Assembly (NCBI GenBank): GCA_030645815.1
Contig: JAUSMW010000130.1
Span: forward strand, 1 to 58,659
Reading direction: 5' to 3'
Origin: Candidatus Saccharimonadota bacterium
GTDB taxonomy: Bacteria; Patescibacteriota; Saccharimonadia; Saccharimonadales; Saccharimonadaceae
DNA: 58,659 bases
Shown: positions 1 to 58,659 of the stretch, in pieces
How the letters are laid out: the number at the start of each line of letters is the position of its first letter
How positions within the stretch are numbered: the stretch's first letter is position 1
Notes under the pieces: generated by a model
The model's database searches: none
Told to the model about the DNA's origin: nothing
The model's input: only the letters and a program-made list of their open reading frames with translations
Program-made: the position numbers and the translations under genes

Positions 1-1995
1 GCCAGCACACCAATCTTCAGGCTTACTACTAGATAATGCTTCTGCGGTTTTATTACTTGGCTCTGGTTCGCCAGGGTTCAGCGTCATTAGCAACAAACCT
101 TTTTCTTTATTGATGTCAGATTGACTATTAGTATGGTTACGCCCACCGCTCGAGCTAGGTTGACTAATATTTGCAACAATAGTCGGCGGCGAACCTTGTT
201 GGATAGTGCCGTTTTCGGTACCGGTAAGAGTAACGCTTGGAGTCAGGTTGTAATAAAACGGTACACGAACACAAAGGTTTGGTGAGGTTATCGAACCTGT
301 AGCATCATTCCAATCAGTTAGCTGTGTAGTTATTTTACCGTCGTTATCTTTGTCTATATCAGTAAACGTAGCCTTACGGGTAGACGGTGTTATAGTCCGC
401 TGTGAACATACAACAGCGCCACCATCACTAGCTGCTATAGCTCTTGATCCACCACCGCCATTTACAAAAGCCGGGTCATTCGGGTTATAGCTGTCTAGTT
501 CATTGCCTGGCTGCGTACCTTTTGCGATATCTGGTTGAGACCCACCTCTCAGTGTAGAGGTCTGGTTTACAACTTGGCTGTTGCCTGCATAGGCTTGATG
601 GGCAGTAGCGCCATATATTTCAGAATATGGGCTATAGTCCATATTTAAATACAAATAGCTGTCAGATAAATACCAGTTGTCATTTGGACTATTATTATTG
701 GCACCATGACACTGACCGTTTCCGTTGTCACTATCATGACTACATACCTTGGTCCACCGGCGGTTATCTACAACTCTCTCACCTTTGTTATAAGCTTTAT
801 GTACAAAGTTGAAACTTTCACCCGGTTGTGGAGAGTCTGTGTACTCCGGGTGAGCCAAATCACCTGCATTACCAGCATCATCACTCCTAACATCACCATT
901 GCCGTCGGTTATATCGTTTGATTTCCATTTTATGTCCCACGCACTCGGAGTTGGTGGGCCAGTTGTTGGATTACAGTCTCGGTCATACTCAGCAGAATCA
1001 AATGGCGCCCAAACAACTATAGTATTCCCTGGCGAAGCGGAGGTGTCTTTGACGTTATCAAAACTTATCAAATATTTGACTCCTTGCTTGAATTGTATTG
1101 GGCTCGAGGCGTACACATTATTACTACTACCAGCGTCGCTAGTTACGTTTATCGTTGGGTCGCCATTTTGAGGATAGATTTTAACAGATATAACTTTATT
1201 ATCATTAATTGATGTTCCGCTATCGGCTCCTCGCCAAAATATTCGTCGCTGAAACTCCTTGTTTTTGTCTGAATCACACGGGGCTCCAAAACGATAATCT
1301 ATCGTCTCATACTGAGTTGGACCATTATTTATAGGAACCAGAGGCACCCCAAGTGATCGATTTGGGTTTAGCGGGTTACCATTATCAGAAGTGTCACCCT
1401 CATTACTATTTGCGCCTCGTACACTAAATTTACTACTTTGATCAGTACGGTTAATATCAAATGTCATCACCTTGCCTGGAGAGGTATCTTGTAGCTGCAT
1501 CGTAACACCAGCCACATAGTAACCATTAAACCTTTTGGATTCAGTGAAACTATCCCTAGGTATGAATATACCTGAAATACCACTAATAGATTCGTTTGAG
1601 TAGCCGCTATTGGGGTTATAGCTACCAGTAGTCTGAACACCGCTGTCATCAACTTGGTATCTAAAAACACGTAAATTATATGTATTACTAAATGAACTTG
1701 ATGTCAGATCTATATATGCACTGTTGTCTGCCAGTCTGTTGCTGTATACCAAAAACGATAAAGTATCCTGAAAATCGTTTGCGCCACTATCAGATGAATC
1801 TGTTTTCACAGATAGACGTAAATGGTTCTGTTGAGGGGTGCTAGGATTATTATTTGGCTTTGGCGGTAGGAACCTAGGTAGACCGGCATAATCTGCCAAT
1901 GCTCCAACACTCACTACTAGCGCAACTGCAAGCGCTAGACCTATCACTAAAAGCGCTACGTGTTGCGTTCTAAAATCTAACTTGCCGAGCCTCAC
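1..1995 (-). CDS. Surface-anchored protein, C-terminus beyond window
   Basis: An uninterrupted reading frame runs from a GTG at 1995 through position 1 (665 codons) without a stop, so the 3' end lies outside the window. After a short basic N-terminus (MRLGKLDFRT) there is one strongly hydrophobic segment at about residues 13-35, read as a signal anchor. The rest is polar, rich in Asn, Ser, Gly and Asp, with several Cys and an Asp-rich stretch near residue 560 (DIDKDNDGK) resembling a calcium loop. This fits a protein exposed outside the cell. The GTG start overlaps the TGA stop of the upstream gene (GTGA), which indicates translational coupling. I do not recognise the family; the surface location is inferred from composition and topology. 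Confidence 0.75.
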   Translation of the reverse strand, partial: MRLGKLDFRTQHVALLVIGLALAVALVVSVGALADYAGLPRFLPPKPNNNPSTPQQNHLRLSVKTDSSDSGANDFQDTLSFLVYSNRLADNSAYIDLTSSSFSNTYNLRVFRYQVDDSGVQTTGSYNPNSGYSNESISGISGIFIPRDSFTESKRFNGYYVAGVTMQLQDTSPGKVMTFDINRTDQSSKFSVRGANSNEGDTSDNGNPLNPNRSLGVPLVPINNGPTQYETIDYRFGAPCDSDKNKEFQRRIFWRGADSGTSINDNKVISVKIYPQNGDPTINVTSDAGSSNNVYASSPIQFKQGVKYLISFDNVKDTSASPGNTIVVWAPFDSAEYDRDCNPTTGPPTPSAWDIKWKSNDITDGNGDVRSDDAGNAGDLAHPEYTDSPQPGESFNFVHKAYNKGERVVDNRRWTKVCSHDSDNGNGQCHGANNNSPNDNWYLSDSYLYLNMDYSPYSEIYGATAHQAYAGNSQVVNQTSTLRGGSQPDIAKGTQPGNELDSYNPNDPAFVNGGGGSRAIAASDGGAVVCSQRTITPSTRKATFTDIDKDNDGKITTQLTDWNDATGSITSPNLCVRVPFYYNLTPSVTLTGTENGTIQQGSPPTIVANISQPSSSGGRNHTNSQSDINKEKGLLLMTLNPGEPEPSNKTAEALSSSKPEDWCAG

Positions 1996-2357
1996 AATGG
2001 CTCCTCACCCTTAGATATTTGACTAAGACTAATCATTAGCTCTATCTGACCAGGCACTTCTTTGCGCTGAGCATTAGTCAATTGTTTATTGTATTCTATA
2101 GCTTGCTTTGCCAAATCTTTAGCCTTTTGTTTATCGCCACTTTTGTAGGCTTTGTAGCTGTCGCCGTATAGTTTTTCAAACTGCTTCGGCTCGCCGCCGG
2201 GTCCATCCTCAAAGCCTGTTTGTTTAGACTGTTCTGCTCTTTTAGCTATTTCATTAACAGACCAAATCGTATACAAAGCCGCAGTAGCAATCACAACTAG
2301 AGCAATGACTATCAATACTAAATTACGCTTACGATTTTTGCTTCTATGTTTTGTCAT
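1992..2357 (-). CDS. Small single-pass membrane protein, hypothetical
   Basis: This 121-residue protein has a very basic N-terminus (MTKHRSKNRKRN), one transmembrane segment at about residues 13-33 (VLIVIALVVIATAALYTIW) and a hydrophilic helical tail rich in Lys, Gln and Glu. The positive-inside rule would place the tail outside. It is the first gene of a two-gene unit with the large surface protein, which it overlaps by 4 nt. Upstream lies a TTGCTA-17-TACAAT promoter. Similar small anchored proteins occur next to surface-protein genes, but I recognise no family. A role in assembling or anchoring the neighbour is only a guess. Confidence 0.7.
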   Translation of the reverse strand: MTKHRSKNRKRNLVLIVIALVVIATAALYTIWSVNEIAKRAEQSKQTGFEDGPGGEPKQFEKLYGDSYKAYKSGDKQKAKDLAKQAIEYNKQLTNAQRKEVPGQIELMISLSQISKGEEPL

Positions 2358-2382
2358 GCTACTTCTTATTATCTCTGATTAA

Positions 2383-2411
2383 ATTGTAGCACAAGCACTT
2401 TGGGCTAGCAA
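2383..2411 (-). promoter_or_regulatory. Sigma70-type promoter of the 1992-2357 gene
   Basis: Reading the minus strand, TTGCTA (2411-2406) and TACAAT (2388-2383) are separated by exactly 17 nt, and TGC precedes the -10 (extended -10). The predicted transcript has a leader of about 20 nt. Confidence 0.6.
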
Positions 2412-2439
2412 AGCTATAGACTATCTAAAAAAACGAAGT

Positions 2440-3369
2440 TTATGGAAGTAGTTTAAGACCTGGTTTTTGAATACCACTAAAGCTGTGGGCATCAAAAGCC
2501 GGCAACTTTTTACTACGCTTACGCGTATACTTGTTATTCATAGTAGCAATATAGCCAATTTGTAAGTTTAAAGGTGGACATACGCGTTGGGCCTGTTCTG
2601 GTGTACTGTATGGATCATTTCTACTGCCAGGTCCATAGAGAGAGGTTCTGATATCAGCATTCCAAGGCGTACATGTTCCTGGAGCTTCAACTAACGCTGT
2701 AAAGCTTTTTCGTCTCTTGCTACCAAACTCGGTTAATTTAAAGTCATCAAACTTTATCTCCTGTTCAAAGTTTTTGAAAATAGTTTTACTAGAATCTTCT
2801 CCGGTTTGCTGGAAGTGACCCATTGATGCCTGGTCCATATTTTCAGGAGTGACACCTTGCGCCAATTGCTGGGCTATCCAGCTAGTATCGGGTGAGCTAT
2901 AGCCAATGCTTGGTTTTTTTATAGTGAGGGGGTCATACTTAGCAAGTTTACTCGTCTTGTATGTTGGTCCCTTGTGTTTCCAATTACCATATTTTACTTT
3001 TCTAGTTACACGACTAAAAGTAACCTTTACAGGAAATATCTCACCGGCATGAATAGCTGTTTTGGAAACTGCACGTACTGAAACTGGTACATTATTTGCA
3101 TCTTCATTATCCCATTCATGACTTTTTCGTATAATAGCGGACGTTTCGTACCATTGCGATGGTGTGAGTGGTGATTGATAGTTATTTTTAGTAATTGCAA
3201 TAGTTGGCTTAGGCTCAGTAGCATGAGCAGTACCACCAAATGCAGCAGCACATGCGACAGCTGCCAAAGGTGCATATACCGCAGCTTTTAGCCCACTATA
3301 ACTGTTGCCAATACGACTAAAAACGCCGTTCAGCCTTGCTTCAGAAGTGTTTTTACTATTCCTTATCAT
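2440..3369 (-). CDS. Secreted hypothetical protein with signal peptide
   Basis: This 309-residue protein starts with a polar region (MIRNSKNTSE), followed by an Ala-rich hydrophobic stretch at about residues 28-50 that ends in GTAHA-TE, a good type I signal peptidase site. The mature part is Lys-, Ser- and Thr-rich with few hydrophobic runs and two Cys near the C-terminus. I see no catalytic motif or anchor, so it is probably released or held non-covalently. The ATG at 3369 is preceded by GAGAGG and a near-perfect promoter, suggesting strong expression. No family is recognised. Confidence 0.75.
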   Translation of the reverse strand: MIRNSKNTSEARLNGVFSRIGNSYSGLKAAVYAPLAAVACAAAFGGTAHATEPKPTIAITKNNYQSPLTPSQWYETSAIIRKSHEWDNEDANNVPVSVRAVSKTAIHAGEIFPVKVTFSRVTRKVKYGNWKHKGPTYKTSKLAKYDPLTIKKPSIGYSSPDTSWIAQQLAQGVTPENMDQASMGHFQQTGEDSSKTIFKNFEQEIKFDDFKLTEFGSKRRKSFTALVEAPGTCTPWNADIRTSLYGPGSRNDPYSTPEQAQRVCPPLNLQIGYIATMNNKYTRKRSKKLPAFDAHSFSGIQKPGLKLLP

Positions 3370-3411
3370 TTAAAACCTCTCAATCCCGACATTTGCCGAT
3401 TGAATGCTTTT

Positions 3412-3440
3412 ATTGTATCTTATTTCTTATGTTTTGTCAA
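3412..3440 (-). promoter_or_regulatory. Near-consensus promoter of the secreted-protein gene
   Basis: On the minus strand TTGACA (3440-3435) and TACAAT (3417-3412) are separated by 17 nt. The -35 is a perfect consensus. The leader carries an inverted repeat at 3381-3404 with TCAATC/GATTGA arms that could fold just before the SD. Confidence 0.75.
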
Positions 3441-3463
3441 GGGGTTAATTTGTATATGAGAAG

Positions 3464-3919
3464 CTAATGTAGTTGCTCTATGCCGGTACTCACATCAGCC
3501 GAGTTTTCAACACCCGTACCACCATTACCAGCATAGAGCTGGTGCATGAATTTAAATGATGCATCTTTGTCTATTACAGCCCTTATAGTAGCGAGTTGTT
3601 CGGCTAACTGCTTGCTAGTAGTTTTTCCAGCAATTAATGTATTCAATTCGTCACGCATACTAGGCTTTAGATACATAGCTAATTCCTCGACAATGTCGGG
3701 GATAGGATTGGATTTTGAACGCGTTAAACTATCAGCAAAAGCCTGTAGCCGTAAACCTTCACGTTCGTCCAGTAACTCCTTACACTGTTCGTCTGTCAGT
3801 TCTGGGCCATTGAAACTATTTGCTAATTGGTAATCAATTCCAGCCACTCGACCCTGTAAATATGCTATTTTTGCAGATGTATTTTGGCTAGTTTCAATAT
3901 ATGGTGATTGTTCAGTCAT
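3464..3919 (-). CDS. Helical hypothetical protein following the GGDEF gene
   Basis: This 151-residue, mostly alpha-helical soluble protein has no signal peptide, membrane segment or recognisable motif. Its ATG at 3919 begins only 3 nt after the stop of the GGDEF gene, so the two are co-transcribed and probably work together. It could be a partner or effector of the GGDEF protein, but nothing in the sequence shows this. I do not recognise it. Confidence 0.65.
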   Translation of the reverse strand: MTEQSPYIETSQNTSAKIAYLQGRVAGIDYQLANSFNGPELTDEQCKELLDEREGLRLQAFADSLTRSKSNPIPDIVEELAMYLKPSMRDELNTLIAGKTTSKQLAEQLATIRAVIDKDASFKFMHQLYAGNGGTGVENSADVSTGIEQLH

Positions 3920-3922
3920 TTA

Positions 3923-4936
3923 TTAAGCGGCTAATCTTTTATTGAGGTCTTTTGCATCCTTCATCCGCTTTTCAGCTACCAAACGACTTGTACTATAATC
4001 TTCAGAGCCACCCATCCATTGTGATACACCGATATCTAGTTTTATTGTACTTGGGTCAATTGTCACCCTAGATTTTCCACCCGTATGTTCATCAACTTTA
4101 TCTACAGTAAGAGATAAATCATCAATGTCATTAACCTGTAGCTCCTGTAGCAGCTTCTCTAGCTCATCCTCCATACGCCCTGCGATATGCTGTAAATCTT
4201 CATCGCCAAGCATCTTGCCAACTTTTTGGGCTGATTTGCGAGATTCACGTATAATCATACAAAATTCATCACCGCCTCTACGACCCACTAAATCATTTGC
4301 ACGTGCAACATTTTGTAAAGCTTGTGCGATTATCTTGACGCCCATGTCACCACCAAGTTCACCATAAAGTGTATTAACACGCTTAAATTTACGAGCATCT
4401 ATAAAGAAATAGGCCAGTGGTTTGTATAATAAGCTACCTTCCTCATCTTTAGCCGCCAACATATCCTGAACGCCTTTGCGGTTGAGTAAGTCTGTATAAT
4501 CGTCGTGGGTTGCTTCGTAGTAATCCGCTTCACTTTTTGCTGAAGTATCCGGATCCACATGTTTACCAATTTCTTTACGACTTTCTTTGTTAATCACGCC
4601 ATCATTCTCGGTAAATGTTTTGAGGACTTCCCCCATCGCAACCATAGAAGTAAACTTGGAGTCTTTGTCTGGGTTAACGACATCTAAAGTCTCTAAGCCA
4701 TTTATTGCACCACCGGCAGATATTTCACCAAATATCTGCGCTATTTCTCCTTTACTGGCCTCTATTTTACCTGTCTCTGGGTTGTACAAGCCTTCTTCTT
4801 CTAGATGCTCTAGCAAAACAGCACTTACTTTATCAAATACTGATAAAGTTTCGTTTTTTTCTGCAGCGTTATCACTAACACTTTCGTGCCCTAATGTATT
4901 GTCATTATTGCTGGTTTCAGGGTTCTTTTTTGACAT
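3923..4936 (-). CDS. GGDEF-domain protein, probable diguanylate cyclase
   Basis: The 337-residue protein has an unassigned, acidic N-terminal part (about 1-140) without membrane segments and a GGDEF domain (about 142-335). Visible signatures are the entry motif THDDYTDLLNRKG (143-155), the first metal-site Asp in FFID (D180), the phosphate loop around YGELGGD, an intact GGDEF (221-225), and RAND at 212-215 exactly five residues before GGDEF, the canonical I-site spacing for c-di-GMP feedback inhibition. The second acidic residue of the usual DxDxFK is Arg here (DARKFK). The family makes c-di-GMP from two GTP. Activity is likely but not certain. No EAL, HD-GYP or PilZ partner is present in the window. 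The gene is cytosolic and heads a two-gene operon with its own promoter. Confidence 0.85.
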   Translation of the reverse strand: MSKKNPETSNNDNTLGHESVSDNAAEKNETLSVFDKVSAVLLEHLEEEGLYNPETGKIEASKGEIAQIFGEISAGGAINGLETLDVVNPDKDSKFTSMVAMGEVLKTFTENDGVINKESRKEIGKHVDPDTSAKSEADYYEATHDDYTDLLNRKGVQDMLAAKDEEGSLLYKPLAYFFIDARKFKRVNTLYGELGGDMGVKIIAQALQNVARANDLVGRRGGDEFCMIIRESRKSAQKVGKMLGDEDLQHIAGRMEDELEKLLQELQVNDIDDLSLTVDKVDEHTGGKSRVTIDPSTIKLDIGVSQWMGGSEDYSTSRLVAEKRMKDAKDLNKRLAA

Positions 4937-4959
4937 AAATACAACTTAGTTTCGATACA

Positions 4960-4988
4960 ATTTTAGCATAAAAGCTTTAAAAAATCAA
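4960..4988 (-). promoter_or_regulatory. Promoter of the GGDEF operon
   Basis: On the minus strand TTGATT (4988-4983) is 17 nt from TAAAAT (4965-4960), with TGC before the -10. It lies in the 265-nt divergent region shared with tyrS, in which I see no gene. Confidence 0.6.
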
Positions 4989-5060
4989 GCCCCCCAACTG
5001 ATAAGATAGTCCTAAATTATAAACAATGTTAGTTTGAGTAGTAACAATAATAATGTGATA

Positions 5061-5089
5061 TAGACGATGTGCTTGCTTGCTGCTATAAT
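5061..5089 (+). promoter_or_regulatory. Promoter of tyrS
   Basis: TAGACG (5061-5066) and TATAAT (5084-5089) are 17 nt apart with TGC before the -10 (extended). Transcription would start near 5096 and give a leader of about 105 nt before the tyrS ATG. I see no recognisable riboswitch or T-box in it. Confidence 0.6.
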
Positions 5090-5201
5090 TCACTCATAAA
5101 TAACAGTGTTGTTGTGTTTTTATTTGTATGGTTTTAGGCAATATCCTTTTAACACCACATTTACGTATATATCAATAAGCTCTTGGCCAGGAAGGTGTTA
5201 T

Positions 5202-6449
5202 ATGTCCGAAGAAAAGATAGATAGTCAAAACCAAGCACTCATAGACGAACTGTGTACTAGAGGGGTAGATAAAATTTATCCTAACCGTGAGAGTTTGATT
5301 CAAAAACTATCACAAGGTAAAGTTCTAATAGCCTACATGGGTATTGACCCAACTGCACCTGACATACATGTTGGACATCAAAGTCAGCTACTAAAACTTG
5401 GACGGCTTCAAAGGCTTGGGCATAAAGTAATTCTGCTTATTGGTGATTTTACTGCTATGATTGGCGACCCGACGGATAAATCAGCAGCTCGTGTACGATT
5501 GACCCGTGAACAAGTACTAGAAAATGCAAAAGGCTATATTCAACAAGCAAGCAAAATAATCGATTTCGATGAAGGTTCAGAAAATCCAGCTACTGTTGTC
5601 TACAATAGCAGTTGGCTTAGTGAAATGGATTTTGCTGATGTATTGGAGCTAACGAGCGAATTTACAGTACAGCAAATGTTGGCGAGGCGAACATTCAAAG
5701 ACAGAATTAGAAACGAAAAACCTGTAGGCCTACACGAGTTTATCTACCCTACCATGCAAGGTTGGGACAGTGTACGCCTGGATGTAGATATTGAGATTGG
5801 TGGTACCGATCAAATATTTAACATGCTATGCGGTACAGACTTGGTCGCAAGGCACAATAAAAAGCAGAAATTTGTAATTGCTGGGCAACTTTTAGTTGAC
5901 CCTAGTGGTAAAAAAATAGGAAAAACCGAAGGTAACATGATTACAATGAACGATAAACCTTCAGACATGTTCCATAAAATTATGATGTGGGGAGACGATA
6001 TTACGCCGCATGCTCTTGAGCTTTGTACGGATATGCCGATGGAGAAAGTTCGAAAGATTGAAACAGACCTCAAAGAGGGCAATATCTCTGGTATTGAAGG
6101 CAAGAAGATTCTTGCTAGAGAGGTTGTTAGTAAACTTCATGGCGAAGATGCAGTAAAAGACGCTGAGGCAACTTATGAGTCGTTGTCACAAACAAGTAAA
6201 GAAATTAATGTCGATGAGCTGGAGACCTATGAACCGAATGATGGCGAAAGCATAATAGATATACTGTGTGGCTCGGGTCTTGCCCCAACTAAATCACAGG
6301 CAAGAAGGCTCCTAGAGCAAAACGCAGTGAGATTAAATGATCTAACGTTAACGTTAGACTTCATCTTCGGAAAAGACCCTAAAGCCGGACAGCTTCTACT
6401 GCAAGTCGGTAAAAAGAAAAGAGGAAACTTCAGAGTACTACAAAAATAA
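5202..6449 (+). CDS. tyrS: Tyrosyl-tRNA synthetase
   Basis: This class I synthetase charges tRNA-Tyr. The 415-residue protein shows the HIGH-type motif HVGH (56-59) in DPTAPDIHVGHQ, then LIGDFTAMIGDPT, the GGTDQ tRNA/Tyr-site motif, a KMSKS-equivalent KIGKTEGN and a C-terminal S4 RNA-binding domain (last ~65 residues). The DPTAPDIH and GDFTAMIGDPT signatures resemble the TyrZ-like branch. I chose the ATG at 5202 because AGGAAGG lies just upstream and conserved sequence begins shortly after. An in-frame GTG at 5106 would add 32 unlikely residues. The gene is monocistronic with its own promoter. Confidence 0.95.
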   Translation: MSEEKIDSQNQALIDELCTRGVDKIYPNRESLIQKLSQGKVLIAYMGIDPTAPDIHVGHQSQLLKLGRLQRLGHKVILLIGDFTAMIGDPTDKSAARVRLTREQVLENAKGYIQQASKIIDFDEGSENPATVVYNSSWLSEMDFADVLELTSEFTVQQMLARRTFKDRIRNEKPVGLHEFIYPTMQGWDSVRLDVDIEIGGTDQIFNMLCGTDLVARHNKKQKFVIAGQLLVDPSGKKIGKTEGNMITMNDKPSDMFHKIMMWGDDITPHALELCTDMPMEKVRKIETDLKEGNISGIEGKKILAREVVSKLHGEDAVKDAEATYESLSQTSKEINVDELETYEPNDGESIIDILCGSGLAPTKSQARRLLEQNAVRLNDLTLTLDFIFGKDPKAGQLLLQVGKKKRGNFRVLQK

Positions 6450-6536
6450 TGCAGCGTGTGTAGTTTCCAAGCTAAAAAACCACCTGAATAACATTTGCTA
6501 TGCGCTTTTTCTTTAATATGACACTAGGTTAGACCA

Positions 6537-6566
6537 TTGATAAATTATGTTTATCTCTGTTAGTAT
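6537..6566 (+). promoter_or_regulatory. Leaderless promoter of ychF
   Basis: TTGATA (6537-6542), an 18-nt spacer and TAGTAT (6561-6566) with TGT in front (extended -10) lie only 6 nt before the ychF ATG. The expected transcription start is therefore the A of ATG, and no Shine-Dalgarno is present. Confidence 0.7.
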
Positions 6567-6572
6567 GTAGCG

Positions 6573-7628
6573 ATGAGTTTATCAATTGGAATTATCGGCT
6601 TGCCAAACGTTGGCAAGTCTACGTTATTTAACGCCCTGACTGATGCAGATGCACTGGCGGCTAACTATCCCTTTGCCACAATCGAACCAAATACTGGAAT
6701 TGTGCCAGTTCCGGATGAACGATTAGAAAAATTAAAAAGTTTATACAACTCGCAAAAAGTCCTACCCGCAACCGTTACTTTCGTCGATATCGCCGGTTTG
6801 GTAGCTGGCGCCAGTAAAGGTGAAGGCTTAGGTAATAAGTTTTTAGCTAATATACGTGAATGTGATGCAGTCGTACATGTCGTGCGAGCATTTAGTGACA
6901 GTGACGTGCTGCATGTTGATGAAAATCACGACCCCAAGAGTGATATCGAGACAATTAACACTGAGTTGGCCCTAGCAGACATCCAAACTATCGATAAAAT
7001 GCTACCGAAACTGCAAAAAGAAGCTAAATCTAGCCCTGATGCTAGAAAAGAATCTGAGAACTTGGTCAAAGCTAAAGAAATGCTAGAAAAAGGTGAAATA
7101 CATAACCTCCCTACCGTCAACGCACAGCTACTATCGACTAAACCTATAATTTATTTGTTCAATGTCGATGAGCAGACTTTGTCAGACGATGCAAAGACAC
7201 AAAATTTGCGCAATCTAGTTGCGCCAGCCAAAGCAGCCTTTGTTTGTGCCAAGTTAGAAGAAGAACTGAAAGGTTTAGTGCCCGAAGAAGCGGCTGAGCT
7301 ACTAGAAAGCTATGGAGTGAAAGAGGCTGGATTAACTCAGTTAATCCACGCCGCATACAACACATTAGGCCTACAAAGCTACCTCACAGCCGGACCAAAA
7401 GAAATCCGTGCCTGGACTATTAAAAAAGATTCTACCGGACCGCAAGCAGCCGGTGTCATACATACCGATTTTGAACGAGGTTTTATTGCTGCGCAGGTTA
7501 TTGATTATGACGATTTAATTGCTGCTGGTAGCGAAAATGCAGCCAAATCTGCAGGTAAAATTCGTACCGAAGGCAAAGACTACATCATGCAACCTGGTGA
7601 TGTGGTCGAGTTTCGATTTAACGTCTAA
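6573..7628 (+). CDS. ychF: YchF/OLA1-family P-loop ATPase
   Basis: YchF is a ribosome-associated Obg-family P-loop protein that prefers ATP, with roles in stress and translation. The 351-residue length is typical. Visible are the Walker A loop GLPNVGKST near the N-terminus, NYPFATIEPN (switch I), DIAGLV (Walker B/G3), the atypical G4 FNVDE in place of NKxD, and the C-terminal TGS-like domain ending GDVVEFRFNV. The start is fixed by the conserved N-terminus (MSLSIGIIGLP). Its stop overlaps the stop of the convergent 7625-8338 gene by 4 nt. Confidence 0.95.
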   Translation: MSLSIGIIGLPNVGKSTLFNALTDADALAANYPFATIEPNTGIVPVPDERLEKLKSLYNSQKVLPATVTFVDIAGLVAGASKGEGLGNKFLANIRECDAVVHVVRAFSDSDVLHVDENHDPKSDIETINTELALADIQTIDKMLPKLQKEAKSSPDARKESENLVKAKEMLEKGEIHNLPTVNAQLLSTKPIIYLFNVDEQTLSDDAKTQNLRNLVAPAKAAFVCAKLEEELKGLVPEEAAELLESYGVKEAGLTQLIHAAYNTLGLQSYLTAGPKEIRAWTIKKDSTGPQAAGVIHTDFERGFIAAQVIDYDDLIAAGSENAAKSAGKIRTEGKDYIMQPGDVVEFRFNV

Positions 7629-8338
7629 GCTACTAGTTTTAAGCCTTCGCCTCTATGTTGCACGCCAAACATTACTGCGCGGAAAAGGCTTTGCGGAACT
7701 TCTTCGGGAACATTCCCTGTTATGTTGGGGTTTTCTACCCTATCGAACTCTTGGGTCGTATGTTTTATGGCTTGCTTGACCGGCTCCGCCACGGTCTCCG
7801 CTACAACTGCAATATCCCTGATACAAGTCTTTGGGTTCGTGTGTAAACGCGAGCGACCGTTTTCGTTTGCGTGCATATCTTGAATATTACCGTTTGCATC
7901 AACATTAATTATTTTTTCTTTAAACCCATCACCATTTTGAATTTTTTGCATCAAATGAACGCTTTTTGCTTCCGACCCCTCATAACCTATCTCAAAAAAA
8001 GTCTCTAAGCTTCGTTTACCAGATCCTTGTCGCAAAAATAATATCTTTTTTAAATTTCCTATTTCTTCCAAGCTATTAATTGTGATAAGGCTTGCCTCGT
8101 TTGAGGGCGTATTAGTTATTATCTCCCCCAACTCACGACCAGTTTGGGCTCGATCAACTGCAGTAACTGCAAGACCATATTCTTCAATAGACACCCCATC
8201 GCCGGCCCTTACTTGAGCTATACAAGAATCAAAAATAGCTGCACACTGCAGCGTTAACGGGTCATCTACTTCTGGTAATTTGCCATATTGCTCAGTAGAA
8301 CCTGGCTCTAACTTTGCTTCTATTGCTGTGCTTGTCAT
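7625..8338 (-). CDS. Hypothetical soluble protein
   Basis: The 237-residue protein has mixed charge, no membrane segment, no signal peptide and no motif I can name. It is convergent with ychF and shares 4 nt with it, so there is no space for a terminator. A TTGACA at 8399-8394 and TATATA at 8373-8368 (20-nt spacer, long) may form its promoter, giving a leader of about 25 nt. Codon use looks like its neighbours. Function is unknown. Confidence 0.65.
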   Translation of the reverse strand: MTSTAIEAKLEPGSTEQYGKLPEVDDPLTLQCAAIFDSCIAQVRAGDGVSIEEYGLAVTAVDRAQTGRELGEIITNTPSNEASLITINSLEEIGNLKKILFLRQGSGKRSLETFFEIGYEGSEAKSVHLMQKIQNGDGFKEKIINVDANGNIQDMHANENGRSRLHTNPKTCIRDIAVVAETVAEPVKQAIKHTTQEFDRVENPNITGNVPEEVPQSLFRAVMFGVQHRGEGLKLVA

Positions 8339-8461
8339 TTTTGCTTACCGTTTTTGATGTTAATGTTTATATACCTACTATTAATGCTACTCTTGTCAAA
8401 TCTAAGCACAACCACTTTTGTATATTCTACAACGTTTTTTGAGATTAGTGTTATTTATTGT

Positions 8462-9202
8462 TTAGGATTTTTTGAGCAAATAAAATCGTTCTCGGTTGCC
8501 TTTTGCACCACTGACTTCACTATCGCGTTTGTCTAAAATCACAAAGTCTTTGCGGACCCAGTTTTCAAAATCTTTTAGAATCTGGCGGCGAACAGAATCA
8601 TTTTTGATAACACCTTTGTTTGCTTGGCCAAAGCCAGCCTCAAACTGGGGTTTGAGCATTGCAACAACCTGGGTATTTTTGCCCGCTACATGACGATAAA
8701 GGTGGGGTAAAATTTCGCGTAGACTGATAAAGCTCACATCAATCAATACAATATCGGGTGCTTTATCTAGTTTGACTACCCTGTCGTCGTTGACTGATAC
8801 ATCACGAATATCTGTTTTTTCATGCAATTCTATCTGTTTATGGCCTTGTAGTTTTGGGTGTAGTTGGTCGGTTCCGACATCAACAGCAACAACTTTTTTA
8901 GATCCACGACGTAGGGAATAATCGGTAAACCCACCAGTACTAGATCCAACATCCAGTACAGTTTTGTCTGTAAAATCTAGACCGAGATTACCCGCAACGC
9001 TAGCTAGTTTCATACCAGCACGAGAGACATATTGTTCATCTTGATTGACCTTTAATTTGGCATCATCTGTCACAAAAAAGCCTGGCTTTTCAACTATTTT
9101 TCCATCGACAGTAACTTTACCTAGCCGCACGAAACTTTCGGCCTGTGAACGAGATACCACAAGTCCTTTTTCTACTATTTTTTGATCGAGGCGAGTTTTC
9201 AT
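8462..9202 (-). CDS. tlyA: TlyA-family rRNA 2'-O-methyltransferase
   Basis: TlyA proteins 2'-O-methylate cytidines in 16S and 23S rRNA and are often mislabelled hemolysins. The 246-residue protein has an N-terminal S4 RNA-binding domain (about 1-60, TRLDQKIVEKGLVVSRSQAE), the linker motif YVSRAGMKL and a Rossmann SAM-binding domain with KTVLDVGSSTGGFTDY. It is the last gene of the rpsF-ssb-rpsR-efp operon, 14 nt after the 2H phosphoesterase gene, fitting a role in ribosome maturation. I see no clear terminator after it. Confidence 0.92.
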   Translation of the reverse strand: MKTRLDQKIVEKGLVVSRSQAESFVRLGKVTVDGKIVEKPGFFVTDDAKLKVNQDEQYVSRAGMKLASVAGNLGLDFTDKTVLDVGSSTGGFTDYSLRRGSKKVVAVDVGTDQLHPKLQGHKQIELHEKTDIRDVSVNDDRVVKLDKAPDIVLIDVSFISLREILPHLYRHVAGKNTQVVAMLKPQFEAGFGQANKGVIKNDSVRRQILKDFENWVRKDFVILDKRDSEVSGAKGNRERFYLLKKS

Positions 9203-9216
9203 ATCTCAAGTATATC

Positions 9217-9708
9217 TTAGTCTTTGATACTAGATTTTAACGGAACACCAAACCCAAAGATTTTCTCAACTTTCCTAGTGCGTGTTTCTGGATCTCTATC
9301 AATTAACTGCATAGCGGTAACTTCTTTTATTTCACCTTTAGGTAGACTGTCGTTACCTACGAAACTGACATGTGGTGAATAGTGTGTATCTATATATTCT
9401 GAATCACAACGAGCCTGAGACCATTTCATAGCCAGCAAAATATCATTATGGACTAGCTGCAGTACCTCATTTGCAAGTATACGTACTCTGACATCATGGT
9501 CTGAACCAAACATTGCCTCATCTTGACCTATTAGGTCTAGTTTTTGGTGTTTTCTAGCAATCGTACGGAGATATCCCTGAAGCTCCCTGACATTTTTATC
9601 TTCAATTTTAAACCATGGCATTAATGTCACGTGCAAAGGAAGACTAGGAAATGTATCGCCGACTTCTACAGGTTCGAGGGTTGAAACTATTAGTTTTTCA
9701 GCTGCCAT
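9217..9708 (-). CDS. 2H phosphoesterase / 2'-5' RNA ligase-like protein
   Basis: The 163-residue protein carries two His-containing motifs of the 2H superfamily: HVTLMPWF near residue 26 and HVSFVG near residue 120. These are the paired catalytic H-x-T/S motifs of enzymes acting on 2',3'-cyclic phosphates or 2'-5' linkages in RNA. Its ATG is 1 nt beyond the efp stop, and no separate SD is visible, so translation is probably coupled. Substrate cannot be told; position between efp and tlyA suggests RNA or tRNA repair. Confidence 0.75.
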   Translation of the reverse strand: MAAEKLIVSTLEPVEVGDTFPSLPLHVTLMPWFKIEDKNVRELQGYLRTIARKHQKLDLIGQDEAMFGSDHDVRVRILANEVLQLVHNDILLAMKWSQARCDSEYIDTHYSPHVSFVGNDSLPKGEIKEVTAMQLIDRDPETRTRKVEKIFGFGVPLKSSIKD

Positions 9709-9709
9709 A

Positions 9710-10273
9710 CTAATCTTTTTTGCGCTCTAGGTATTCACCAGTACGAGTATCTACTTTGATGACGTCGTCGGTCTTTATAAATGCTGGAACCTTAACCGTG
9801 AGACCTGTTTCAGTCTGAGCATCTTTTAGAACATTGCTAGTAGTGTCCCCTTTAACTACATTTTCGGTGTAGGTGACTGTTAGATAAAGGTTTTTTGGTA
9901 AATCAACATTGATAACACGTTCGCCGAAAAACTGTAAATCTAACTCATCGCCCTCTTTTAGATACGGTGCAGCGTCCTCGACCAAATCTGCGTTTAGTGC
10001 AAATTGCTCGAAGCTTTCAGGGTTCATAAAATGAAATTCGTTGCCATCAGTATACAAATATTGAACCTTTTGGTTGTTCACATCTGCTGGTTCTATTTTG
10101 TCAGCACCTTTGAAAGTTTTTGGGATTACCCCGCCATCAATCAAGTTTTTCAGACGCACATTGACGATACTGCCGCCACGGCCTAAAACTTTTTGATTGT
10201 AATCAATAACCTTGAATGGCTTGTTATCGATTTGTACAACTGTACCCTTTTTTAGATCTGTTGGACCGTACAT
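9710..10273 (-). CDS. efp: Elongation factor P
   Basis: EF-P relieves ribosome stalling at polyproline. The 187-residue length and three beta-barrel domains are canonical, including the C-terminal signature region (TETGLTVKVPAFIKTDDVIKV). The tip of the domain I loop reads KVLGRGGS, with Arg at position 32 where many bacteria have the modified Lys of PGKG. Arg32 is also the residue rhamnosylated in the EarP class, but no earP or rhamnose gene is in the window. The start is preceded by AGGAG. Fourth gene of the rpsF operon. Several proteins here are proline-rich, which would make EF-P relevant. Confidence 0.96.
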   Translation of the reverse strand: MYGPTDLKKGTVVQIDNKPFKVIDYNQKVLGRGGSIVNVRLKNLIDGGVIPKTFKGADKIEPADVNNQKVQYLYTDGNEFHFMNPESFEQFALNADLVEDAAPYLKEGDELDLQFFGERVINVDLPKNLYLTVTYTENVVKGDTTSNVLKDAQTETGLTVKVPAFIKTDDVIKVDTRTGEYLERKKD

Positions 10274-10282
10274 GTAGGGCTC

Positions 10283-10486
10283 CTATGCACTAACAGCAAA
10301 TGGCATGAGGGCCAAGTGGCGAGCACGTTTGATTTCGCGAGCTAACTGACGCTGTTGTTTGGCGCTGAGGTTAGTTTTGCTGATTGGTTCAATTTGACCA
10401 TAGATATTAACGAAACGTTGCAAAGTTTTTGGGTCTTTGTAGTCGAAATAACTAGGTGTGTTTGATCGTGATTTTTTATAAGCCAT
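10283..10486 (-). CDS. rpsR: 30S ribosomal protein S18
   Basis: The 67-residue protein matches S18, with the conserved core DYKDPKTLQRFVNIYGQI and the RNA-binding end LAREIKRARHLALMPF. It lacks the zinc-binding CxxC of C+ S18 paralogues, which is common. AGGAG precedes the ATG by 6 nt. It lies in the classical rpsF-ssb-rpsR order. Confidence 0.96.
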   Translation of the reverse strand: MAYKKSRSNTPSYFDYKDPKTLQRFVNIYGQIEPISKTNLSAKQQRQLAREIKRARHLALMPFAVSA

Positions 10487-10495
10487 AAATTTCTC

Positions 10496-10939
10496 CTAAA
10501 ATGGTATTTCTGATAGATCGATAGGTTTGTCGTCGGTGTCTTCTATCACGACATCATCATTTTTCTTTGAGCTAGAGTTTGAAGATTTTGGAGCAGCTGA
10601 GCTACCACCTTCATCACCGCTAGGACCATCTAGGAAAGTAACGTCGCTAGCAACAACTGCTACGCGTGAGCGTTTCTTGCCTGATTCTTTGTCGTCCCAG
10701 CTTTCCTGGCGTAATCGGCCTTGTACTAGGCAACGACGACCTTTTGAAAGGTACTGATTAACTAGTTCGCCTAGTTTTTCCCATGCAGTGATATCGAAAA
10801 AGTCAGCAGTGTCATCGCTACCTTGGCGATCAACGGCTAGACTAAAGCTAGTTACTGTCTTGCCTGTAGGTGTGGTTCGCATTTCAGGATCACGGGTTAA
10901 GCGACCCATAATGATTACTTGGTTAATTGATTTAGCCAT
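10496..10939 (-). CDS. ssb: Single-stranded DNA-binding protein
   Basis: The 147-residue protein has an OB fold at about 1-105 (INQVIIMGRLTRDPE, then TGKTVTSFSLAV), a disordered Ser/Asp-rich linker and the acidic tip DLSEIPF that binds partner proteins. ATG 10939 is chosen because AAAGGAGG lies at proper spacing and conserved sequence starts at once; the upstream ATG at 10963 would add eight basic residues inside the rpsF tail. It overlaps the end of rpsF by 8 nt. Confidence 0.96.
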   Translation of the reverse strand: MAKSINQVIIMGRLTRDPEMRTTPTGKTVTSFSLAVDRQGSDDTADFFDITAWEKLGELVNQYLSKGRRCLVQGRLRQESWDDKESGKKRSRVAVVASDVTFLDGPSGDEGGSSAAPKSSNSSSKKNDDVVIEDTDDKPIDLSEIPF

Positions 10940-11291
10940 CGTTCTCTTCCTCCTTTGAATCACTTTTCGCTGCGCGTTCGCGAGCTTCAGCTATTTTAGC
11001 CTTGGTTTTCTCATCAGTACTGACAATTAAGTAGCGAAGTAGTTCGTCAGTGATATTAAACACGCTAGATAGTTTTGCGAGTGCAGGTGCCGGTAGTTTG
11101 AGGTCAAAATACACATAGACAGCAAAGTCCTCTTTGCGGATTTTATATGCTAGTTTCTTTTTGCCCCAGCTAGTTTCTTTGATAATTTCACCACCGTTAT
11201 CGGTAATGATTCCGCGAATCTTTTTCAGCGGTTTTTCTATGTCCATCTCTAAATCTGGATGGATTAGAACAGTTAGTTCGTATTCTTTCAT
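10932..11291 (-). CDS. rpsF: 30S ribosomal protein S6
   Basis: The 119-residue protein begins MKEYELTVLIHPDLE and contains the S6 core (GGEIIKETSWGKKKLAYKI and AVYVYFDL) followed by an acidic C-terminal tail (KSDSKEEENDG). AAGGGAG precedes the ATG. It is the first gene of a six-gene operon driven by the promoter at 11363-11391. Confidence 0.96.
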   Translation of the reverse strand: MKEYELTVLIHPDLEMDIEKPLKKIRGIITDNGGEIIKETSWGKKKLAYKIRKEDFAVYVYFDLKLPAPALAKLSSVFNITDELLRYLIVSTDEKTKAKIAEARERAAKSDSKEEENDG

Positions 11292-11362
11292 GATACTCCC
11301 TTGGAATCCTTTCTATGGATGCTCGGCTGTGTAGGTCGAGCTGAAGTTTTATTACAGAGGTA

Positions 11363-11391
11363 ATTATACCAAAAAAAAGACCACCCGACAA
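11363..11391 (-). promoter_or_regulatory. Promoter of the rpsF operon
   Basis: On the minus strand TTGTCG (11391-11386) and TATAAT (11368-11363) are separated by 17 nt. The -35 falls in the loop region of the upstream terminator hairpin and the spacer contains its T-tract, so terminator and promoter are fused. The leader is about 65 nt. Confidence 0.8.
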
Positions 11392-11399
11392 GGGGTGGC
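11371..11399 (-). terminator. Rho-independent terminator of the 11421-11783 gene
   Basis: On the minus strand a GC-rich stem (CCACCC/GGGTGG, 11398-11393 with 11386-11381) is followed by eight T residues (11378-11371). It lies 22 nt after the stop codon. Confidence 0.8.
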
Positions 11400-11420
11400 T
11401 TTAGGGGTATAAGAATTAGC

Positions 11421-11783
11421 TTATGCAGCTATATCTTTTTTGTGCTGACCAGGGATTTCAAACTGGTCACCATGAGGGGCGCTAGATATATCAACAACAT
11501 TATCAACAGGAGGCTGAAATTCTGAAACAGGCTTGCCGGCACCAATAACTTTTCTAAACAACCCTCGAATACCTACTCTTGATGCTTCACGTGCGGCATC
11601 GTCTAGCGTTTCTTGGTGTTCGAATTTAGTATTTACTACTTTTTGTCGGTCAGCGTGAGTATTATCAAATTGTTCTTTGCCTATAGCACGAACTACCTCT
11701 AAGGCCGCTTGAGGATTGTCACCGATTTTATCGTCGTTGCTAACGTTTGATTCATCTAGTGTTTCTTGGAATGATCGGACCAT
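11421..11783 (-). CDS. Small hypothetical protein
   Basis: A 120-residue soluble, charged, mostly helical protein starting MVRSFQETLDES. An in-frame ATG at 11834 lies upstream of the -10 box at 11830-11825, so it cannot be in the mRNA; I therefore use 11783. The upstream AGAAAGAAAAAG is a poor SD. It has its own promoter and terminator. I recognise no domain; a C-terminal basic patch (GLFRKVIGAGK) precedes a polar tail. Confidence 0.65.
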   Translation of the reverse strand: MVRSFQETLDESNVSNDDKIGDNPQAALEVVRAIGKEQFDNTHADRQKVVNTKFEHQETLDDAAREASRVGIRGLFRKVIGAGKPVSEFQPPVDNVVDISSAPHGDQFEIPGQHKKDIAA

Positions 11784-11824
11784 GACTTTTTCTTTCTGTT
11801 TGTTTTTACTAACTTTATATTTAA

Positions 11825-11853
11825 ATATTAGCATAAGTATGTTAAAAAGTCAA
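11825..11853 (-). promoter_or_regulatory. Promoter of the 11421-11783 gene
   Basis: TTGACT (11853-11848) and TAATAT (11830-11825) on the minus strand are separated by 17 nt, with TGC before the -10. It sits only about 20 nt past the ftsK stop. Confidence 0.7.
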
Positions 11854-11871
11854 TATAGTATTGTCGTATAT

Positions 11872-14073
11872 TTAGGCTTCGTCGTCGCCTAGACCAACGT
11901 CATCGAGGCTAGAAATAAGTACTTCGCGTGGTCGTGCTCCGTCTGCGGGCCCTATGGCACCTTGGTCTTCCATAGTTTCAATCAAACGTGCTGCGCGGGC
12001 ATAGCCAACGCGTAGACGACGTTGCAGTAAACTAGCTGAGGCTTTGCCGCTATCTATGACAACCTGCAAGGCATCGCGATATAAATCATCATCACCAGCA
12101 CCGTCCATATCCATAACTACACCACCCTTGCCGCTGAGTTGGACTGGCTGCTTTGTAATCTCTTCGTCGTATTGTGGCTCACGCTGCATACGCATATGGT
12201 CGGTTACTTTTTGGACTTCTTCGTCTATCACCCATGCACCCTGGATACGTTTTGGCTTGCTCATGTCTGGCGTTAGTAACAACATGTCACCCTGACCTAG
12301 TAACTTTTCCGCTCCTACTTGGTCTAAAATAGTTCGTGAATCTACCTGAGAGGCCACCGTAAAGGCAATACGAGCTGGTACATTGGCCTTGATCAGACCG
12401 GTGATAACATCAACACTCGGACGCTGTGTGGCTAGTACCAAGTGAATACCAACTGCCCTAGCCTTTTGTGCTAAACGCACAATTAGAGCTTCGACATCAC
12501 GTGCTGCGATCATCATCAAATCTGCCAACTCATCGATCACAATAACGATATATGGCATACCTTCGTCTTTTTTCTTTTGGTTATAGCTTTTGATATCACG
12601 CAGTTTTTCTTCGGCTAGCAAATTATAGCGTCGTTCCATCTCGTTAACTGCCCATTTGAGCGCTGATATACATTCTTCGGGCTTTGTAATAATTGGTGCT
12701 AGTAGGTGTGGAATATCAGCGTATGGCGCCATTTCAACTTGTTTTGGATCAACCAAGATTAGTTTCATGTCACTAGGGCTGTTTCGGTATAACAAGCTAG
12801 TCAACAGCGTGTTGATCATGACGGACTTACCGGAACCGGTCTGACCAGCAATCAAAAGGTGTGGCATCTTATTAAGCTCGCCAACAACTGCATCGCCTGC
12901 GATATCACGCCCAATCGTAAACCCAAGTGGTTCACGCAGCGAACGCCACTGCTCGGAATCCAAAATGCCATGAATACGTACATCAGCTGCTTTGCGGTTT
13001 GGTACCTCGATACCGACAGCTTTTTGACCCGGGATTGGAGCTTCCATACGGAGACTTTGCGCAGCTAGATTCAGTGCAATATTAGTCTCTAACTGAGTAA
13101 TCCTGGTTAATTTCACGCCGCTAGGTGGTTTCAATGTATATTGAGTCACCTTTGGACCAATGTTGGCATTTTCCATTTCGACGTTGATGTTAAATTCAGC
13201 CAAAGTGTCGTGAATCACCTGTGAGTTATGCTGCACATCACCAGCATCAGCTGGGCTTTGCTTTTTCTCTAGTAGGTCAAGGCTTGGTGCTTGCCAGTTT
13301 GGGTCGGTAAATGTCGTTAATGCTGATTGCTCTTCGGCAGCTTTGTCACGATTCACGCTGCCTTTTAAGCTCGATAGCTTGCCGTTCTTTTTGTCATCAT
13401 CAAACTGTAGTGTCGGCACGCCTTCGTTCAGTTTAATTTGACCAGCAGATTTACCAGGTGCTTCGCCTTTGATTTCATCTCCGTTATTCTTGCGTATAAG
13501 ACTACTGAGTTTGCGGTTTTCACCATCTTCTTCACGTTCGAATAATTTTTTGATGAGGTCAAACAATGCTTTTGGACTAATGCGTAGTACAAATAAGGTT
13601 GTAATAACTGATAAAACAATGAGTACGAAACCTGCAATTGGCACAGACAACATAGATAGTAATGCTTGATTAAGTAGCCAGCCAAAGTAACCACCGCCAC
13701 TACCCTCTATGGCATGGTCGAGGTTTTTTGGGTCACCAGCGAAAAGTTGTAAGAACCCTGCCAGCCATAGGACTAGTAACACCGTTGCTATGGGCACCAC
13801 AACTGATAGCTTGTTTTCTTCGGCACGAAATATTTCTATTGAAACGAGCACTAATAAAACTGGCAATATATACGTCGTCCAACCAATTGTAATGAGACTA
13901 GCTTTAAAAATAACATCGAGTATCGGGCCGCCAGCATTGAACATTGCAACTACCAGCAAGAGTGAGACAACAATCAATACAACCCCTATTACTTGCGCCC
14001 AAAAGCCAGTCGGCAGGATGTGCTGCGGAGTTGTTTTTTTAGATTTTTTGATTGTTTTTCTTTTCTTTGCCAT
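11872..14073 (-). CDS. ftsK: FtsK/SpoIIIE-type DNA translocase
   Basis: FtsK pumps chromosomal DNA through the division septum and aids dimer resolution. The 733-residue protein has a basic N-terminus (MAKKRKTIKKSKK), four membrane segments within about residues 20-170, a short linker, the RecA-like motor with Walker A GQTGSGKSVM and Walker B VIVIDELADLMM, and a C-terminal winged-helix gamma domain (LYRDALQVVIDSGKASAS...) that reads KOPS-like polar sites. The linker is short compared with enterobacterial FtsK. A TATAAT lies 11 nt before the ATG and a better-formed promoter lies at 14110-14138, so two start sites are possible. Confidence 0.95.
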   Translation of the reverse strand: MAKKRKTIKKSKKTTPQHILPTGFWAQVIGVVLIVVSLLLVVAMFNAGGPILDVIFKASLITIGWTTYILPVLLVLVSIEIFRAEENKLSVVVPIATVLLVLWLAGFLQLFAGDPKNLDHAIEGSGGGYFGWLLNQALLSMLSVPIAGFVLIVLSVITTLFVLRISPKALFDLIKKLFEREEDGENRKLSSLIRKNNGDEIKGEAPGKSAGQIKLNEGVPTLQFDDDKKNGKLSSLKGSVNRDKAAEEQSALTTFTDPNWQAPSLDLLEKKQSPADAGDVQHNSQVIHDTLAEFNINVEMENANIGPKVTQYTLKPPSGVKLTRITQLETNIALNLAAQSLRMEAPIPGQKAVGIEVPNRKAADVRIHGILDSEQWRSLREPLGFTIGRDIAGDAVVGELNKMPHLLIAGQTGSGKSVMINTLLTSLLYRNSPSDMKLILVDPKQVEMAPYADIPHLLAPIITKPEECISALKWAVNEMERRYNLLAEEKLRDIKSYNQKKKDEGMPYIVIVIDELADLMMIAARDVEALIVRLAQKARAVGIHLVLATQRPSVDVITGLIKANVPARIAFTVASQVDSRTILDQVGAEKLLGQGDMLLLTPDMSKPKRIQGAWVIDEEVQKVTDHMRMQREPQYDEEITKQPVQLSGKGGVVMDMDGAGDDDLYRDALQVVIDSGKASASLLQRRLRVGYARAARLIETMEDQGAIGPADGARPREVLISSLDDVGLGDDEA

Positions 14074-14109
14074 ACCTGTTATGTATTATACGCTGTTTTG
14101 TATTAGTAT

Positions 14110-14138
14110 ATTGTAGCAAAAAACACTACAAAAAGCAA
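14110..14138 (-). promoter_or_regulatory. Promoter upstream of ftsK
   Basis: TTGCTT (14138-14133) and TACAAT (14115-14110) on the minus strand lie 17 nt apart, with TGC before the -10. An inverted repeat TTGTAG/CTACAA falls across the spacer and -10. A second -10, TATAAT, lies at 14090-14085. Confidence 0.55.
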
Positions 14139-14152
14139 GGGCCGAGATTTAT

Positions 14153-16297
14153 TTACGGCTCGTAAACTTCAGGTTGGTTGTGAACGCTCAGGCGTTCGTT
14201 GTTCGCTGGCGGTACTTCACTAGTTGGTACTTTTGGTACTACTGGTTCTGTTGGCTGCTGTGGACGATTCGGCTGGGGTCGGTTTTGATTCGGTTGACGC
14301 TGAGATGGCGAATCACCATTAATCTCGTTAATCACAGGAATCACAATTGGCGTACGACGAGTTTCGTCATATAGAATGTGTGTGATTTCGTCACGGATTT
14401 CTTTTTTAAACACATCGAGGTCAACCTTGCGGCCGTTAAAGCTACGAGAAACCTTTTGCTTGATGTACTGACGAATCTTGCCCATCAATTCTTCGCTATC
14501 ACGCAGGTATATAAAGCCACGTGAAATGATGTCAGGGCTAGTGAGCAAGCGTCCACCGCGGCGTGAGATTGTAAGCACTACGACAAACATACCTTCGTTC
14601 GCCATGTGTATACGGTCTTTTAGAACAACTTCGGAAACTTCTGCTCCACTATCGTCGTACATGACTCCACCAACTTGTATACGTCCTGCTTTTTTAGCTT
14701 TTTTGTCAGAGTCAATTTCGATGATATCACCGCTGTCAGATACAAATATGTTTGCACGCGGAATGCCACATTCTTGTTCAGCTAGCTCGGCATTGTGAAC
14801 TAACATATGGAACTCGCCGTGAATCGGCATGTAGTATGTTGGGTTCAATGCATTGATAAGCTTTACATGGTCATCATAGTAGCCATGACCACTGAGGTGT
14901 AGCGGTCCAACACCAGTGAGGTGAGATTTGCTGTTTTGAATAACATCACTACCTTCACGCATCAGACCATCGACTGTACGAACAACGTATTTTTCGTTAC
15001 CCGGAATTGGGTTTGAGCTAAATACGATGACGTCGCTGTTTTTAATCTTGATGTGTTTGTGAGCACCACTAGCCATACGGTTCAGTACGGCGTTGAATTC
15101 ACCCTGAGAACCAGTACATATAATAGTAACTTTGCCATCAGGCATACGCACTAAGTCTTCCATCTTGACCACAACGTCTTTTGGTATACGAATAGTACCG
15201 GTCTTTATAGAAAGCTCTAGGTTTTGAATCATACTGTAGCCCGCAAATGCGACTTTGCGATCGTGCTTTTTGGCTTCGTCGAGTAATAATTGTATGCGGT
15301 GAATCTGAGATGAGAAACAACTAATGATTAGACGGTTGTTTTGGTATTTCTCCATAACTTGACCGAATGATTGCTGAATATCTTGTTCGCTATGAGTGTG
15401 CGTACCTTCTGATTCACAGTTGGTAGACTCGTTGAGCAGCATCAAAATGCCTTCTTTGGTAGCAATCTCTGTTAAACGTTCTAGGTCGAATTTTTTACCA
15501 TCAACTGGTTCGTCTTCGAAACGCCAGTCACCTGTGTCGATGATTACACCTAGTGGTGTACGAATAACGACTGCCGCAGAGTCAGGAATCGAGTGGTTGA
15601 CTCGAACTAACTCTACGCTAAAGTTTTCGCTGAGTTGTATGCGGTCGTGCGCTTCTGGGTTCAGCTCGTGATATTCGGGTTTATAACCGCTCGTTGCTTC
15701 GTCCATATTTTTGGCAATCATACCTAGCGTGAACTTTGTACCATAAACTGGTGCAGGTATGCGGTGAATCAAATGACGCGTTGCACCAATGTGGTCTAGG
15801 TGACCGTGTGTAAAGACGTGTGCTTTGATTTTATGCTTGTTTTCCTCGAGGTATGAGATATCTGGCACAATATAGTTGATACCTGGATAGTCAGCACCTG
15901 GAAATAAAAAGCCCATGTCGATGACGACAATTTCGTTGCCATACTCGATAGCCATCATGTTTTTTCCGATACCCATTTCGCCCAAACCACCTAGTGGTAC
16001 GATACGTAGTTTTTTACCGCCGCTATTGTCACGAGGTTGACGCTTTTGGCCGCTGAGGCTAAATTGTTGCCCGTCGTAACCGTTAAATAGTGATTTGTTC
16101 ACTGGCACGTTAATGATGTGCTGAGACGATTGTTTATTGACGTTATCGCTCATTCGGCGGCTAGCACGTTGTACTTCGCCGCGACGAGTCTGAGTCTTAG
16201 CTAGAACTGTGTTCTGCTCACGTCGTTTTTGGTTATTATTGTTGTTACGTTTTGATAGGTCGTCACCTTGGGGGTTTTGTAATTTTCTTCCGCCCAT
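14153..16297 (-). CDS. rnj: Ribonuclease J
   Basis: RNase J is a metallo-beta-lactamase/beta-CASP enzyme with endo- and 5'-3' exonuclease activity in mRNA decay and rRNA maturation. The 714-residue protein has an extra, basic, Asn-rich N-terminus (about 1-90, including RNNNNNQKRREQ), the core from LRIVPLGGLGEMGIGKN, the zinc motif HGHLDHIG, the beta-CASP region and a C-terminal Pro/Gln/Asn-rich tail of about 60 residues. The usual length is about 550, so both ends are extended; they could recruit RNA or partners. AAAGGA precedes the ATG by about 11 nt. It follows the glycosylase gene by 19 nt. Confidence 0.95.
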   Translation of the reverse strand: MGGRKLQNPQGDDLSKRNNNNNQKRREQNTVLAKTQTRRGEVQRASRRMSDNVNKQSSQHIINVPVNKSLFNGYDGQQFSLSGQKRQPRDNSGGKKLRIVPLGGLGEMGIGKNMMAIEYGNEIVVIDMGFLFPGADYPGINYIVPDISYLEENKHKIKAHVFTHGHLDHIGATRHLIHRIPAPVYGTKFTLGMIAKNMDEATSGYKPEYHELNPEAHDRIQLSENFSVELVRVNHSIPDSAAVVIRTPLGVIIDTGDWRFEDEPVDGKKFDLERLTEIATKEGILMLLNESTNCESEGTHTHSEQDIQQSFGQVMEKYQNNRLIISCFSSQIHRIQLLLDEAKKHDRKVAFAGYSMIQNLELSIKTGTIRIPKDVVVKMEDLVRMPDGKVTIICTGSQGEFNAVLNRMASGAHKHIKIKNSDVIVFSSNPIPGNEKYVVRTVDGLMREGSDVIQNSKSHLTGVGPLHLSGHGYYDDHVKLINALNPTYYMPIHGEFHMLVHNAELAEQECGIPRANIFVSDSGDIIEIDSDKKAKKAGRIQVGGVMYDDSGAEVSEVVLKDRIHMANEGMFVVVLTISRRGGRLLTSPDIISRGFIYLRDSEELMGKIRQYIKQKVSRSFNGRKVDLDVFKKEIRDEITHILYDETRRTPIVIPVINEINGDSPSQRQPNQNRPQPNRPQQPTEPVVPKVPTSEVPPANNERLSVHNQPEVYEP

Positions 16298-16316
16298 AAT
16301 TTTTATTATCCTTTCG

Positions 16317-16910
16317 TTAGGATTTATCTTGATTAATTTTCTTTATAATTGCTGGAATTTTGCCGAAATCCTCTAGTAATGTGTCACGCATACTGCCGTT
16401 ATATAGCGCTGCCGCAGGGTGATATAGAGGTAAAATGACAACTTTTCCCTGACCGAAATTGATTCGTTTTGGTTCACCATGAATCAAGCTAATCTTTTGA
16501 TCAGGCAAAAAGTATTCCATGCTGTGTCGACCCAATGTGACTATAATTTTGGGTTCAATCACTTCAATTTGCTGTACCAAGTACGGCCAAAAAGCCTTTT
16601 TTTCCTCGGGCAGTGGATCTCGATTGTTCGGCGGACGGTACTTAACTATGTTTGTTATATACACATCGCCCCTATCCAGTCCGATACTCGCGAGCATCTC
16701 GTTCAAAAACTTGCCGGCAGCGCCTACAAAGGGTAGACCTTGCTCGTCTTCGTTTTTACCCGGTGCTTCGCCGATAAATACAATATCAGCGTTCGAGTTA
16801 CCGTCACCTAGTACTAGGTTCGTGGCTGTCACAGCCAAATCTGGGCAGACATTGTTTTTTTTGATATCTGCCGCAATTTGCTTGAGACGTAGTTCTTTGT
16901 CTTGAGTCAT
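16317..16910 (-). CDS. Family 4-like uracil-DNA glycosylase lacking Fe-S cysteines
   Basis: The 197-residue protein has the family 4/5 uracil-DNA glycosylase motifs GEAPGKNEDEQGLPFVG (47-63), the conserved NRxP block, and HPAA (164-167), and would excise uracil from DNA. In family 4, four Cys hold a [4Fe-4S] cluster. Here the equivalent positions are N19, C22, Y91 (KYRPP for KCRPP) and W108, so three of four are lost and the cluster is probably absent. The frame is intact. The ATG at 16910 is chosen because the promoter at 16979-17007 starts transcription after the longer in-frame ATG at 17000. No good SD is visible. It is co-transcribed with rnj. Confidence 0.85.
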   Translation of the reverse strand: MTQDKELRLKQIAADIKKNNVCPDLAVTATNLVLGDGNSNADIVFIGEAPGKNEDEQGLPFVGAAGKFLNEMLASIGLDRGDVYITNIVKYRPPNNRDPLPEEKKAFWPYLVQQIEVIEPKIIVTLGRHSMEYFLPDQKISLIHGEPKRINFGQGKVVILPLYHPAAALYNGSMRDTLLEDFGKIPAIIKKINQDKS

Positions 16911-16978
16911 CCTTATTTTTGGTGGACCGATTTCCTTAAACGGTGTTTGATATACAAGAGAATTACTAAAGTAACTAC

Positions 16979-17007
16979 ATAGTAGCAAAAATGTGTTCAA
17001 AATGCAA
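16979..17007 (-). promoter_or_regulatory. Promoter of the glycosylase-rnj operon
   Basis: TTGCAT (17007-17002) and TACTAT (16984-16979) on the minus strand are separated by 17 nt, with TGC before the -10. The leader is about 60 nt. Confidence 0.55.
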
Positions 17008-17022
17008 GTTTTAAGATTTAGT

Positions 17023-17376
17023 TTAAGCTTCTTCTAGCGAAGATTCTACGCTGTCCTGCGCTTGTATTTGCTTGATCTCTTGTAAATTTTTCTTGGTTCG
17101 TTTAGTTCTTTTTGCAATATCGCGAATACGATCACCAACTAATAGTGCGGTGCCACCTATTGCCAGGAGTTTAATATCTCCTGAGTATTCCGGTGTATTT
17201 TCCATAAATTGCTCAAGAAATACACCGTAACATGCAATTGCACCAAGGCTAACTGTTGACTGTATTTTATCGTATTTTATTTCACGATTCAGTTTATCAA
17301 CTGGAGTTTCCGGTGAAATACCAGCTTTGGCTGGTGTTATACCCAAATATTCAGTAACGCTATTAATCTTAGACAT
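17023..17376 (-). CDS. Small membrane protein with two predicted helices
   Basis: The 117-residue protein has a soluble N-terminus, two hydrophobic segments at about 43-60 (VSLGAIACYGVFLEQF) and 70-85 (LLAIGGTALLVG) and a basic then acidic helical tail (KRTKRTKKNLQEI). It belongs to no family I know. Its promoter is close to consensus and places the transcription start at or next to the ATG, so the mRNA is probably leaderless. Confidence 0.65.
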   Translation of the reverse strand: MSKINSVTEYLGITPAKAGISPETPVDKLNREIKYDKIQSTVSLGAIACYGVFLEQFMENTPEYSGDIKLLAIGGTALLVGDRIRDIAKRTKRTKKNLQEIKQIQAQDSVESSLEEA

Positions 17377-17384
17377 ATAACTGT

Positions 17385-17413
17385 ATTATACATATAAATA
17401 TGTATAAAGTCAA
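17385..17413 (-). promoter_or_regulatory. Leaderless promoter with inverted repeat in spacer
   Basis: On the minus strand TTGACT (17413-17408), 17 nt, TATAAT (17390-17385), then 8 nt to the ATG at 17376. A 20-nt perfect inverted repeat with arms TATACATA/TATGTATA (17387-17406) fills the spacer and touches the -10, an arrangement typical of repressor operators. Confidence 0.75.
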
Positions 17414-17432
17414 GTAAAGGTCTCTTAGTGTT

Positions 17433-19547
17433 TTATTTAGCGTCTTTTATAGAGAGGCTGAGGCGACCACGGTCGTCGATTGCAATGAGCTTCACCTTGA
17501 CTGTCTGACCCTCTTTTAGCTCATCTTCGACTTTTTCCACACGATGGTCAGCGATTTGACTGATGTGTACCATACCATCAATACCAGGCATGATAGTCAC
17601 AAATGCACCGAAATCTTTGATGGTTGCGACTGTACCTTCGTAAATTGTGCCAACTTCTGGCTCAACTGTTAGAGACTTTATCCACTCTAGGGCCTTTTCG
17701 ATAGAACTAGTATCGACAGCAGCAACTGTGACTAAACCATCGTCCTTGATGTCGATTTCTGCACCAGTTTCACTAGTAATTTTGTTAATCATCTCACCAC
17801 CTTTGCCAATGATTGCACCAATCTTTTCAGGATTGATCTTTATCTTTTCGATTCTAGGTGCATATGGGCTGAGCTTTTCGCGTGGCTGGGCAATAGTTTC
17901 AACCATATGTGCCAAAATTTTGGCTCGGCCTATTTTACCTTTTGCCAGGGCTTCACGTAGTATTTCTACTGGCAAGCCGTGTACTTTCATATCCATCTGC
18001 AAGGCTGTGATGCCTTTTTCAGTACCAGCTACCTTGAAGTCCATGTCCCCTGCAAAATCTTCTGCATCTGCAATGTCTGATAATACGTACGGAGTATCGC
18101 CGTCTAACATCAGACCCATTGCAATACCCGAAACTGGTTTTTTGATTGGCACACCAGCATCCATCAGAGCCAGACAACTACTGCAAGTCGCAGCCATAGA
18201 TGTTGAACCGTTTTGACTCATAATTTCAGTCACTGAACGAATAGCGTATGGAAATTCTTCGGCACTAGGTAGTACTGGCAGAAGTGCTCGTTCAGCCAAG
18301 TATCCGTGGCCAATTTCACGTCGTCCGACGCCACGCATACGCTGAACTTCACCAACTGTATAGCCTGGCGCATTGTAATGGTGCATATAACTTCGTTCGC
18401 CATCATTTTGTTCCATAGTATCAACAACTTGTGAATATGACAGAGGTGCGAGCGTCACAACGTTCAAGCCTTGAGTCATGCCGCGTGTAAATAGTGACGA
18501 TCCGTGAGCACGAGGTAAAATACCAATCTCACTACTGAGTGTTCGAATGTCGTCTAACTTGCGACCGTCTGGTCGAGTTTGGCTGTCAACGATATGCTTG
18601 CGTACATCTTCGTGCAAAGCTTTGGTAAACGCTTCATCATATTCACGGTGTAAATCATCATATTCTTCACCATGTTTTTCAGCCATATCATCGTGGAAAC
18701 TAGCCTTTAGTTCTGTAATAAGGTCATTTCGCTCAGGATATGGAAGGTGTAGATTCTTACCTAGTTTACCTTCGACCCAACTATTAACATCTGCTTGTAT
18801 TTGTTCGTTCGGCAATACTAATTCGTATTCCAACTTCGCAGGGGAAATTTTTTCAATTAGTTCTTTTTGAGCTTCGATTGCAGGTTGCATGGCCTCATGT
18901 GCCCATGCTAATGCATCACCAATTAGTTCCTCGCTGGCTTCTTTTGCGCCGGCTTCAACCATGATAATTGCTTTCTCTGTACCAGCAACAACGAGGTCAA
19001 TTTCGCTCTCGGCGATTTCTTCGTGTGTCGCAAAAGCTTTGAACTCACCTTTTACATATGCAACACGTAGGCCAGCAACTGGGCCCTCAAATGGCGCACC
19101 TGTGAGGCCTAGTGCTGTTGATGCTGCAATCATACCGATAACATCGGGGCGAAAAGCTGGGTCCATAGACAGAACTGTTGCTACTGTCTGAACTTCCTGA
19201 CGGTAGCCTTTTGGAAACAATGGACGAATTGGTCGGTCAATTAAACGGCCAATCAAAATTGCTTCATCGCTAGGGCGACCTTCGCGCTTGATAAATCGTG
19301 AACCAGAAATTTTACCCGATGCATAAAATTTTTCTTCGTAATCAATTGACAGCGGAAAGTAATCCATTCCGCTGATTGGTTTTCTGCCAACTTGGGCAGA
19401 ACCTAGTACTACCGTGTCGCCGTAGCTGACCAGTACACTACCGCTGGTTCGGAAACCAACACGGTTTACTTCTAATTTTAGTGTTTTGCCAGCCAGCTCG
19501 CGCTCGACTATGACAAGGTCTTTACCAAACGGGTTGATTGTTGGCAT
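17433..19547 (-). CDS. pnp: Polyribonucleotide nucleotidyltransferase (PNPase)
   Basis: PNPase degrades RNA 3' to 5' by phosphorolysis. The 704-residue protein contains two RNase PH domains (about 1-230 and 310-545) around an all-helical linker, then a KH domain (KIGAIIGKGGEMINKI) and an S1 domain (GTIYEGTVATIKDFGAFV) at the C-terminus. ATG 19547 is chosen because AAGGAG lies 9 nt upstream; the upstream ATG at 19571 has none. It follows rpsO, as in many bacteria. The 130-nt leader has a weak extended TACAAT -10 and a small potential stem, a possible autoregulation site. Confidence 0.96.
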   Translation of the reverse strand: MPTINPFGKDLVIVERELAGKTLKLEVNRVGFRTSGSVLVSYGDTVVLGSAQVGRKPISGMDYFPLSIDYEEKFYASGKISGSRFIKREGRPSDEAILIGRLIDRPIRPLFPKGYRQEVQTVATVLSMDPAFRPDVIGMIAASTALGLTGAPFEGPVAGLRVAYVKGEFKAFATHEEIAESEIDLVVAGTEKAIIMVEAGAKEASEELIGDALAWAHEAMQPAIEAQKELIEKISPAKLEYELVLPNEQIQADVNSWVEGKLGKNLHLPYPERNDLITELKASFHDDMAEKHGEEYDDLHREYDEAFTKALHEDVRKHIVDSQTRPDGRKLDDIRTLSSEIGILPRAHGSSLFTRGMTQGLNVVTLAPLSYSQVVDTMEQNDGERSYMHHYNAPGYTVGEVQRMRGVGRREIGHGYLAERALLPVLPSAEEFPYAIRSVTEIMSQNGSTSMAATCSSCLALMDAGVPIKKPVSGIAMGLMLDGDTPYVLSDIADAEDFAGDMDFKVAGTEKGITALQMDMKVHGLPVEILREALAKGKIGRAKILAHMVETIAQPREKLSPYAPRIEKIKINPEKIGAIIGKGGEMINKITSETGAEIDIKDDGLVTVAAVDTSSIEKALEWIKSLTVEPEVGTIYEGTVATIKDFGAFVTIMPGIDGMVHISQIADHRVEKVEDELKEGQTVKVKLIAIDDRGRLSLSIKDAK

Positions 19548-19678
19548 ATTTAATAACTCCTTCTCGCACATTTTTAGCGATAAGTAACGGGTGTTGTTCT
19601 AAGACTTAAATCAACATCCACCACTTACGACGCTCATAGTGCGGTTAATAACAGATTAATTGTAGCACAAATTATAAA

Positions 19679-19945
19679 TTATTTGCGCAGGCCGAGGGTA
19701 GCTACAAGCTTGCGGTAACCTTCGAAATCTTTTCGTTCGACGTATTTTAGTAGACGCTTACGTTGGCCAACCATCTGTATCAGACCACGGCGAGCCATGT
19801 GATCTTTCTTATTAGTCTGCAAATGCTCTGTAATTTCTTTGATACGAGCAGTCAGCACAGCGACTTGTGCTTGAGGTGAACCTACATCGTCCTTGTGGGT
19901 CTGTGTAGATTTAATTGCTGTAGATTTGTTGTCTTTAGTAATCAT
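19679..19945 (-). CDS. rpsO: 30S ribosomal protein S15
   Basis: The 88-residue protein has standard S15 length and the motif block GSPQAQVAVLTARIKEIT ... KKDHMARRGL ... QRKRLLKYV. ATG 19945 fits the family; the longer frame from 19978 would begin upstream of the promoter. There is no SD. The -10 lies 9 nt before the ATG, so the transcript should have a leader of three nt or less. It precedes pnp. Confidence 0.96.
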   Translation of the reverse strand: MITKDNKSTAIKSTQTHKDDVGSPQAQVAVLTARIKEITEHLQTNKKDHMARRGLIQMVGQRKRLLKYVERKDFEGYRKLVATLGLRK

Positions 19946-19954
19946 TAGGGTATG

Positions 19955-19983
19955 ACTATAACAGATGATAGAACGCATTGCAA
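19955..19983 (-). promoter_or_regulatory. Leaderless promoter of rpsO
   Basis: On the minus strand TTGCAA (19983-19978), 17 nt, TATAGT (19960-19955), then 9 nt to the ATG. It begins about 15 nt after the terminator at 20002-20030. Confidence 0.75.
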
Positions 19984-19997
19984 CACCTTGGATGTAG

Positions 19998-20030
19998 AAA
20001 ACCCGCCTCTGACTTCATGTCAAAAGCGGG
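19998..20030 (-). terminator. Strong terminator of the micropeptide unit
   Basis: On the minus strand a stem of 12 pairs (five GC pairs CCCGC/GCGGG, then TTT/GAG with wobble pairs, then TGAC/GTCA) encloses loop ATGAA and is followed by TTTT (20001-19998). It separates the micropeptide genes from rpsO. Confidence 0.8.
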
Positions 20031-20073
20031 CTAATGTTGGTAGTTAATGAAATTGGTAGACATCCTGCCTACG

Positions 20074-20163
20074 CTACATCCCAAAACTACCGTGGTGTCC
20101 TGACTTGCCCAGCCCTTCGAGCATCTTGCCGATGAACTTTCCGGCGCGTCTCCAGAACTTCAT
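20074..20163 (-). CDS. Cationic amphipathic micropeptide, 29 residues
   Basis: The ORF starts ATG at 20163 with AAGGAG five nt upstream and ends TAG at 20074. The peptide begins MKFWRRAGKF, continues with a Gly/Lys/Leu helix-like middle and ends in GKSGHHGSFGM. It has six Lys/Arg, one acidic residue, one Trp and two adjacent His; net charge is about +5. The ATG overlaps the TGA of the upstream micropeptide (ATGA). It looks like a membrane-active peptide such as a leaderless bacteriocin or type I toxin, but that is inference from composition only. GC is about 54% by my count, above the neighbours. Confidence 0.6.
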   Translation of the reverse strand: MKFWRRAGKFIGKMLEGLGKSGHHGSFGM

Positions 20164-20237
20164 ATGAGCTCCTTGTCTTTGCGAGCAAACTCACGAATTT
20201 CGAGAATCAGCTCACGTGCCCATTCGATAAACCTCAC
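20160..20237 (-). CDS. Charged amphipathic micropeptide, 25 residues
   Basis: The ORF starts GTG at 20237, preceded by GGGGAGGT at good spacing, and ends TGA at 20160. The peptide begins MRFIEWAREL and ends RKDKELI. Six basic and six acidic residues alternate with Ile, Leu, Phe and Trp at helical spacing, so it should form an amphipathic helix with no net charge. It overlaps the next micropeptide by 4 nt, so the two are translationally coupled. It could be a partner, immunity peptide or leader peptide for the second. No homologue is known to me. Confidence 0.55.
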   Translation of the reverse strand: MRFIEWARELILEIREFARKDKELI

Positions 20238-20288
20238 AGCTACCTCCCCAGGTATTGATTGATGAAACAGCAATATGTGAGTAAATTT

Positions 20289-20317
20289 ATTATACCTCAA
20301 TCAGTTAAATGTGTCGC
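20289..20317 (-). promoter_or_regulatory. Promoter of the micropeptide unit
   Basis: On the minus strand GCGACA (20317-20312) and TATAAT (20294-20289) are 17 nt apart. The -35 lies in the last codons of truB and the -10 just after its stop. The predicted leader before the GTG is about 45 nt. Confidence 0.7.
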
Positions 20318-20956
20318 ATTTTCGATTGTATATTTGTCAATAACTGTTCGTCGCAGCTCACTGCAATATGCACCCGTGCCTAACTTTTCACCAATATCCT
20401 GAGCTAACGTACGAATATATGTACCGCTAGAGACGTGTGTTTTTATCTGCAAGTATGGATATTTATAGCTCATTAGTTCAAGTGAGTAGATAGTCACTTT
20501 TCTAGGTGGAATATCAACCTTTTTACCTTCTCGCGCCAATTTATAAGCTCGTTGACCATTAATTTTAATTGCGCTAAAAGCTGGTGGAGTTTGAGTTATT
20601 TCCCCCATAAATTGAGGTAATATACTTTCAATTTCTGCCCGAGTAATTTTTTTGTTCGAAACACTTGTAACCTCACCCTCTGGATCGCCAGTCGTACTAG
20701 TTTTTCCCAGGACAATTGTTGCCTCATACGTTTTGTCTAATTTTGAATATTTTTCGGCATTTTTACACTCGACGCCGACTACCAAAATCATTAGTCCAGT
20801 CGCAAATGGATCGAGTGTCCCGGTATGCCCAACTTTCATCTTGCGACCAAAATGTTGGGTTAGTTGTCGGCGAATTCGAGCTACTACGCCAAAACTGCTC
20901 ATATTTGCAGGTTTATCAATCAAAATTATGCCGTTTTCTATCATTTCATCATCCAT
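20297..20956 (-). CDS. truB: tRNA pseudouridine-55 synthase
   Basis: TruB converts U55 of the tRNA T-loop to pseudouridine. The 219-residue protein shows GIILIDKPANMSSFGVV at the start, the catalytic motif GHTGTLDPFATGLM with the conserved Asp, and the conserved GAYCSELRRT-type motif near the end. It is shorter than E. coli TruB, lacking most of the C-terminal PUA extension. No SD is visible; ATG at 20944 is an alternative start. It is divergent from the DHH-like gene. Confidence 0.94.
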   Translation of the reverse strand: MDDEMIENGIILIDKPANMSSFGVVARIRRQLTQHFGRKMKVGHTGTLDPFATGLMILVVGVECKNAEKYSKLDKTYEATIVLGKTSTTGDPEGEVTSVSNKKITRAEIESILPQFMGEITQTPPAFSAIKINGQRAYKLAREGKKVDIPPRKVTIYSLELMSYKYPYLQIKTHVSSGTYIRTLAQDIGEKLGTGAYCSELRRTVIDKYTIENATHLTD

Positions 20957-20980
20957 TGTACATAAAGAGTACGAAAACAG

Positions 20981-21010
20981 TTGACGATTTGAAAACGTTC
21001 ATGCTAAAGT
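20981..21010 (+). promoter_or_regulatory. Promoter of the DHH-like gene
   Basis: TTGACG (20981-20986) and TAAAGT (21005-21010) are separated by 18 nt, about 33 nt before the expected start region of the leader. The region is divergent with truB. Confidence 0.5.
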
Positions 21011-21049
21011 TTAAGGTGAAATATTGTAAAAAATAAAAAGTATAAAAAA

Positions 21050-22678
21050 ATGGATAAAGAAGACAAAGGTTCACCAGATTTAAAACAGCAGATTTCCGAA
21101 CGTATAAAGGAAGTCTCTAACATATTGGTAACAGTTAGCAAGAACCCTACTGTGGATGAACTTTCGGCTGCTTTGGGTTTAACGCTGATGCTCAACAAGA
21201 TGGACAAGCATGCTACTGCTGTTTTTTCCGGTGCTATCCCCCCTGCAATAGAGTTTTTGGAACCAGACAAAACGCTAGAGAATAATGTTGATTCGCTGCG
21301 AGATTTCATCATTGCGATTGACAAGGAAAAAGCCGACCGCTTGCGCTACAAAATTGAGGGTGATGTTGTGCGAATATTTATCACCCCATATAGAACAAAT
21401 ATTTCACAAGAAGATTTAGAATTTACACATGGTGACTTTAATGTCGAGTTAGTCTTGGCCCTTGGGGTTGAGAGTCAAGACGTGCTAGACGAAGCAATCA
21501 GTGCGCACGGCAAAATATTGCACGACGCAACAGTCGCCACCATAAATGCACAAAACAAAACTAGCAACCTAGGCTCTATTGATTGGCGTGATGAAAACGC
21601 CAGTAGTTTGAGTGAAATGTTAGTTACGCTTGGTGAATCATTCAAAGACAATGTGTTAGATGAACAAATAGCCACAGCTTTACTGACTGGTATTGTCGCA
21701 GCAACAGACAGGTTCTCGAACAACCAAACCAGTAGCAAATCCATGACAATTGCTGCCCAGTTAATGGCAGCTGGCGCCAACCAGCAACTCATCGCCTCTA
21801 AACTAGAGAGTGCATCAGAGATTTCCGTTGCCGGTACAACTCAAGAAGATGGAGCGGTCAAACTCGACGAAGGAAAGTCAGGTAAAATCCGTGAAAATGA
21901 GGCAAAACCAGACGGTGAAGCTTTAGGTCAAATACAGATTGAACACGATAAAAAAGAAGTTGAAGATACTAGCCCACAGCTACCCGCCGTAGAAGCACCT
22001 TCTACACCAGAATCTAAAGATAAAAGTAAGCCGGATGGTGCAGAGGCGCTAGACGCAGCGTTAGAAAAATTAGGTGCTACAAATGAAGAAAAAAATACAG
22101 AAATTTTACATGCGGAGCTAGAATCAGCTAGTGAACAAAAAGTTGAAAAGCCAAAAAGTCCCTTGATAGGCCACAGTAAACCGTCGGGAATGTGGAGCGA
22201 CCCTAATCTAGAAGAGCCTACTATGGGTGGTGCCTTGAATTCTACAGTTCAGGACGTTGCTGAAGACAAAAAGCACGAAGAAGAAGCTAATCGTAATCGA
22301 ACTATTTTAAGCCATGATGCTGCACCTTCTACTAGGGGTAAAAACATCGAACCCGAAATTACATTTGCAGAAACACCTGCCCAAGCCCCCACACCTACGG
22401 TTATGGATATACAAGTCACAAACAACGAGCCTAAAATGGGTGGAACACTATCAGATATTGAAGCTGGTGTAGGTGCACACCAGATAGGTGTGCCTAGTTT
22501 ACCTCCTGTACCCCCACCACCATTACCTGATTTCTCTAGCTTGCCACCATTACCACCTGCGATGCCGACACAAAGCACGCAAAACAAAGCTCCTACACCA
22601 ATACCACCGCCTCAAACAGTGCCCGCACCTGCAAATATTCCTGATCAGTTCAAGATTCCAGGTCAACAAACCAGTTAA
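21050..22678 (+). CDS. Degenerate DHH-phosphoesterase-fold protein with disordered tail
   Basis: Residues 1-250 resemble the NrnA-type DHH phosphoesterase fold: NPTVDELSAALGL (32-44) for the first motif, FIIAID (86-91) for the second, and TGIVAATDRFSNNQTSS (213-229) for the fourth. At the position of the name-giving DHH motif the sequence reads INAQNKTSN (165-173), so the metal site is incomplete and the protein is probably not an active nuclease. Residues 255-542 are acidic, then Pro-rich (runs such as PPVPPPPLPD) and likely disordered. The gene is on its own promoter; no SD is seen before ATG 21050. A scaffold or nucleotide-binding role is possible. Confidence 0.7.
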   Translation: MDKEDKGSPDLKQQISERIKEVSNILVTVSKNPTVDELSAALGLTLMLNKMDKHATAVFSGAIPPAIEFLEPDKTLENNVDSLRDFIIAIDKEKADRLRYKIEGDVVRIFITPYRTNISQEDLEFTHGDFNVELVLALGVESQDVLDEAISAHGKILHDATVATINAQNKTSNLGSIDWRDENASSLSEMLVTLGESFKDNVLDEQIATALLTGIVAATDRFSNNQTSSKSMTIAAQLMAAGANQQLIASKLESASEISVAGTTQEDGAVKLDEGKSGKIRENEAKPDGEALGQIQIEHDKKEVEDTSPQLPAVEAPSTPESKDKSKPDGAEALDAALEKLGATNEEKNTEILHAELESASEQKVEKPKSPLIGHSKPSGMWSDPNLEEPTMGGALNSTVQDVAEDKKHEEEANRNRTILSHDAAPSTRGKNIEPEITFAETPAQAPTPTVMDIQVTNNEPKMGGTLSDIEAGVGAHQIGVPSLPPVPPPPLPDFSSLPPLPPAMPTQSTQNKAPTPIPPPQTVPAPANIPDQFKIPGQQTS

Positions 22679-22681
22679 TAC

Positions 22682-22710
22682 TTTACAAAACACCTCTGAG
22701 GCGCTATAGT
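22682..22710 (+). promoter_or_regulatory. Promoter of rpsT
   Basis: TTTACA (22682-22687), 17 nt and TATAGT (22705-22710) precede a leader of about 50 nt. AAAGGAG lies about 12 nt before the ATG. Confidence 0.7.
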
Positions 22711-22768
22711 AAACTCTTGAAACTTTTAAAAAATCTCTATAAACCGCCAAAGGAGCTAATAGAACAAT

Positions 22769-23125
22769 ATGCCAATCATCAAATCTGCTATCAAACGTAT
22801 GCGTCAAAATGCAAAACAACGCGCTCGTAATGTTATTTTAAAAAATGATATTAAAGCCGCTACTAAAGCATTTCGTGCAAAACCTAGCGCTACTACCTTA
22901 TCTGCTGCCCAAAGCGAATACGATAAAGCAGTTAAAAAGAACTTGTTAAAAATTAATACTGCATCTCGCCGCAAAGCTCAACTAGCAAAAGAAGCAAAAG
23001 CTGCTGGCGTAAAACTAGCTACCGGAGCCAAAAAAGCTGCAAAGAAAGCTCCTGTTAAAAAAGTAGTTGCTAAAAAGCCAGCGGCAAAGAAACCTGCTGC
23101 TAAAAAAACAGCCAAAAAAGCCTAA
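22769..23125 (+). CDS. rpsT: 30S ribosomal protein S20 with Lys/Ala tail
   Basis: The first about 85 residues match S20 (MPIIKSAIKRMRQNAKQRARN, three-helix bundle). The rest is a repetitive extension of Lys, Ala, Val and Pro (KKPAAKKPAAKKTAKKA), similar to histone H1-like tails, about 30 residues beyond the usual 85-90. The tail may add rRNA or DNA affinity. The gene ends directly against the convergent holA with no space between the stop codons. Confidence 0.93.
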   Translation: MPIIKSAIKRMRQNAKQRARNVILKNDIKAATKAFRAKPSATTLSAAQSEYDKAVKKNLLKINTASRRKAQLAKEAKAAGVKLATGAKKAAKKAPVKKVVAKKPAAKKPAAKKTAKKA

Positions 23126-24022
23126 TTACCTGTTAGCTATCTTTACTAGAGCTTGCTCTATCAGTAGCCATGGCTCCGCACCGGAGCGTTTTATCTGATC
23201 ATCACACTGCGCTATTATTGACGAAATATTTTTTAAATCGCCTCTGTTTAATTGTCTAGAAATACTAGATAATTTTTGCAAGGGATATGGATGAACACCC
23301 AAATCAGCTGCTACTTCTGCAGGTTTTTTATCACTAACGCTCAATGTCACTAGTTGGAATATCTGACTAGATAATAGTCCAAAAAAGAAGTATGGGTCTT
23401 CGTTTTGGCTCACGTCATCAACCATTTCATGAACTTTTCTTGGTGATTTTTGTAAACTGGCATCAATCAACGCAAATACATTTGATTGAGCTGATGGCTC
23501 AATTTGTTCGTTTATTGATTGTTCGTTTATTTCGGCTACATTTACCAGTTTTTGCAGTGCAAAATGTAGCTTCCACTGATCCACGCCTGCTCTAGCTACA
23601 ACTTTTTCTGCTAATGCAGGTGATAAATCTACAATTCTATTTTTTGCCTCGTTCAATAGCCAATTTTTTGCTTCATTTTCGTTTAGATTTTTAAATTCTT
23701 TTACCTCGGTACTTTTTTGCAGTTGTTTGAATGTCTTGGTACGTTTATCAGGGTTAGGTTCTACTAAAATTAACTGAGTTTCAGTGTCAATATAATCTAG
23801 CATCTTTTCCCAAACCTCTTTATTTTGACTTGCGTCATATATAACTATCAATCTGCTAGTCGAAAACAGGCTCATACCGGATAACAGGTCAGCTAAATTA
23901 TCGGCAACTATGTCGTTGCCATCAATTTTTTCGATAGCGTTTTTGTCAGAAAAATCGTTGATTATTTTTTTGAGGTAATTTTTGAGCTCAAAATCATTTT
24001 CGCCGTACAATAAGCTAATCAT
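23126..24022 (-). CDS. holA: DNA polymerase III delta subunit
   Basis: HolA is the clamp-loader subunit that opens the beta clamp. The 298-residue protein begins MISLLYGENDFELKNYL, the typical start, with an AAA+-like N-terminal domain without P-loop and the helical collar domain at the C-terminus (RSGAEPWLLIEQALVKIA). It overlaps the end of mutM by 8 nt and is the last gene of the polA-dut-HAD-mutM-holA run. Confidence 0.9.
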   Translation of the reverse strand: MISLLYGENDFELKNYLKKIINDFSDKNAIEKIDGNDIVADNLADLLSGMSLFSTSRLIVIYDASQNKEVWEKMLDYIDTETQLILVEPNPDKRTKTFKQLQKSTEVKEFKNLNENEAKNWLLNEAKNRIVDLSPALAEKVVARAGVDQWKLHFALQKLVNVAEINEQSINEQIEPSAQSNVFALIDASLQKSPRKVHEMVDDVSQNEDPYFFFGLLSSQIFQLVTLSVSDKKPAEVAADLGVHPYPLQKLSSISRQLNRGDLKNISSIIAQCDDQIKRSGAEPWLLIEQALVKIANR

Positions 24023-24890
24023 TTTTTATCACCTGTTCTTTCGGACATAGGTGTGTACCACGGCCAGCAACGCGTATTTTGATAATTTTTGTACTGCATC
24101 TTGGACAAGGTAAGTTTTCGCGACGGAAAACTTTTGCAAACTCAATATAACTGCCTTTTTTACCTTCGGCATTTACATAGTTTCGGTCAGTGCTACCACC
24201 TTTTTCAATTGATAATCTTAGAACAGTCACTATCTCAGTATATAGTTTTTTAATTTGTGGTTTATTTAGTCGGCCAACCTTGGCCTCAGGATGTATTTTA
24301 GCGCCCCACAAGCTCTCATCTGCATAAATATTGCCAATACCTGCTAAAACAGTCTGGTCAAGCAGGGCTGCCTTTATAGAGCTGTTTTTGCGTCGCTGTA
24401 ACCGTTCATATAATATACCAGCCGTAAATTCTGGCTCTAATGGCTCTGGGCCGACACGGCGCATAAAGTCTATATTTGGCACTTCAATTGTTGGTAGTAG
24501 CCTCATCCAGCCAAATTTGCGCTGGTCGTTAAAGAAAAGTTTTGATGTATCAGTAAATGTTACTTCAACCCTCGTAGATTTGTCAGGTAAATTACCTATT
24601 AGGCTGTCGTTTGGATGTCCTGCGCCAAAGTTTTCATCACCTCTATAGACTAACTGTCCAGTCATCTTGAGATGTATTACCAAGCTATAACTAGTATCTA
24701 AATCAATTATCAAAACCTTTGCCCTACGACGGACATTAGTTATTTTACTGCTAACCAAGAACTGATTAACATCACTCTGACTATTGGGAAAGCTTTTTGG
24801 CCAGTCATTTAAAACTGTTAAAACTTTTTTACCAACTACAAGACGGTTTAATCCTACGCGCACTGTCTCGACTTCTGGTAATTCCGGCAT
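24015..24890 (-). CDS. mutM: Formamidopyrimidine-DNA glycosylase, altered zinc finger
   Basis: MutM (Fpg) removes oxidised purines and cleaves the abasic site. The 291-residue protein begins with the catalytic N-terminal Pro motif MPELPEVETVRVGL (P2, E3), has the helix-two-turn-helix region (LLDQTVLAGIGNIYADESLW) and a C-terminal zinc finger. The finger keeps C262, C265 and C282, but the fourth ligand of the usual CPxCQ is Glu (CPKEQ, E285). Zinc binding may use Glu or be weak. The frame is intact. It lies between the HAD gene (4 nt gap) and holA (8 nt overlap). Confidence 0.93.
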   Translation of the reverse strand: MPELPEVETVRVGLNRLVVGKKVLTVLNDWPKSFPNSQSDVNQFLVSSKITNVRRRAKVLIIDLDTSYSLVIHLKMTGQLVYRGDENFGAGHPNDSLIGNLPDKSTRVEVTFTDTSKLFFNDQRKFGWMRLLPTIEVPNIDFMRRVGPEPLEPEFTAGILYERLQRRKNSSIKAALLDQTVLAGIGNIYADESLWGAKIHPEAKVGRLNKPQIKKLYTEIVTVLRLSIEKGGSTDRNYVNAEGKKGSYIEFAKVFRRENLPCPRCSTKIIKIRVAGRGTHLCPKEQVIKND

Positions 24891-24894
24891 ACTA

Positions 24895-25470
24895 TTATTT
24901 TAACAGTTCAGGTAGTTCTTTTTTGAGATCATATAAATTGCCATATACAAGACCTTGCATACCAGCAGCATCGGCACCAGCAATATTCTCGGGTAAATCA
25001 TCAATGAATATACACTGTTCTGGTTCTAGGCCCAAGCGTTCTGCACATAGTTCATATATTTGCGGATGAGGTTTCGTCACACCTTCATCACCACTTTGAA
25101 TAACGGAGTCAAAAACATTATCTAATAGATATTCATCAAACATGTTCTGCATCCAACCACGACCGATATTACTAATTATGCCGATTTTGTAATGGGGTTT
25201 TAACTGCTGCTCAATATAAGTTATCAGTGGAGAGTTTAAATTGTGTTCACTTTCCAATATATCGTTTATTTTTTCTGCTGACTGCCCCACAACTTCGCCT
25301 GATTTTTGCAGAAATTCATCTTTTTCTATGAAACCATAATCTAGTTGATAACTGAGGTTATTGAGCTCTTCTGAATACTGTGGCCAACGCTCTTCTAGTG
25401 CCCTGTGTGCCCCGAGGTATAGCACCCCAAAACAATCAAAAATAATAGCTTTAATGCCCGGTGCTGCCAT
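24895..25470 (-). CDS. HAD-superfamily hydrolase
   Basis: The 191-residue protein shows HAD motif I IIFDCFGVLY (nucleophile Asp; the usual second Asp is Phe, as in some YihX- and haloacid-type members), motif II IISNIG, motif III Lys in GVTKPHPQIYE and motif IV FIDDLPENI. It probably hydrolyses a small sugar- or nucleotide-phosphate; the substrate is unknown. ATG 25470 is chosen over the upstream start at 25500 because GAGTGG lies close by and the conserved core follows. It overlaps dut by 20 nt. Confidence 0.8.
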   Translation of the reverse strand: MAAPGIKAIIFDCFGVLYLGAHRALEERWPQYSEELNNLSYQLDYGFIEKDEFLQKSGEVVGQSAEKINDILESEHNLNSPLITYIEQQLKPHYKIGIISNIGRGWMQNMFDEYLLDNVFDSVIQSGDEGVTKPHPQIYELCAERLGLEPEQCIFIDDLPENIAGADAAGMQGLVYGNLYDLKKELPELLK

Positions 25471-25885
25471 AACCACTCTTTCCCCTTGTTGTATCACCAA
25501 GCGTATCTATTTCGTTCCATTCAATAGTCTCGAATTTAGACAACACCATTTGTGCAACCCTCATACCTGGCTCAACCGTGAAATCTTGGTTACTAAGATT
25601 AACTAATATTGCACATATTTCACCGCGAAAATCTGCGTCAACAGTGCCTACACCATTTGCCGCTGTAATGCCATGCTTTAGGCTCAATCCACTGCGAGCC
25701 CTAATTTGTATTTCATATCCCTTTGGAATCTCTATCGCAAAACCAGCAGGTACCAACTTTCTTTCTAACGGCTTTATAACAATTGGCTCATCAATCGCAG
25801 CAGCTATATCGACACCTGCAGAATCCTCTGTATGATACTTAGGAATTTCTGCCTGAGGATGTAGTTTTTTTATTTTAATTTGCAT
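25451..25885 (-). CDS. dut: dUTP diphosphatase
   Basis: Dut hydrolyses dUTP to dUMP, keeping uracil out of DNA. The 144-residue trimeric-type enzyme shows all five motifs: SAGVDIAA, RSGL, GTVDADFRGEI, GMRVAQMV and the C-terminal RGKSGYGSTG. Its ATG follows the polA stop directly (TAA-ATG), so expression is coupled. It complements the uracil-DNA glycosylase at 16317-16910. Confidence 0.96.
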   Translation of the reverse strand: MQIKIKKLHPQAEIPKYHTEDSAGVDIAAAIDEPIVIKPLERKLVPAGFAIEIPKGYEIQIRARSGLSLKHGITAANGVGTVDADFRGEICAILVNLSNQDFTVEPGMRVAQMVLSKFETIEWNEIDTLGDTTRGKSGYGSTGH

Positions 25886-28405
25886 TTATACTTTGCCCCA
25901 ATCTGAACCAATACTGACATCTACCTTTAGTTTAACGCCAAGATTTGGGTAAACATTTTCCATAGTTTCTTTGAGTATGTTGCCAACTTTTTCAGCATCT
26001 TTTTCTAATGTTACAACTAATATACTGTCATGTATTTGTAACAGTTGAAACCCAAGTCCACCCTCAAGCTTTTCCTCTACCTGCAGCATTGCCATTTTTG
26101 TCAGGTCTGCTGCTGTGCCTTGAATTGGCATATTTGTAGCAGCACGTTCGGCGGCCTGGCGAACTATAAAGTTAGATGATTTTACATCTGGTGTAGGGCG
26201 GCGGCGGCCTAGTAGTGTTTCTACAAATCCATCATTGTGAGCTTTATCACGTAAACTATCCATATAGCCTTTGAGCTTTGGTCTGAGTTCAAAATACTTT
26301 TCGATAAAATCTTTAGCTTCGCCAAAAGTCATGCCGGTACCTACTGCCAAACCATGCGAGCCTTGTCCGTATAGTATGCCAAAATTTACAGCTTTCGCCC
26401 GATAACGCATTTCTTTTGTCACCTCACGAGGTTCTACGCCTGCTATCGAAGCAGCTGTCAGCACGTGAATGTCGTCATCGTTATTAAAAGCATCAATCAT
26501 GGCTTTGTCTCCACTGAGAACCGCTGCCAGGCGTAGCTCAAACTGCGAATAATCGGCACTGACAAATACGTAGCCTTTGTCAGTAATAAATCCTTGGCGA
26601 ATCTTTCGGCCAAGTTCTGTTCTGACAGGAATATTTTGCAAGTTCGGGTCAATGCTAGATAGTCGTCCAGTTGCGGCGACGTCTTGGCGAAAATTTGTGT
26701 GCAAACGGTTATTTTCGTCGGCTAGCTTAGGTAGAGCATCAACATAAGTATTTTTTAACTTGCTCAGTTCACGATGTTTTTCAATGAGCTCGATAATTGG
26801 GTGTTGTCCGTGCAATTTTTCGAGCTCTTTTGCCCCTGTTGAGTAGCCAGTTTTACCTTTTTTAACATTAGTTGTTGGTAGTTGTAATTTATCATATAAA
26901 ACTTCAGCAAGTTGTGATGGACTAGCCATATTGAACTCGGAACCAACAGATTCGTATGCCTGTTTTTCGATTTCGGCTAGTTGCTTTGCTAAATCTTTGC
27001 TCATGACATCAAAAAACTTTGGATCAATCTTTATGCCTTTGTGCTCCATGCGAGCTAATACATTGACTAATGGAAAATCAATCTCATGAGCCACTTTTTC
27101 TACACCAGGTAGTTCTTTGAAAGCTTCTGTTTGCTGCTCGTATATAGACCACAATGCTGCAAGTGTCTTGCTGCCGTCATCTTCGGCTAAATCTACCATC
27201 GCCAAATCCTCCAAACTCAGTACTGCGCGTGATGCATCGAGTAAAAAGCTGGCTTGTCGAATATCATGATGGACTGTTGGTAATTCATTACCAATATCAA
27301 GCAGTGATTTGAGAATAGATTTACTGTCATAAGCAGTTATTTTAGATTTTTTTAGTAGACTTGGGGCTTCGTCGATACACACTATATAACCAGTGTCAGC
27401 GTTTGGTGAAAGTATCAATTTGTCTTCGATAGGTGTGATTACTACGTTTTCGGCCATGATTATACTTGTCCTGCCCGAATCGTCCATTGGTGCAATTGTG
27501 GCTGGTTTTAAACTAGTGTTTTCACGCTGTTCACCCTGCATACCTTCGGGTAGACTCTTTAGCAAGCTACGGAATTCTAACTTTTCTAGCATTTCACGTA
27601 GCTTTTCACGATCCAGCTTGTCTATGTCTGTAGTGCTAGGGTTAAATTTTATTGGAGCATCCGTCCATATTCGTGCGATTTCCTTACTCATGTAGGCGCT
27701 ATCTTTACCAGCAACTAACTTGTCATGAACTCCACCGGTAATCTCATCAATGTGTTCGTAAATTCCATCTAGTGTTTCGTATTTTTGTAGCAGAGTCGTC
27801 GCTGTTTTGGCTCCGACGCCGGGCACTCCGGGAATATTGTCAGAACTATCACCTTGTAGTGATTTTAAGTCTAAAAATTGGCTTTGTTTGAGACCATATT
27901 TTTCTTCGAATGATTTGAGATTGAATTGTTCAATTTGCGAGAAACCTTTTTTGAGCGCATAGACATGTGTGTCTTTGTCTATCAATTGCAACATGTCCAA
28001 ATCAGAGGTAATCAAGACAGTCTCTACACCTTTTTTATTAGCATCCTCGGACAAAGCACCCATGATATCGTCGGCTTCATAGTCATCGAACTCATATAAC
28101 GGCCAACCAAAAGCCTCTAATAGCTCATGCAAGATTGGAACTTGCGCATAAAAATCGGGTGGTGCTGGCTTGCGGCCAGCTTTGTAGTCCGGATAAATTT
28201 CTTTGCGCCGACGAATATTAGTTTTTGGCTTGTCCCATGCAACCGCAACATAATCTGGTTTGAGGGTTTTGATAACCTCGAGCGATAGTGCAGCAAAACC
28301 ATACACGCCGCCTGTTGGCGTGCCGTCACGCATACTGAGGTTTGGCATCGCATAGTAACCACGATAAAATACGGACTTTCCGTCGATAACAACAAGTCTC
28401 TTCAT
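25886..28405 (-). CDS. polA: DNA polymerase I
   Basis: The 839-residue protein has an N-terminal 5'-3' exonuclease domain (LVVIDGKSVFYRGYYAM ... YEADDIMGAL, GVPGVGAKTA), a degenerate 3'-5' exonuclease region (about 305-450, without the DTE triad) and a family A polymerase domain: motif A ADYSQFELR, motif B RYRAKAVNFGILYGQG, motif C QIHDSILV (790-797). Motif C has Ser794 where HDE is usual. It thus should fill gaps and remove primers without proofreading. The ATG is fixed by the conserved N-terminus and lies 7 nt after a TATAAT, so the mRNA should be leaderless. It heads the polA-dut-HAD-mutM-holA run. Confidence 0.96.
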   Translation of the reverse strand: MKRLVVIDGKSVFYRGYYAMPNLSMRDGTPTGGVYGFAALSLEVIKTLKPDYVAVAWDKPKTNIRRRKEIYPDYKAGRKPAPPDFYAQVPILHELLEAFGWPLYEFDDYEADDIMGALSEDANKKGVETVLITSDLDMLQLIDKDTHVYALKKGFSQIEQFNLKSFEEKYGLKQSQFLDLKSLQGDSSDNIPGVPGVGAKTATTLLQKYETLDGIYEHIDEITGGVHDKLVAGKDSAYMSKEIARIWTDAPIKFNPSTTDIDKLDREKLREMLEKLEFRSLLKSLPEGMQGEQRENTSLKPATIAPMDDSGRTSIIMAENVVITPIEDKLILSPNADTGYIVCIDEAPSLLKKSKITAYDSKSILKSLLDIGNELPTVHHDIRQASFLLDASRAVLSLEDLAMVDLAEDDGSKTLAALWSIYEQQTEAFKELPGVEKVAHEIDFPLVNVLARMEHKGIKIDPKFFDVMSKDLAKQLAEIEKQAYESVGSEFNMASPSQLAEVLYDKLQLPTTNVKKGKTGYSTGAKELEKLHGQHPIIELIEKHRELSKLKNTYVDALPKLADENNRLHTNFRQDVAATGRLSSIDPNLQNIPVRTELGRKIRQGFITDKGYVFVSADYSQFELRLAAVLSGDKAMIDAFNNDDDIHVLTAASIAGVEPREVTKEMRYRAKAVNFGILYGQGSHGLAVGTGMTFGEAKDFIEKYFELRPKLKGYMDSLRDKAHNDGFVETLLGRRRPTPDVKSSNFIVRQAAERAATNMPIQGTAADLTKMAMLQVEEKLEGGLGFQLLQIHDSILVVTLEKDAEKVGNILKETMENVYPNLGVKLKVDVSIGSDWGKV

Positions 28406-28412
28406 ACTATCT

Positions 28413-28418
28413 ATTATA
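28413..28418 (-). promoter_or_regulatory. Leaderless -10 of polA
   Basis: TATAAT on the minus strand (28418-28413) lies 7 nt before the ATG at 28405. The -35 is poor (TGATTA at 18 nt). There is no SD. Confidence 0.65.
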
Positions 28419-28439
28419 GTATGATTTGTCTGTAAATAA

Positions 28440-29033
28440 TCACCATTTAAAAACCTGAATCATACATTGCGTATATGTAGATGTACGGGTTGTGTAGGCT
28501 GCGTCGCTTAGTGTCATCTCAGAGTACGGCTGGCTCAAGACACCTGGAATACCGCAGTCTGTGTTTGGACCTACACAATATTGTAATATGGCACGATTAT
28601 CACCGTAATAGTTTGATTGATACCACATTGAACCCTTTGGATTATTACACCATTTGCCAAGTTCAAAATTTTTAACACCAGAGTAGTTAAGTATCTGCTG
28701 GTTTAATGTAGAATCCCATGCGGTAGGTCCCCACCAGTTATCGCTAGTTGGACATGTTCCACCTGTAACTGCGCTTGCTGGTGCTATACAAGTTCCATAA
28801 CCTCCGCCTGTAGTGGTGCTGCCTTGCGGGATGGTACCAGTTTCTGTATATAGTGCATTGAGTCCTTTAATAAAGGCTTTTGCATTACTTATGACTTTCG
28901 TAGACTCAGCTCGTTCTTGTATGCCGTTATAGCCAATTATTATGAGTGCCGCTAATATGCCGATTATCACAATAACTATTAAAAGTTCGACAATTGTAAA
29001 GCCTTTAGAGTAAAAATTACTCGATTTGTACAT
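28440..29033 (-). CDS. Type IV prepilin-like protein
   Basis: The 197-residue protein begins MYKSSNFYSKG-FTIVELLIVIV, a classic class III leader with cleavage after Gly and a Glu at position +5, followed by the pilin N-terminal helix (to about residue 40). The mature part is Gly/Ser/Thr-rich with several Cys (for example GTCIAP, GTCPTS, KWCNN, QYCVG, DCGIPG), suggesting disulphides. It would be processed by a prepilin peptidase not seen here and assembled into a pilus or pseudopilus. The gene stands alone, between rpoD and polA. Confidence 0.9.
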   Translation of the reverse strand: MYKSSNFYSKGFTIVELLIVIVIIGILAALIIIGYNGIQERAESTKVISNAKAFIKGLNALYTETGTIPQGSTTTGGGYGTCIAPASAVTGGTCPTSDNWWGPTAWDSTLNQQILNYSGVKNFELGKWCNNPKGSMWYQSNYYGDNRAILQYCVGPNTDCGIPGVLSQPYSEMTLSDAAYTTRTSTYTQCMIQVFKW

Positions 29034-29057
29034 ACATATATTTAAGCACGCTTAAAA

Positions 29058-29085
29058 AGCATAAGCAAAGTACTGTCTATTTCAA
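29058..29085 (-). promoter_or_regulatory. Promoter of the prepilin gene
   Basis: TTGAAA (29085-29080, within the last rpoD codons), 16 nt and TATGCT (29063-29058) on the minus strand. A perfect inverted repeat TTTAAGC/GCTTAAA at 29041-29056 overlaps the predicted start site and could be an operator. Confidence 0.55.
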
Positions 29086-30066
29086 GTACTCGTGTAGTTT
29101 TTTGACGTCTTTGTGCTTGCGTAGTTTTGCCAATGCTTTGGCTTCGATTTGTCGTATACGCTCACGAGTGACACTAAATTCTTGTCCGACTTCCTCTAGC
29201 GTGTGGCTTTTGCCGTCATCTAGACCAAATCGCATACGTAGTATCTTTTGTTCGCGCTCGCTTAGACTACCTAGAACTTCTTGGACTTGCTCTTTTAATA
29301 GTTGGTCAGCAGCAGAATCAACAGGACTGGCCATGTCTTCGTCCTCGATGAAATCACCAAGCACTGAATCTTCTTCTTCACCATCGCGTCCTACACCGGC
29401 GTCCAAACTATGGATATCTTGTTTAATCTTGATGACATACTCAACCTTTGCTGGCTCCATATCGAGCTCTTTGGCTAGTTCTTCGATAGTAGGTTCGCGG
29501 TTTAGCTCTTGAGTCATGCGACGTTGTGTACGCAGCAATTTGTTGATAGTTTCAACCATGTGCACAGGGATACGAATCACACGAGCTTGGTCAGCAATCG
29601 CACGTGTAATTGCCTGGCGAATCCACCATGTAGCGTAGGTAGAAAATTTAAAACCTTTGTCAGGATCAAATTTCTCGACAGCACGTAGTAAACCGGTGTT
29701 ACCTTCCTGAATAAGGTCTAGAAAATCTAGTCCACGACCTGAATATCGCTTTGCAATCGATACAACCAAACGCATGTTGGCTTCGGCCATTTTGTCTTTA
29801 GCTTTTTTGTCACCTTTGACTACTTTTTGAGCAAGCGCCAGCTCTTCATCGGGTTTTAATAGTGGTATTTTACCAATTTCACGCAGATACAAACGCACTG
29901 AGTCATCTGATATATCATCAGAAAAATCAGTTTGCTCTACCGCTTCACTCTCTTCTTCCGCCTCTTCTGCTTTTAATTCATCTGGTGCTGGTTCTTCGAA
30001 TCCTAATAGGTCATTATCCTGCAGAATATCATCATCGTCAGCGATTATTACTTTTTTCTGTGCCAA
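29077..30066 (-). CDS. rpoD: RNA polymerase primary sigma factor
   Basis: The 329-residue sigma70 has an acidic N-terminus without full region 1.1, region 1.2 ([16 protein letters not shown]), region 2 with the -10-reading block ([19 protein letters not shown]), region 3 and region 4 helix-turn-helix ([20 protein letters not shown]). The promoters in this window, TTGACA-like and TATAAT-like, fit it. The start is TTG at 30066; AAGGAG lies 7 nt upstream inside the end of dnaG, and no ATG exists nearby. dnaG and rpoD are 1 nt apart, the core of the macromolecular synthesis operon, here without rpsU. Confidence 0.96.
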
Positions 30067-30067
30067 T

Positions 30068-31804
30068 TTAAGACTCCTTTATAATTTCGTTAAGTTCTAC
30101 TACTAACTTTTCTTTTGCTTTTTTGTCGCCGGCTACTTCAGCCTGTTTCAAAGCCTCATTTAGTTGCCGTTTTTTGTATTCTCGAGTTTGGTTTTTTACC
30201 AGCCTAACCAGTTTTGCAGTTTCATCGTAGCGATCAATTTCGCCCCACTGCTTATAACGTTCGTCAGCTCTTAATAACAACACTTTAACATATGTATCTA
30301 ACTCCTGTAAAGAGTCGGGTATGTCGCCGCTCAGGTCGATGTCCGGCATTGTTTTCATATATTGCAGTAGTGCCTTTTGTTGGTCTGCTTCAAAATCATC
30401 CGGATTCATTTCTATCAACAGCCCCCTCACCTTTGGATCCATGACAGCAATGGCTAGTAGCTTGTCTTGGTTTTTTCGCTCAGTTGAAGTAGCTTTAGGT
30501 CGCTCGACATTAATTTTCTTTAAAACCTGGTCATCGGGTTGGCTAAATGAATGGAGTTTGCTTTTAACAGCATCCAGGCTAACGCCTGTTTTATCTGCAA
30601 TAATCTTCATATAGTGTTCTGACTCGATAGAATCGCGAAGCTTACCTATTATATTGAGCCCAGCGCTCGAATAGTGACGCTTGCCCTCGGCTGTCGAGAT
30701 ATCGTAGCGTTTTTCGTATTCTGCGAGCACCCAGTCAACAACAGGTTTCGCAGTCTTTATTGCATCTTTCCATAACTCGGGGTCGTGCTGTATCAGCTCA
30801 TCAGGGTCTTTGTGTTCTTCGGGCAAACTAATAATAGTGAGCTCTATGCCTAGTTGTTGGCTCATTTCAATTGCACGTTCTGTGGCTGCCAATCCCGCTC
30901 GGTCGTTGTCAAAAGCTAGTGTGATATTGCTACTCAACCTTTTAATAATCTTTAAATGTTGTTCGGTCATGGCGGTACCTGCGGTTGCCACAACATTATG
31001 AATACCAGCTTGATGCGAGCTAATAACATCTACGTTACCTTCGACAATAACTGCCTTGTCTTGCTTGCGAATTGCATCTTTTGCTAGGTGTAGTCCGTAA
31101 ACATGACGAGATTTGTCATACAGTAGTGTCTGGGGTGTATTGAGGTATTTTGGAGCTTTTGGGTCATTGGCAATGAGTCGCCCTGTAAAGCCAATCACCT
31201 GACCTGAAGCATCTTGCAAAGCCAGCATTAATCGGCTACGAAACAAATCTTTTCCGGCACGATTCATCATGCCAGCATCTTTTATTTCACTGTCTTTGAA
31301 ACCCTTTTTCCTTAGAAACGTCACAATTGAATCAATTGCATTTGGGGCATAGCCAATTTTAAAATCTTGGATAACTTTCTTGTTCAATTTGCGAGTTTTA
31401 GTAACGTATTCCAATGCATGCTGATTTTTAACGAGTGTCTGTTGATAGTAGTGCGAAGCAGCCTCTAGCAACTCATACAAGCGTTCTTTCTTTTTACCCA
31501 AGCCTTTGTCTGCGGCCTGATACATACTGAGGTCGACACCTGCCTTTCGTGCCAATAATTCCATAGCACCTCGAAAATCGAGACCTTCAACTTGCATGAT
31601 AAAACTATATATATCACCACCTTGGTTTGATGAAAAATCATACCACACGTGCTTGTCAGGACTCACCATAAAACTAGGCGTCTTTTCATCATTGAAGGGG
31701 CTCAGGCCTTTAAAGCTTCGGCCAGCACGCTGTAAGCGAACATACTCGCCTATTACATCCTCGATATTTATCCTGGAACGGATGTCCTCTTTTGCATCTT
31801 GCAT
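30068..31804 (-). CDS. dnaG: DNA primase lacking zinc ligands
   Basis: DnaG makes RNA primers. The 578-residue protein has the N-terminal zinc-ribbon fold region (1-95), the TOPRIM core ([27 protein letters not shown]) and a C-terminal helicase-binding domain. In the N-terminal region the CHC2 ligands are all replaced: S35, N38, D56 and S59 stand where Cys, His, Cys, Cys are normal, although the surrounding sequence ([16 protein letters not shown]) is well kept. The domain probably folds without zinc. The ATG at 31804 is fixed by family N-terminus and lies 6 nt after an extended TATAAT, implying a leaderless mRNA. Confidence 0.94.
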
Positions 31805-31810
31805 ATTGCT

Positions 31811-31819
31811 ATTATAACA
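31811..31819 (-). promoter_or_regulatory. Leaderless extended -10 promoter of dnaG-rpoD
   Basis: TGTTATAAT on the minus strand (31819-31811) is a perfect extended -10, placed 6 nt before the dnaG ATG. No convincing -35 or SD is present. Confidence 0.75.
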
Positions 31820-31860
31820 CTGTTTACCTCTGTAATTGTTTATGGTTAAATGGTATCACT

Positions 31861-32433
31861 ATGAATCAAAACTATGGTTACGTACAATCTACTCCGCAAA
31901 ATTCCGGTAGTAGATTTTCACGCAAGACACTTTTGTTGGTTGGTGGCTTGGTTGCTGCAATTATTATTGCAATTATCCTATTACTAGGCAGTCAGAAAGG
32001 CAACGGAGTGCAAGTACAACACCTGTTAACTAGGTACGATAACCTGCAGACTATGCTTTCAGACAAAAAAACGACTAGAAATCTAAAGAACCAAGAACTT
32101 AGCAAAGTTGTCACTAGTTTTAACCTGGTTGTGACAACAGATACAAATGATTTAAAAACAGCGCTAGGTACTAAATTACCAGCCAAAATTGACGATTCCG
32201 TGATTATCGCTGAATCAGATGCTACGACTGAAAAGACTATAGAAGACGCCTACCTAGAAAATAAATTAGATGTTGTGTATGCAGATGTTCTAACAAAAAA
32301 AATAAACTCATTGCGCGCTTTGATATCAGAAACTCATGGTCTCAGTAAAGACCTTAAATTACGAAAAACACTAGAAAGCCTAGATAGTCATTTACGTGAT
32401 ACCAAAAAGCAGATAGAAGATATTAATTTTTAA
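31861..32433 (+). CDS. Membrane-anchored hypothetical protein
   Basis: The 190-residue protein begins MNQNYGYVQS, has one transmembrane segment at about 22-43 (KTLLLVGGLVAAIIIAIILLL) and a mainly helical extracytoplasmic part that may form coiled coils. I chose ATG 31861 because conserved-looking sequence starts there; the longer frame reaches back over the dnaG promoter. It is divergent from dnaG and its end overlaps the convergent yjbR gene by 11 nt. No family is recognised. Confidence 0.65.
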   Translation: MNQNYGYVQSTPQNSGSRFSRKTLLLVGGLVAAIIIAIILLLGSQKGNGVQVQHLLTRYDNLQTMLSDKKTTRNLKNQELSKVVTSFNLVVTTDTNDLKTALGTKLPAKIDDSVIIAESDATTEKTIEDAYLENKLDVVYADVLTKKINSLRALISETHGLSKDLKLRKTLESLDSHLRDTKKQIEDINF

Positions 32434-32758
32434 CTAGTTCGTAACTGAGTCGGGCTAGGTCAAAAATCTCTTGATTATTTAGTTGGCCACTACAGATCAC
32501 TGTGTTCCAGTGTTTTTTGTTCAAATGATAGCCTGGAACGATGGTCTCGTATTTTTCACGCAATGTTATTGCCAGTTGAGGGTCACACTTGAGACTCACT
32601 CGCAACGGGTCTGATTTTTCACCAATAATTGCAAACATTTTGCCGCCACCAGTCTCTTTGTGTCCTATTTTATATACCGCAGCATCTTTGCCAAATGGAT
32701 AATCCAACCATGTATCAGGTAGGCTCAGTAAATATTCTTCTATTTCTTTGTGTGTCAT
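32423..32758 (-). CDS. YjbR/MmcQ-family protein
   Basis: The 111-residue protein has the typical MmcQ/YjbR layout: IEEYLLSLPDTWLDYPFGKDAAVYKIG, then MFAIIG, LKCDPQLAITLRE, PGYHLNKKHWNTV. The fold is double-stranded-DNA-binding-like; the function of the family is poorly defined. It overlaps the end of orn by 4 nt (ATGA), indicating coupling. Confidence 0.85.
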   Translation of the reverse strand: MTHKEIEEYLLSLPDTWLDYPFGKDAAVYKIGHKETGGGKMFAIIGEKSDPLRVSLKCDPQLAITLREKYETIVPGYHLNKKHWNTVICSGQLNNQEIFDLARLSYELVKN

Positions 32759-33300
32759 ATTTTTACTTTGTCTAAGTAATATTTTAGTTCCATTATCGAA
32801 CCGCGAATATCACCAAGTGCTCTGTGCTCGCCTGGTTTGGCAAATTTTTTACTAAACTTACCTTCGAACACAACTTTCCATGCACTGACGTCTAGCATGC
32901 GGTAGTGTAGTTTTTTATCTAGACGACCCCATTCATTGGCAATAAACTTTCTGTCTTGATGGATGGAATTACCAGCTAATAATACTGGTTTTTCATCTGT
33001 GAAATACTCTGCAATAAAACCTAGTAGTTCATTTTCAATTGTTCTACCAGAGCGACCTTTATCGAGGTTTTGTTTTACCAGAGAGTCACGTGATTCGGGA
33101 TTTTCATTCCAAAATTTCGCTTCTAAAGCCATACGTTGCTCAACCAATCTAGGGCCAACTTTTATCACAGCCTCGTAAGTGGCGATCTCATTAAAGTCCC
33201 AGTCTGTTGCAATTGCGGCAACTTCCATTATCCTGTCCTCGATTGGATCTAGGCCTGTCATTTCTAGGTCAACCCATAAAATTTTTGCTGTTTTAGTCAT
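32755..33300 (-). CDS. orn: Oligoribonuclease
   Basis: Orn degrades 2-5 nt RNA fragments, and dinucleotides such as pGpG from c-di-GMP turnover. The 181-residue DEDDh enzyme shows WVDLEMTGLD (Exo I), the NSIHQDRKFI region (Exo II) and HRALGDI (Exo III). It could finish c-di-GMP breakdown for the GGDEF protein at 3923-4936, but that is inference. A TATAAT lies 7 nt before its ATG, so an extra leaderless promoter inside the operon is possible. Confidence 0.95.
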   Translation of the reverse strand: MTKTAKILWVDLEMTGLDPIEDRIMEVAAIATDWDFNEIATYEAVIKVGPRLVEQRMALEAKFWNENPESRDSLVKQNLDKGRSGRTIENELLGFIAEYFTDEKPVLLAGNSIHQDRKFIANEWGRLDKKLHYRMLDVSAWKVVFEGKFSKKFAKPGEHRALGDIRGSIMELKYYLDKVKI

Positions 33301-33308
33301 TGGTTCAA

Positions 33309-33716
33309 TTATATATCACTCTTTGGAGTAAATTGTAAGCTGAGCGAGTTTATACAATATCGCTGGTCAGTTGGTGTATCGAATTTTTCGCCCGTAAATA
33401 TATGTCCTAAATGTCCACCACAATTTGCACAAGTTACTTCTGTTCGCTGTGCACCGAATGAATTGTCCTGGTGAAATTCAACACTACCATCAATTGCATC
33501 GTAAAAACTTGGCCAGCCACACTGTGCATCAAATTTTGTATTACTAGCGAATAGTTTCGCACCACAAGCAGCGCATTTGTAAGTACCTGGATCAAACACA
33601 TTATCATATTCACCCGAAAAAGGAGCTTCTGTAGCCTTCTTTCGCAGAACACTATATTGTTCTGGGCTGAGCTGTGTACGCCACTCATTATCCGACTTTT
33701 TTATCTTTGACGCCAC
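33309..33716 (-). CDS. msrB: Peptide methionine sulfoxide reductase MsrB
   Basis: MsrB reduces R-methionine sulfoxide. The 135-residue enzyme keeps both zinc pairs (CAAC and CANC), the CGWPSF motif and the catalytic Cys in RYCINS. So metal ligands are fully kept here, unlike in DnaG. The start is GTG at 33716, 3 nt after the mscL stop; no strong SD is seen. It has no signal peptide and should be cytosolic. Confidence 0.95.
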   Translation of the reverse strand: MASKIKKSDNEWRTQLSPEQYSVLRKKATEAPFSGEYDNVFDPGTYKCAACGAKLFASNTKFDAQCGWPSFYDAIDGSVEFHQDNSFGAQRTEVTCANCGGHLGHIFTGEKFDTPTDQRYCINSLSLQFTPKSDI

Positions 33717-33719
33717 TGA

Positions 33720-34163
33720 TTAATTCTTTCTTTTATCAAGCTTGTCTAACCCTAACATGTGAACGATGAGATATATAACAATCGCGATTACTATGAAATT
33801 AACGAGGTCATTGAGGAACACGCCGTAATGTAAGATTGCTTGCTTGCCACCAGTCTTGCCGATCGTCATTTCTAATCCTTTTAGACCTTCGGCTGAACCC
33901 AGTACAAAACCAAGTGGTGGCATGACTACGTTATCAATCAATGATTTGACTAAAATTGTCACTGCTCCACCTAATACTAAACCAACTGCGAGACCTACGA
34001 CGCCTTGTGTCCGGATAAAGTCCATGAAACCATAGGCATGTTTGGCACTATGACCTTTTACTTTTGTGGCTACAGTTTTTTTACGACGTCCTTTTGGTGC
34101 ATCGACATCAATCGCACTGTTGGCTGTCGCAAATTCAACTGTCTTACTTTTCTTTCGTATCAT
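33720..34163 (-). CDS. mscL: Large-conductance mechanosensitive channel
   Basis: MscL opens under membrane tension to release osmolytes. The 147-residue protein has a basic N-terminal extension of about 40 residues (KGRRKKTVATKVKGHSAKH), then FMDFIRTQGVVGLAVGLVLGG (first helix), a periplasmic loop with MPPLGFVLG and the second helix (FIVIAIVIYLIVHML), and a charged tail. AAGGAG precedes the ATG. The extension is longer than usual and could bind nucleic acid or lipid headgroups. Confidence 0.94.
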   Translation of the reverse strand: MIRKKSKTVEFATANSAIDVDAPKGRRKKTVATKVKGHSAKHAYGFMDFIRTQGVVGLAVGLVLGGAVTILVKSLIDNVVMPPLGFVLGSAEGLKGLEMTIGKTGGKQAILHYGVFLNDLVNFIVIAIVIYLIVHMLGLDKLDKRKN

Positions 34164-34190
34164 TCTATAAACTCCTTACAAATTATCAAT

Positions 34191-34199
34191 ATTATAGCA
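34191..34199 (-). promoter_or_regulatory. Extended -10 promoter of mscL
   Basis: TGCTATAAT on the minus strand (34199-34191), about 28 nt before the ATG and followed by AAGGAG. The -35 is weak. Unlike dnaG and argS, this gene has a short leader. Confidence 0.6.
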
Positions 34200-34222
34200 T
34201 TTTATTAGATTTTATGCGAGTT

Positions 34223-35938
34223 TTAGACTCGTTCAGGGGCTTCGATGCCCAGTACATTGAGGCCTTGTTTCAATATATCAACATAGTCTGAAACAAGTCT
34301 GAGACGGTTAGCTTCCTCATCGCTACCAATGACATGATTTTTTTCATAAAAACGGTTAAATTCTTGGGAAAGTTCATATAAATATGTACAAATATGATGT
34401 GGTGCTAGCTCGCGAGTCGCATTTTCGATAACCTCTATGTATTCGGTCAATTTTCGCACTAACAAACGTTCAGAATCGTTTAAATTATTGCCAATTTTAT
34501 CACTGGCGGTTTTGGTAGATTTTTCCAAGATAGATCGGCCTCTGGCGTGTGCATATTGTAAATACGGTCCAGAGTTGCCTGAAATACTGACCGACTCATT
34601 CACATCAAATGCGATATCTCCGCCGACGCGATGTTTTAGGAATTCATATTTTATCGCCCCGAGCGTTACTTGCGTATCTACTTCACTATCACCAGTACTT
34701 TGCACTTTTTCTTTCACAGAACTAAGCACATCAACGGCTCTTGTAACATTGCCTAAGCGTGATGACATCTTTTGGCCATCTCCAAAGTTAATTATTCCAT
34801 TTGTTATGTGTGTCATTGTAGCCTCGATGCCGGGCTGTATTTGATCGAGCGCTTTCCAAACAACTTTCATATATTCTCTTTGATCACTACCAGTTATCAG
34901 AACGCGATGCTTAAAGTCATAGTCAGATTTTTCCATCAAGACTAGGCCTAAGTCTTTTGCTTCATATGTTGGTAAACCTTCGCCAGTAATGAAGACCCTG
35001 GTATGTAGACCAAAATCTTCACCTTTGAATACAGTTGCATCTTGAGATTTTGCGAAAACACCTTTTTCTAGATATTCATTAACCGTTTGTAAACCTAGTT
35101 CTTCTGTTGAGCTCTCTGGATAATATTTTTCGAACTCATCAACGCGAATTTGTTTATAAAAATCAACGAAATAATCCTTGCTCCACTGGCGGCATGTAAA
35201 ATATAGTTTACATATTGTATCGCTACCGACGCTAATACTGCCCTCTAGAAGGATGGTCTCGTGTTTAATAGAATCTCCTTCTCTAGCAATTTTATACACA
35301 AGCCTATTGATCTGATCTGTAGCCGTTTTTGCTTGCTGTTCGTATTCATACTGCTTTGAACCACTAACGTAAAAATCGCTAATAAAGGTCGGGCGCTGAG
35401 ATTTGTCGATGTCGTCGAGAAGTTTCGCGCTCTCATCACCATGTTGCTGCAAGACACCGTAGATAAACTTTGCTACATGCAGTCCCACATCTCCACCAAA
35501 ATTAGTTCTATGCACTATTGCTCCAGCACGCTCTGCTAGTCTTGCTATGACATCACCCAGAATAGTTTGGTACAAGTGCCCTGTATGTAGCTCTTTGAAA
35601 TAATTTGGACATGAATATTCTACAACCCAAGATTGGCCGCTCAAAGAATCGACTGGCTTTTGATTTATTAATTTCGATAATGCATCATTTTTTAGAGTAA
35701 TATTGATAAAGCCAGGACCGGCGACTTCAACTTTTTCAATGCTGTCATTTTCAACTAGTTTTTGAGTTAGTTCTTCTGCAATTTCGCGTGGTTTTTTACC
35801 TAGTTTTTTAGACAGCTGTAACGCAACATTTGAACTGAAATCACCAAATTGTGGCTCTGGCATATTTAATTCGACTGAAACTTCCTGGTCAAATAAATCT
35901 TTGACGCTGCTTTCAATAGCTAATTTTATATCATTCAT
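34223..35938 (-). CDS. argS: Arginyl-tRNA synthetase
   Basis: The 571-residue class I enzyme shows the N-terminal Add1 domain (PQFGDFSSNVALQLSK), HTGHL as HIGH motif, the Rossmann fold, KMSSRLGN as KMSKS and the C-terminal DALR anticodon-binding domain. I use ATG 35938; the in-frame TTG at 35947 overlaps the TATAAT and cannot be in the transcript. The ATG is 8 nt after an extended -10, giving a leaderless mRNA. Confidence 0.95.
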   Translation of the reverse strand: MNDIKLAIESSVKDLFDQEVSVELNMPEPQFGDFSSNVALQLSKKLGKKPREIAEELTQKLVENDSIEKVEVAGPGFINITLKNDALSKLINQKPVDSLSGQSWVVEYSCPNYFKELHTGHLYQTILGDVIARLAERAGAIVHRTNFGGDVGLHVAKFIYGVLQQHGDESAKLLDDIDKSQRPTFISDFYVSGSKQYEYEQQAKTATDQINRLVYKIAREGDSIKHETILLEGSISVGSDTICKLYFTCRQWSKDYFVDFYKQIRVDEFEKYYPESSTEELGLQTVNEYLEKGVFAKSQDATVFKGEDFGLHTRVFITGEGLPTYEAKDLGLVLMEKSDYDFKHRVLITGSDQREYMKVVWKALDQIQPGIEATMTHITNGIINFGDGQKMSSRLGNVTRAVDVLSSVKEKVQSTGDSEVDTQVTLGAIKYEFLKHRVGGDIAFDVNESVSISGNSGPYLQYAHARGRSILEKSTKTASDKIGNNLNDSERLLVRKLTEYIEVIENATRELAPHHICTYLYELSQEFNRFYEKNHVIGSDEEANRLRLVSDYVDILKQGLNVLGIEAPERV

Positions 35939-35946
35939 TATGCTCA

Positions 35947-35955
35947 ATTATAACA
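35947..35955 (-). promoter_or_regulatory. Leaderless extended -10 promoter of argS
   Basis: TGTTATAAT on the minus strand (35955-35947) lies 8 nt before the ATG. It is identical to the dnaG element and follows the terminator at 35963-35990 directly. Confidence 0.75.
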
Positions 35956-35962
35956 GAGGTAA

Positions 35963-35990
35963 TAAAAAAGCAGCTCATAATAGAACTGCT
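35963..35990 (-). terminator. Terminator of the pyrG-side unit
   Basis: On the minus strand AGCAGTTC/GAGCTGCT (35990-35983 with 35976-35969) forms an 8-pair stem with loop TATTAT, followed by six T (35968-35963). It ends the transcript of the 36010-36201 gene. Confidence 0.8.
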
Positions 35991-36009
35991 CTTTTATCCC
36001 ACAACTTGC

Positions 36010-36201
36010 TTACTTGAAGGTTTGAACAAATATCCAAACAGTAAACGCTACTAGTACAAAGAAGATTCCTAGTCCAATTGGGCTTCCCCAGCTGAACCAG
36101 CTTCCCCATGCACGCCAGTTTTTTTGTGTTTGCAACCACACATCCATATCTTCCTTGTGCTTGTTATGGATGTCCGAGATTGTTTTTTTATCTTGAGCCA
36201 T
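36010..36201 (-). CDS. Small single-pass membrane protein
   Basis: The 63-residue protein begins MAQDKKTISDIHNKHKE, has an aromatic stretch (WLQTQKNWRAWGSWFSWGS) and a C-terminal membrane helix (IGLGIFFVLVAFTVWIFVQTF). AGGAG precedes ATG 36201; the longer frame from 36246 has none. The seven Trp/Phe near the membrane face suggest an interfacial helix. It ends before a clear terminator. No family is recognised. Confidence 0.7.
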   Translation of the reverse strand: MAQDKKTISDIHNKHKEDMDVWLQTQKNWRAWGSWFSWGSPIGLGIFFVLVAFTVWIFVQTFK

Positions 36202-36222
36202 AGTATATTCTCCTATTTTTCG

Positions 36223-36248
36223 CTTTGTTGTTCGACCTATCAACAAAG
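36223..36248 (-). repeat. Inverted repeat before the 63-residue gene
   Basis: Perfect 8-nt arms CTTTGTTG and CAACAAAG (36223-36230 and 36241-36248) flank a 10-nt loop, 8-9 nt upstream of the AGGAG. It also covers the stop of the 36-codon ORF. It could be an RNA hairpin controlling translation or an operator. Confidence 0.5.
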
Positions 36249-36350
36249 CCGAAGTTTGTATTGGTTATACTTGCCCTCACTAGTTATCGCTGCGACAAAT
36301 CTTCGGTAAAACGCGCGGTTAGCTTGATAAATGGCAACCAAATTCACCAT
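36240..36350 (-). CDS. Possible 36-residue protein after pyrG
   Basis: The ORF starts ATG at 36350, 20 nt after the pyrG stop, with GAGG 7 nt upstream, and ends TGA at 36240. The peptide begins MVNLVAIYQANRAFYRRF and ends with KLRLC; it is basic and aromatic. There is no independent promoter, so it would be part of the pyrG transcript, which continues into the 63-residue membrane protein. Coding evidence is limited to the SD and spacing. Confidence 0.35.
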   Translation of the reverse strand: MVNLVAIYQANRAFYRRFVAAITSEGKYNQYKLRLC

Positions 36351-36370
36351 TACTATACCTCTTTTATGTG

Positions 36371-37975
36371 TTATTTACTAGCTTTTGCCGCTTTGATGAG
36401 ACCTGTGAATAGTGGATGCGGCCTATGAGGGCGGGATTTAAATTCGGGATGTGCCTGTGTCGCAATAAAAAATGGATGATTTTTTGCTTCAACAAATTCG
36501 ACTAAACGGCCGTCTGGTGATTCACCACTAATCACTAAACCACCTTTTGTAATATCATCCTCGTATGCTCTATTAACCTCATAACGATGACGGTGTCGTT
36601 CAATAATTTCTGATGTGCCATATAGTTTTGCAACTTTTGAACCCTTGGCTAGCGTAGCCTCGTAATTACCAAGCCGCATTGTGCCACCGGTTGCTTGTTT
36701 ACCCGCTTGGCTAGGCATCAAATATATAGCTTGGCTTTTGGACTTGTCATCAATTTCTGCGCTGGTAGCATTTTTTACTCCACCTGCTCTGGCTGCTGCA
36801 ATAACTGCAACTTGCAAGCCTAGGCAAAGACCTAGATACGGCTTGTTGTTATCAAGCGCCCAGCCAGCAGCTGCAATTTTACCTTCAACTCCACGAGTAC
36901 CAAACCCGCCTGGCACTAATATTGCATCATATGTATTCAAGCTACTTAAATTTTTCTGTATCTTCTCGGCATCAACCCAGCTAAATTCTAAATCGACAGC
37001 TTCGTGCCAGGCAGCAATTTTCAAGGATTCCAGTACGGAATAATAAGTATCTTCGTTATCCAAATATTTAGCGACGATGCCAACACGTATTTTTTTATCA
37101 TATGATTTGGTAGCTTTGTCTGAAATATCATCCCATATTTTCATATTTGGCTTTCTCACAGGCAAGCCTAGTTTTTTCAACAATAACTGCGCAACTTTTT
37201 GTTTTTCTAAGGTCAACGGCACTTGGTAAATACTTTTGGCGTTTGGCAATGGCACTACGGCTTCCTTAGCTACGCCACCAAACATACTAATTTTGCTCAG
37301 TGCGCCATCAGACAATGGATAGTCAGATCTCGCCCCAATAATATCGGGCATTATGCCGAAGCTACGCAAATCACGCATGGCATTTTGGGCTGGTTTTGTT
37401 TTTAACTCTTTGCTAGTCAAAAGATATGGCACATACAGCACATGCACAAATATACAATTATCACGCCCTATACGTGCAGCAAACTCACGAAAAGCCTCCA
37501 TATACGCTACACTCTCGTAGTCACCAACAGTTCCACCTAGTTCAATGATATGCACGTCGCTGCCGCTGCCAGATTGTTCAATCTCGTTCTGTATCGCGTC
37601 TGTAAAGTGAGGAATCATCTGTACAGTTTTGCCTAGAAACTTACCATCGCGCTCTGCCTGAATAAGGTCTCGATATACTCGGCCAGCTAGTGTTGCACTA
37701 TCTTTTGTCAGTTCAATGTCCAAAAACCTCTCATAATGACCGAGGTCTAAATCAATTTCAGTACCATCTTTTGTAACAAAACATTCGCCGTGTTCAGCAG
37801 GGTTGAGTGTACCAGCATCTACATTCAAATATGCTTCACATTTTTGTACAGAGACGTTTAGACCTCGCGCTTTTAAAACAGCGCCGATAGATGCGGCGGT
37901 TATACCCTTGCCCACTCCCGAGAGTACACCCCCTGTCACGAAAATATATTTGCGACGTTCATGGGGTTTATTCAT
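36371..37975 (-). CDS. pyrG: CTP synthase
   Basis: PyrG aminates UTP to CTP using glutamine. The 534-residue protein has the amidoligase domain (KYIFVTGGVLSGVGKGITAA; AEHGECFVTKDG) and the class I glutaminase domain with PGGFGTRG, nucleophile Cys in YLGLCLGLQ and the catalytic His-Pro-Glu (QAHPEFKSRP). ATG 37975 is the correct start; a longer frame runs antisense through tRNA-Ser and is spurious. No SD is visible; a TACAAT lies 8 nt upstream (37989-37984), so this may be another leaderless gene, with weaker support. Confidence 0.96.
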   Translation of the reverse strand: MNKPHERRKYIFVTGGVLSGVGKGITAASIGAVLKARGLNVSVQKCEAYLNVDAGTLNPAEHGECFVTKDGTEIDLDLGHYERFLDIELTKDSATLAGRVYRDLIQAERDGKFLGKTVQMIPHFTDAIQNEIEQSGSGSDVHIIELGGTVGDYESVAYMEAFREFAARIGRDNCIFVHVLYVPYLLTSKELKTKPAQNAMRDLRSFGIMPDIIGARSDYPLSDGALSKISMFGGVAKEAVVPLPNAKSIYQVPLTLEKQKVAQLLLKKLGLPVRKPNMKIWDDISDKATKSYDKKIRVGIVAKYLDNEDTYYSVLESLKIAAWHEAVDLEFSWVDAEKIQKNLSSLNTYDAILVPGGFGTRGVEGKIAAAGWALDNNKPYLGLCLGLQVAVIAAARAGGVKNATSAEIDDKSKSQAIYLMPSQAGKQATGGTMRLGNYEATLAKGSKVAKLYGTSEIIERHRHRYEVNRAYEDDITKGGLVISGESPDGRLVEFVEAKNHPFFIATQAHPEFKSRPHRPHPLFTGLIKAAKASK

Positions 37976-38003
37976 GTATATTAATTGTACAGTAAAGTGT
38001 TTG

Positions 38004-38031
38004 TTGGTGCTATTGTAGTTTAGTCTATAAT
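38004..38031 (+). promoter_or_regulatory. Promoter of tRNA-Ser
   Basis: TTGGTG (38004-38009), 16 nt, TATAAT (38026-38031), about 11 nt before the mature tRNA 5' end. Confidence 0.7.
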
Positions 38032-38042
38032 GACGTGTGTAT

Positions 38043-38134
38043 GGAGAGGTGTCCGAGTGGTTGAAGGAGCACGCTTGGAAAGCGTGTATGCGCAGCGATG
38101 CGTATCGAGGGTTCGAATCCCTCTCTCTCCGCCA
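38043..38134 (+). tRNA. tRNA-Ser (GGA)
   Basis: A complete class II tRNA with acceptor GGAGAGG/TCTCTCC (one G-T pair), anticodon stem CACGC/GCGTG enclosing loop TTGGAAA (anticodon GGA), a long variable arm, T arm GAGGG-TTCGAAT-CCCTC and discriminator G. The 3' CCA is encoded (38132-38134). It reads UCC and UCU codons. Confidence 0.97.
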
Positions 38135-38141
38135 CAATATT

Positions 38142-38171
38142 TTGTGATTTTGTTTGTAAATATTATATAAT
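38142..38171 (+). promoter_or_regulatory. Leaderless promoter of the 38178 gene
   Basis: TTGTGA (38142-38147), 18 nt, TATAAT (38166-38171), then 6 nt to the ATG. No SD. It starts just 8 nt after the tRNA. Confidence 0.75.
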
Positions 38172-38177
38172 TTGTAA

Positions 38178-39047
38178 ATGAACAACAGGTATGAAACCAG
38201 ATTTGATACTTTCAAAAAACGTATAAAACTTCCGGGCAGTTTGTTTGGCTTTGTACCAGGTTTTGTTGTCAGAAACAAGATACGTAATCTTGACCCTATA
38301 GAGGATGAACGACAGCATTTCAGATTGACACATGAAACGCTTTATTCTAACCAGCTAATGGCAAAGGCTTTTCCTGGTGTTATATTTGCAGTCGCCGCTA
38401 CGATTCCGTCAATTGCTGAAAAATTAGATAATGCCTCACCTACCAACGTCACAAACGATGCAAAAAAACGTAATGCAAAGATGATGCACTCGTTTGGTAG
38501 AACCATTGACGAAAATCAGAATATTTCAGACAAAGAGTCTAAACGATTGGGCAAGATTCATGCCGCAATGAATCTCAAACCTGATGATATGCAATTTGTC
38601 ATTGATTTGATGAGTATTACAGAAAGGAAGATGTTAGCAAAATTTGGCTCGCCAGAAATGGAGCCACACTTTCAGGAAGCAATAATCAATAGGTGGACGA
38701 CATTGGGTGAGAAAATGGGTGTTCCAAAAAATGATAGAACCGCTCAAGAAATAGAACAGTCTGTCGATGATTACATTCGTGATAACGGAGACTACACACA
38801 AGCCGGCCATAACGTGGCTGTTGCATTGTTAGAAGATTTCGCAAACAGTTTTTCACGACCTAGACTGCAAAATGTAGCTAGTGAATTCTTTTTGTCTATG
38901 CTAAACGGAAATGTACGGCGGACTTTGGACCTAAAAGAGCCTACGAAAACCGGAAAAATTGCAGCAAAAATCGTAAATCGTGCATATATCGCTAGCACAC
39001 CTCTTCGCTTTGTCCGTACAAAACCTTGGACAGACTTTCAACCATAG
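38178..39047 (+). CDS. Possible MpaB/DUF2236-like protein
   Basis: The 289-residue, mostly helical protein has no signal peptide. Its layout recalls the MpaB/DUF2236 (rubber oxygenase Lcp-like) family: an Arg/His entry (ERQHFRLTHE), a helix ending in a KIHAAMN-type Ile-His motif, a long helical middle and an end with basic residues (STPLRFVRTKPW). The match is by eye only and could be wrong. If right, it might be a haem-dependent oxygenase, which would be unusual in a fermentative reduced genome. Its mRNA is predicted to be leaderless. Confidence 0.55.
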   Translation: MNNRYETRFDTFKKRIKLPGSLFGFVPGFVVRNKIRNLDPIEDERQHFRLTHETLYSNQLMAKAFPGVIFAVAATIPSIAEKLDNASPTNVTNDAKKRNAKMMHSFGRTIDENQNISDKESKRLGKIHAAMNLKPDDMQFVIDLMSITERKMLAKFGSPEMEPHFQEAIINRWTTLGEKMGVPKNDRTAQEIEQSVDDYIRDNGDYTQAGHNVAVALLEDFANSFSRPRLQNVASEFFLSMLNGNVRRTLDLKEPTKTGKIAAKIVNRAYIASTPLRFVRTKPWTDFQP

Positions 39048-39079
39048 CAACAGTTGTTATTTGCACTATATAATTCTCA

Positions 39080-39109
39080 TTGCATAAAATACCCCACCAC
39101 CGCTATAAT
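39080..39109 (+). promoter_or_regulatory. Promoter of the ABC exporter operon
   Basis: TTGCAT (39080-39085), 18 nt, TATAAT (39104-39109). The leader is about 30 nt and has only a weak GAGA before the ATG. Confidence 0.6.
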
Positions 39110-39145
39110 AATAGTGACTATAAACAACTAAACTGCGAGAAATTA

Positions 39146-39979
39146 ATGACACCGAAAACCCCACCACCGGTGATAAAACTGAAAGGCCTGCACAAAAGCT
39201 ATGGTTATGGCGATGCAGCTACAAGTGCACTCGACGGTATGGACTTAACAATTAACAAGGGTGAGTTTGTTGCAATAATGGGACCTAGTGGATGTGGTAA
39301 AACAACGTTGCTGAATATTTTGGGATTACTGGACAAGCCAACTGACGGAGAGTATGAACTTAGTGGTGAACCAGTTGATGCTATTTCTCAGAGCCGTCGA
39401 GCACAAATCCGTCGTGAACAAATCGGCTTTGTATTTCAAAGTTTCAACCTATTGCCTCGTCAAACCGTTATCGAGAACGTTGCACTGCCGTTAATTTATA
39501 GCGGTCAAACACATACATCACGGCTTATGGCTGCCAGTAAAACTTTACGTCTGTTTCATCTACAAAATCGTGAATATTATATGCCGCATCAGCTATCTGG
39601 TGGTCAGATGCAGCGTGTGGCAATCGCCCGTGCACTAGTTAACCAACCATCAATCATTTTAGCTGATGAGCCAACTGGTAATTTAGATAGTAAATCTAGT
39701 GAGATAATCATGCAAGAACTCAGCGAAATACATAATCGTGGCAATACTATCATCATGGTAACGCACAACTCTCGCCTGACTTCGTATGCTGATCGAATAA
39801 TCTATATGTTGGACGGCCGTATTGATACCGACAGCAAAGTTGTGCCAAAAAAACCGGACCTGGCTGCCAAAATACCTCTCAGCGCAAAACGACGAAAAGT
39901 TAATGCAAGTAAGAAGAAGTCTACTAAAGCCAAACCAGCAGTCAAAAAGGTATCAAAGAAAAAGGTAGTTAAAAAATGA
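39146..39979 (+). CDS. MacB/LolD-type ABC transporter ATPase
   Basis: The 277-residue ATPase begins MTPKTPPPVIKLKGLHKSYG and shows Walker A GPSGCGKTTLL, Q-loop, signature LSGGQMQRVAIARAL, Walker B ILADEPTGNLDS and the H-loop His in MVTHN. The last about 40 residues are a Lys/Ala-rich tail (KKKSTKAKPAVKK) not typical of the family, like that of S20 here. It overlaps the permease start by 4 nt (ATGA). The pair probably exports a peptide or lipoprotein; substrate unknown. ATG 39146 is preferred to the upstream start at 39080, which overlaps the promoter. Confidence 0.92.
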   Translation: MTPKTPPPVIKLKGLHKSYGYGDAATSALDGMDLTINKGEFVAIMGPSGCGKTTLLNILGLLDKPTDGEYELSGEPVDAISQSRRAQIRREQIGFVFQSFNLLPRQTVIENVALPLIYSGQTHTSRLMAASKTLRLFHLQNREYYMPHQLSGGQMQRVAIARALVNQPSIILADEPTGNLDSKSSEIIMQELSEIHNRGNTIIMVTHNSRLTSYADRIIYMLDGRIDTDSKVVPKKPDLAAKIPLSAKRRKVNASKKKSTKAKPAVKKVSKKKVVKK

Positions 39980-41208
39980 GGTCATTTACAAACGCCAATA
40001 TTGCAGTTGATAGTTTACGCAACTCTCGCACACGAACAAACATGACAATGCTCGGTATTATTATTGGCGTCGTGAGCATAACGCTAATTTTGTCATTGGG
40101 CGAAAGTATCCGCCAATCTAGCATCAACCAAGTTAACCAACTAGGAAATAATTTAATCGTTGTACGCCCTGGCGGCTCGCAAGCAGGCTCGCTAACCGAA
40201 AATAATTTGTTCAGCCTTAGCCCTATAGCACCATATGCCACCACTACCCTGCAAGAACGTGACGTCAAAACTTTGGCAAAACAAAATAACGTCACAAGCG
40301 TGACACCACTGATGCTAATCAATGGCAGTATTGATCAAAACCAAAGGGCTAGCGAACAAGCGTCAATATTAGCAACAACACCTAGCTTTGCTACCACTTT
40401 AAAGTTAGAACCTAGTAATGGGCAGTTCATAGACGAAGAGACAAATAGTGACACCGTTGTAATCGGTCAACAATTAGCCATAGATATGTATGGTACAGAC
40501 CAGATTTTAGGAAAAAGATTAAAAATTAGAGGTATTGAACACACCATCATCGGAGTTTTACAGCGTACTAATCAACCAATCGGTATTAGCGGTGTCGACA
40601 TAGACCACTCGGCAATCATCAGTATCGAGGACGGAAAATCATTTAACCAAGGTGTTGCCCAAATACAACAAATATTGATAGTCCCTATTAGCAATGCAGC
40701 AAAACAAAGTGTCATAAATAATTCTAGAAAAATATTAACCAAACAACACAATGGCGAAAAAGATTTCCAAGTTATGGCTGGTGAAGATGCTGTGTTGGTA
40801 TCGAAGAACTTTTATAAATTTATCACAACCCTAACCGCTATCGTTGCTGGCATATCGCTAGTTGTTGGAGGTGTTGGAATCATGAATATCATGTTGGTAG
40901 CCGTAGCCGAAAGAACGCGCGAAATTGGAATACGAAAAAGTTTAGGTGCTAGCAATCGTCATATCATGTGGCAGTTCTTGATAGAAGCACTAATAATTAG
41001 TGTCGTCGGAGGCATAATAGGCATTATCATCGCTATAGCTGCAGCTTTATTTATAGGATTGATGTTAGGTCTCACGCCAATTGTCAGTTTGCAAGTTATG
41101 GCAATATCTCTAGGATTATCTGTGTGTGTAGGTGTCATATTCGGCCTTGGGCCAGCTATACGCGCATCAATGAAAGACCCTATCGAGGCACTGCGCGAAC
41201 AAAACTAA
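39976..41208 (+). CDS. MacB/FtsX-type ABC permease
   Basis: The 410-residue permease has one N-terminal membrane helix (MLGIIIGVVSITLILSL), a large extracytoplasmic MacB_PCD domain (about 60-280) and three C-terminal helices with the FtsX signature (ERTREIGIRKSLGAS after VVGGVGIMNIMLV). With the ATPase it forms a mechanotransmission-type transporter. Its stop overlaps the stop of the convergent 41205-42077 gene by 4 nt. No membrane fusion partner is adjacent. Confidence 0.92.
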   Translation: MRSFTNANIAVDSLRNSRTRTNMTMLGIIIGVVSITLILSLGESIRQSSINQVNQLGNNLIVVRPGGSQAGSLTENNLFSLSPIAPYATTTLQERDVKTLAKQNNVTSVTPLMLINGSIDQNQRASEQASILATTPSFATTLKLEPSNGQFIDEETNSDTVVIGQQLAIDMYGTDQILGKRLKIRGIEHTIIGVLQRTNQPIGISGVDIDHSAIISIEDGKSFNQGVAQIQQILIVPISNAAKQSVINNSRKILTKQHNGEKDFQVMAGEDAVLVSKNFYKFITTLTAIVAGISLVVGGVGIMNIMLVAVAERTREIGIRKSLGASNRHIMWQFLIEALIISVVGGIIGIIIAIAAALFIGLMLGLTPIVSLQVMAISLGLSVCVGVIFGLGPAIRASMKDPIEALREQN

Positions 41209-42077
41209 TCAACGCTATATTCAACTAATACTTTTTCCATATATTTAGTTATTTCTTCATACTGCTCATGACTCAACCCAGGAGCGAGGTGTGTGAGAGA
41301 GTCCTGAGCAGCTAGTGGATGAATAATATAGATATCATCCTCTTGGGCATCAATCTCTAGCATATAAGGTCCATTTCCTACATTAGGCAGTGTCACTTCT
41401 TTATTTTTTTCATCGAGATATTGTATGTTTTTATTGTATGAGATAACCTTCCCTGTTATGGGGTCAATATGAAGTTCAATAACTTCAGTTGGTTTCCTGG
41501 TTTTTGTGACTGACTCGGATCGACCTTTTAATTTAATTATCAAACGATAAATTGGCCACGTACCTTCATAATATGTACTCGCAGATACCTCAAAACTATC
41601 AAATTCACTATCGTCAGTATAATGAAGCTTGAACTCAGTCTGAGCGTGCGTTTCGCGTGCAGCCTCGTTTGAAAGTATCGTCTCGATTGTCTCTGCTAGC
41701 TCGGGTACAAACTCTACAACTCCCAATGAGGCCACGTGCTCACGATACATACCCTCAATTAGTGAGTAATTATCAAATTCCTCGGTCGAGTCATGTTTTT
41801 CAAATTTGTTACCAGTTAGAGCAAGCGCAAGAGCTTCATTATCTGTAGGAACCTCATAATAAATTTTATAATCAACACCTTTTTGTCGCATTGTTTCTAT
41901 CAATCCAGTGATGAGATTTCGCAGTGCTTTTGCGCTAAGATGGTCGATGTCTGAGAGTATTTCAAATTTAGCATGTTCACCATCTGGAAATACACCAGCT
42001 TCGAAATTTTTTCCGTCTTCTAAAGACGCTAATTGAACCTTGAATGGCTCGTGGTCATTAAAACTTGCTTTTGACAT
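41205..42077 (-). CDS. Hypothetical soluble protein
   Basis: The 290-residue protein is acidic, with no signal peptide or membrane segment. It has a mix of strands and helices and contains a repeated pattern of hydrophobic-acidic segments, but no motif I can name. Its promoter lies 10 nt before the ATG, so its mRNA should be nearly leaderless. It is convergent with the permease gene and follows pgi/pmi by 40 nt. Confidence 0.65.
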   Translation of the reverse strand: MSKASFNDHEPFKVQLASLEDGKNFEAGVFPDGEHAKFEILSDIDHLSAKALRNLITGLIETMRQKGVDYKIYYEVPTDNEALALALTGNKFEKHDSTEEFDNYSLIEGMYREHVASLGVVEFVPELAETIETILSNEAARETHAQTEFKLHYTDDSEFDSFEVSASTYYEGTWPIYRLIIKLKGRSESVTKTRKPTEVIELHIDPITGKVISYNKNIQYLDEKNKEVTLPNVGNGPYMLEIDAQEDDIYIIHPLAAQDSLTHLAPGLSHEQYEEITKYMEKVLVEYSVD

Positions 42078-42087
42078 ACGTCTTGAT

Positions 42088-42116
42088 ACTATATAATACT
42101 AAGACTTTTATGTAAA
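42088..42116 (-). promoter_or_regulatory. Near-leaderless promoter of the 41205-42077 gene
   Basis: On the minus strand TTTACA (42116-42111), 17 nt, TATAGT (42093-42088), then 10 nt to the ATG. The expected leader is about three nt. Confidence 0.7.
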
Positions 42117-42117
42117 G

Positions 42118-43149
42118 TTAGGCTAATTCAGTTTTTAATTTTTCAATTAAATCAACCTGGGTAGGATCGATACCATTCAGTATTGCCAAGTAAATACTGA
42201 CGAAATCAGCTAGTACGCAACCCCACAGCATTTGTGCAATGACACTTTCACCCTGTAACTCGACTGGTATAGATTTTGGCCGCTGACCCGATAGCAATTG
42301 GTCAGAAATCGCAAATCGACGAAGCACTTGTGGATGTTCAAAGCCAGATATTAAATCTATTACCGCAAAAGGTTTATCAACCGGGTGTGACGTCCATCCA
42401 ATAAATTCATTGTGGTTAAACTCTGGCAGCTCATTGCAAAATGCTGTGTTTTTAGCATTTTCGTTGATAGAAATCTTCCATTTATAGCCAACCGGTGCCA
42501 TACGTGAACCACTATATATAACGACAGTCTTGCCTGCACACTTTTCGGCCAGCTGTTTAGCATAATTTTGTTCGATTGGTATAGATGGTAACCACTTTTC
42601 TACCCTGTCATCTAACCAATCAGCAACAGAAGCTATTTCGTCATACTTACCTTGTGCTAGACCGTATACTTCTAATAGTTTTACTAGGGCCCGTAGATTC
42701 AAACTCACAGCCATGCGCGGCTGATAATCGCTGGGTAGCTGCACGAATGGATAGTTCTTTTCTTGAGCTATATCAATTAGCTGTCCGCCGGCTGAAATAA
42801 CGACTACTTTCGCTCCTAAACCTTCGGCCTCTTCTAGAGCTGATATAGTTTCCTCGGTATTGCCCGAATAACTACTAGCAATAACTAATGTTTTATCGTT
42901 TACATAGCCTGGCAAGTTGTATTTTCGAATAACCTCAAATGGTTTGGTAATTTTGAGCCAACTCTTGACTAGGCCCGCGGCAAGCGCAGATCCGCCCATA
43001 CCAGCAACTACAACTGTTTCTGGTACAAACTCTTCTGTCTGTTGATTCTCTACTCTCGCGTTCCAACCAGCTTGTGATGGTTGAGCTGCGGCCACACCCA
43101 GAGCGTCACGAGGATCTTTTTGTGAAATAGTATTTAAATCATCTAGCAT
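42118..43149 (-). CDS. Bifunctional phosphoglucose/phosphomannose isomerase
   Basis: This SIS-fold enzyme interconverts glucose-6-P or mannose-6-P with fructose-6-P, feeding glycolysis and sugar-nucleotide synthesis. The 343-residue length fits the archaeal-type PGI/PMI family. Visible are VVVAGMGGSALAAGL (first sugar-binding loop) and VIASSYSGNTEETI (phosphate site), and a C-terminal His-containing helix. ATG 43149 is chosen because GGAGG lies 7 nt upstream; the longer frame starts at the promoter. Confidence 0.9.
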   Translation of the reverse strand: MLDDLNTISQKDPRDALGVAAAQPSQAGWNARVENQQTEEFVPETVVVAGMGGSALAAGLVKSWLKITKPFEVIRKYNLPGYVNDKTLVIASSYSGNTEETISALEEAEGLGAKVVVISAGGQLIDIAQEKNYPFVQLPSDYQPRMAVSLNLRALVKLLEVYGLAQGKYDEIASVADWLDDRVEKWLPSIPIEQNYAKQLAEKCAGKTVVIYSGSRMAPVGYKWKISINENAKNTAFCNELPEFNHNEFIGWTSHPVDKPFAVIDLISGFEHPQVLRRFAISDQLLSGQRPKSIPVELQGESVIAQMLWGCVLADFVSIYLAILNGIDPTQVDLIEKLKTELA

Positions 43150-43169
43150 TGTTTTTCCTCCAAAACTAC

Positions 43170-43199
43170 TTGCATCTATAAACAATAATACAGTATACT
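43170..43199 (+). promoter_or_regulatory. Promoter of the 43243 gene in a divergent region
   Basis: TTGCAT (43170-43175), 18 nt, TATACT (43194-43199). The -10 lies in a 10-nt palindrome CAGTATACTG (43191-43200), so it can also serve as the -10 of pgi/pmi on the other strand. Confidence 0.55.
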
Positions 43200-43242
43200 G
43201 GTCACAAAGCATAAACAGTTAATAAATATAGGGGTGGGCCCA

Positions 43243-43683
43243 GTGAACATACAACCAGTCAACAACCAACCAGTTAGCGACGACAATGACTTAGCAAAAG
43301 TACTATCAGGAGCTGATGGAGATGCTCCAGCAGCGCCAGCGCCAGAACCTGAGGTTACTGATACTCCTGTAGAAGTTGCTCCTGAAATGCCTCCGCTAGA
43401 GGAAACACCTCCTTCTGAACCACCTGTAACAACACCAGCGGGACACGAAGAGCTAGAAGCTATCAAAAAAGAAGCTCTGGAGGAGCTAAAGCCCCTAGTA
43501 GATAAACTAGAATTACCTCCTGAAGAGAAATTCGATATTCTACTGTTAATCATACGTTCTTGTGATGACGAGGAATTAGTGGATAAAGCACACAAGACTG
43601 CTACAGAAATCGTTGATGAAACACGCAAAGCCCAGGCGCTACTCGACATCATCAAAGAAGTCGACTACTTTTCAAATAAATAG
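43243..43683 (+). CDS. Acidic proline-rich hypothetical protein
   Basis: The 146-residue protein has a disordered Pro/Glu/Ala-rich first half (for example APEPEVTDTPVEVAPEMPP) and a helical second half (EELEAIKKEALEELKPLVDKL and later CDDEELVDKAHKTA). The GTG at 43243 is preferred because AGGGG lies 8 nt upstream; another in-frame GTG at 43234 lies too close to it. The style resembles the tail of the 21050 protein. A bidirectional terminator follows. Function unknown. Confidence 0.65.
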   Translation: MNIQPVNNQPVSDDNDLAKVLSGADGDAPAAPAPEPEVTDTPVEVAPEMPPLEETPPSEPPVTTPAGHEELEAIKKEALEELKPLVDKLELPPEEKFDILLLIIRSCDDEELVDKAHKTATEIVDETRKAQALLDIIKEVDYFSNK

Positions 43684-43700
43684 AGCTCCCCTAGCTCTAT

Positions 43701-43725
43701 AAAAACACCCATAACGGGTGTTTTT
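43701..43725 (+). terminator. Bidirectional rho-independent terminator
   Basis: AAAAACACCC/GGGTGTTTTT arms around ATAAC form a 10-pair stem with a T-run at the end on both strands. A second hairpin, AGAGCT/AGCTCT, lies at 43682-43698. Confidence 0.85.
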
Positions 43726-43752
43726 ATTTACACTATATTAATTAAATGTAAT

Positions 43753-43782
43753 AAAAAACGACACCTACTGATGTAGATGTCG
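43753..43782 (-). terminator. Terminator of the LytR_C-like gene
   Basis: On the minus strand a 10-pair stem (43782-43773 with 43768-43759, one G-T pair) with loop ATCA is followed by six T (43758-43753). Confidence 0.85.
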
Positions 43783-43800
43783 AATTTTATATTGTGTGTA

Positions 43801-44454
43801 TTATCGCTTAACGAATACTACAATTGATGCGCCAGCTGGAGCTGTTTCACCACTAGGTAGAGTTGTGATTACTTCACCGCCTAGAGCTGCTGCGACTTCT
43901 TTTGCTTTGTCAGCACTGTTACCACTCACGTCCAAGACCTGGGTCTTTGTGTAGTTTTTAGTAGCTTTGCCTTCACCAACAGTTACACCTGAGATTTTAG
44001 CTACAGTAGTTTTTGCGTCTGCAGAACTACCGTTTTTACTAGCTAATACTGTGACACCCTTTGATGTTTGCTGGTCAGATGTGACCGCGATTGGGCCAGA
44101 GTTTATAATCTTGTTGTCACCTTCACGATAAATCACTGCTTTTCGTGCTTCGGTAAAGATTAGAACTTTGTCGCCATTTTTTGCACCGTTAAAGAATGGT
44201 TGGTCCTTTAACTTGGTGATGTCTTTGATAGTTGCCACTGTTGGCTTTTCGCTAGGTAGCTGCATCAATAGTGCTACTTTTGCTTTTAGTGCTTTGGCTT
44301 CATCATCTGTAGCCTGTTTTTGACCTTCTGTGGTCTTTAGTTTCTGTGCTTCACTGTATTGATATGTTGCAAAACCAATGCTAACAATCGCTACAACTAA
44401 CGCCAAAATTACTATTATCTTACTAGAACTCAAACTTTTATTAGTTTCTGCCAC
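43801..44454 (-). CDS. Membrane-anchored LytR_C-like protein
   Basis: The 217-residue protein has a short cytosolic N-terminus (MAETNKSLSSSK), one membrane helix at about 13-33 (IIVILALVVAIVSIGFATYQY), a helical stalk and a C-terminal domain resembling the LytR C-terminal domain (VAKISGVTVGEGKA ... AAALGGEVITTLPSGE ... SIVVFVKR). Such proteins sit at the cell wall side of the membrane. The start is GTG at 44454, with GAGGAGG just upstream. It lies directly downstream of the giant surface protein, so a role in anchoring or processing it is plausible but not shown. Confidence 0.75.
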   Translation of the reverse strand: MAETNKSLSSSKIIVILALVVAIVSIGFATYQYSEAQKLKTTEGQKQATDDEAKALKAKVALLMQLPSEKPTVATIKDITKLKDQPFFNGAKNGDKVLIFTEARKAVIYREGDNKIINSGPIAVTSDQQTSKGVTVLASKNGSSADAKTTVAKISGVTVGEGKATKNYTKTQVLDVSGNSADKAKEVAAALGGEVITTLPSGETAPAGASIVVFVKR

Positions 44455-44487
44455 TTTTTCCCTCCTCGCGGTATTAAACTGAGTACT

Positions 44488-44496
44488 ATTATAACA
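44488..44496 (-). promoter_or_regulatory. Extended -10 promoter of the LytR_C-like gene
   Basis: TGTTATAAT on the minus strand (44496-44488), the same element as at dnaG and argS but here followed by a leader of about 25 nt with GAGGAGG. Confidence 0.65.
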
Positions 44497-44524
44497 AAGC
44501 TGTCGGCGCAAAACTAGTCAAAAT

Positions 44525-47500
44525 TTATTGTTTTTCAACAGCGAACCATTGTACGTCTAGAGGTTCGGTTATCGGTTGAGAAAGCTTGATGATGAAGCCG
44601 TTTGCGGTTCTGGTCTGGGCAACAACCCTGACATCAGGGTCTTCGGTACTGAGGAAGACGTTTGGCTTGCCGCCGAGTGGTTTAGCGAATAGTACCTGCA
44701 CCTCAGTCTGGCCAGGCTGAACAGTCACTGTACCAGTGTTATTTGATACTACTACCCTGCCATTAGCGTTCAATGTACCGTCTACATTAACATTTGCCTT
44801 GAACAGTGCATCTGCAGAAAATTCAACTTGTTTCCTAAACTCGGTATCTGCAATAAAGACTGCTTTCTTGGTACTGGCATCACCCAGAGTTTCAGTGGTT
44901 AGTACGTCTTTGTACTGTTTCAAATCATCAACATCATTCTCCAAGTCTTTAATCCTACTCAGCAACGCGTCGTTGCTGTTATCTTCTGGTGGTGATGCAC
45001 CTGTGTCTGCTGTTTCAGTCTGATTAGTATTATCAATACCATCGCTCTGGGTTATTCCATCTGGTGCAATTGACGCTGGAGGGTCGTCTGACCAGACACG
45101 CATATAGTCTACATCAAGGTTACGGCTAGTTGTACTAGTTACGTTGTTCATAATGCTATAGCCCAGTGGTATAGCGCTACCAGGTACCGCAGTGGTGTGA
45201 GTCGCAGATAGAGTACCATCGACATAGAAACGAACTGCTGCATTACCGTTATCTATTTCTATGCGCAACCTGTGCCATGCACCAGTACCACCCAGTGCGG
45301 TTGTTATTTGTTCAGTACCACTGGCGCTTCTAGACACAGCTTCCCATGATGTACCAGCCGCTTGTTTACGGAAGAACGCTTCGTTGGCAGCTTGGTTTGT
45401 ATCTGCACTAATTGCAGTAGATATACCATTATGGTCACTAAACCCTACTATATTCCTGTGGTCGGTGTTGGTATCGCTCAAGACCCTTGCCTCAAATACA
45501 GGGTTCAGGCTTCGCTCTGTTATTAGTCCTCCACCCGAGCCAAAGAATGTTGTGGCATTGGCCGCAGGTGTTGCAAAGTTAAACCTACATACACCAGATA
45601 CACCTGTAACTGCCGCCTGAGCCAAACGACCGGTGGTTGCACTACCACTAAAGATTGAGCCGTATGTGTTCACCTGTGCAGTTGTTGCTGATTTTGTAGC
45701 TTCGTTTGTTAAACAGTCAGTCCACTGTTGATTCCAGCTACTGTTGATACGACCAAAGACATACAACTGGTCGCGCGCTAAGCTATCTGGGTTATTAGCA
45801 TCACCTGCGCCAATGATTAGTTGTGCCTGGTTAAAGCTTTGCGTATTGTCATTTTTCACACGTATGAGGTTAGCAGAGCTCGGACCGTTTATTTCAAATG
45901 CAGTACCTGTAGTTAGCGAGCCTGCATTGATTTGGAACACCTTTCCTGTAGCAGTAGCATCGTCTATCTGGAAGCCGTTACCAGTGTGAGCACCGGTGAA
46001 GTTATAGCGAACGATACCGTTTGTCAGTGCACTTGTTGAGCCTGACGTAACTGATAGTGCATTACCAGTTAGACCTGTACCTGTGTTACCTATAACTAGG
46101 CCATTACCAGATGTGAGTGAATTGGCGTTGAGTTTATATACAGTTCCCGTGGTTGTGACATCGTCAATTTGTATACCGTTACCGGTATGTGCACCTGTGA
46201 AGTTATAGCGTATGCCACCATTTGTAAAGGCACTAGTTGAAGCACTTGTTACAGAAAATGCGTTGCCTGTTAGCCCAGTTGACGTACTAGATATAGCCAA
46301 GCCATTACCTGATGTGAGTGAATTGGCGTTGAGTGCGAAGACGGTTCCAGTCGCTGTTGCGTCATCTACCTGCACACCGTTTCCAGTGTGCGCACCAGTA
46401 AAGTTGAATCGTACTCCACCGTTTGTAAAGGCACTAGTTGAGCCAGTTGTCGCCGACAATAAGTTGCCCGTCAGACCAGTACCTGTATTTCCTAGTACTA
46501 AACCATTACCACTTGTCAGCGAATTAGCATTCATCTGGTATACATTGCCAGTAGAGGTCACATCATCAATCTGCACTCCGTTACCAGTATGTGCACCAGT
46601 GAAATTCCATCTGATGCCACCATTGGCAAATGCGCCAGTTGAAGCACTTGTGACGGATAGTAGGTTACCCGTAGTAGCGGTATTTGTACTGGCGATTGCC
46701 AGACCGTTGCCGGATGTTAGAGAGTTAACATTGAGAGCGAATGCTGTTCCGGCAGTTTCCACTGAGTTTTGTGAAATGTTACCACCAAATCCTACGTGAG
46801 TGTTGAATTGTGATGAGCCACCAACAGTAAGACCGCCTTGTACATCAACGTTGTTACCGAACATTACATCACCAGTAGTTGAAATGGTGCTGGTTTCTAG
46901 GCCACCTGTCTCGAGTTGTTGGATATACGAGCCACCAGAATCGTATACCTGCAACGTAGCACCAACTTGGCTAACTCCGTAAATGTACCTACCTTGTACA
47001 AAGACGCTCTTTGCAGTAGCGTTGGTAGGCATAGTACCAACGCTGGTCACACTAGCTGGGTTTGTAATGTCTAGAACTTGGATAGTGTTAGATGTACCGT
47101 TAGCAGCATATAGATATTTGCCCTGTACATATATAGATCGAACATTAGCTGTGGTTGGGCTTGAAATAACCGTTGGGGATGATGGGTTAGAGATGTCTAC
47201 AACACTGGTGGTTCCGGAGGCTGTATTTGCAACATACGCATATTTGCCCTGCACAACAACATCTTGTGGGCTAGAGCCTACGTTCACATTACCAGGGTTA
47301 GTTGGACTAGTTGGGTCAGATACATCGTAGATACTCATGCTATTACCACTACTATCTGCAACATACGCATATTTACCCTTAACATATATACCTATTGGGG
47401 CCGTGCCTGGAATGCTACCTACACTAGTCGGGCTGGCTGGGTTGGAGACATCGACTATCTCCATCTGCGCTGCCGAGCTTTCAGTAATATATGCATATTT

Positions 47501-50500
47501 ACCTTGTACATATACTCGCTGTGCACCAGCACCTAGAGAGAGGCTACCTACACTAGTCGGGCTGGCTGGGTTGGAGACATCGTAAATACCCAGTACACTA
47601 GTGGTAAAGTTGACGACATAGGCATATTTACCCTGAACATGTACACCACGTGGGCTTGCAGCTGTCGCAATACTACCGACACTGACAGGGCTGGCTGGGT
47701 TAGAAACGTTATATATGTTCAACGTATTACCTGTACTACTAGTCACATATGCGTACTTGCCGGAAACATACTGTGCCAACGGTGCTACACCAGTAGCAAC
47801 ACTACCTGTTGCAGCGGCAGGAACAGTACCAATCAATGTTTTTGCGCCAGCTATAGTCTGTGAACCGGTTGTTACCATGCCAGGATTAGTTGCATCAGCC
47901 GGGCCAAAGGTAATTGTAGAACCAGCTATGCTGGCGCCATTTGTTTGTGATGAGCCTGAAAATGCACCAACTGTAGTAACGCCTGAACCGCTCGCAGCAG
48001 CACAAGTACCACCAGTCGTGATACCACCCAGAACTACTTGGTTTTGCAAGAATTGTCCACCACTACATGTCACAGACGTGCCTGATGTACCGTTAATTTT
48101 ATAAACTGCGCCAGATGCAAGATTGACGTTGCCATCTTTGTCGACAGAGAATTTCTCTACACTATTATTTTGGAATGAAACCAATTTTGCACCAGCAGTT
48201 GTATAGCTAGGTGTATTAACTGTCAATCCTACCGCAGAAGCACCATCAACAACTAACGATGTAACCCCGCCTGTTGTTAAAGTGATGCCGGAACTAAATG
48301 TCTTGGCACCTGCGAGTGTTTGTGTGCCAGTAGTCACTAAGCCTGGGTTCGTACCATCTGCTGCGCCAAATGTGATAACTGTTCCTGCAATACTCGCACC
48401 ATTGGCAATCGATGCACCGGCGAACGTGCCGACTGATGTCACACCAGTGTCAGTATCGACATCAGCAGAACAGACAAATGCAGTGCCGTTCCATTGCAGT
48501 TTTGTTGTACCTGAACAGGTTGGTGCATTAATAGCTATTGTTGGACTCCAGCCTTCACCCGCCGTACCAGTAACAGATATACCGTTGCCTGCGGTATTAC
48601 CAGCTACATAGTTACCGGTTGTATCAGTGGTCAGAGCTACAGCGTTAGCTGCAATCGTTAATACACCAGCAGTTGTGACTGTAGCATCACTAGAAATCAT
48701 AGAGTGCAGCAATACTGTACCGGTTGCGTCTGGGAAGGTAACTGTGCGTGCAGTGGTTGGATTGGTAATAGCAAAGGTTGTATATACCGTATCAACTGTC
48801 GATCCATCAAATACCATGGCGTTGGTGCCAACTATCTTTGATGTAAAGGTTAGTGTATCTGTAGCTGCGTCACCGATAGTTGTATTGCCATTGGCTAGCA
48901 AGTTGCCTGCTAGAGTTAATCCGCCGCCAGAGGTAAAGTCTGTACCGGCATTACCAATATTAGTTATGAGGTTTGCATTCATGTCTAATCCAGAGCCAGC
49001 AACGCCTGTAAAGGTAATTGTATCGGCACTAGTGTCACCTAGTGTTGTGTTGCCATTTACTAGTAGGTTGTTATTAAATGTTTTATCGCCACCTAGCGTC
49101 TGCGTACCGGTGGTTACAAGACCAGGATTAGATGTACCTGCAGCACCAAGTGTTAGTACTGTTCCAGAGATACTGGCACCATTAGCGATTGATGCACCTG
49201 TGAATGTACCGATGCTCGTGACACCAGTATCTGTAGGTGTAGCACAAGTACCCGCAGTAGTTAGTCCGCCTGTCACTACTTGGTTTTGGAGGAACTGCCC
49301 GCCGCTACAGGTTGTGGTTGCGCCCGACACACCTCCAACCTTGTAGGCCCCAGATACATCAACATTACCTGTCACACCTATACTATTATTGAATAATATA
49401 TTGTATCCTGTATCACCTATAAATAGGTCGCCTGATCCACCGCCGTATGCCATGAAGTTTAATACATTGGCGCCAGAGCTATCGTAGAAATACATAGCAT
49501 CTGTCTCTCCGGTTATATATTTAGACACCGGGTCAACACTAAAAGCATTTGCTCCTACCTTGAATGTCGCACTGTTACCAACCTGAACTTGGCTAGCGCT
49601 AGAATTGACTGTAAACAATGATGTATTCGCTGAATTCTTTACATCGAATAGGTTAGAATACGCGGCTTTTATAAGTACCTGTCCATTAAAGGTACTTGAA
49701 CCATTACCAGTTATATTGTTACTAAATATTTTATTTCCGCCAAACGTTTGCGTGCCAGTTGTGACCATACCCGGATTAGTCGCATCTGCTGCACCAAAGG
49801 TAATGGTATTGCCAGATATACTGGCACCGTTGGCTATTGAGCCACCGAATGCGCCAACTGTGGTGACTGTATTGGCACAGCTACCACCTACAGTTAGACC
49901 ACCACTGACCACTTGGTTCTGAAGGAATTGACCACTACTACATGTTGTCGAAGCACCGGCTGTACCGGCAATTCGATAACCAGTTGAGCTATTAATGTCA
50001 CCGATGACATCGAGTGGATAAGCCCCGCCGTATTGGCCAATCCCAACATTACCTGCTGCATCTGTGGTAATTGCTGGGTTACCTAGACCAGTAGTAACCT
50101 GGAAATCATCTGTACTGAAGTACACAAGTCCCGTGCCACTTGAATCTATATCCATGACTGAGGTACCGCTACTATTAGCCACAGTTAACTTACCATCATT
50201 ACCAGTACCTGTGCCACCTATCAAAAGCTTTCTGTTGCCAGAAGTTGTTGAGAAACTGAGCGCAGTAACACCAGATGCATCCTGTATCCTAAAGGCATTT
50301 GCGCTGTTGGTCATTGTTTTTTGCAAATATGTACCATAGAGAGACAGTGAAGCATTTGAAGTTCCACTGTTGATACCTACTGTTGTGGCGCGGTTTGATC
50401 CATTGACAGAAAATGCAGTTGTAGACGCAGAGTTTTGGATTTCAAAAGTCAAAGCAGTATCGCCGCTGTTCTGTCTAAATAAAGAATTGCCCGCTATATG

Positions 50501-53500
50501 TAAAGTTCTAAGTGGCGCATCTGTACCTATACCAACACGACCATTCAGTGTGTCGACTGACAATACACTAGATCCATTTTGCTGCTGTACCTGCAGTGCG
50601 TTAGTTGAGTCTGGTCCCCGCACAGTTAGTGGTGAATTGATTGAACCGTTTAATGTAATGCGTCCGACATCATTGGATGTGTACTTCACAGGTGAAACAA
50701 CTGCGTTGTCGATGTAGAATTTATGTATGGTTACGCCATCAGTGGCTCCTTGTGTTGCAACACCAATAAATGGACTACTAGTTATTATGTTGCCTGTCGT
50801 AAATGTACATGTAATATTAGTCCATGTGTCGGCTGTGATGGTTGCACTGGTACAGGTTTTTGTTAAACCATCAGCATCATCGAGTCGTTTTACTATTGAG
50901 AATGATTTAGATGCAGCTGTGGCTCCATCCAGTCTCACCATAAAACTAGCAGCATATGTAGTATTTGGCTGCAAGTTTGAACCAGTATTAATAACTGCAC
51001 CATCCAAGCTGCCGCCGTTAGGATCTGCTTCTACTTGTAATGATTTAGTACCTGTATACGCTTGAGCTGATGTGTTTGTCAGTGTACCTGAGTTATAGTT
51101 ACCCCAACCTGTATTGCCAGATTCAAAATCTGTGTTTGCGTTAAAGGCGGCTGTTGATTCTAGCTGCACAGAATCTATGTATATAGTTCGAGCTGTTGCG
51201 TCTGTCTGTTTGATATAAACATAGTCTGTACCAGACACATTTGCGGTCGTAAAGCTACAACTTATTTTCGTCCATCCGCCACCATTAATACTAGTTGATG
51301 CACAGTTTGTATCAGTCGAGCCGTCTTCGCTCCTTCCAATAGCCAGTGGGATGCTTGTCGCTGTCAAAGATGAAGATTTAGCATAGAAAGTAAGAGTATA
51401 GTTTGTTTGTGAAGCCAGTGCATAGTTGTATTTTGCGCCGTCATTTGCAGCTGCGGTTGTAGTTACTTGTGCAGAGCCATTACCGAGATACGATTGAGAC
51501 GTATTTTGTGACACACTCGCACCGCCAGTTGCTGTCCAGCCTGTAGTATTTGACTCAAAATTGCCATTTGTCAGCAGGTTGTTTGTAGTTGATGTATCAA
51601 ATTTGATGAGCTGTTGGCCATCAGCTTTGGCTATCTGGAATGCGTTTGTACTATTAGATGAATTTTGGAAGTTTGCTATACCCGTAAATGTCTTGTTACC
51701 CGCAAATGTCTGTGTACCTGTTGTAACAAGACCTGGGTTGGTACCATCAGCAGCACCAAGTGTTAGTACTGTTCCAGATATACTAGCACCATTAGTAATT
51801 GATGCACCAGTAAATGTACCAATGCTCGTTACACCCGTATCGACAGTTATACAGTCTGCCCATGCGCTGTTTTGGTAACATCGGAATTTATTGGTGTTAG
51901 AGTTATAATACATCGCGCCAGTTGTACCTGTTGGGTCACCAGAGCTAGTCTTGATATCCAAAACTAATAAGTCCGGTGTTGTTGTCCCTGCACCACCAGC
52001 ACCAACTTGTATATTACCTGTTACAGAACCTGTACCAGATTGTAGATAAACTCCTCCTGTACCACTTCTAATAACGGTATTCGAAGTCCCCGTTGTTGAG
52101 CCGACATTAGTTTGATGGTCTGTGGCATTGTTACCAAAACTACATGCACCGGTTCCACAGTTAACCACTACTGACGTTGCGCCAGTACCATTACCTATGG
52201 TTATTGTTTTGGCATTTGCACCCGTACCAATATTGAGCGCATTGGTAGAACCTGAGTCTACAGACAAAGCACCAGATGATGTCACTGTTGGAGTAGTAAT
52301 ACTTGTACTGAAGGTATTATTGAGTGTAAATGTATTGGCAGCATTTTTGTATGCAACATTTGATAGTGTGCCTGCTGTGTTGATATCTAGTCCATTTATA
52401 CGGTACACTTTTCCGCTTGAAAGGTTTGCATCACCATCAACATTGAGTGTGTATGCAGTACTTGGGCTTGTACCTATACGAAGTCTGTTTGTTGTAGCAT
52501 CGAAATAGAGGCCATCACCACCGGCGGTTCCTGTAGCTTGTAAGACTTCAGTGGCACCATTAAACTCTAGGTAACTAGTCAAACCATACACTTGCCATAT
52601 GCTATTTGCATCGTCATAAATGCTTCCTCCATTTGCACCAGATACAATAAAGTTTCCTCCATTAACATCCGAGGATATATTCCTACTTGCAGCATCAACG
52701 TTAAACACTCCGACAAGAGAACTGTCGGAGACAGCAAAATTGCCATTATTACCAGTATCGCCAACTTGGACAAAACCCGAACCTCCAAATGTAGAAACTT
52801 TGAGGACGGTGTTTCCACCTGATGTTTGTACCTTGAAGGCATCAGTAGAATTCGTTGCGGATTGCACCAAAGTATCTCCTGTAAGAGTTTTATTACCTGC
52901 AAACGTTTGAGTACCAGTTGAAACAAGGCCCGGATGTGTTGCGTCAGCTGTTTGTAATACTAATGTGTTACCAGAAATTACTGCACCATTGGCAGATTTT
53001 GTTTGGCTGTCAATAGTACCAATTGATGTGACGACTGTACCATTACATGTACCACCAGTAGTTAGCCCACCTTGTAGTACTGCGTTTTGCAAGAACTGAC
53101 CACTACTACAAGTCGTAGTTGCACCAGCTGTGCCACCGATCCTATATATACCACCGCCAGCAACATCTAGATCACCAGTAACAGTAACTAAATATGTTGA
53201 TGCGTCAACATTAAACAAGGGGTCATTTAATGAGTTCTGCACTTGGAAGGCACTCGCGGAGTCATTCTGAGATACTATAGTGGTATCGTTCGAGTTAATT
53301 AAAACGTAACCACCAGAAGTTGATAGGCTAATATTCCCGTTGGCTGTAACACTAAACTGATTCGTGCTCAGCAAGTCTATGCCTCCAGACCCGGCAGAAA
53401 GGTCAAGTGCGGTTGTGCTACTAGAATTACCTACGGTTATTGTACTACCGAGGCTGGTTGTACCAATATTCAAGGCGTACCCTGTGGCTGAATTGATACC

Positions 53501-56500
53501 AAGAGTTCCTGCTGAGGAGGCTATGCTTGTATTCCCCAAACCAGTCAGCGTTGAATTGGCTGATGCAAAAACAAACCGGTCTGTACCGTTAGTTTTTATC
53601 CGTAGACTATTAGCATCGTTCGTACCAAGACTAGCAGTAGTACCAAAACTGTTGCCGCCCTGGATAAAGAAATTATCATCGAGAACTGCGTTATCCACTG
53701 TGAGAGCTCCAGAAGATACTGTGAGTCCTGTCCCTGTTAAATCAGTGAAAGCATCGCCGTTCATAGTGAAAGTGTCGCCGGTTTGAAGTGTAAGGTTGCC
53801 GTTCGCAGTAACTAGACCAGTGAAGGTCTTGTCACCAGCAAAGGTTTGAGTGCCTGTAGTAACCATGCCTGGATTAGTAGCATCAGCTGGGCCAAAGGTT
53901 ATGACTGTTCCAGCGATGCTAGCACCATTTGCAATTGATGAACCGCTAAAGGCTCCGACAGACGTCACACCTGTATCAGTGTCTATATCCGAACCACAAG
54001 TAAAAGTACCACTCCATTTAGGTATCTGACCGGTTGTACATGCTAAGCCTGTAATTGTGTTGCCAGATCGAGAAAATAGGCCGTTTCCAGTAAAGGTAAG
54101 AACATTTTCTTTGCCGTTAAAGGTATTCCAGTCTGTAGCACTAAGGAGTCCAGTGGTTGAAGTGTTAGCAGTTGGAATTGCAGTACTGGTTGCTGAGGTT
54201 ATTTGTCCCTGAGCGTTGACGGTAATAACGGGAATAGTTACCGAACTACCATATGTCGCAGCAGTGACGCCGGTGTTAGACAAGCTAATTGTAGGTGTCC
54301 AGCCCTCGCCTAATGTACCGCTAATACTGACACCAGTTCCTGCTGCCACATCAACCACATAGTTGCCGGTTGTATCAGTACCTAGGGCCACTGCATTTGC
54401 AGCGACAGTTAGTGCTGTTGCACCACTAGAGTTTAGTGTACCTGTCACATCACCAGTAAATGTATCACCAGATAGTGAGACCGTGCCAGAACGATTCGGG
54501 AAAGTAATAGTACGAGCAACCGTTGGGTCAGTTATGGCGAATGTAGTATAGATGTTATCGTTGGTTGTTCCTTCGAATACTAATGGCGAAGCGCCACGAA
54601 TTTCACTAGTAATCGTCAAACCATCTGTTGCAGCATCGCCTATTGTGACGTCACCGTTAGCATTGAGTGTGCTACTAAGAGTTAATGCTCCACTAAATGT
54701 CTTTGCGCCTGCAAGTGTTTGTGTACCAGTTGTAACTAATCCTGGGTTGGTACCATCGGCTGCGCCGAAGGTTATAACTGTACCTGCGATACTGGCGCCG
54801 TTAGCAATTGAAGCACCGGTGAATGTGCCAACTGAGGTTACACCGGTGTCGGTGTCGACATCTGCTGAACAGACAAAGGCTGTGCCGGTCCACTGTAGTT
54901 TGGTCGTACCACTACAAGTCGGAGCGTTGATGGCAATCGTTGGGCTCCAGCCCTCACCTGCTGTACCGGTGATAGATATACCATTACCTGCAGTGTTACC
55001 GGCTACATAGTTACCGGTTGTGTCAGTGCCGAGTGCGACCGCATCAGCAGCAATCGTGAGGACACCTGCACTCGTAGTAGTTGCGTCACCTGAAATCATC
55101 GAATGTAACAATACTGTACCAGTCGCATTCGGGAAGGTAATTGTACGTGCGACGGTTGGGTCTGTAATAGTAAAGGTGGTGTAGATATTGTCGTTGGTTG
55201 TACCTTCGAACACAAGTGGAGAAGCACCACGAATTTCAGACGTAACAGTGAGTCCATCAGTTGCAGCATCACCAATAGTCACATCACCGTTAGCATTTAA
55301 TGTACTAGCAAGTGTTAGGGCGCCGTTAAATGTCTTTGCACCTGCAAAAGTTTGTGTGCCGGTTGTTACCATGCCTGGGTTGGTAGCATCAGCAGGACCA
55401 AAAGTAATGGTTGTACCAGAGATGCTCGCTCCATTCGCTATTGAAGTACCAGAAAATGCACCAACCGTAGTGACACCTGTATCGGTGTCGGTATCTGACC
55501 CGCAAGCAAACGTACCACCACTCCATTTCGGTATTTGACCTGTAGTACAGGCTAACCCTGTAACCGTGTTACCGCTTCGACTAAACAGCCCATTCCCTGT
55601 AAATGTCAGGACGTTTTCTTTGCCATTAAACGTGTTCCAATCGGTGGATGTCAATAATCCTGTGGTCGAGGTGTTGGCTGTTGGAATTGCTGTAGATGTG
55701 GCAGAAGTTATTTGCCCCTGTGCGTTTACTGCAATAACTGGAATTGTCGTCGAGCTACCATATGTAGCCGCTGTAACGCCAGTGTTCGCTATATCTATAG
55801 TACCGCTAGTGGTGATTGTCCCACCGTTTAGCCCTGTTCCAGCAGTAATTGATGTAACTGTTCCGCCAGAGTTATTGTCAGCTGAACATGCCCATAGACT
55901 GGTAGTTGAGTTATATTTAAGCAGCTGGCCTGTACTACAACCGCGCAATAGTCCGATTTCACCACCACTTGCCTCTAGACCTGAACCGCTACTAGTTGTT
56001 GCAGTGTTGGCATCTCCGGCGTCAGATAAATCTAGTGTCAGGTTAATTGTGCCACCGAGGCTAACGCTACTACCGCCAGATAAGCCACCTGCAGTATTCA
56101 CTGTAATTGCACTGTTCGCAAGTTGTGAATTGGCAATACCTGTTAATGTGACACTAGTTGTAGATGCTGCGGTTAAACGACCTTGAGCATCAACTGTTAG
56201 TTGAGGTAGCGTCAATACTCCACCACCAGCATTGCTAGGAGCATAAGTTCCAGCTGTGACTGCAGTATTAGCTAATCCAAAACTAATATCGTTGGTACTA
56301 CGACTTGCTGTTGTGCCTGTTCCGTTTACAAAGTTAACTGTATTTCCAGACGCGATATTTTGACCTGCTCCACCATTAGCTGAGATATTAAAGTTTGTTG
56401 TATCTACATCTGACCCACAACTAAATGCTGATCCGTTCCAGCTTAGCTTGTCTGTACCTGAACAGGTTGGTGAATTGATAGCAATTGTTGGACTCCAGCC

Positions 56501-58659
56501 CTCGCCTGCTGATCCGGTTACTGAGATACCATTGCCGGCAGTATTTCCAGCGACATAGTTACCTGTTGTATCGGTTCCTAGTGCAACTGCATTTGCGGCG
56601 ATAGTTAAAGCACCGGCACTAGTGACTGTTGCATCACCAGAAATCATAGAGTGAAGTAGAACTGTTCCTGTAGCATCAGCAAAAGTAACAGTTCGAGCGA
56701 CAGTTGGGTCAGTAATTGCGAATGTAGTGTAAACGCCGTCATTAGTGGTACCTTCAAATGCAAGCGGCGAAGCGCCGCGGACTTCTCCTGTAAATGTAAT
56801 ACCATCCGACGCTGCATCTCCGAGGGTGACATCGCCATTGGCATTCAGTGTACTGACAAGCGTTAATGCGCCGTTAAATGTCTTTGCACCAGCGAATGTC
56901 TGCGTACCTGTTGTAACCATACCAGGGTTTGTTGCATCAGCGGGGCCGAATGTTATGACTGTACCTGCGATACTGGCACCGTTTGCGATTGATGTACCGC
57001 TAAAGGCGCCGACTGAAGTCACACCAGTGTCGGTATCGGTGTCAGACCCACAAGCAAACGTTCCACCTGACCACTTCGGAATCTGACCTGTTGTACAAGC
57101 TAACCCTGTAACTGTATTTCCTGAACGACTGAATAGTCCATTTCCAGTAAAGGTCAGGACGTTTTCCTTACCGTTAAATGTATTCCAGTCGGTAGATGCC
57201 AGTAGTCCAGTAGTTGAGGTATTAGCTGTTGGTATTGCGGTACTGGTTGCTGAGGTTATTTGTCCCTGAGCATTGACTGCTATGACTGGAATAGTTGTTG
57301 ATGAACCATATGTTGCTGCCGTAACACCTGTATTAGCAATGTCAATTGTTCCACTAGTAGTGATGGTGCCACCATTAAGGCCGGTTCCCGCGGTGATAGA
57401 TGTAACTGTACCGCCGGAATTGTTGTCCGCTGAACACGCCCATAGACTAGTAGTTGAGTTATACTTGAGCAACTGACCGGTAGAACAGCCTCTTAGTAAT
57501 CCAATCTCTCCTCCACTCGCTTCTAGACCTGAACCACTACTAGTTGTTGCAGTGTTAGCATCACCCGCATCAGATAAATCGAGTCCTAGACTAATACTTC
57601 CACCCAAGCTGACTGAGCTTCCGCCGCTCAATCCGCCAGATGTATTGATTGTGATTGCACTGTTTGCGAGTTGTGAATTAGCAATGCCGGTTAATGTTAC
57701 GTTTGTTGTTGACGCAGCCGTCAAACGACCCTGCGCATCAACAGTAAATTGCGGTAAGGTCAGTACTCCGCCACCTGCGTTACTTGGTGCATATGAACCT
57801 GCCGATACAGCTGTGTTAGCTAGGGTGACTGTTGGGCTCCAACCTTCACCAGCAGTTCCTGAAATACTGATGCCTGTACCTCCGGTGAGTCCCGCTACAT
57901 AATTACCAGTTGTATCAGTTCCTAAGGCTACCGCATCAGCTGCAATTGTCAGTGCAGTTGCACCACTAGAGTTTAGCGTACCGGTCACGTCACCGGTGAA
58001 AGTATCGCCAGATAGTGAGACTGTACCCGATCGATCTGCGAAAGTAACAGTTCTTGCCGTTGTAGGATCTGTGATAGCAAAGGTTGTGTATACGTTGTTA
58101 TTAGTTGTTCCTTCGAATACTAATGGTGAAGCACCACGGATTTCCGATGTAATAGTGAGCCCGTCTGTAGCTGCGTCACCGATAGTGACATCGCCATTGG
58201 CATTGAGCGTGCTGCTAAGAGTCATTGCCCCACTAAAGGTCTTTGCACCTGCGAAGGTTTGAGTACCAGTTGTAACCAGTCCTGGGTTAGTACCATCAGC
58301 TGCACCGAAGGTGATAACTGTACCAGCGATACTAGCACCGTTAGCGATAGAGGCACCGGTGAATGTGCCAACTGAGGTTACGCCGGTATCGGTGTCAGTA
58401 TCGGCACCACAAGCAAACGTACCACCACTCCATTTTGGTATTTGGCCAGTTGTACAAGCCAAACCTGTCACTGTATTACCGGATCGACTGAATAACCCAT
58501 TTCCAGTGAAGGTTAATACATTTTCTTTGCCATTGAATGTATTCCAATCAGTTGACGTGAGCAGACCAGTTGTAGATGTATTAGCTGTCGGAATTGCGGT
58601 TGAACTAGCACTTGTGATTTGTCCGTGAGCATTCACGGCAATAACAGGAATAGATGTTG
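44525..58659 (-). CDS. Giant repetitive surface protein, N-terminus beyond window
   Basis: One frame without a stop covers 14,135 nt (at least 4,711 residues); the first Met in the window sits inside a repeat, so the true start lies outside. From the visible N-terminus: long repeats of 453-516 residues with Thr/Gly/Ser-rich beta-strand sequence (to about 54.0 kb); further beta repeats; two carbohydrate-binding-like modules (50.69-51.59 kb, LLTNGNFESNTTGW); more beta repeats; a seven-bladed LVIVD-type propeller (46.93-47.80 kb); a 67-residue tandem repeat array (45.9-46.8 kb); a concanavalin A-like lectin domain (45.09-45.56 kb); a coiled coil (44.92-44.99 kb); and a C-terminal beta domain ending WFAVEKQ. 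Cys pairs such as CTTGQIPKWSGGTFACGSD recur. The style is that of phage tail fibres and giant adhesins. It probably binds host cells or glycans. No anchor is visible in this part. Confidence 0.9.
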   Translation of the reverse strand, partial: TSIPVIAVNAHGQITSASSTAIPTANTSTTGLLTSTDWNTFNGKENVLTFTGNGLFSRSGNTVTGLACTTGQIPKWSGGTFACGADTDTDTGVTSVGTFTGASIANGASIAGTVITFGAADGTNPGLVTTGTQTFAGAKTFSGAMTLSSTLNANGDVTIGDAATDGLTITSEIRGASPLVFEGTTNNNVYTTFAITDPTTARTVTFADRSGTVSLSGDTFTGDVTGTLNSSGATALTIAADAVALGTDTTGNYVAGLTGGTGISISGTAGEGWSPTVTLANTAVSAGSYAPSNAGGGVLTLPQFTVDAQGRLTAASTTNVTLTGIANSQLANSAITINTSGGLSGGSSVSLGGSISLGLDLSDAGDANTATTSSGSGLEASGGEIGLLRGCSTGQLLKYNSTTSLWACSADNNSGGTVTSITAGTGLNGGTITTSGTIDIANTGVTAATYGSSTTIPVIAVNAQGQITSATSTAIPTANTSTTGLLASTDWNTFNGKENVLTFTGNGLFSRSGNTVTGLACTTGQIPKWSGGTFACGSDTDTDTGVTSVGAFSGTSIANGASIAGTVITFGPADATNPGMVTTGTQTFAGAKTFNGALTLVSTLNANGDVTLGDAASDGITFTGEVRGASPLAFEGTTNDGVYTTFAITDPTVARTVTFADATGTVLLHSMISGDATVTSAGALTIAANAVALGTDTTGNYVAGNTAGNGISVTGSAGEGWSPTIAINSPTCSGTDKLSWNGSAFSCGSDVDTTNFNISANGGAGQNIASGNTVNFVNGTGTTASRSTNDISFGLANTAVTAGTYAPSNAGGGVLTLPQLTVDAQGRLTAASTTSVTLTGIANSQLANSAITVNTAGGLSGGSSVSLGGTINLTLDLSDAGDANTATTSSGSGLEASGGEIGLLRGCSTGQLLKYNSTTSLWACSADNNSGGTVTSITAGTGLNGGTITTSGTIDIANTGVTAATYGSSTTIPVIAVNAQGQITSATSTAIPTANTSTTGLLTSTDWNTFNGKENVLTFTGNGLFSRSGNTVTGLACTTGQIPKWSGGTFACGSDTDTDTGVTTVGAFSGTSIANGASISGTTITFGPADATNPGMVTTGTQTFAGAKTFNGALTLASTLNANGDVTIGDAATDGLTVTSEIRGASPLVFEGTTNDNIYTTFTITDPTVARTITFPNATGTVLLHSMISGDATTTSAGVLTIAADAVALGTDTTGNYVAGNTAGNGISITGTAGEGWSPTIAINAPTCSGTTKLQWTGTAFVCSADVDTDTGVTSVGTFTGASIANGASIAGTVITFGAADGTNPGLVTTGTQTLAGAKTFSGALTLSSTLNANGDVTIGDAATDGLTITSEIRGASPLVFEGTTNDNIYTTFAITDPTVARTITFPNRSGTVSLSGDTFTGDVTGTLNSSGATALTVAANAVALGTDTTGNYVVDVAAGTGVSISGTLGEGWTPTISLSNTGVTAATYGSSVTIPVITVNAQGQITSATSTAIPTANTSTTGLLSATDWNTFNGKENVLTFTGNGLFSRSGNTITGLACTTGQIPKWSGTFTCGSDIDTDTGVTSVGAFSGSSIANGASIAGTVITFGPADATNPGMVTTGTQTFAGDKTFTGLVTANGNLTLQTGDTFTMNGDAFTDLTGTGLTVSSGALTVDNAVLDDNFFIQGGNSFGTTASLGTNDANSLRIKTNGTDRFVFASANSTLTGLGNTSIASSAGTLGINSATGYALNIGTTSLGSTITVGNSSSTTALDLSAGSGGIDLLSTNQFSVTANGNISLSTSGGYVLINSNDTTIVSQNDSASAFQVQNSLNDPLFNVDASTYLVTVTGDLDVAGGGIYRIGGTAGATTTCSSGQFLQNAVLQGGLTTGGTCNGTVVTSIGTIDSQTKSANGAVISGNTLVLQTADATHPGLVSTGTQTFAGNKTLTGDTLVQSATNSTDAFKVQTSGGNTVLKVSTFGGSGFVQVGDTGNNGNFAVSDSSLVGVFNVDAASRNISSDVNGGNFIVSGANGGSIYDDANSIWQVYGLTSYLEFNGATEVLQATGTAGGDGLYFDATTNRLRIGTSPSTAYTLNVDGDANLSSGKVYRINGLDINTAGTLSNVAYKNAANTFTLNNTFSTSITTPTVTSSGALSVDSGSTNALNIGTGANAKTITIGNGTGATSVVVNCGTGACSFGNNATDHQTNVGSTTGTSNTVIRSGTGGVYLQSGTGSVTGNIQVGAGGAGTTTPDLLVLDIKTSSGDPTGTTGAMYYNSNTNKFRCYQNSAWADCITVDTGVTSIGTFTGASITNGASISGTVLTLGAADGTNPGLVTTGTQTFAGNKTFTGIANFQNSSNSTNAFQIAKADGQQLIKFDTSTTNNLLTNGNFESNTTGWTATGGASVSQNTSQSYLGNGSAQVTTTAAANDGAKYNYALASQTNYTLTFYAKSSSLTATSIPLAIGRSEDGSTDTNCASTSINGGGWTKISCSFTTANVSGTDYVYIKQTDATARTIYIDSVQLESTAAFNANTDFESGNTGWGNYNSGTLTNTSAQAYTGTKSLQVEADPNGGSLDGAVINTGSNLQPNTTYAASFMVRLDGATAASKSFSIVKRLDDADGLTKTCTSATITADTWTNITCTFTTGNIITSSPFIGVATQGATDGVTIHKFYIDNAVVSPVKYTSNDVGRITLNGSINSPLTVRGPDSTNALQVQQQNGSSVLSVDTLNGRVGIGTDAPLRTLHIAGNSLFRQNSGDTALTFEIQNSASTTAFSVNGSNRATTVGINSGTSNASLSLYGTYLQKTMTNSANAFRIQDASGVTALSFSTTSGNRKLLIGGTGTGNDGKLTVANSSGTSVMDIDSSGTGLVYFSTDDFQVTTGLGNPAITTDAAGNVGIGQYGGAYPLDVIGDINSSTGYRIAGTAGASTTCSSGQFLQNQVVSGGLTVGGSCANTVTTVGAFGGSIANGASISGNTITFGAADATNPGMVTTGTQTFGGNKIFSNNITGNGSSTFNGQVLIKAAYSNLFDVKNSANTSLFTVNSSASQVQVGNSATFKVGANAFSVDPVSKYITGETDAMYFYDSSGANVLNFMAYGGGSGDLFIGDTGYNILFNNSIGVTGNVDVSGAYKVGGVSGATTTCSGGQFLQNQVVTGGLTTAGTCATPTDTGVTSIGTFTGASIANGASISGTVLTLGAAGTSNPGLVTTGTQTLGGDKTFNNNLLVNGNTTLGDTSADTITFTGVAGSGLDMNANLITNIGNAGTDFTSGGGLTLAGNLLANGNTTIGDAATDTLTFTSKIVGTNAMVFDGSTVDTVYTTFAITNPTTARTVTFPDATGTVLLHSMISSDATVTTAGVLTIAANAVALTTDTTGNYVAGNTAGNGISVTGTAGEGWSPTIAINAPTCSGTTKLQWNGTAFVCSADVDTDTGVTSVGTFAGASIANGASIAGTVITFGAADGTNPGLVTTGTQTLAGAKTFSSGITLTTGGVTSLVVDGASAVGLTVNTPSYTTAGAKLVSFQNNSVEKFSVDKDGNVNLASGAVYKINGTSGTSVTCSGGQFLQNQVVLGGITTGGTCAAASGSGVTTVGAFSGSSQTNGASIAGSTITFGPADATNPGMVTTGSQTIAGAKTLIGTVPAAATGSVATGVAPLAQYVSGKYAYVTSSTGNTLNIYNVSNPASPVSVGSIATAASPRGVHVQGKYAYVVNFTTSVLGIYDVSNPASPTSVGSLSLGAGAQRVYVQGKYAYITESSAAQMEIVDVSNPASPTSVGSIPGTAPIGIYVKGKYAYVADSSGNSMSIYDVSDPTSPTNPGNVNVGSSPQDVVVQGKYAYVANTASGTTSVVDISNPSSPTVISSPTTANVRSIYVQGKYLYAANGTSNTIQVLDITNPASVTSVGTMPTNATAKSVFVQGRYIYGVSQVGATLQVYDSGGSYIQQLETGGLETSTISTTGDVMFGNNVDVQGGLTVGGSSQFNTHVGFGGNISQNSVETAGTAFALNVNSLTSGNGLAIASTNTATTGNLLSVTSASTGAFANGGIRWNFTGAHTGNGVQIDDVTSTGNVYQMNANSLTSGNGLVLGNTGTGLTGNLLSATTGSTSAFTNGGVRFNFTGAHTGNGVQVDDATATGTVFALNANSLTSGNGLAISSTSTGLTGNAFSVTSASTSAFTNGGIRYNFTGAHTGNGIQIDDVTTTGTVYKLNANSLTSGNGLVIGNTGTGLTGNALSVTSGSTSALTNGIVRYNFTGAHTGNGFQIDDATATGKVFQINAGSLTTGTAFEINGPSSANLIRVKNDNTQSFNQAQLIIGAGDANNPDSLARDQLYVFGRINSSWNQQWTDCLTNEATKSATTAQVNTYGSIFSGSATTGRLAQAAVTGVSGVCRFNFATPAANATTFFGSGGGLITERSLNPVFEARVLSDTNTDHRNIVGFSDHNGISTAISADTNQAANEAFFRKQAAGTSWEAVSRSASGTEQITTALGGTGAWHRLRIEIDNGNAAVRFYVDGTLSATHTTAVPGSAIPLGYSIMNNVTSTTSRNLDVDYMRVWSDDPPASIAPDGITQSDGIDNTNQTETADTGASPPEDNSNDALLSRIKDLENDVDDLKQYKDVLTTETLGDASTKKAVFIADTEFRKQVEFSADALFKANVNVDGTLNANGRVVVSNNTGTVTVQPGQTEVQVLFAKPLGGKPNVFLSTEDPDVRVVAQTRTANGFIIKLSQPITEPLDVQWFAVEKQ
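45900..46790 (-). repeat. Tandem 201-nt (67-residue) repeat in the giant gene
   Basis: Equivalent codons fall at 46121, 46322, 46523 and 46724, exactly 201 nt apart, with a diverged further copy near 45920. Each unit contains NFTGAHTGNG and SLTSGNGL motifs. The period is a multiple of three, so it is protein-coding, not a CRISPR array. Confidence 0.85.
46930..47800 (-). repeat. Seven LVIVD-type beta-propeller repeats
   Basis: Seven copies of a 40-45-residue unit with the signature VQGKYAYV followed by a short loop, then IYDVSNPASPTSVG. The variants include VSGKYAYV, VKGKYAYV, VQGKYLYA and VQGRYIYG. Seven copies fit a closed seven-bladed propeller. Confidence 0.8.
54000..58659 (-). repeat. 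Four long in-frame repeats of 1.36-1.55 kb
   Basis: The segment encoding ENVLTFTGNGLFSRSGN recurs at 58518, 57159, 55611 and 54102, spaced 1359, 1548 and 1509 nt, all multiples of three. Each copy is highly similar in protein but differs at many synonymous sites. The set runs past the window edge. Confidence 0.85.

What the first reader, a model, noticed from the sequence alone, without database searches (positions are those of the whole stretch)
19998..20317. Self-contained transcription unit for two coupled micropeptides
The 340 nt between truB and rpsO hold a promoter (GCGACA-17-TATAAT), a 25-codon ORF with GGGGAGGT, a 29-codon ORF with AAGGAG overlapping it by ATGA, and a 12-pair terminator. 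All signals are separately good, and together unlikely by chance. Peptide one is an amphipathic, net-neutral charged helix; peptide two is cationic (about +5) with Trp and a HH motif. The coding part is about 50% GC by my count, above its neighbours. A membrane-active pair, a leaderless bacteriocin with partner, or a type I toxin-like unit are possible. Any function is inference.
Basis: partly seen in the sequence, partly recalled or inferred. Interest (0 to 1): 0.78.

Follow-up and report, generated by a model that had tools for sequence, protein, structure and literature searches.

The report
Orphan two-micropeptide operon after truB
A small Saccharibacteria-type bacterium carries, in one gene gap, a 313-base insert that looks like a tiny stand-alone operon for two short helical peptides seen nowhere else we searched; it is probably a real but lineage-specific gene pair, and its membrane-active role is a guess.

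Summary
On the minus strand between truB and rpsO lie a consensus-like promoter, a 25-codon ORF with a strong Shine-Dalgarno (SD), a 29-codon ORF with its own SD overlapping it by ATGA, and a strong hairpin with a short T tract. A coupled SD-ORF pair of this size arises in 0.18% of shuffles of the gap and is the only one in the 58.7-kb window on either strand. Peptide 2 (net +5) is far more amphipathic than shuffles of its own composition (0 of 5000); peptide 1 is net neutral and only marginally amphipathic. The ORFs are 51% GC against 35-46% for window genes, and peptide 2's codons are atypical.

The nearest relative (TruB 79% identical) has only 41 nt between truB and rpsO, so the unit is an insert of about 313 nt between the truB stop and a conserved rpsO promoter. 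No homologue was found in the family, class and phylum samples, phages, plasmids or profile libraries, so selection on the coding frames cannot be tested. Best reading: a recently acquired or newly born two-peptide operon, peptide 2 acting at membranes. Type I toxin signs were not found. Leaderless-bacteriocin membership is not supported.

The parts
20289..20317 (-). promoter GCGACA-17-TATAAT; -35 lies in the last truB codons; expected start of transcript near 20282
20242..20249 (-). Shine-Dalgarno GGGGAGGT of peptide 1
20160..20237 (-). ORF 1, 25 codons, GTG start: MRFIEWARELILEIREFARKDKELI (net charge 0)
20169..20174 (-). Shine-Dalgarno AAGGAG of peptide 2, inside ORF 1
20074..20163 (-). ORF 2, 29 codons, ATG start: MKFWRRAGKFIGKMLEGLGKSGHHGSFGM (net charge +5, strongly amphipathic)
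20056..20072 (-). small 7-pair hairpin after ORF 2
20000..20032 (-). 14-pair terminator-like hairpin followed by a short T tract (TTTTCTA)
19984..20296 (-). extent of the insert relative to the congener: truB stop to the rpsO -35 box
19955..19983 (-). rpsO promoter TTGCAA-17-TATAGT, conserved in the congener and placed after the terminator

Best explanation
A lineage-specific, self-contained operon of two translated micropeptides sits as an insert of about 313 nt between truB and the rpsO promoter. Shown from sequence: promoter-like site, two SD-led overlapping ORFs, strong hairpin, absence of the segment in the closest relatives, and an unusually amphipathic cationic peptide 2. Inferred: the transcript starts near 20282 and ends near 20000; ribosomes ending peptide 1 re-initiate on peptide 2, giving near-equal amounts; peptide 2 folds as a cationic amphipathic helix on membranes, and peptide 1 is a neutral helical partner. 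Whether it acts on competitors, on the host cell or inside the producer is open.
For: Coupled SD-ORF pair in 0.18% of shuffles, unique in the window. Peptide 2 hydrophobic moment 0.72, not reached by any of 5000 shuffles of its composition; peptide 1 0.56, P about 0.07. Peptide 1 codon score typical of genes here: 4.5 bits, 3.9% of stop-free off-frame segments as high. Terminator-like hairpin z -6.1. Congener has 41 nt in this gap with the same rpsO promoter. GC 51% against 35-46% for the genes of the window.
Against: No homologue of either peptide, so no conservation test. Peptide 2 codon usage is poor for this genome: -1.9 bits, 4th percentile of real coding segments. The T tract is short and promoter-like sites as a class are at chance level. 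The finding was picked post hoc, so a 0.18% chance per gap is not overwhelming over several hundred gaps in a genome. No exporter or immunity gene was recognised next to the unit.
Confidence: 0.5

Rival explanations
1. Non-functional foreign or random DNA: an insert carrying a terminator, in which the two ORFs are accidental.
For: Orphan in all searches; poor codon score of peptide 2; truB-rpsO is a variable gap that holds other inserts in about half of the relatives examined.
Against: Coupled SD-ORFs in only 0.18% of shuffles and peptide 2 amphipathicity not reached in 5000 shuffles.
Confidence: 0.27
2. A small RNA or regulatory leader of about 285 nt whose ORFs are incidental or only control the RNA.
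For: Whole transcript folds better than shuffles, z -2.6 to -3.8.
Against: The excess stability lies in the terminator: the leader plus ORFs alone have z -0.5 and the ORFs -0.1. No Rfam match at gathering score, and only a chance-level snoRNA hit at E 0.37. The hairpin precedes rpsO's own promoter, so it is not an rpsO attenuator of the usual layout.
Confidence: 0.1
3. A type I toxin-antitoxin-like unit: a membrane peptide mRNA held silent by structure and by an antisense RNA.
For: Short membrane-seeking peptide, own promoter and terminator; known type I toxins can be 29 aa (PMC11352940, abstract).
Against: No plus-strand promoter-like site within the unit at the standard threshold, only weak ones on a relaxed scan. 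Opening energy of the first start site 7.8 kcal/mol, equal to the mean with shuffled leaders. Mean hydrophobicity 0.39-0.48 is too low for a membrane-spanning helix (judgement from general knowledge).
Confidence: 0.06
4. A two-peptide leaderless bacteriocin aimed at neighbouring bacteria.
For: No leader, cationic Trp-bearing amphipathic peptide of 29 aa, adjacent second peptide; 30-31 aa cationic leaderless peptides are listed in PMC6131525.
Against: Peptide 1 is net neutral, no sequence match to any family, no adjoining exporter or immunity gene recognised. A MacB-like ABC transporter is about 19 kb away and unlinked.
Confidence: 0.07

Closest known systems
Leaderless bacteriocins, two- and multi-peptide (enterocin L50/DD14, garvicin KS, cereucins; PMC6131525)
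   Same: small peptides without leader, encoded side by side, at least one cationic and amphipathic with Trp
   Different: no sequence similarity found; peptide 1 net neutral; no adjoining transport or immunity genes recognised; phylum not among those reported in PMC11580447 for the aureocin A53-like group
Type I toxins (TimP, Lpt and similar; PMC7667032, PMC11352940)
   Same: very short ORF with own promoter and terminator
   Different: no antisense promoter found, no excess start-site sequestration, amphipathic rather than membrane-spanning
Phenol-soluble modulins (general knowledge)
   Same: 20-45 aa amphipathic helices encoded in tandem without leaders
   Different: no sequence match; different phylum; no dedicated exporter nearby

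Membership tests
Leaderless bacteriocins | short cationic peptide without N-terminal leader | tested here: inconclusive
   Peptide 2 is +5, 29 aa and amphipathic; peptide 1 is net 0
Leaderless bacteriocins | sequence similarity to a known subgroup | tested here: not met
   No Pfam, NCBIfam or PHROGs match and no PDB match; short queries limit sensitivity
Leaderless bacteriocins | linked ABC transporter or immunity protein | tested here: not met
   Neighbours with a Pfam match are housekeeping genes (S15, TruB, FtsK, RNase J, UDG, S20, DNA polymerase III delta and others); the nearest ABC/MacB genes seen are at 39080-41208; not every small neighbouring ORF was assigned
Leaderless bacteriocins | antibacterial activity right after translation | not testable with these tools
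   needs synthesis and assay
Type I toxin-antitoxin | antisense RNA antitoxin gene | tested here: not met
   no plus-strand promoter-like site inside the unit at the tool's threshold; weak sites only on a relaxed scan
Type I toxin-antitoxin | toxin start site silenced by mRNA structure | tested here: not met
   opening energy 7.8 against 7.8 +/- 2.1 with shuffled leaders
Type I toxin-antitoxin | toxicity on overexpression | not testable with these tools
   needs induction assay

The most novel reading that the evidence does not exclude
A new two-peptide membrane-active system, neutral helix plus cationic helix made in equal amounts by coupled translation, born or acquired in one lineage of Saccharibacteria-type bacteria and used against or upon other bacteria.
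Probability: 0.12. Interest if true: 0.65.

Novelty: new member of a known kind. Interest (0 to 1): 0.36.

Why it matters
If translated, it is a compact example of a micropeptide operon gained in a very small genome, in a group with little small-protein work held in the library searched. It would give a defined pair of peptides to test for action on membranes. If not translated, it shows how good all the sequence signals of a tiny operon can look in an insert without conservation.

Tried and rejected
Weak hits of peptide 2 in three related genomes (L115-L117, E 0.02-0.08): these fall inside or across other, longer reading frames, so chance. Phage and plasmid tblastn hits at E 0.6-8: chance. 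Start-site sequestration of peptide 1: looks striking in the fold (most bases paired at 0.85-1.0) but equals shuffled leaders. Known RNA families: none; 6S was not found anywhere in this genome either. Mobile element: no direct repeats, only one 8-bp inverted pair, single copy in the genome. Structure prediction was not run: each peptide is below the 30-residue minimum.

Full report
What is there. The segment reads on the minus strand. truB ends at 20297. Its last codons hold GCGACA, and 17 nt later comes TATAAT at 20294-20289. A GTG ORF of 25 codons (20237-20160) follows GGGGAGGT with a 4-nt spacer; an ATG ORF of 29 codons (20163-20074) follows AAGGAG with a 5-nt spacer and overlaps the first by ATGA. 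A 14-pair hairpin at 20032-20000 folds at z -6.1 against shuffles. Its tail is TTTTCTA, so it is a strong hairpin with a modest T tract. rpsO then has its own promoter TTGCAA-17-TATAGT at 19983-19955.

Is it more than chance. In 4000 dinucleotide shuffles of the 351-nt gap, 16% hold one SD-led ORF of at least 18 codons, but only 0.18% hold two joined within 15 nt. In the real window, both strands, this pair is the only one. Peptide 2 adds independent support: its hydrophobic moment of 0.72 over 18 residues was not reached by any of 5000 shuffles of its own letters; peptide 1 reaches 0.56 (P about 0.07). Codon usage is mixed: peptide 1 is gene-like, peptide 2 is not typical for this genome.

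Where it comes from. The window is contig C242 of a 1.46-Mb, 270-contig assembly; named relatives are Candidatus Saccharibacteria. In the only congener held (L005; the gap reads the same in L049 of the other collection; TruB 79% identical) truB and rpsO lie 41 nt apart, with the same rpsO promoter and the same TCATACCCTAATGATTAC start region. The extra 313 nt thus lie exactly between the truB stop and the rpsO -35 box. In the related loci examined the gap is variable: about eleven distinct ones are 34-75 nt, about fourteen hold 348-2803 nt, with other genes in several. The segment is single-copy in its genome, has no flanking direct repeats, and its ORFs are 51% GC against 35-46% for long genes of the window. 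Gain in this lineage is the simplest reading; loss in the congener cannot be formally excluded.

Relatives of the peptides. None was found in 295 family, 393 class and 380 phylum genomes (overlapping samples) for peptide 2, or in 295 family genomes for peptide 1; none in phages (both peptides) or plasmids (peptide 2) at meaningful E-values, nor in viral contigs by pattern, nor in Pfam, NCBIfam, PHROGs or PDB sequences. Short queries limit sensitivity. Hence no test of synonymous against nonsynonymous change is possible.

Mechanism. Most likely, RNA polymerase starts near 20282 and stops near 20000; ribosomes ending peptide 1 at ATGA re-initiate on peptide 2, whose SD lies in ORF 1. In the predicted fold the second start is paired with upstream ORF 1 sequence, which would fit coupling, but modelling a ribosome on ORF 1 did not clearly free its SD, so this is left as inference from the overlap. 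Peptide 2 should form a cationic amphipathic helix with Trp4; peptide 1 a neutral helix with interleaved Arg/Glu. A membrane role for peptide 2 is inferred from these properties only.

Against known systems. Type I toxin: no antisense promoter, no start sequestration beyond shuffled leaders, no spanning segment. Leaderless bacteriocin: resembles by size, charge and lack of leader; not by sequence, partner charge or linked transport genes. Small RNA: the fold excess is the terminator alone. These are judgements on what it is not shown to be; it may still work like a membrane-active peptide pair.

Verdict. Real and better than chance as anatomy; ordinary in kind (orphan small-ORF operon in a variable gap); function unproven. 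Interest is moderate to low because no conservation supports it.

Noticed in passing
window 44525-58636: A 4703-codon open frame reaching almost to the contig end; Pfam finds LVIVD repeats, CBM_4_9 carbohydrate-binding domains and a phage baseplate N-terminal motif. A giant probable surface protein in a small genome.
   Followed up: partly
window 38043-38131: A tRNA gene (54.7 bits) on the plus strand overlaps the upstream part of the CTP synthase open frame on the minus strand as called from its first TTG, so that start is probably too far upstream.
   Followed up: no
window 39080-41208: ABC ATPase plus MacB/FtsX permease pair, preceded by a 289-aa ORF without a Pfam match: a possible export system about 19 kb from the peptides.
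   Followed up: no
truB-rpsO gap in L012, L015, L026, L039, L041, L044 and others: The gap is a variable site in Saccharibacteria: L012, L015, L026, L039 and L041 carry a related-looking 232-238 aa ORF, others unrelated or short ORFs, others nothing.
   Followed up: partly
window 19990-19997 and 20074-20081: An 8-bp perfect inverted pair (GGATGTAG / CTACATCC) brackets the hairpins, one arm over the peptide 2 stop codon and one after the terminator.
   Followed up: no
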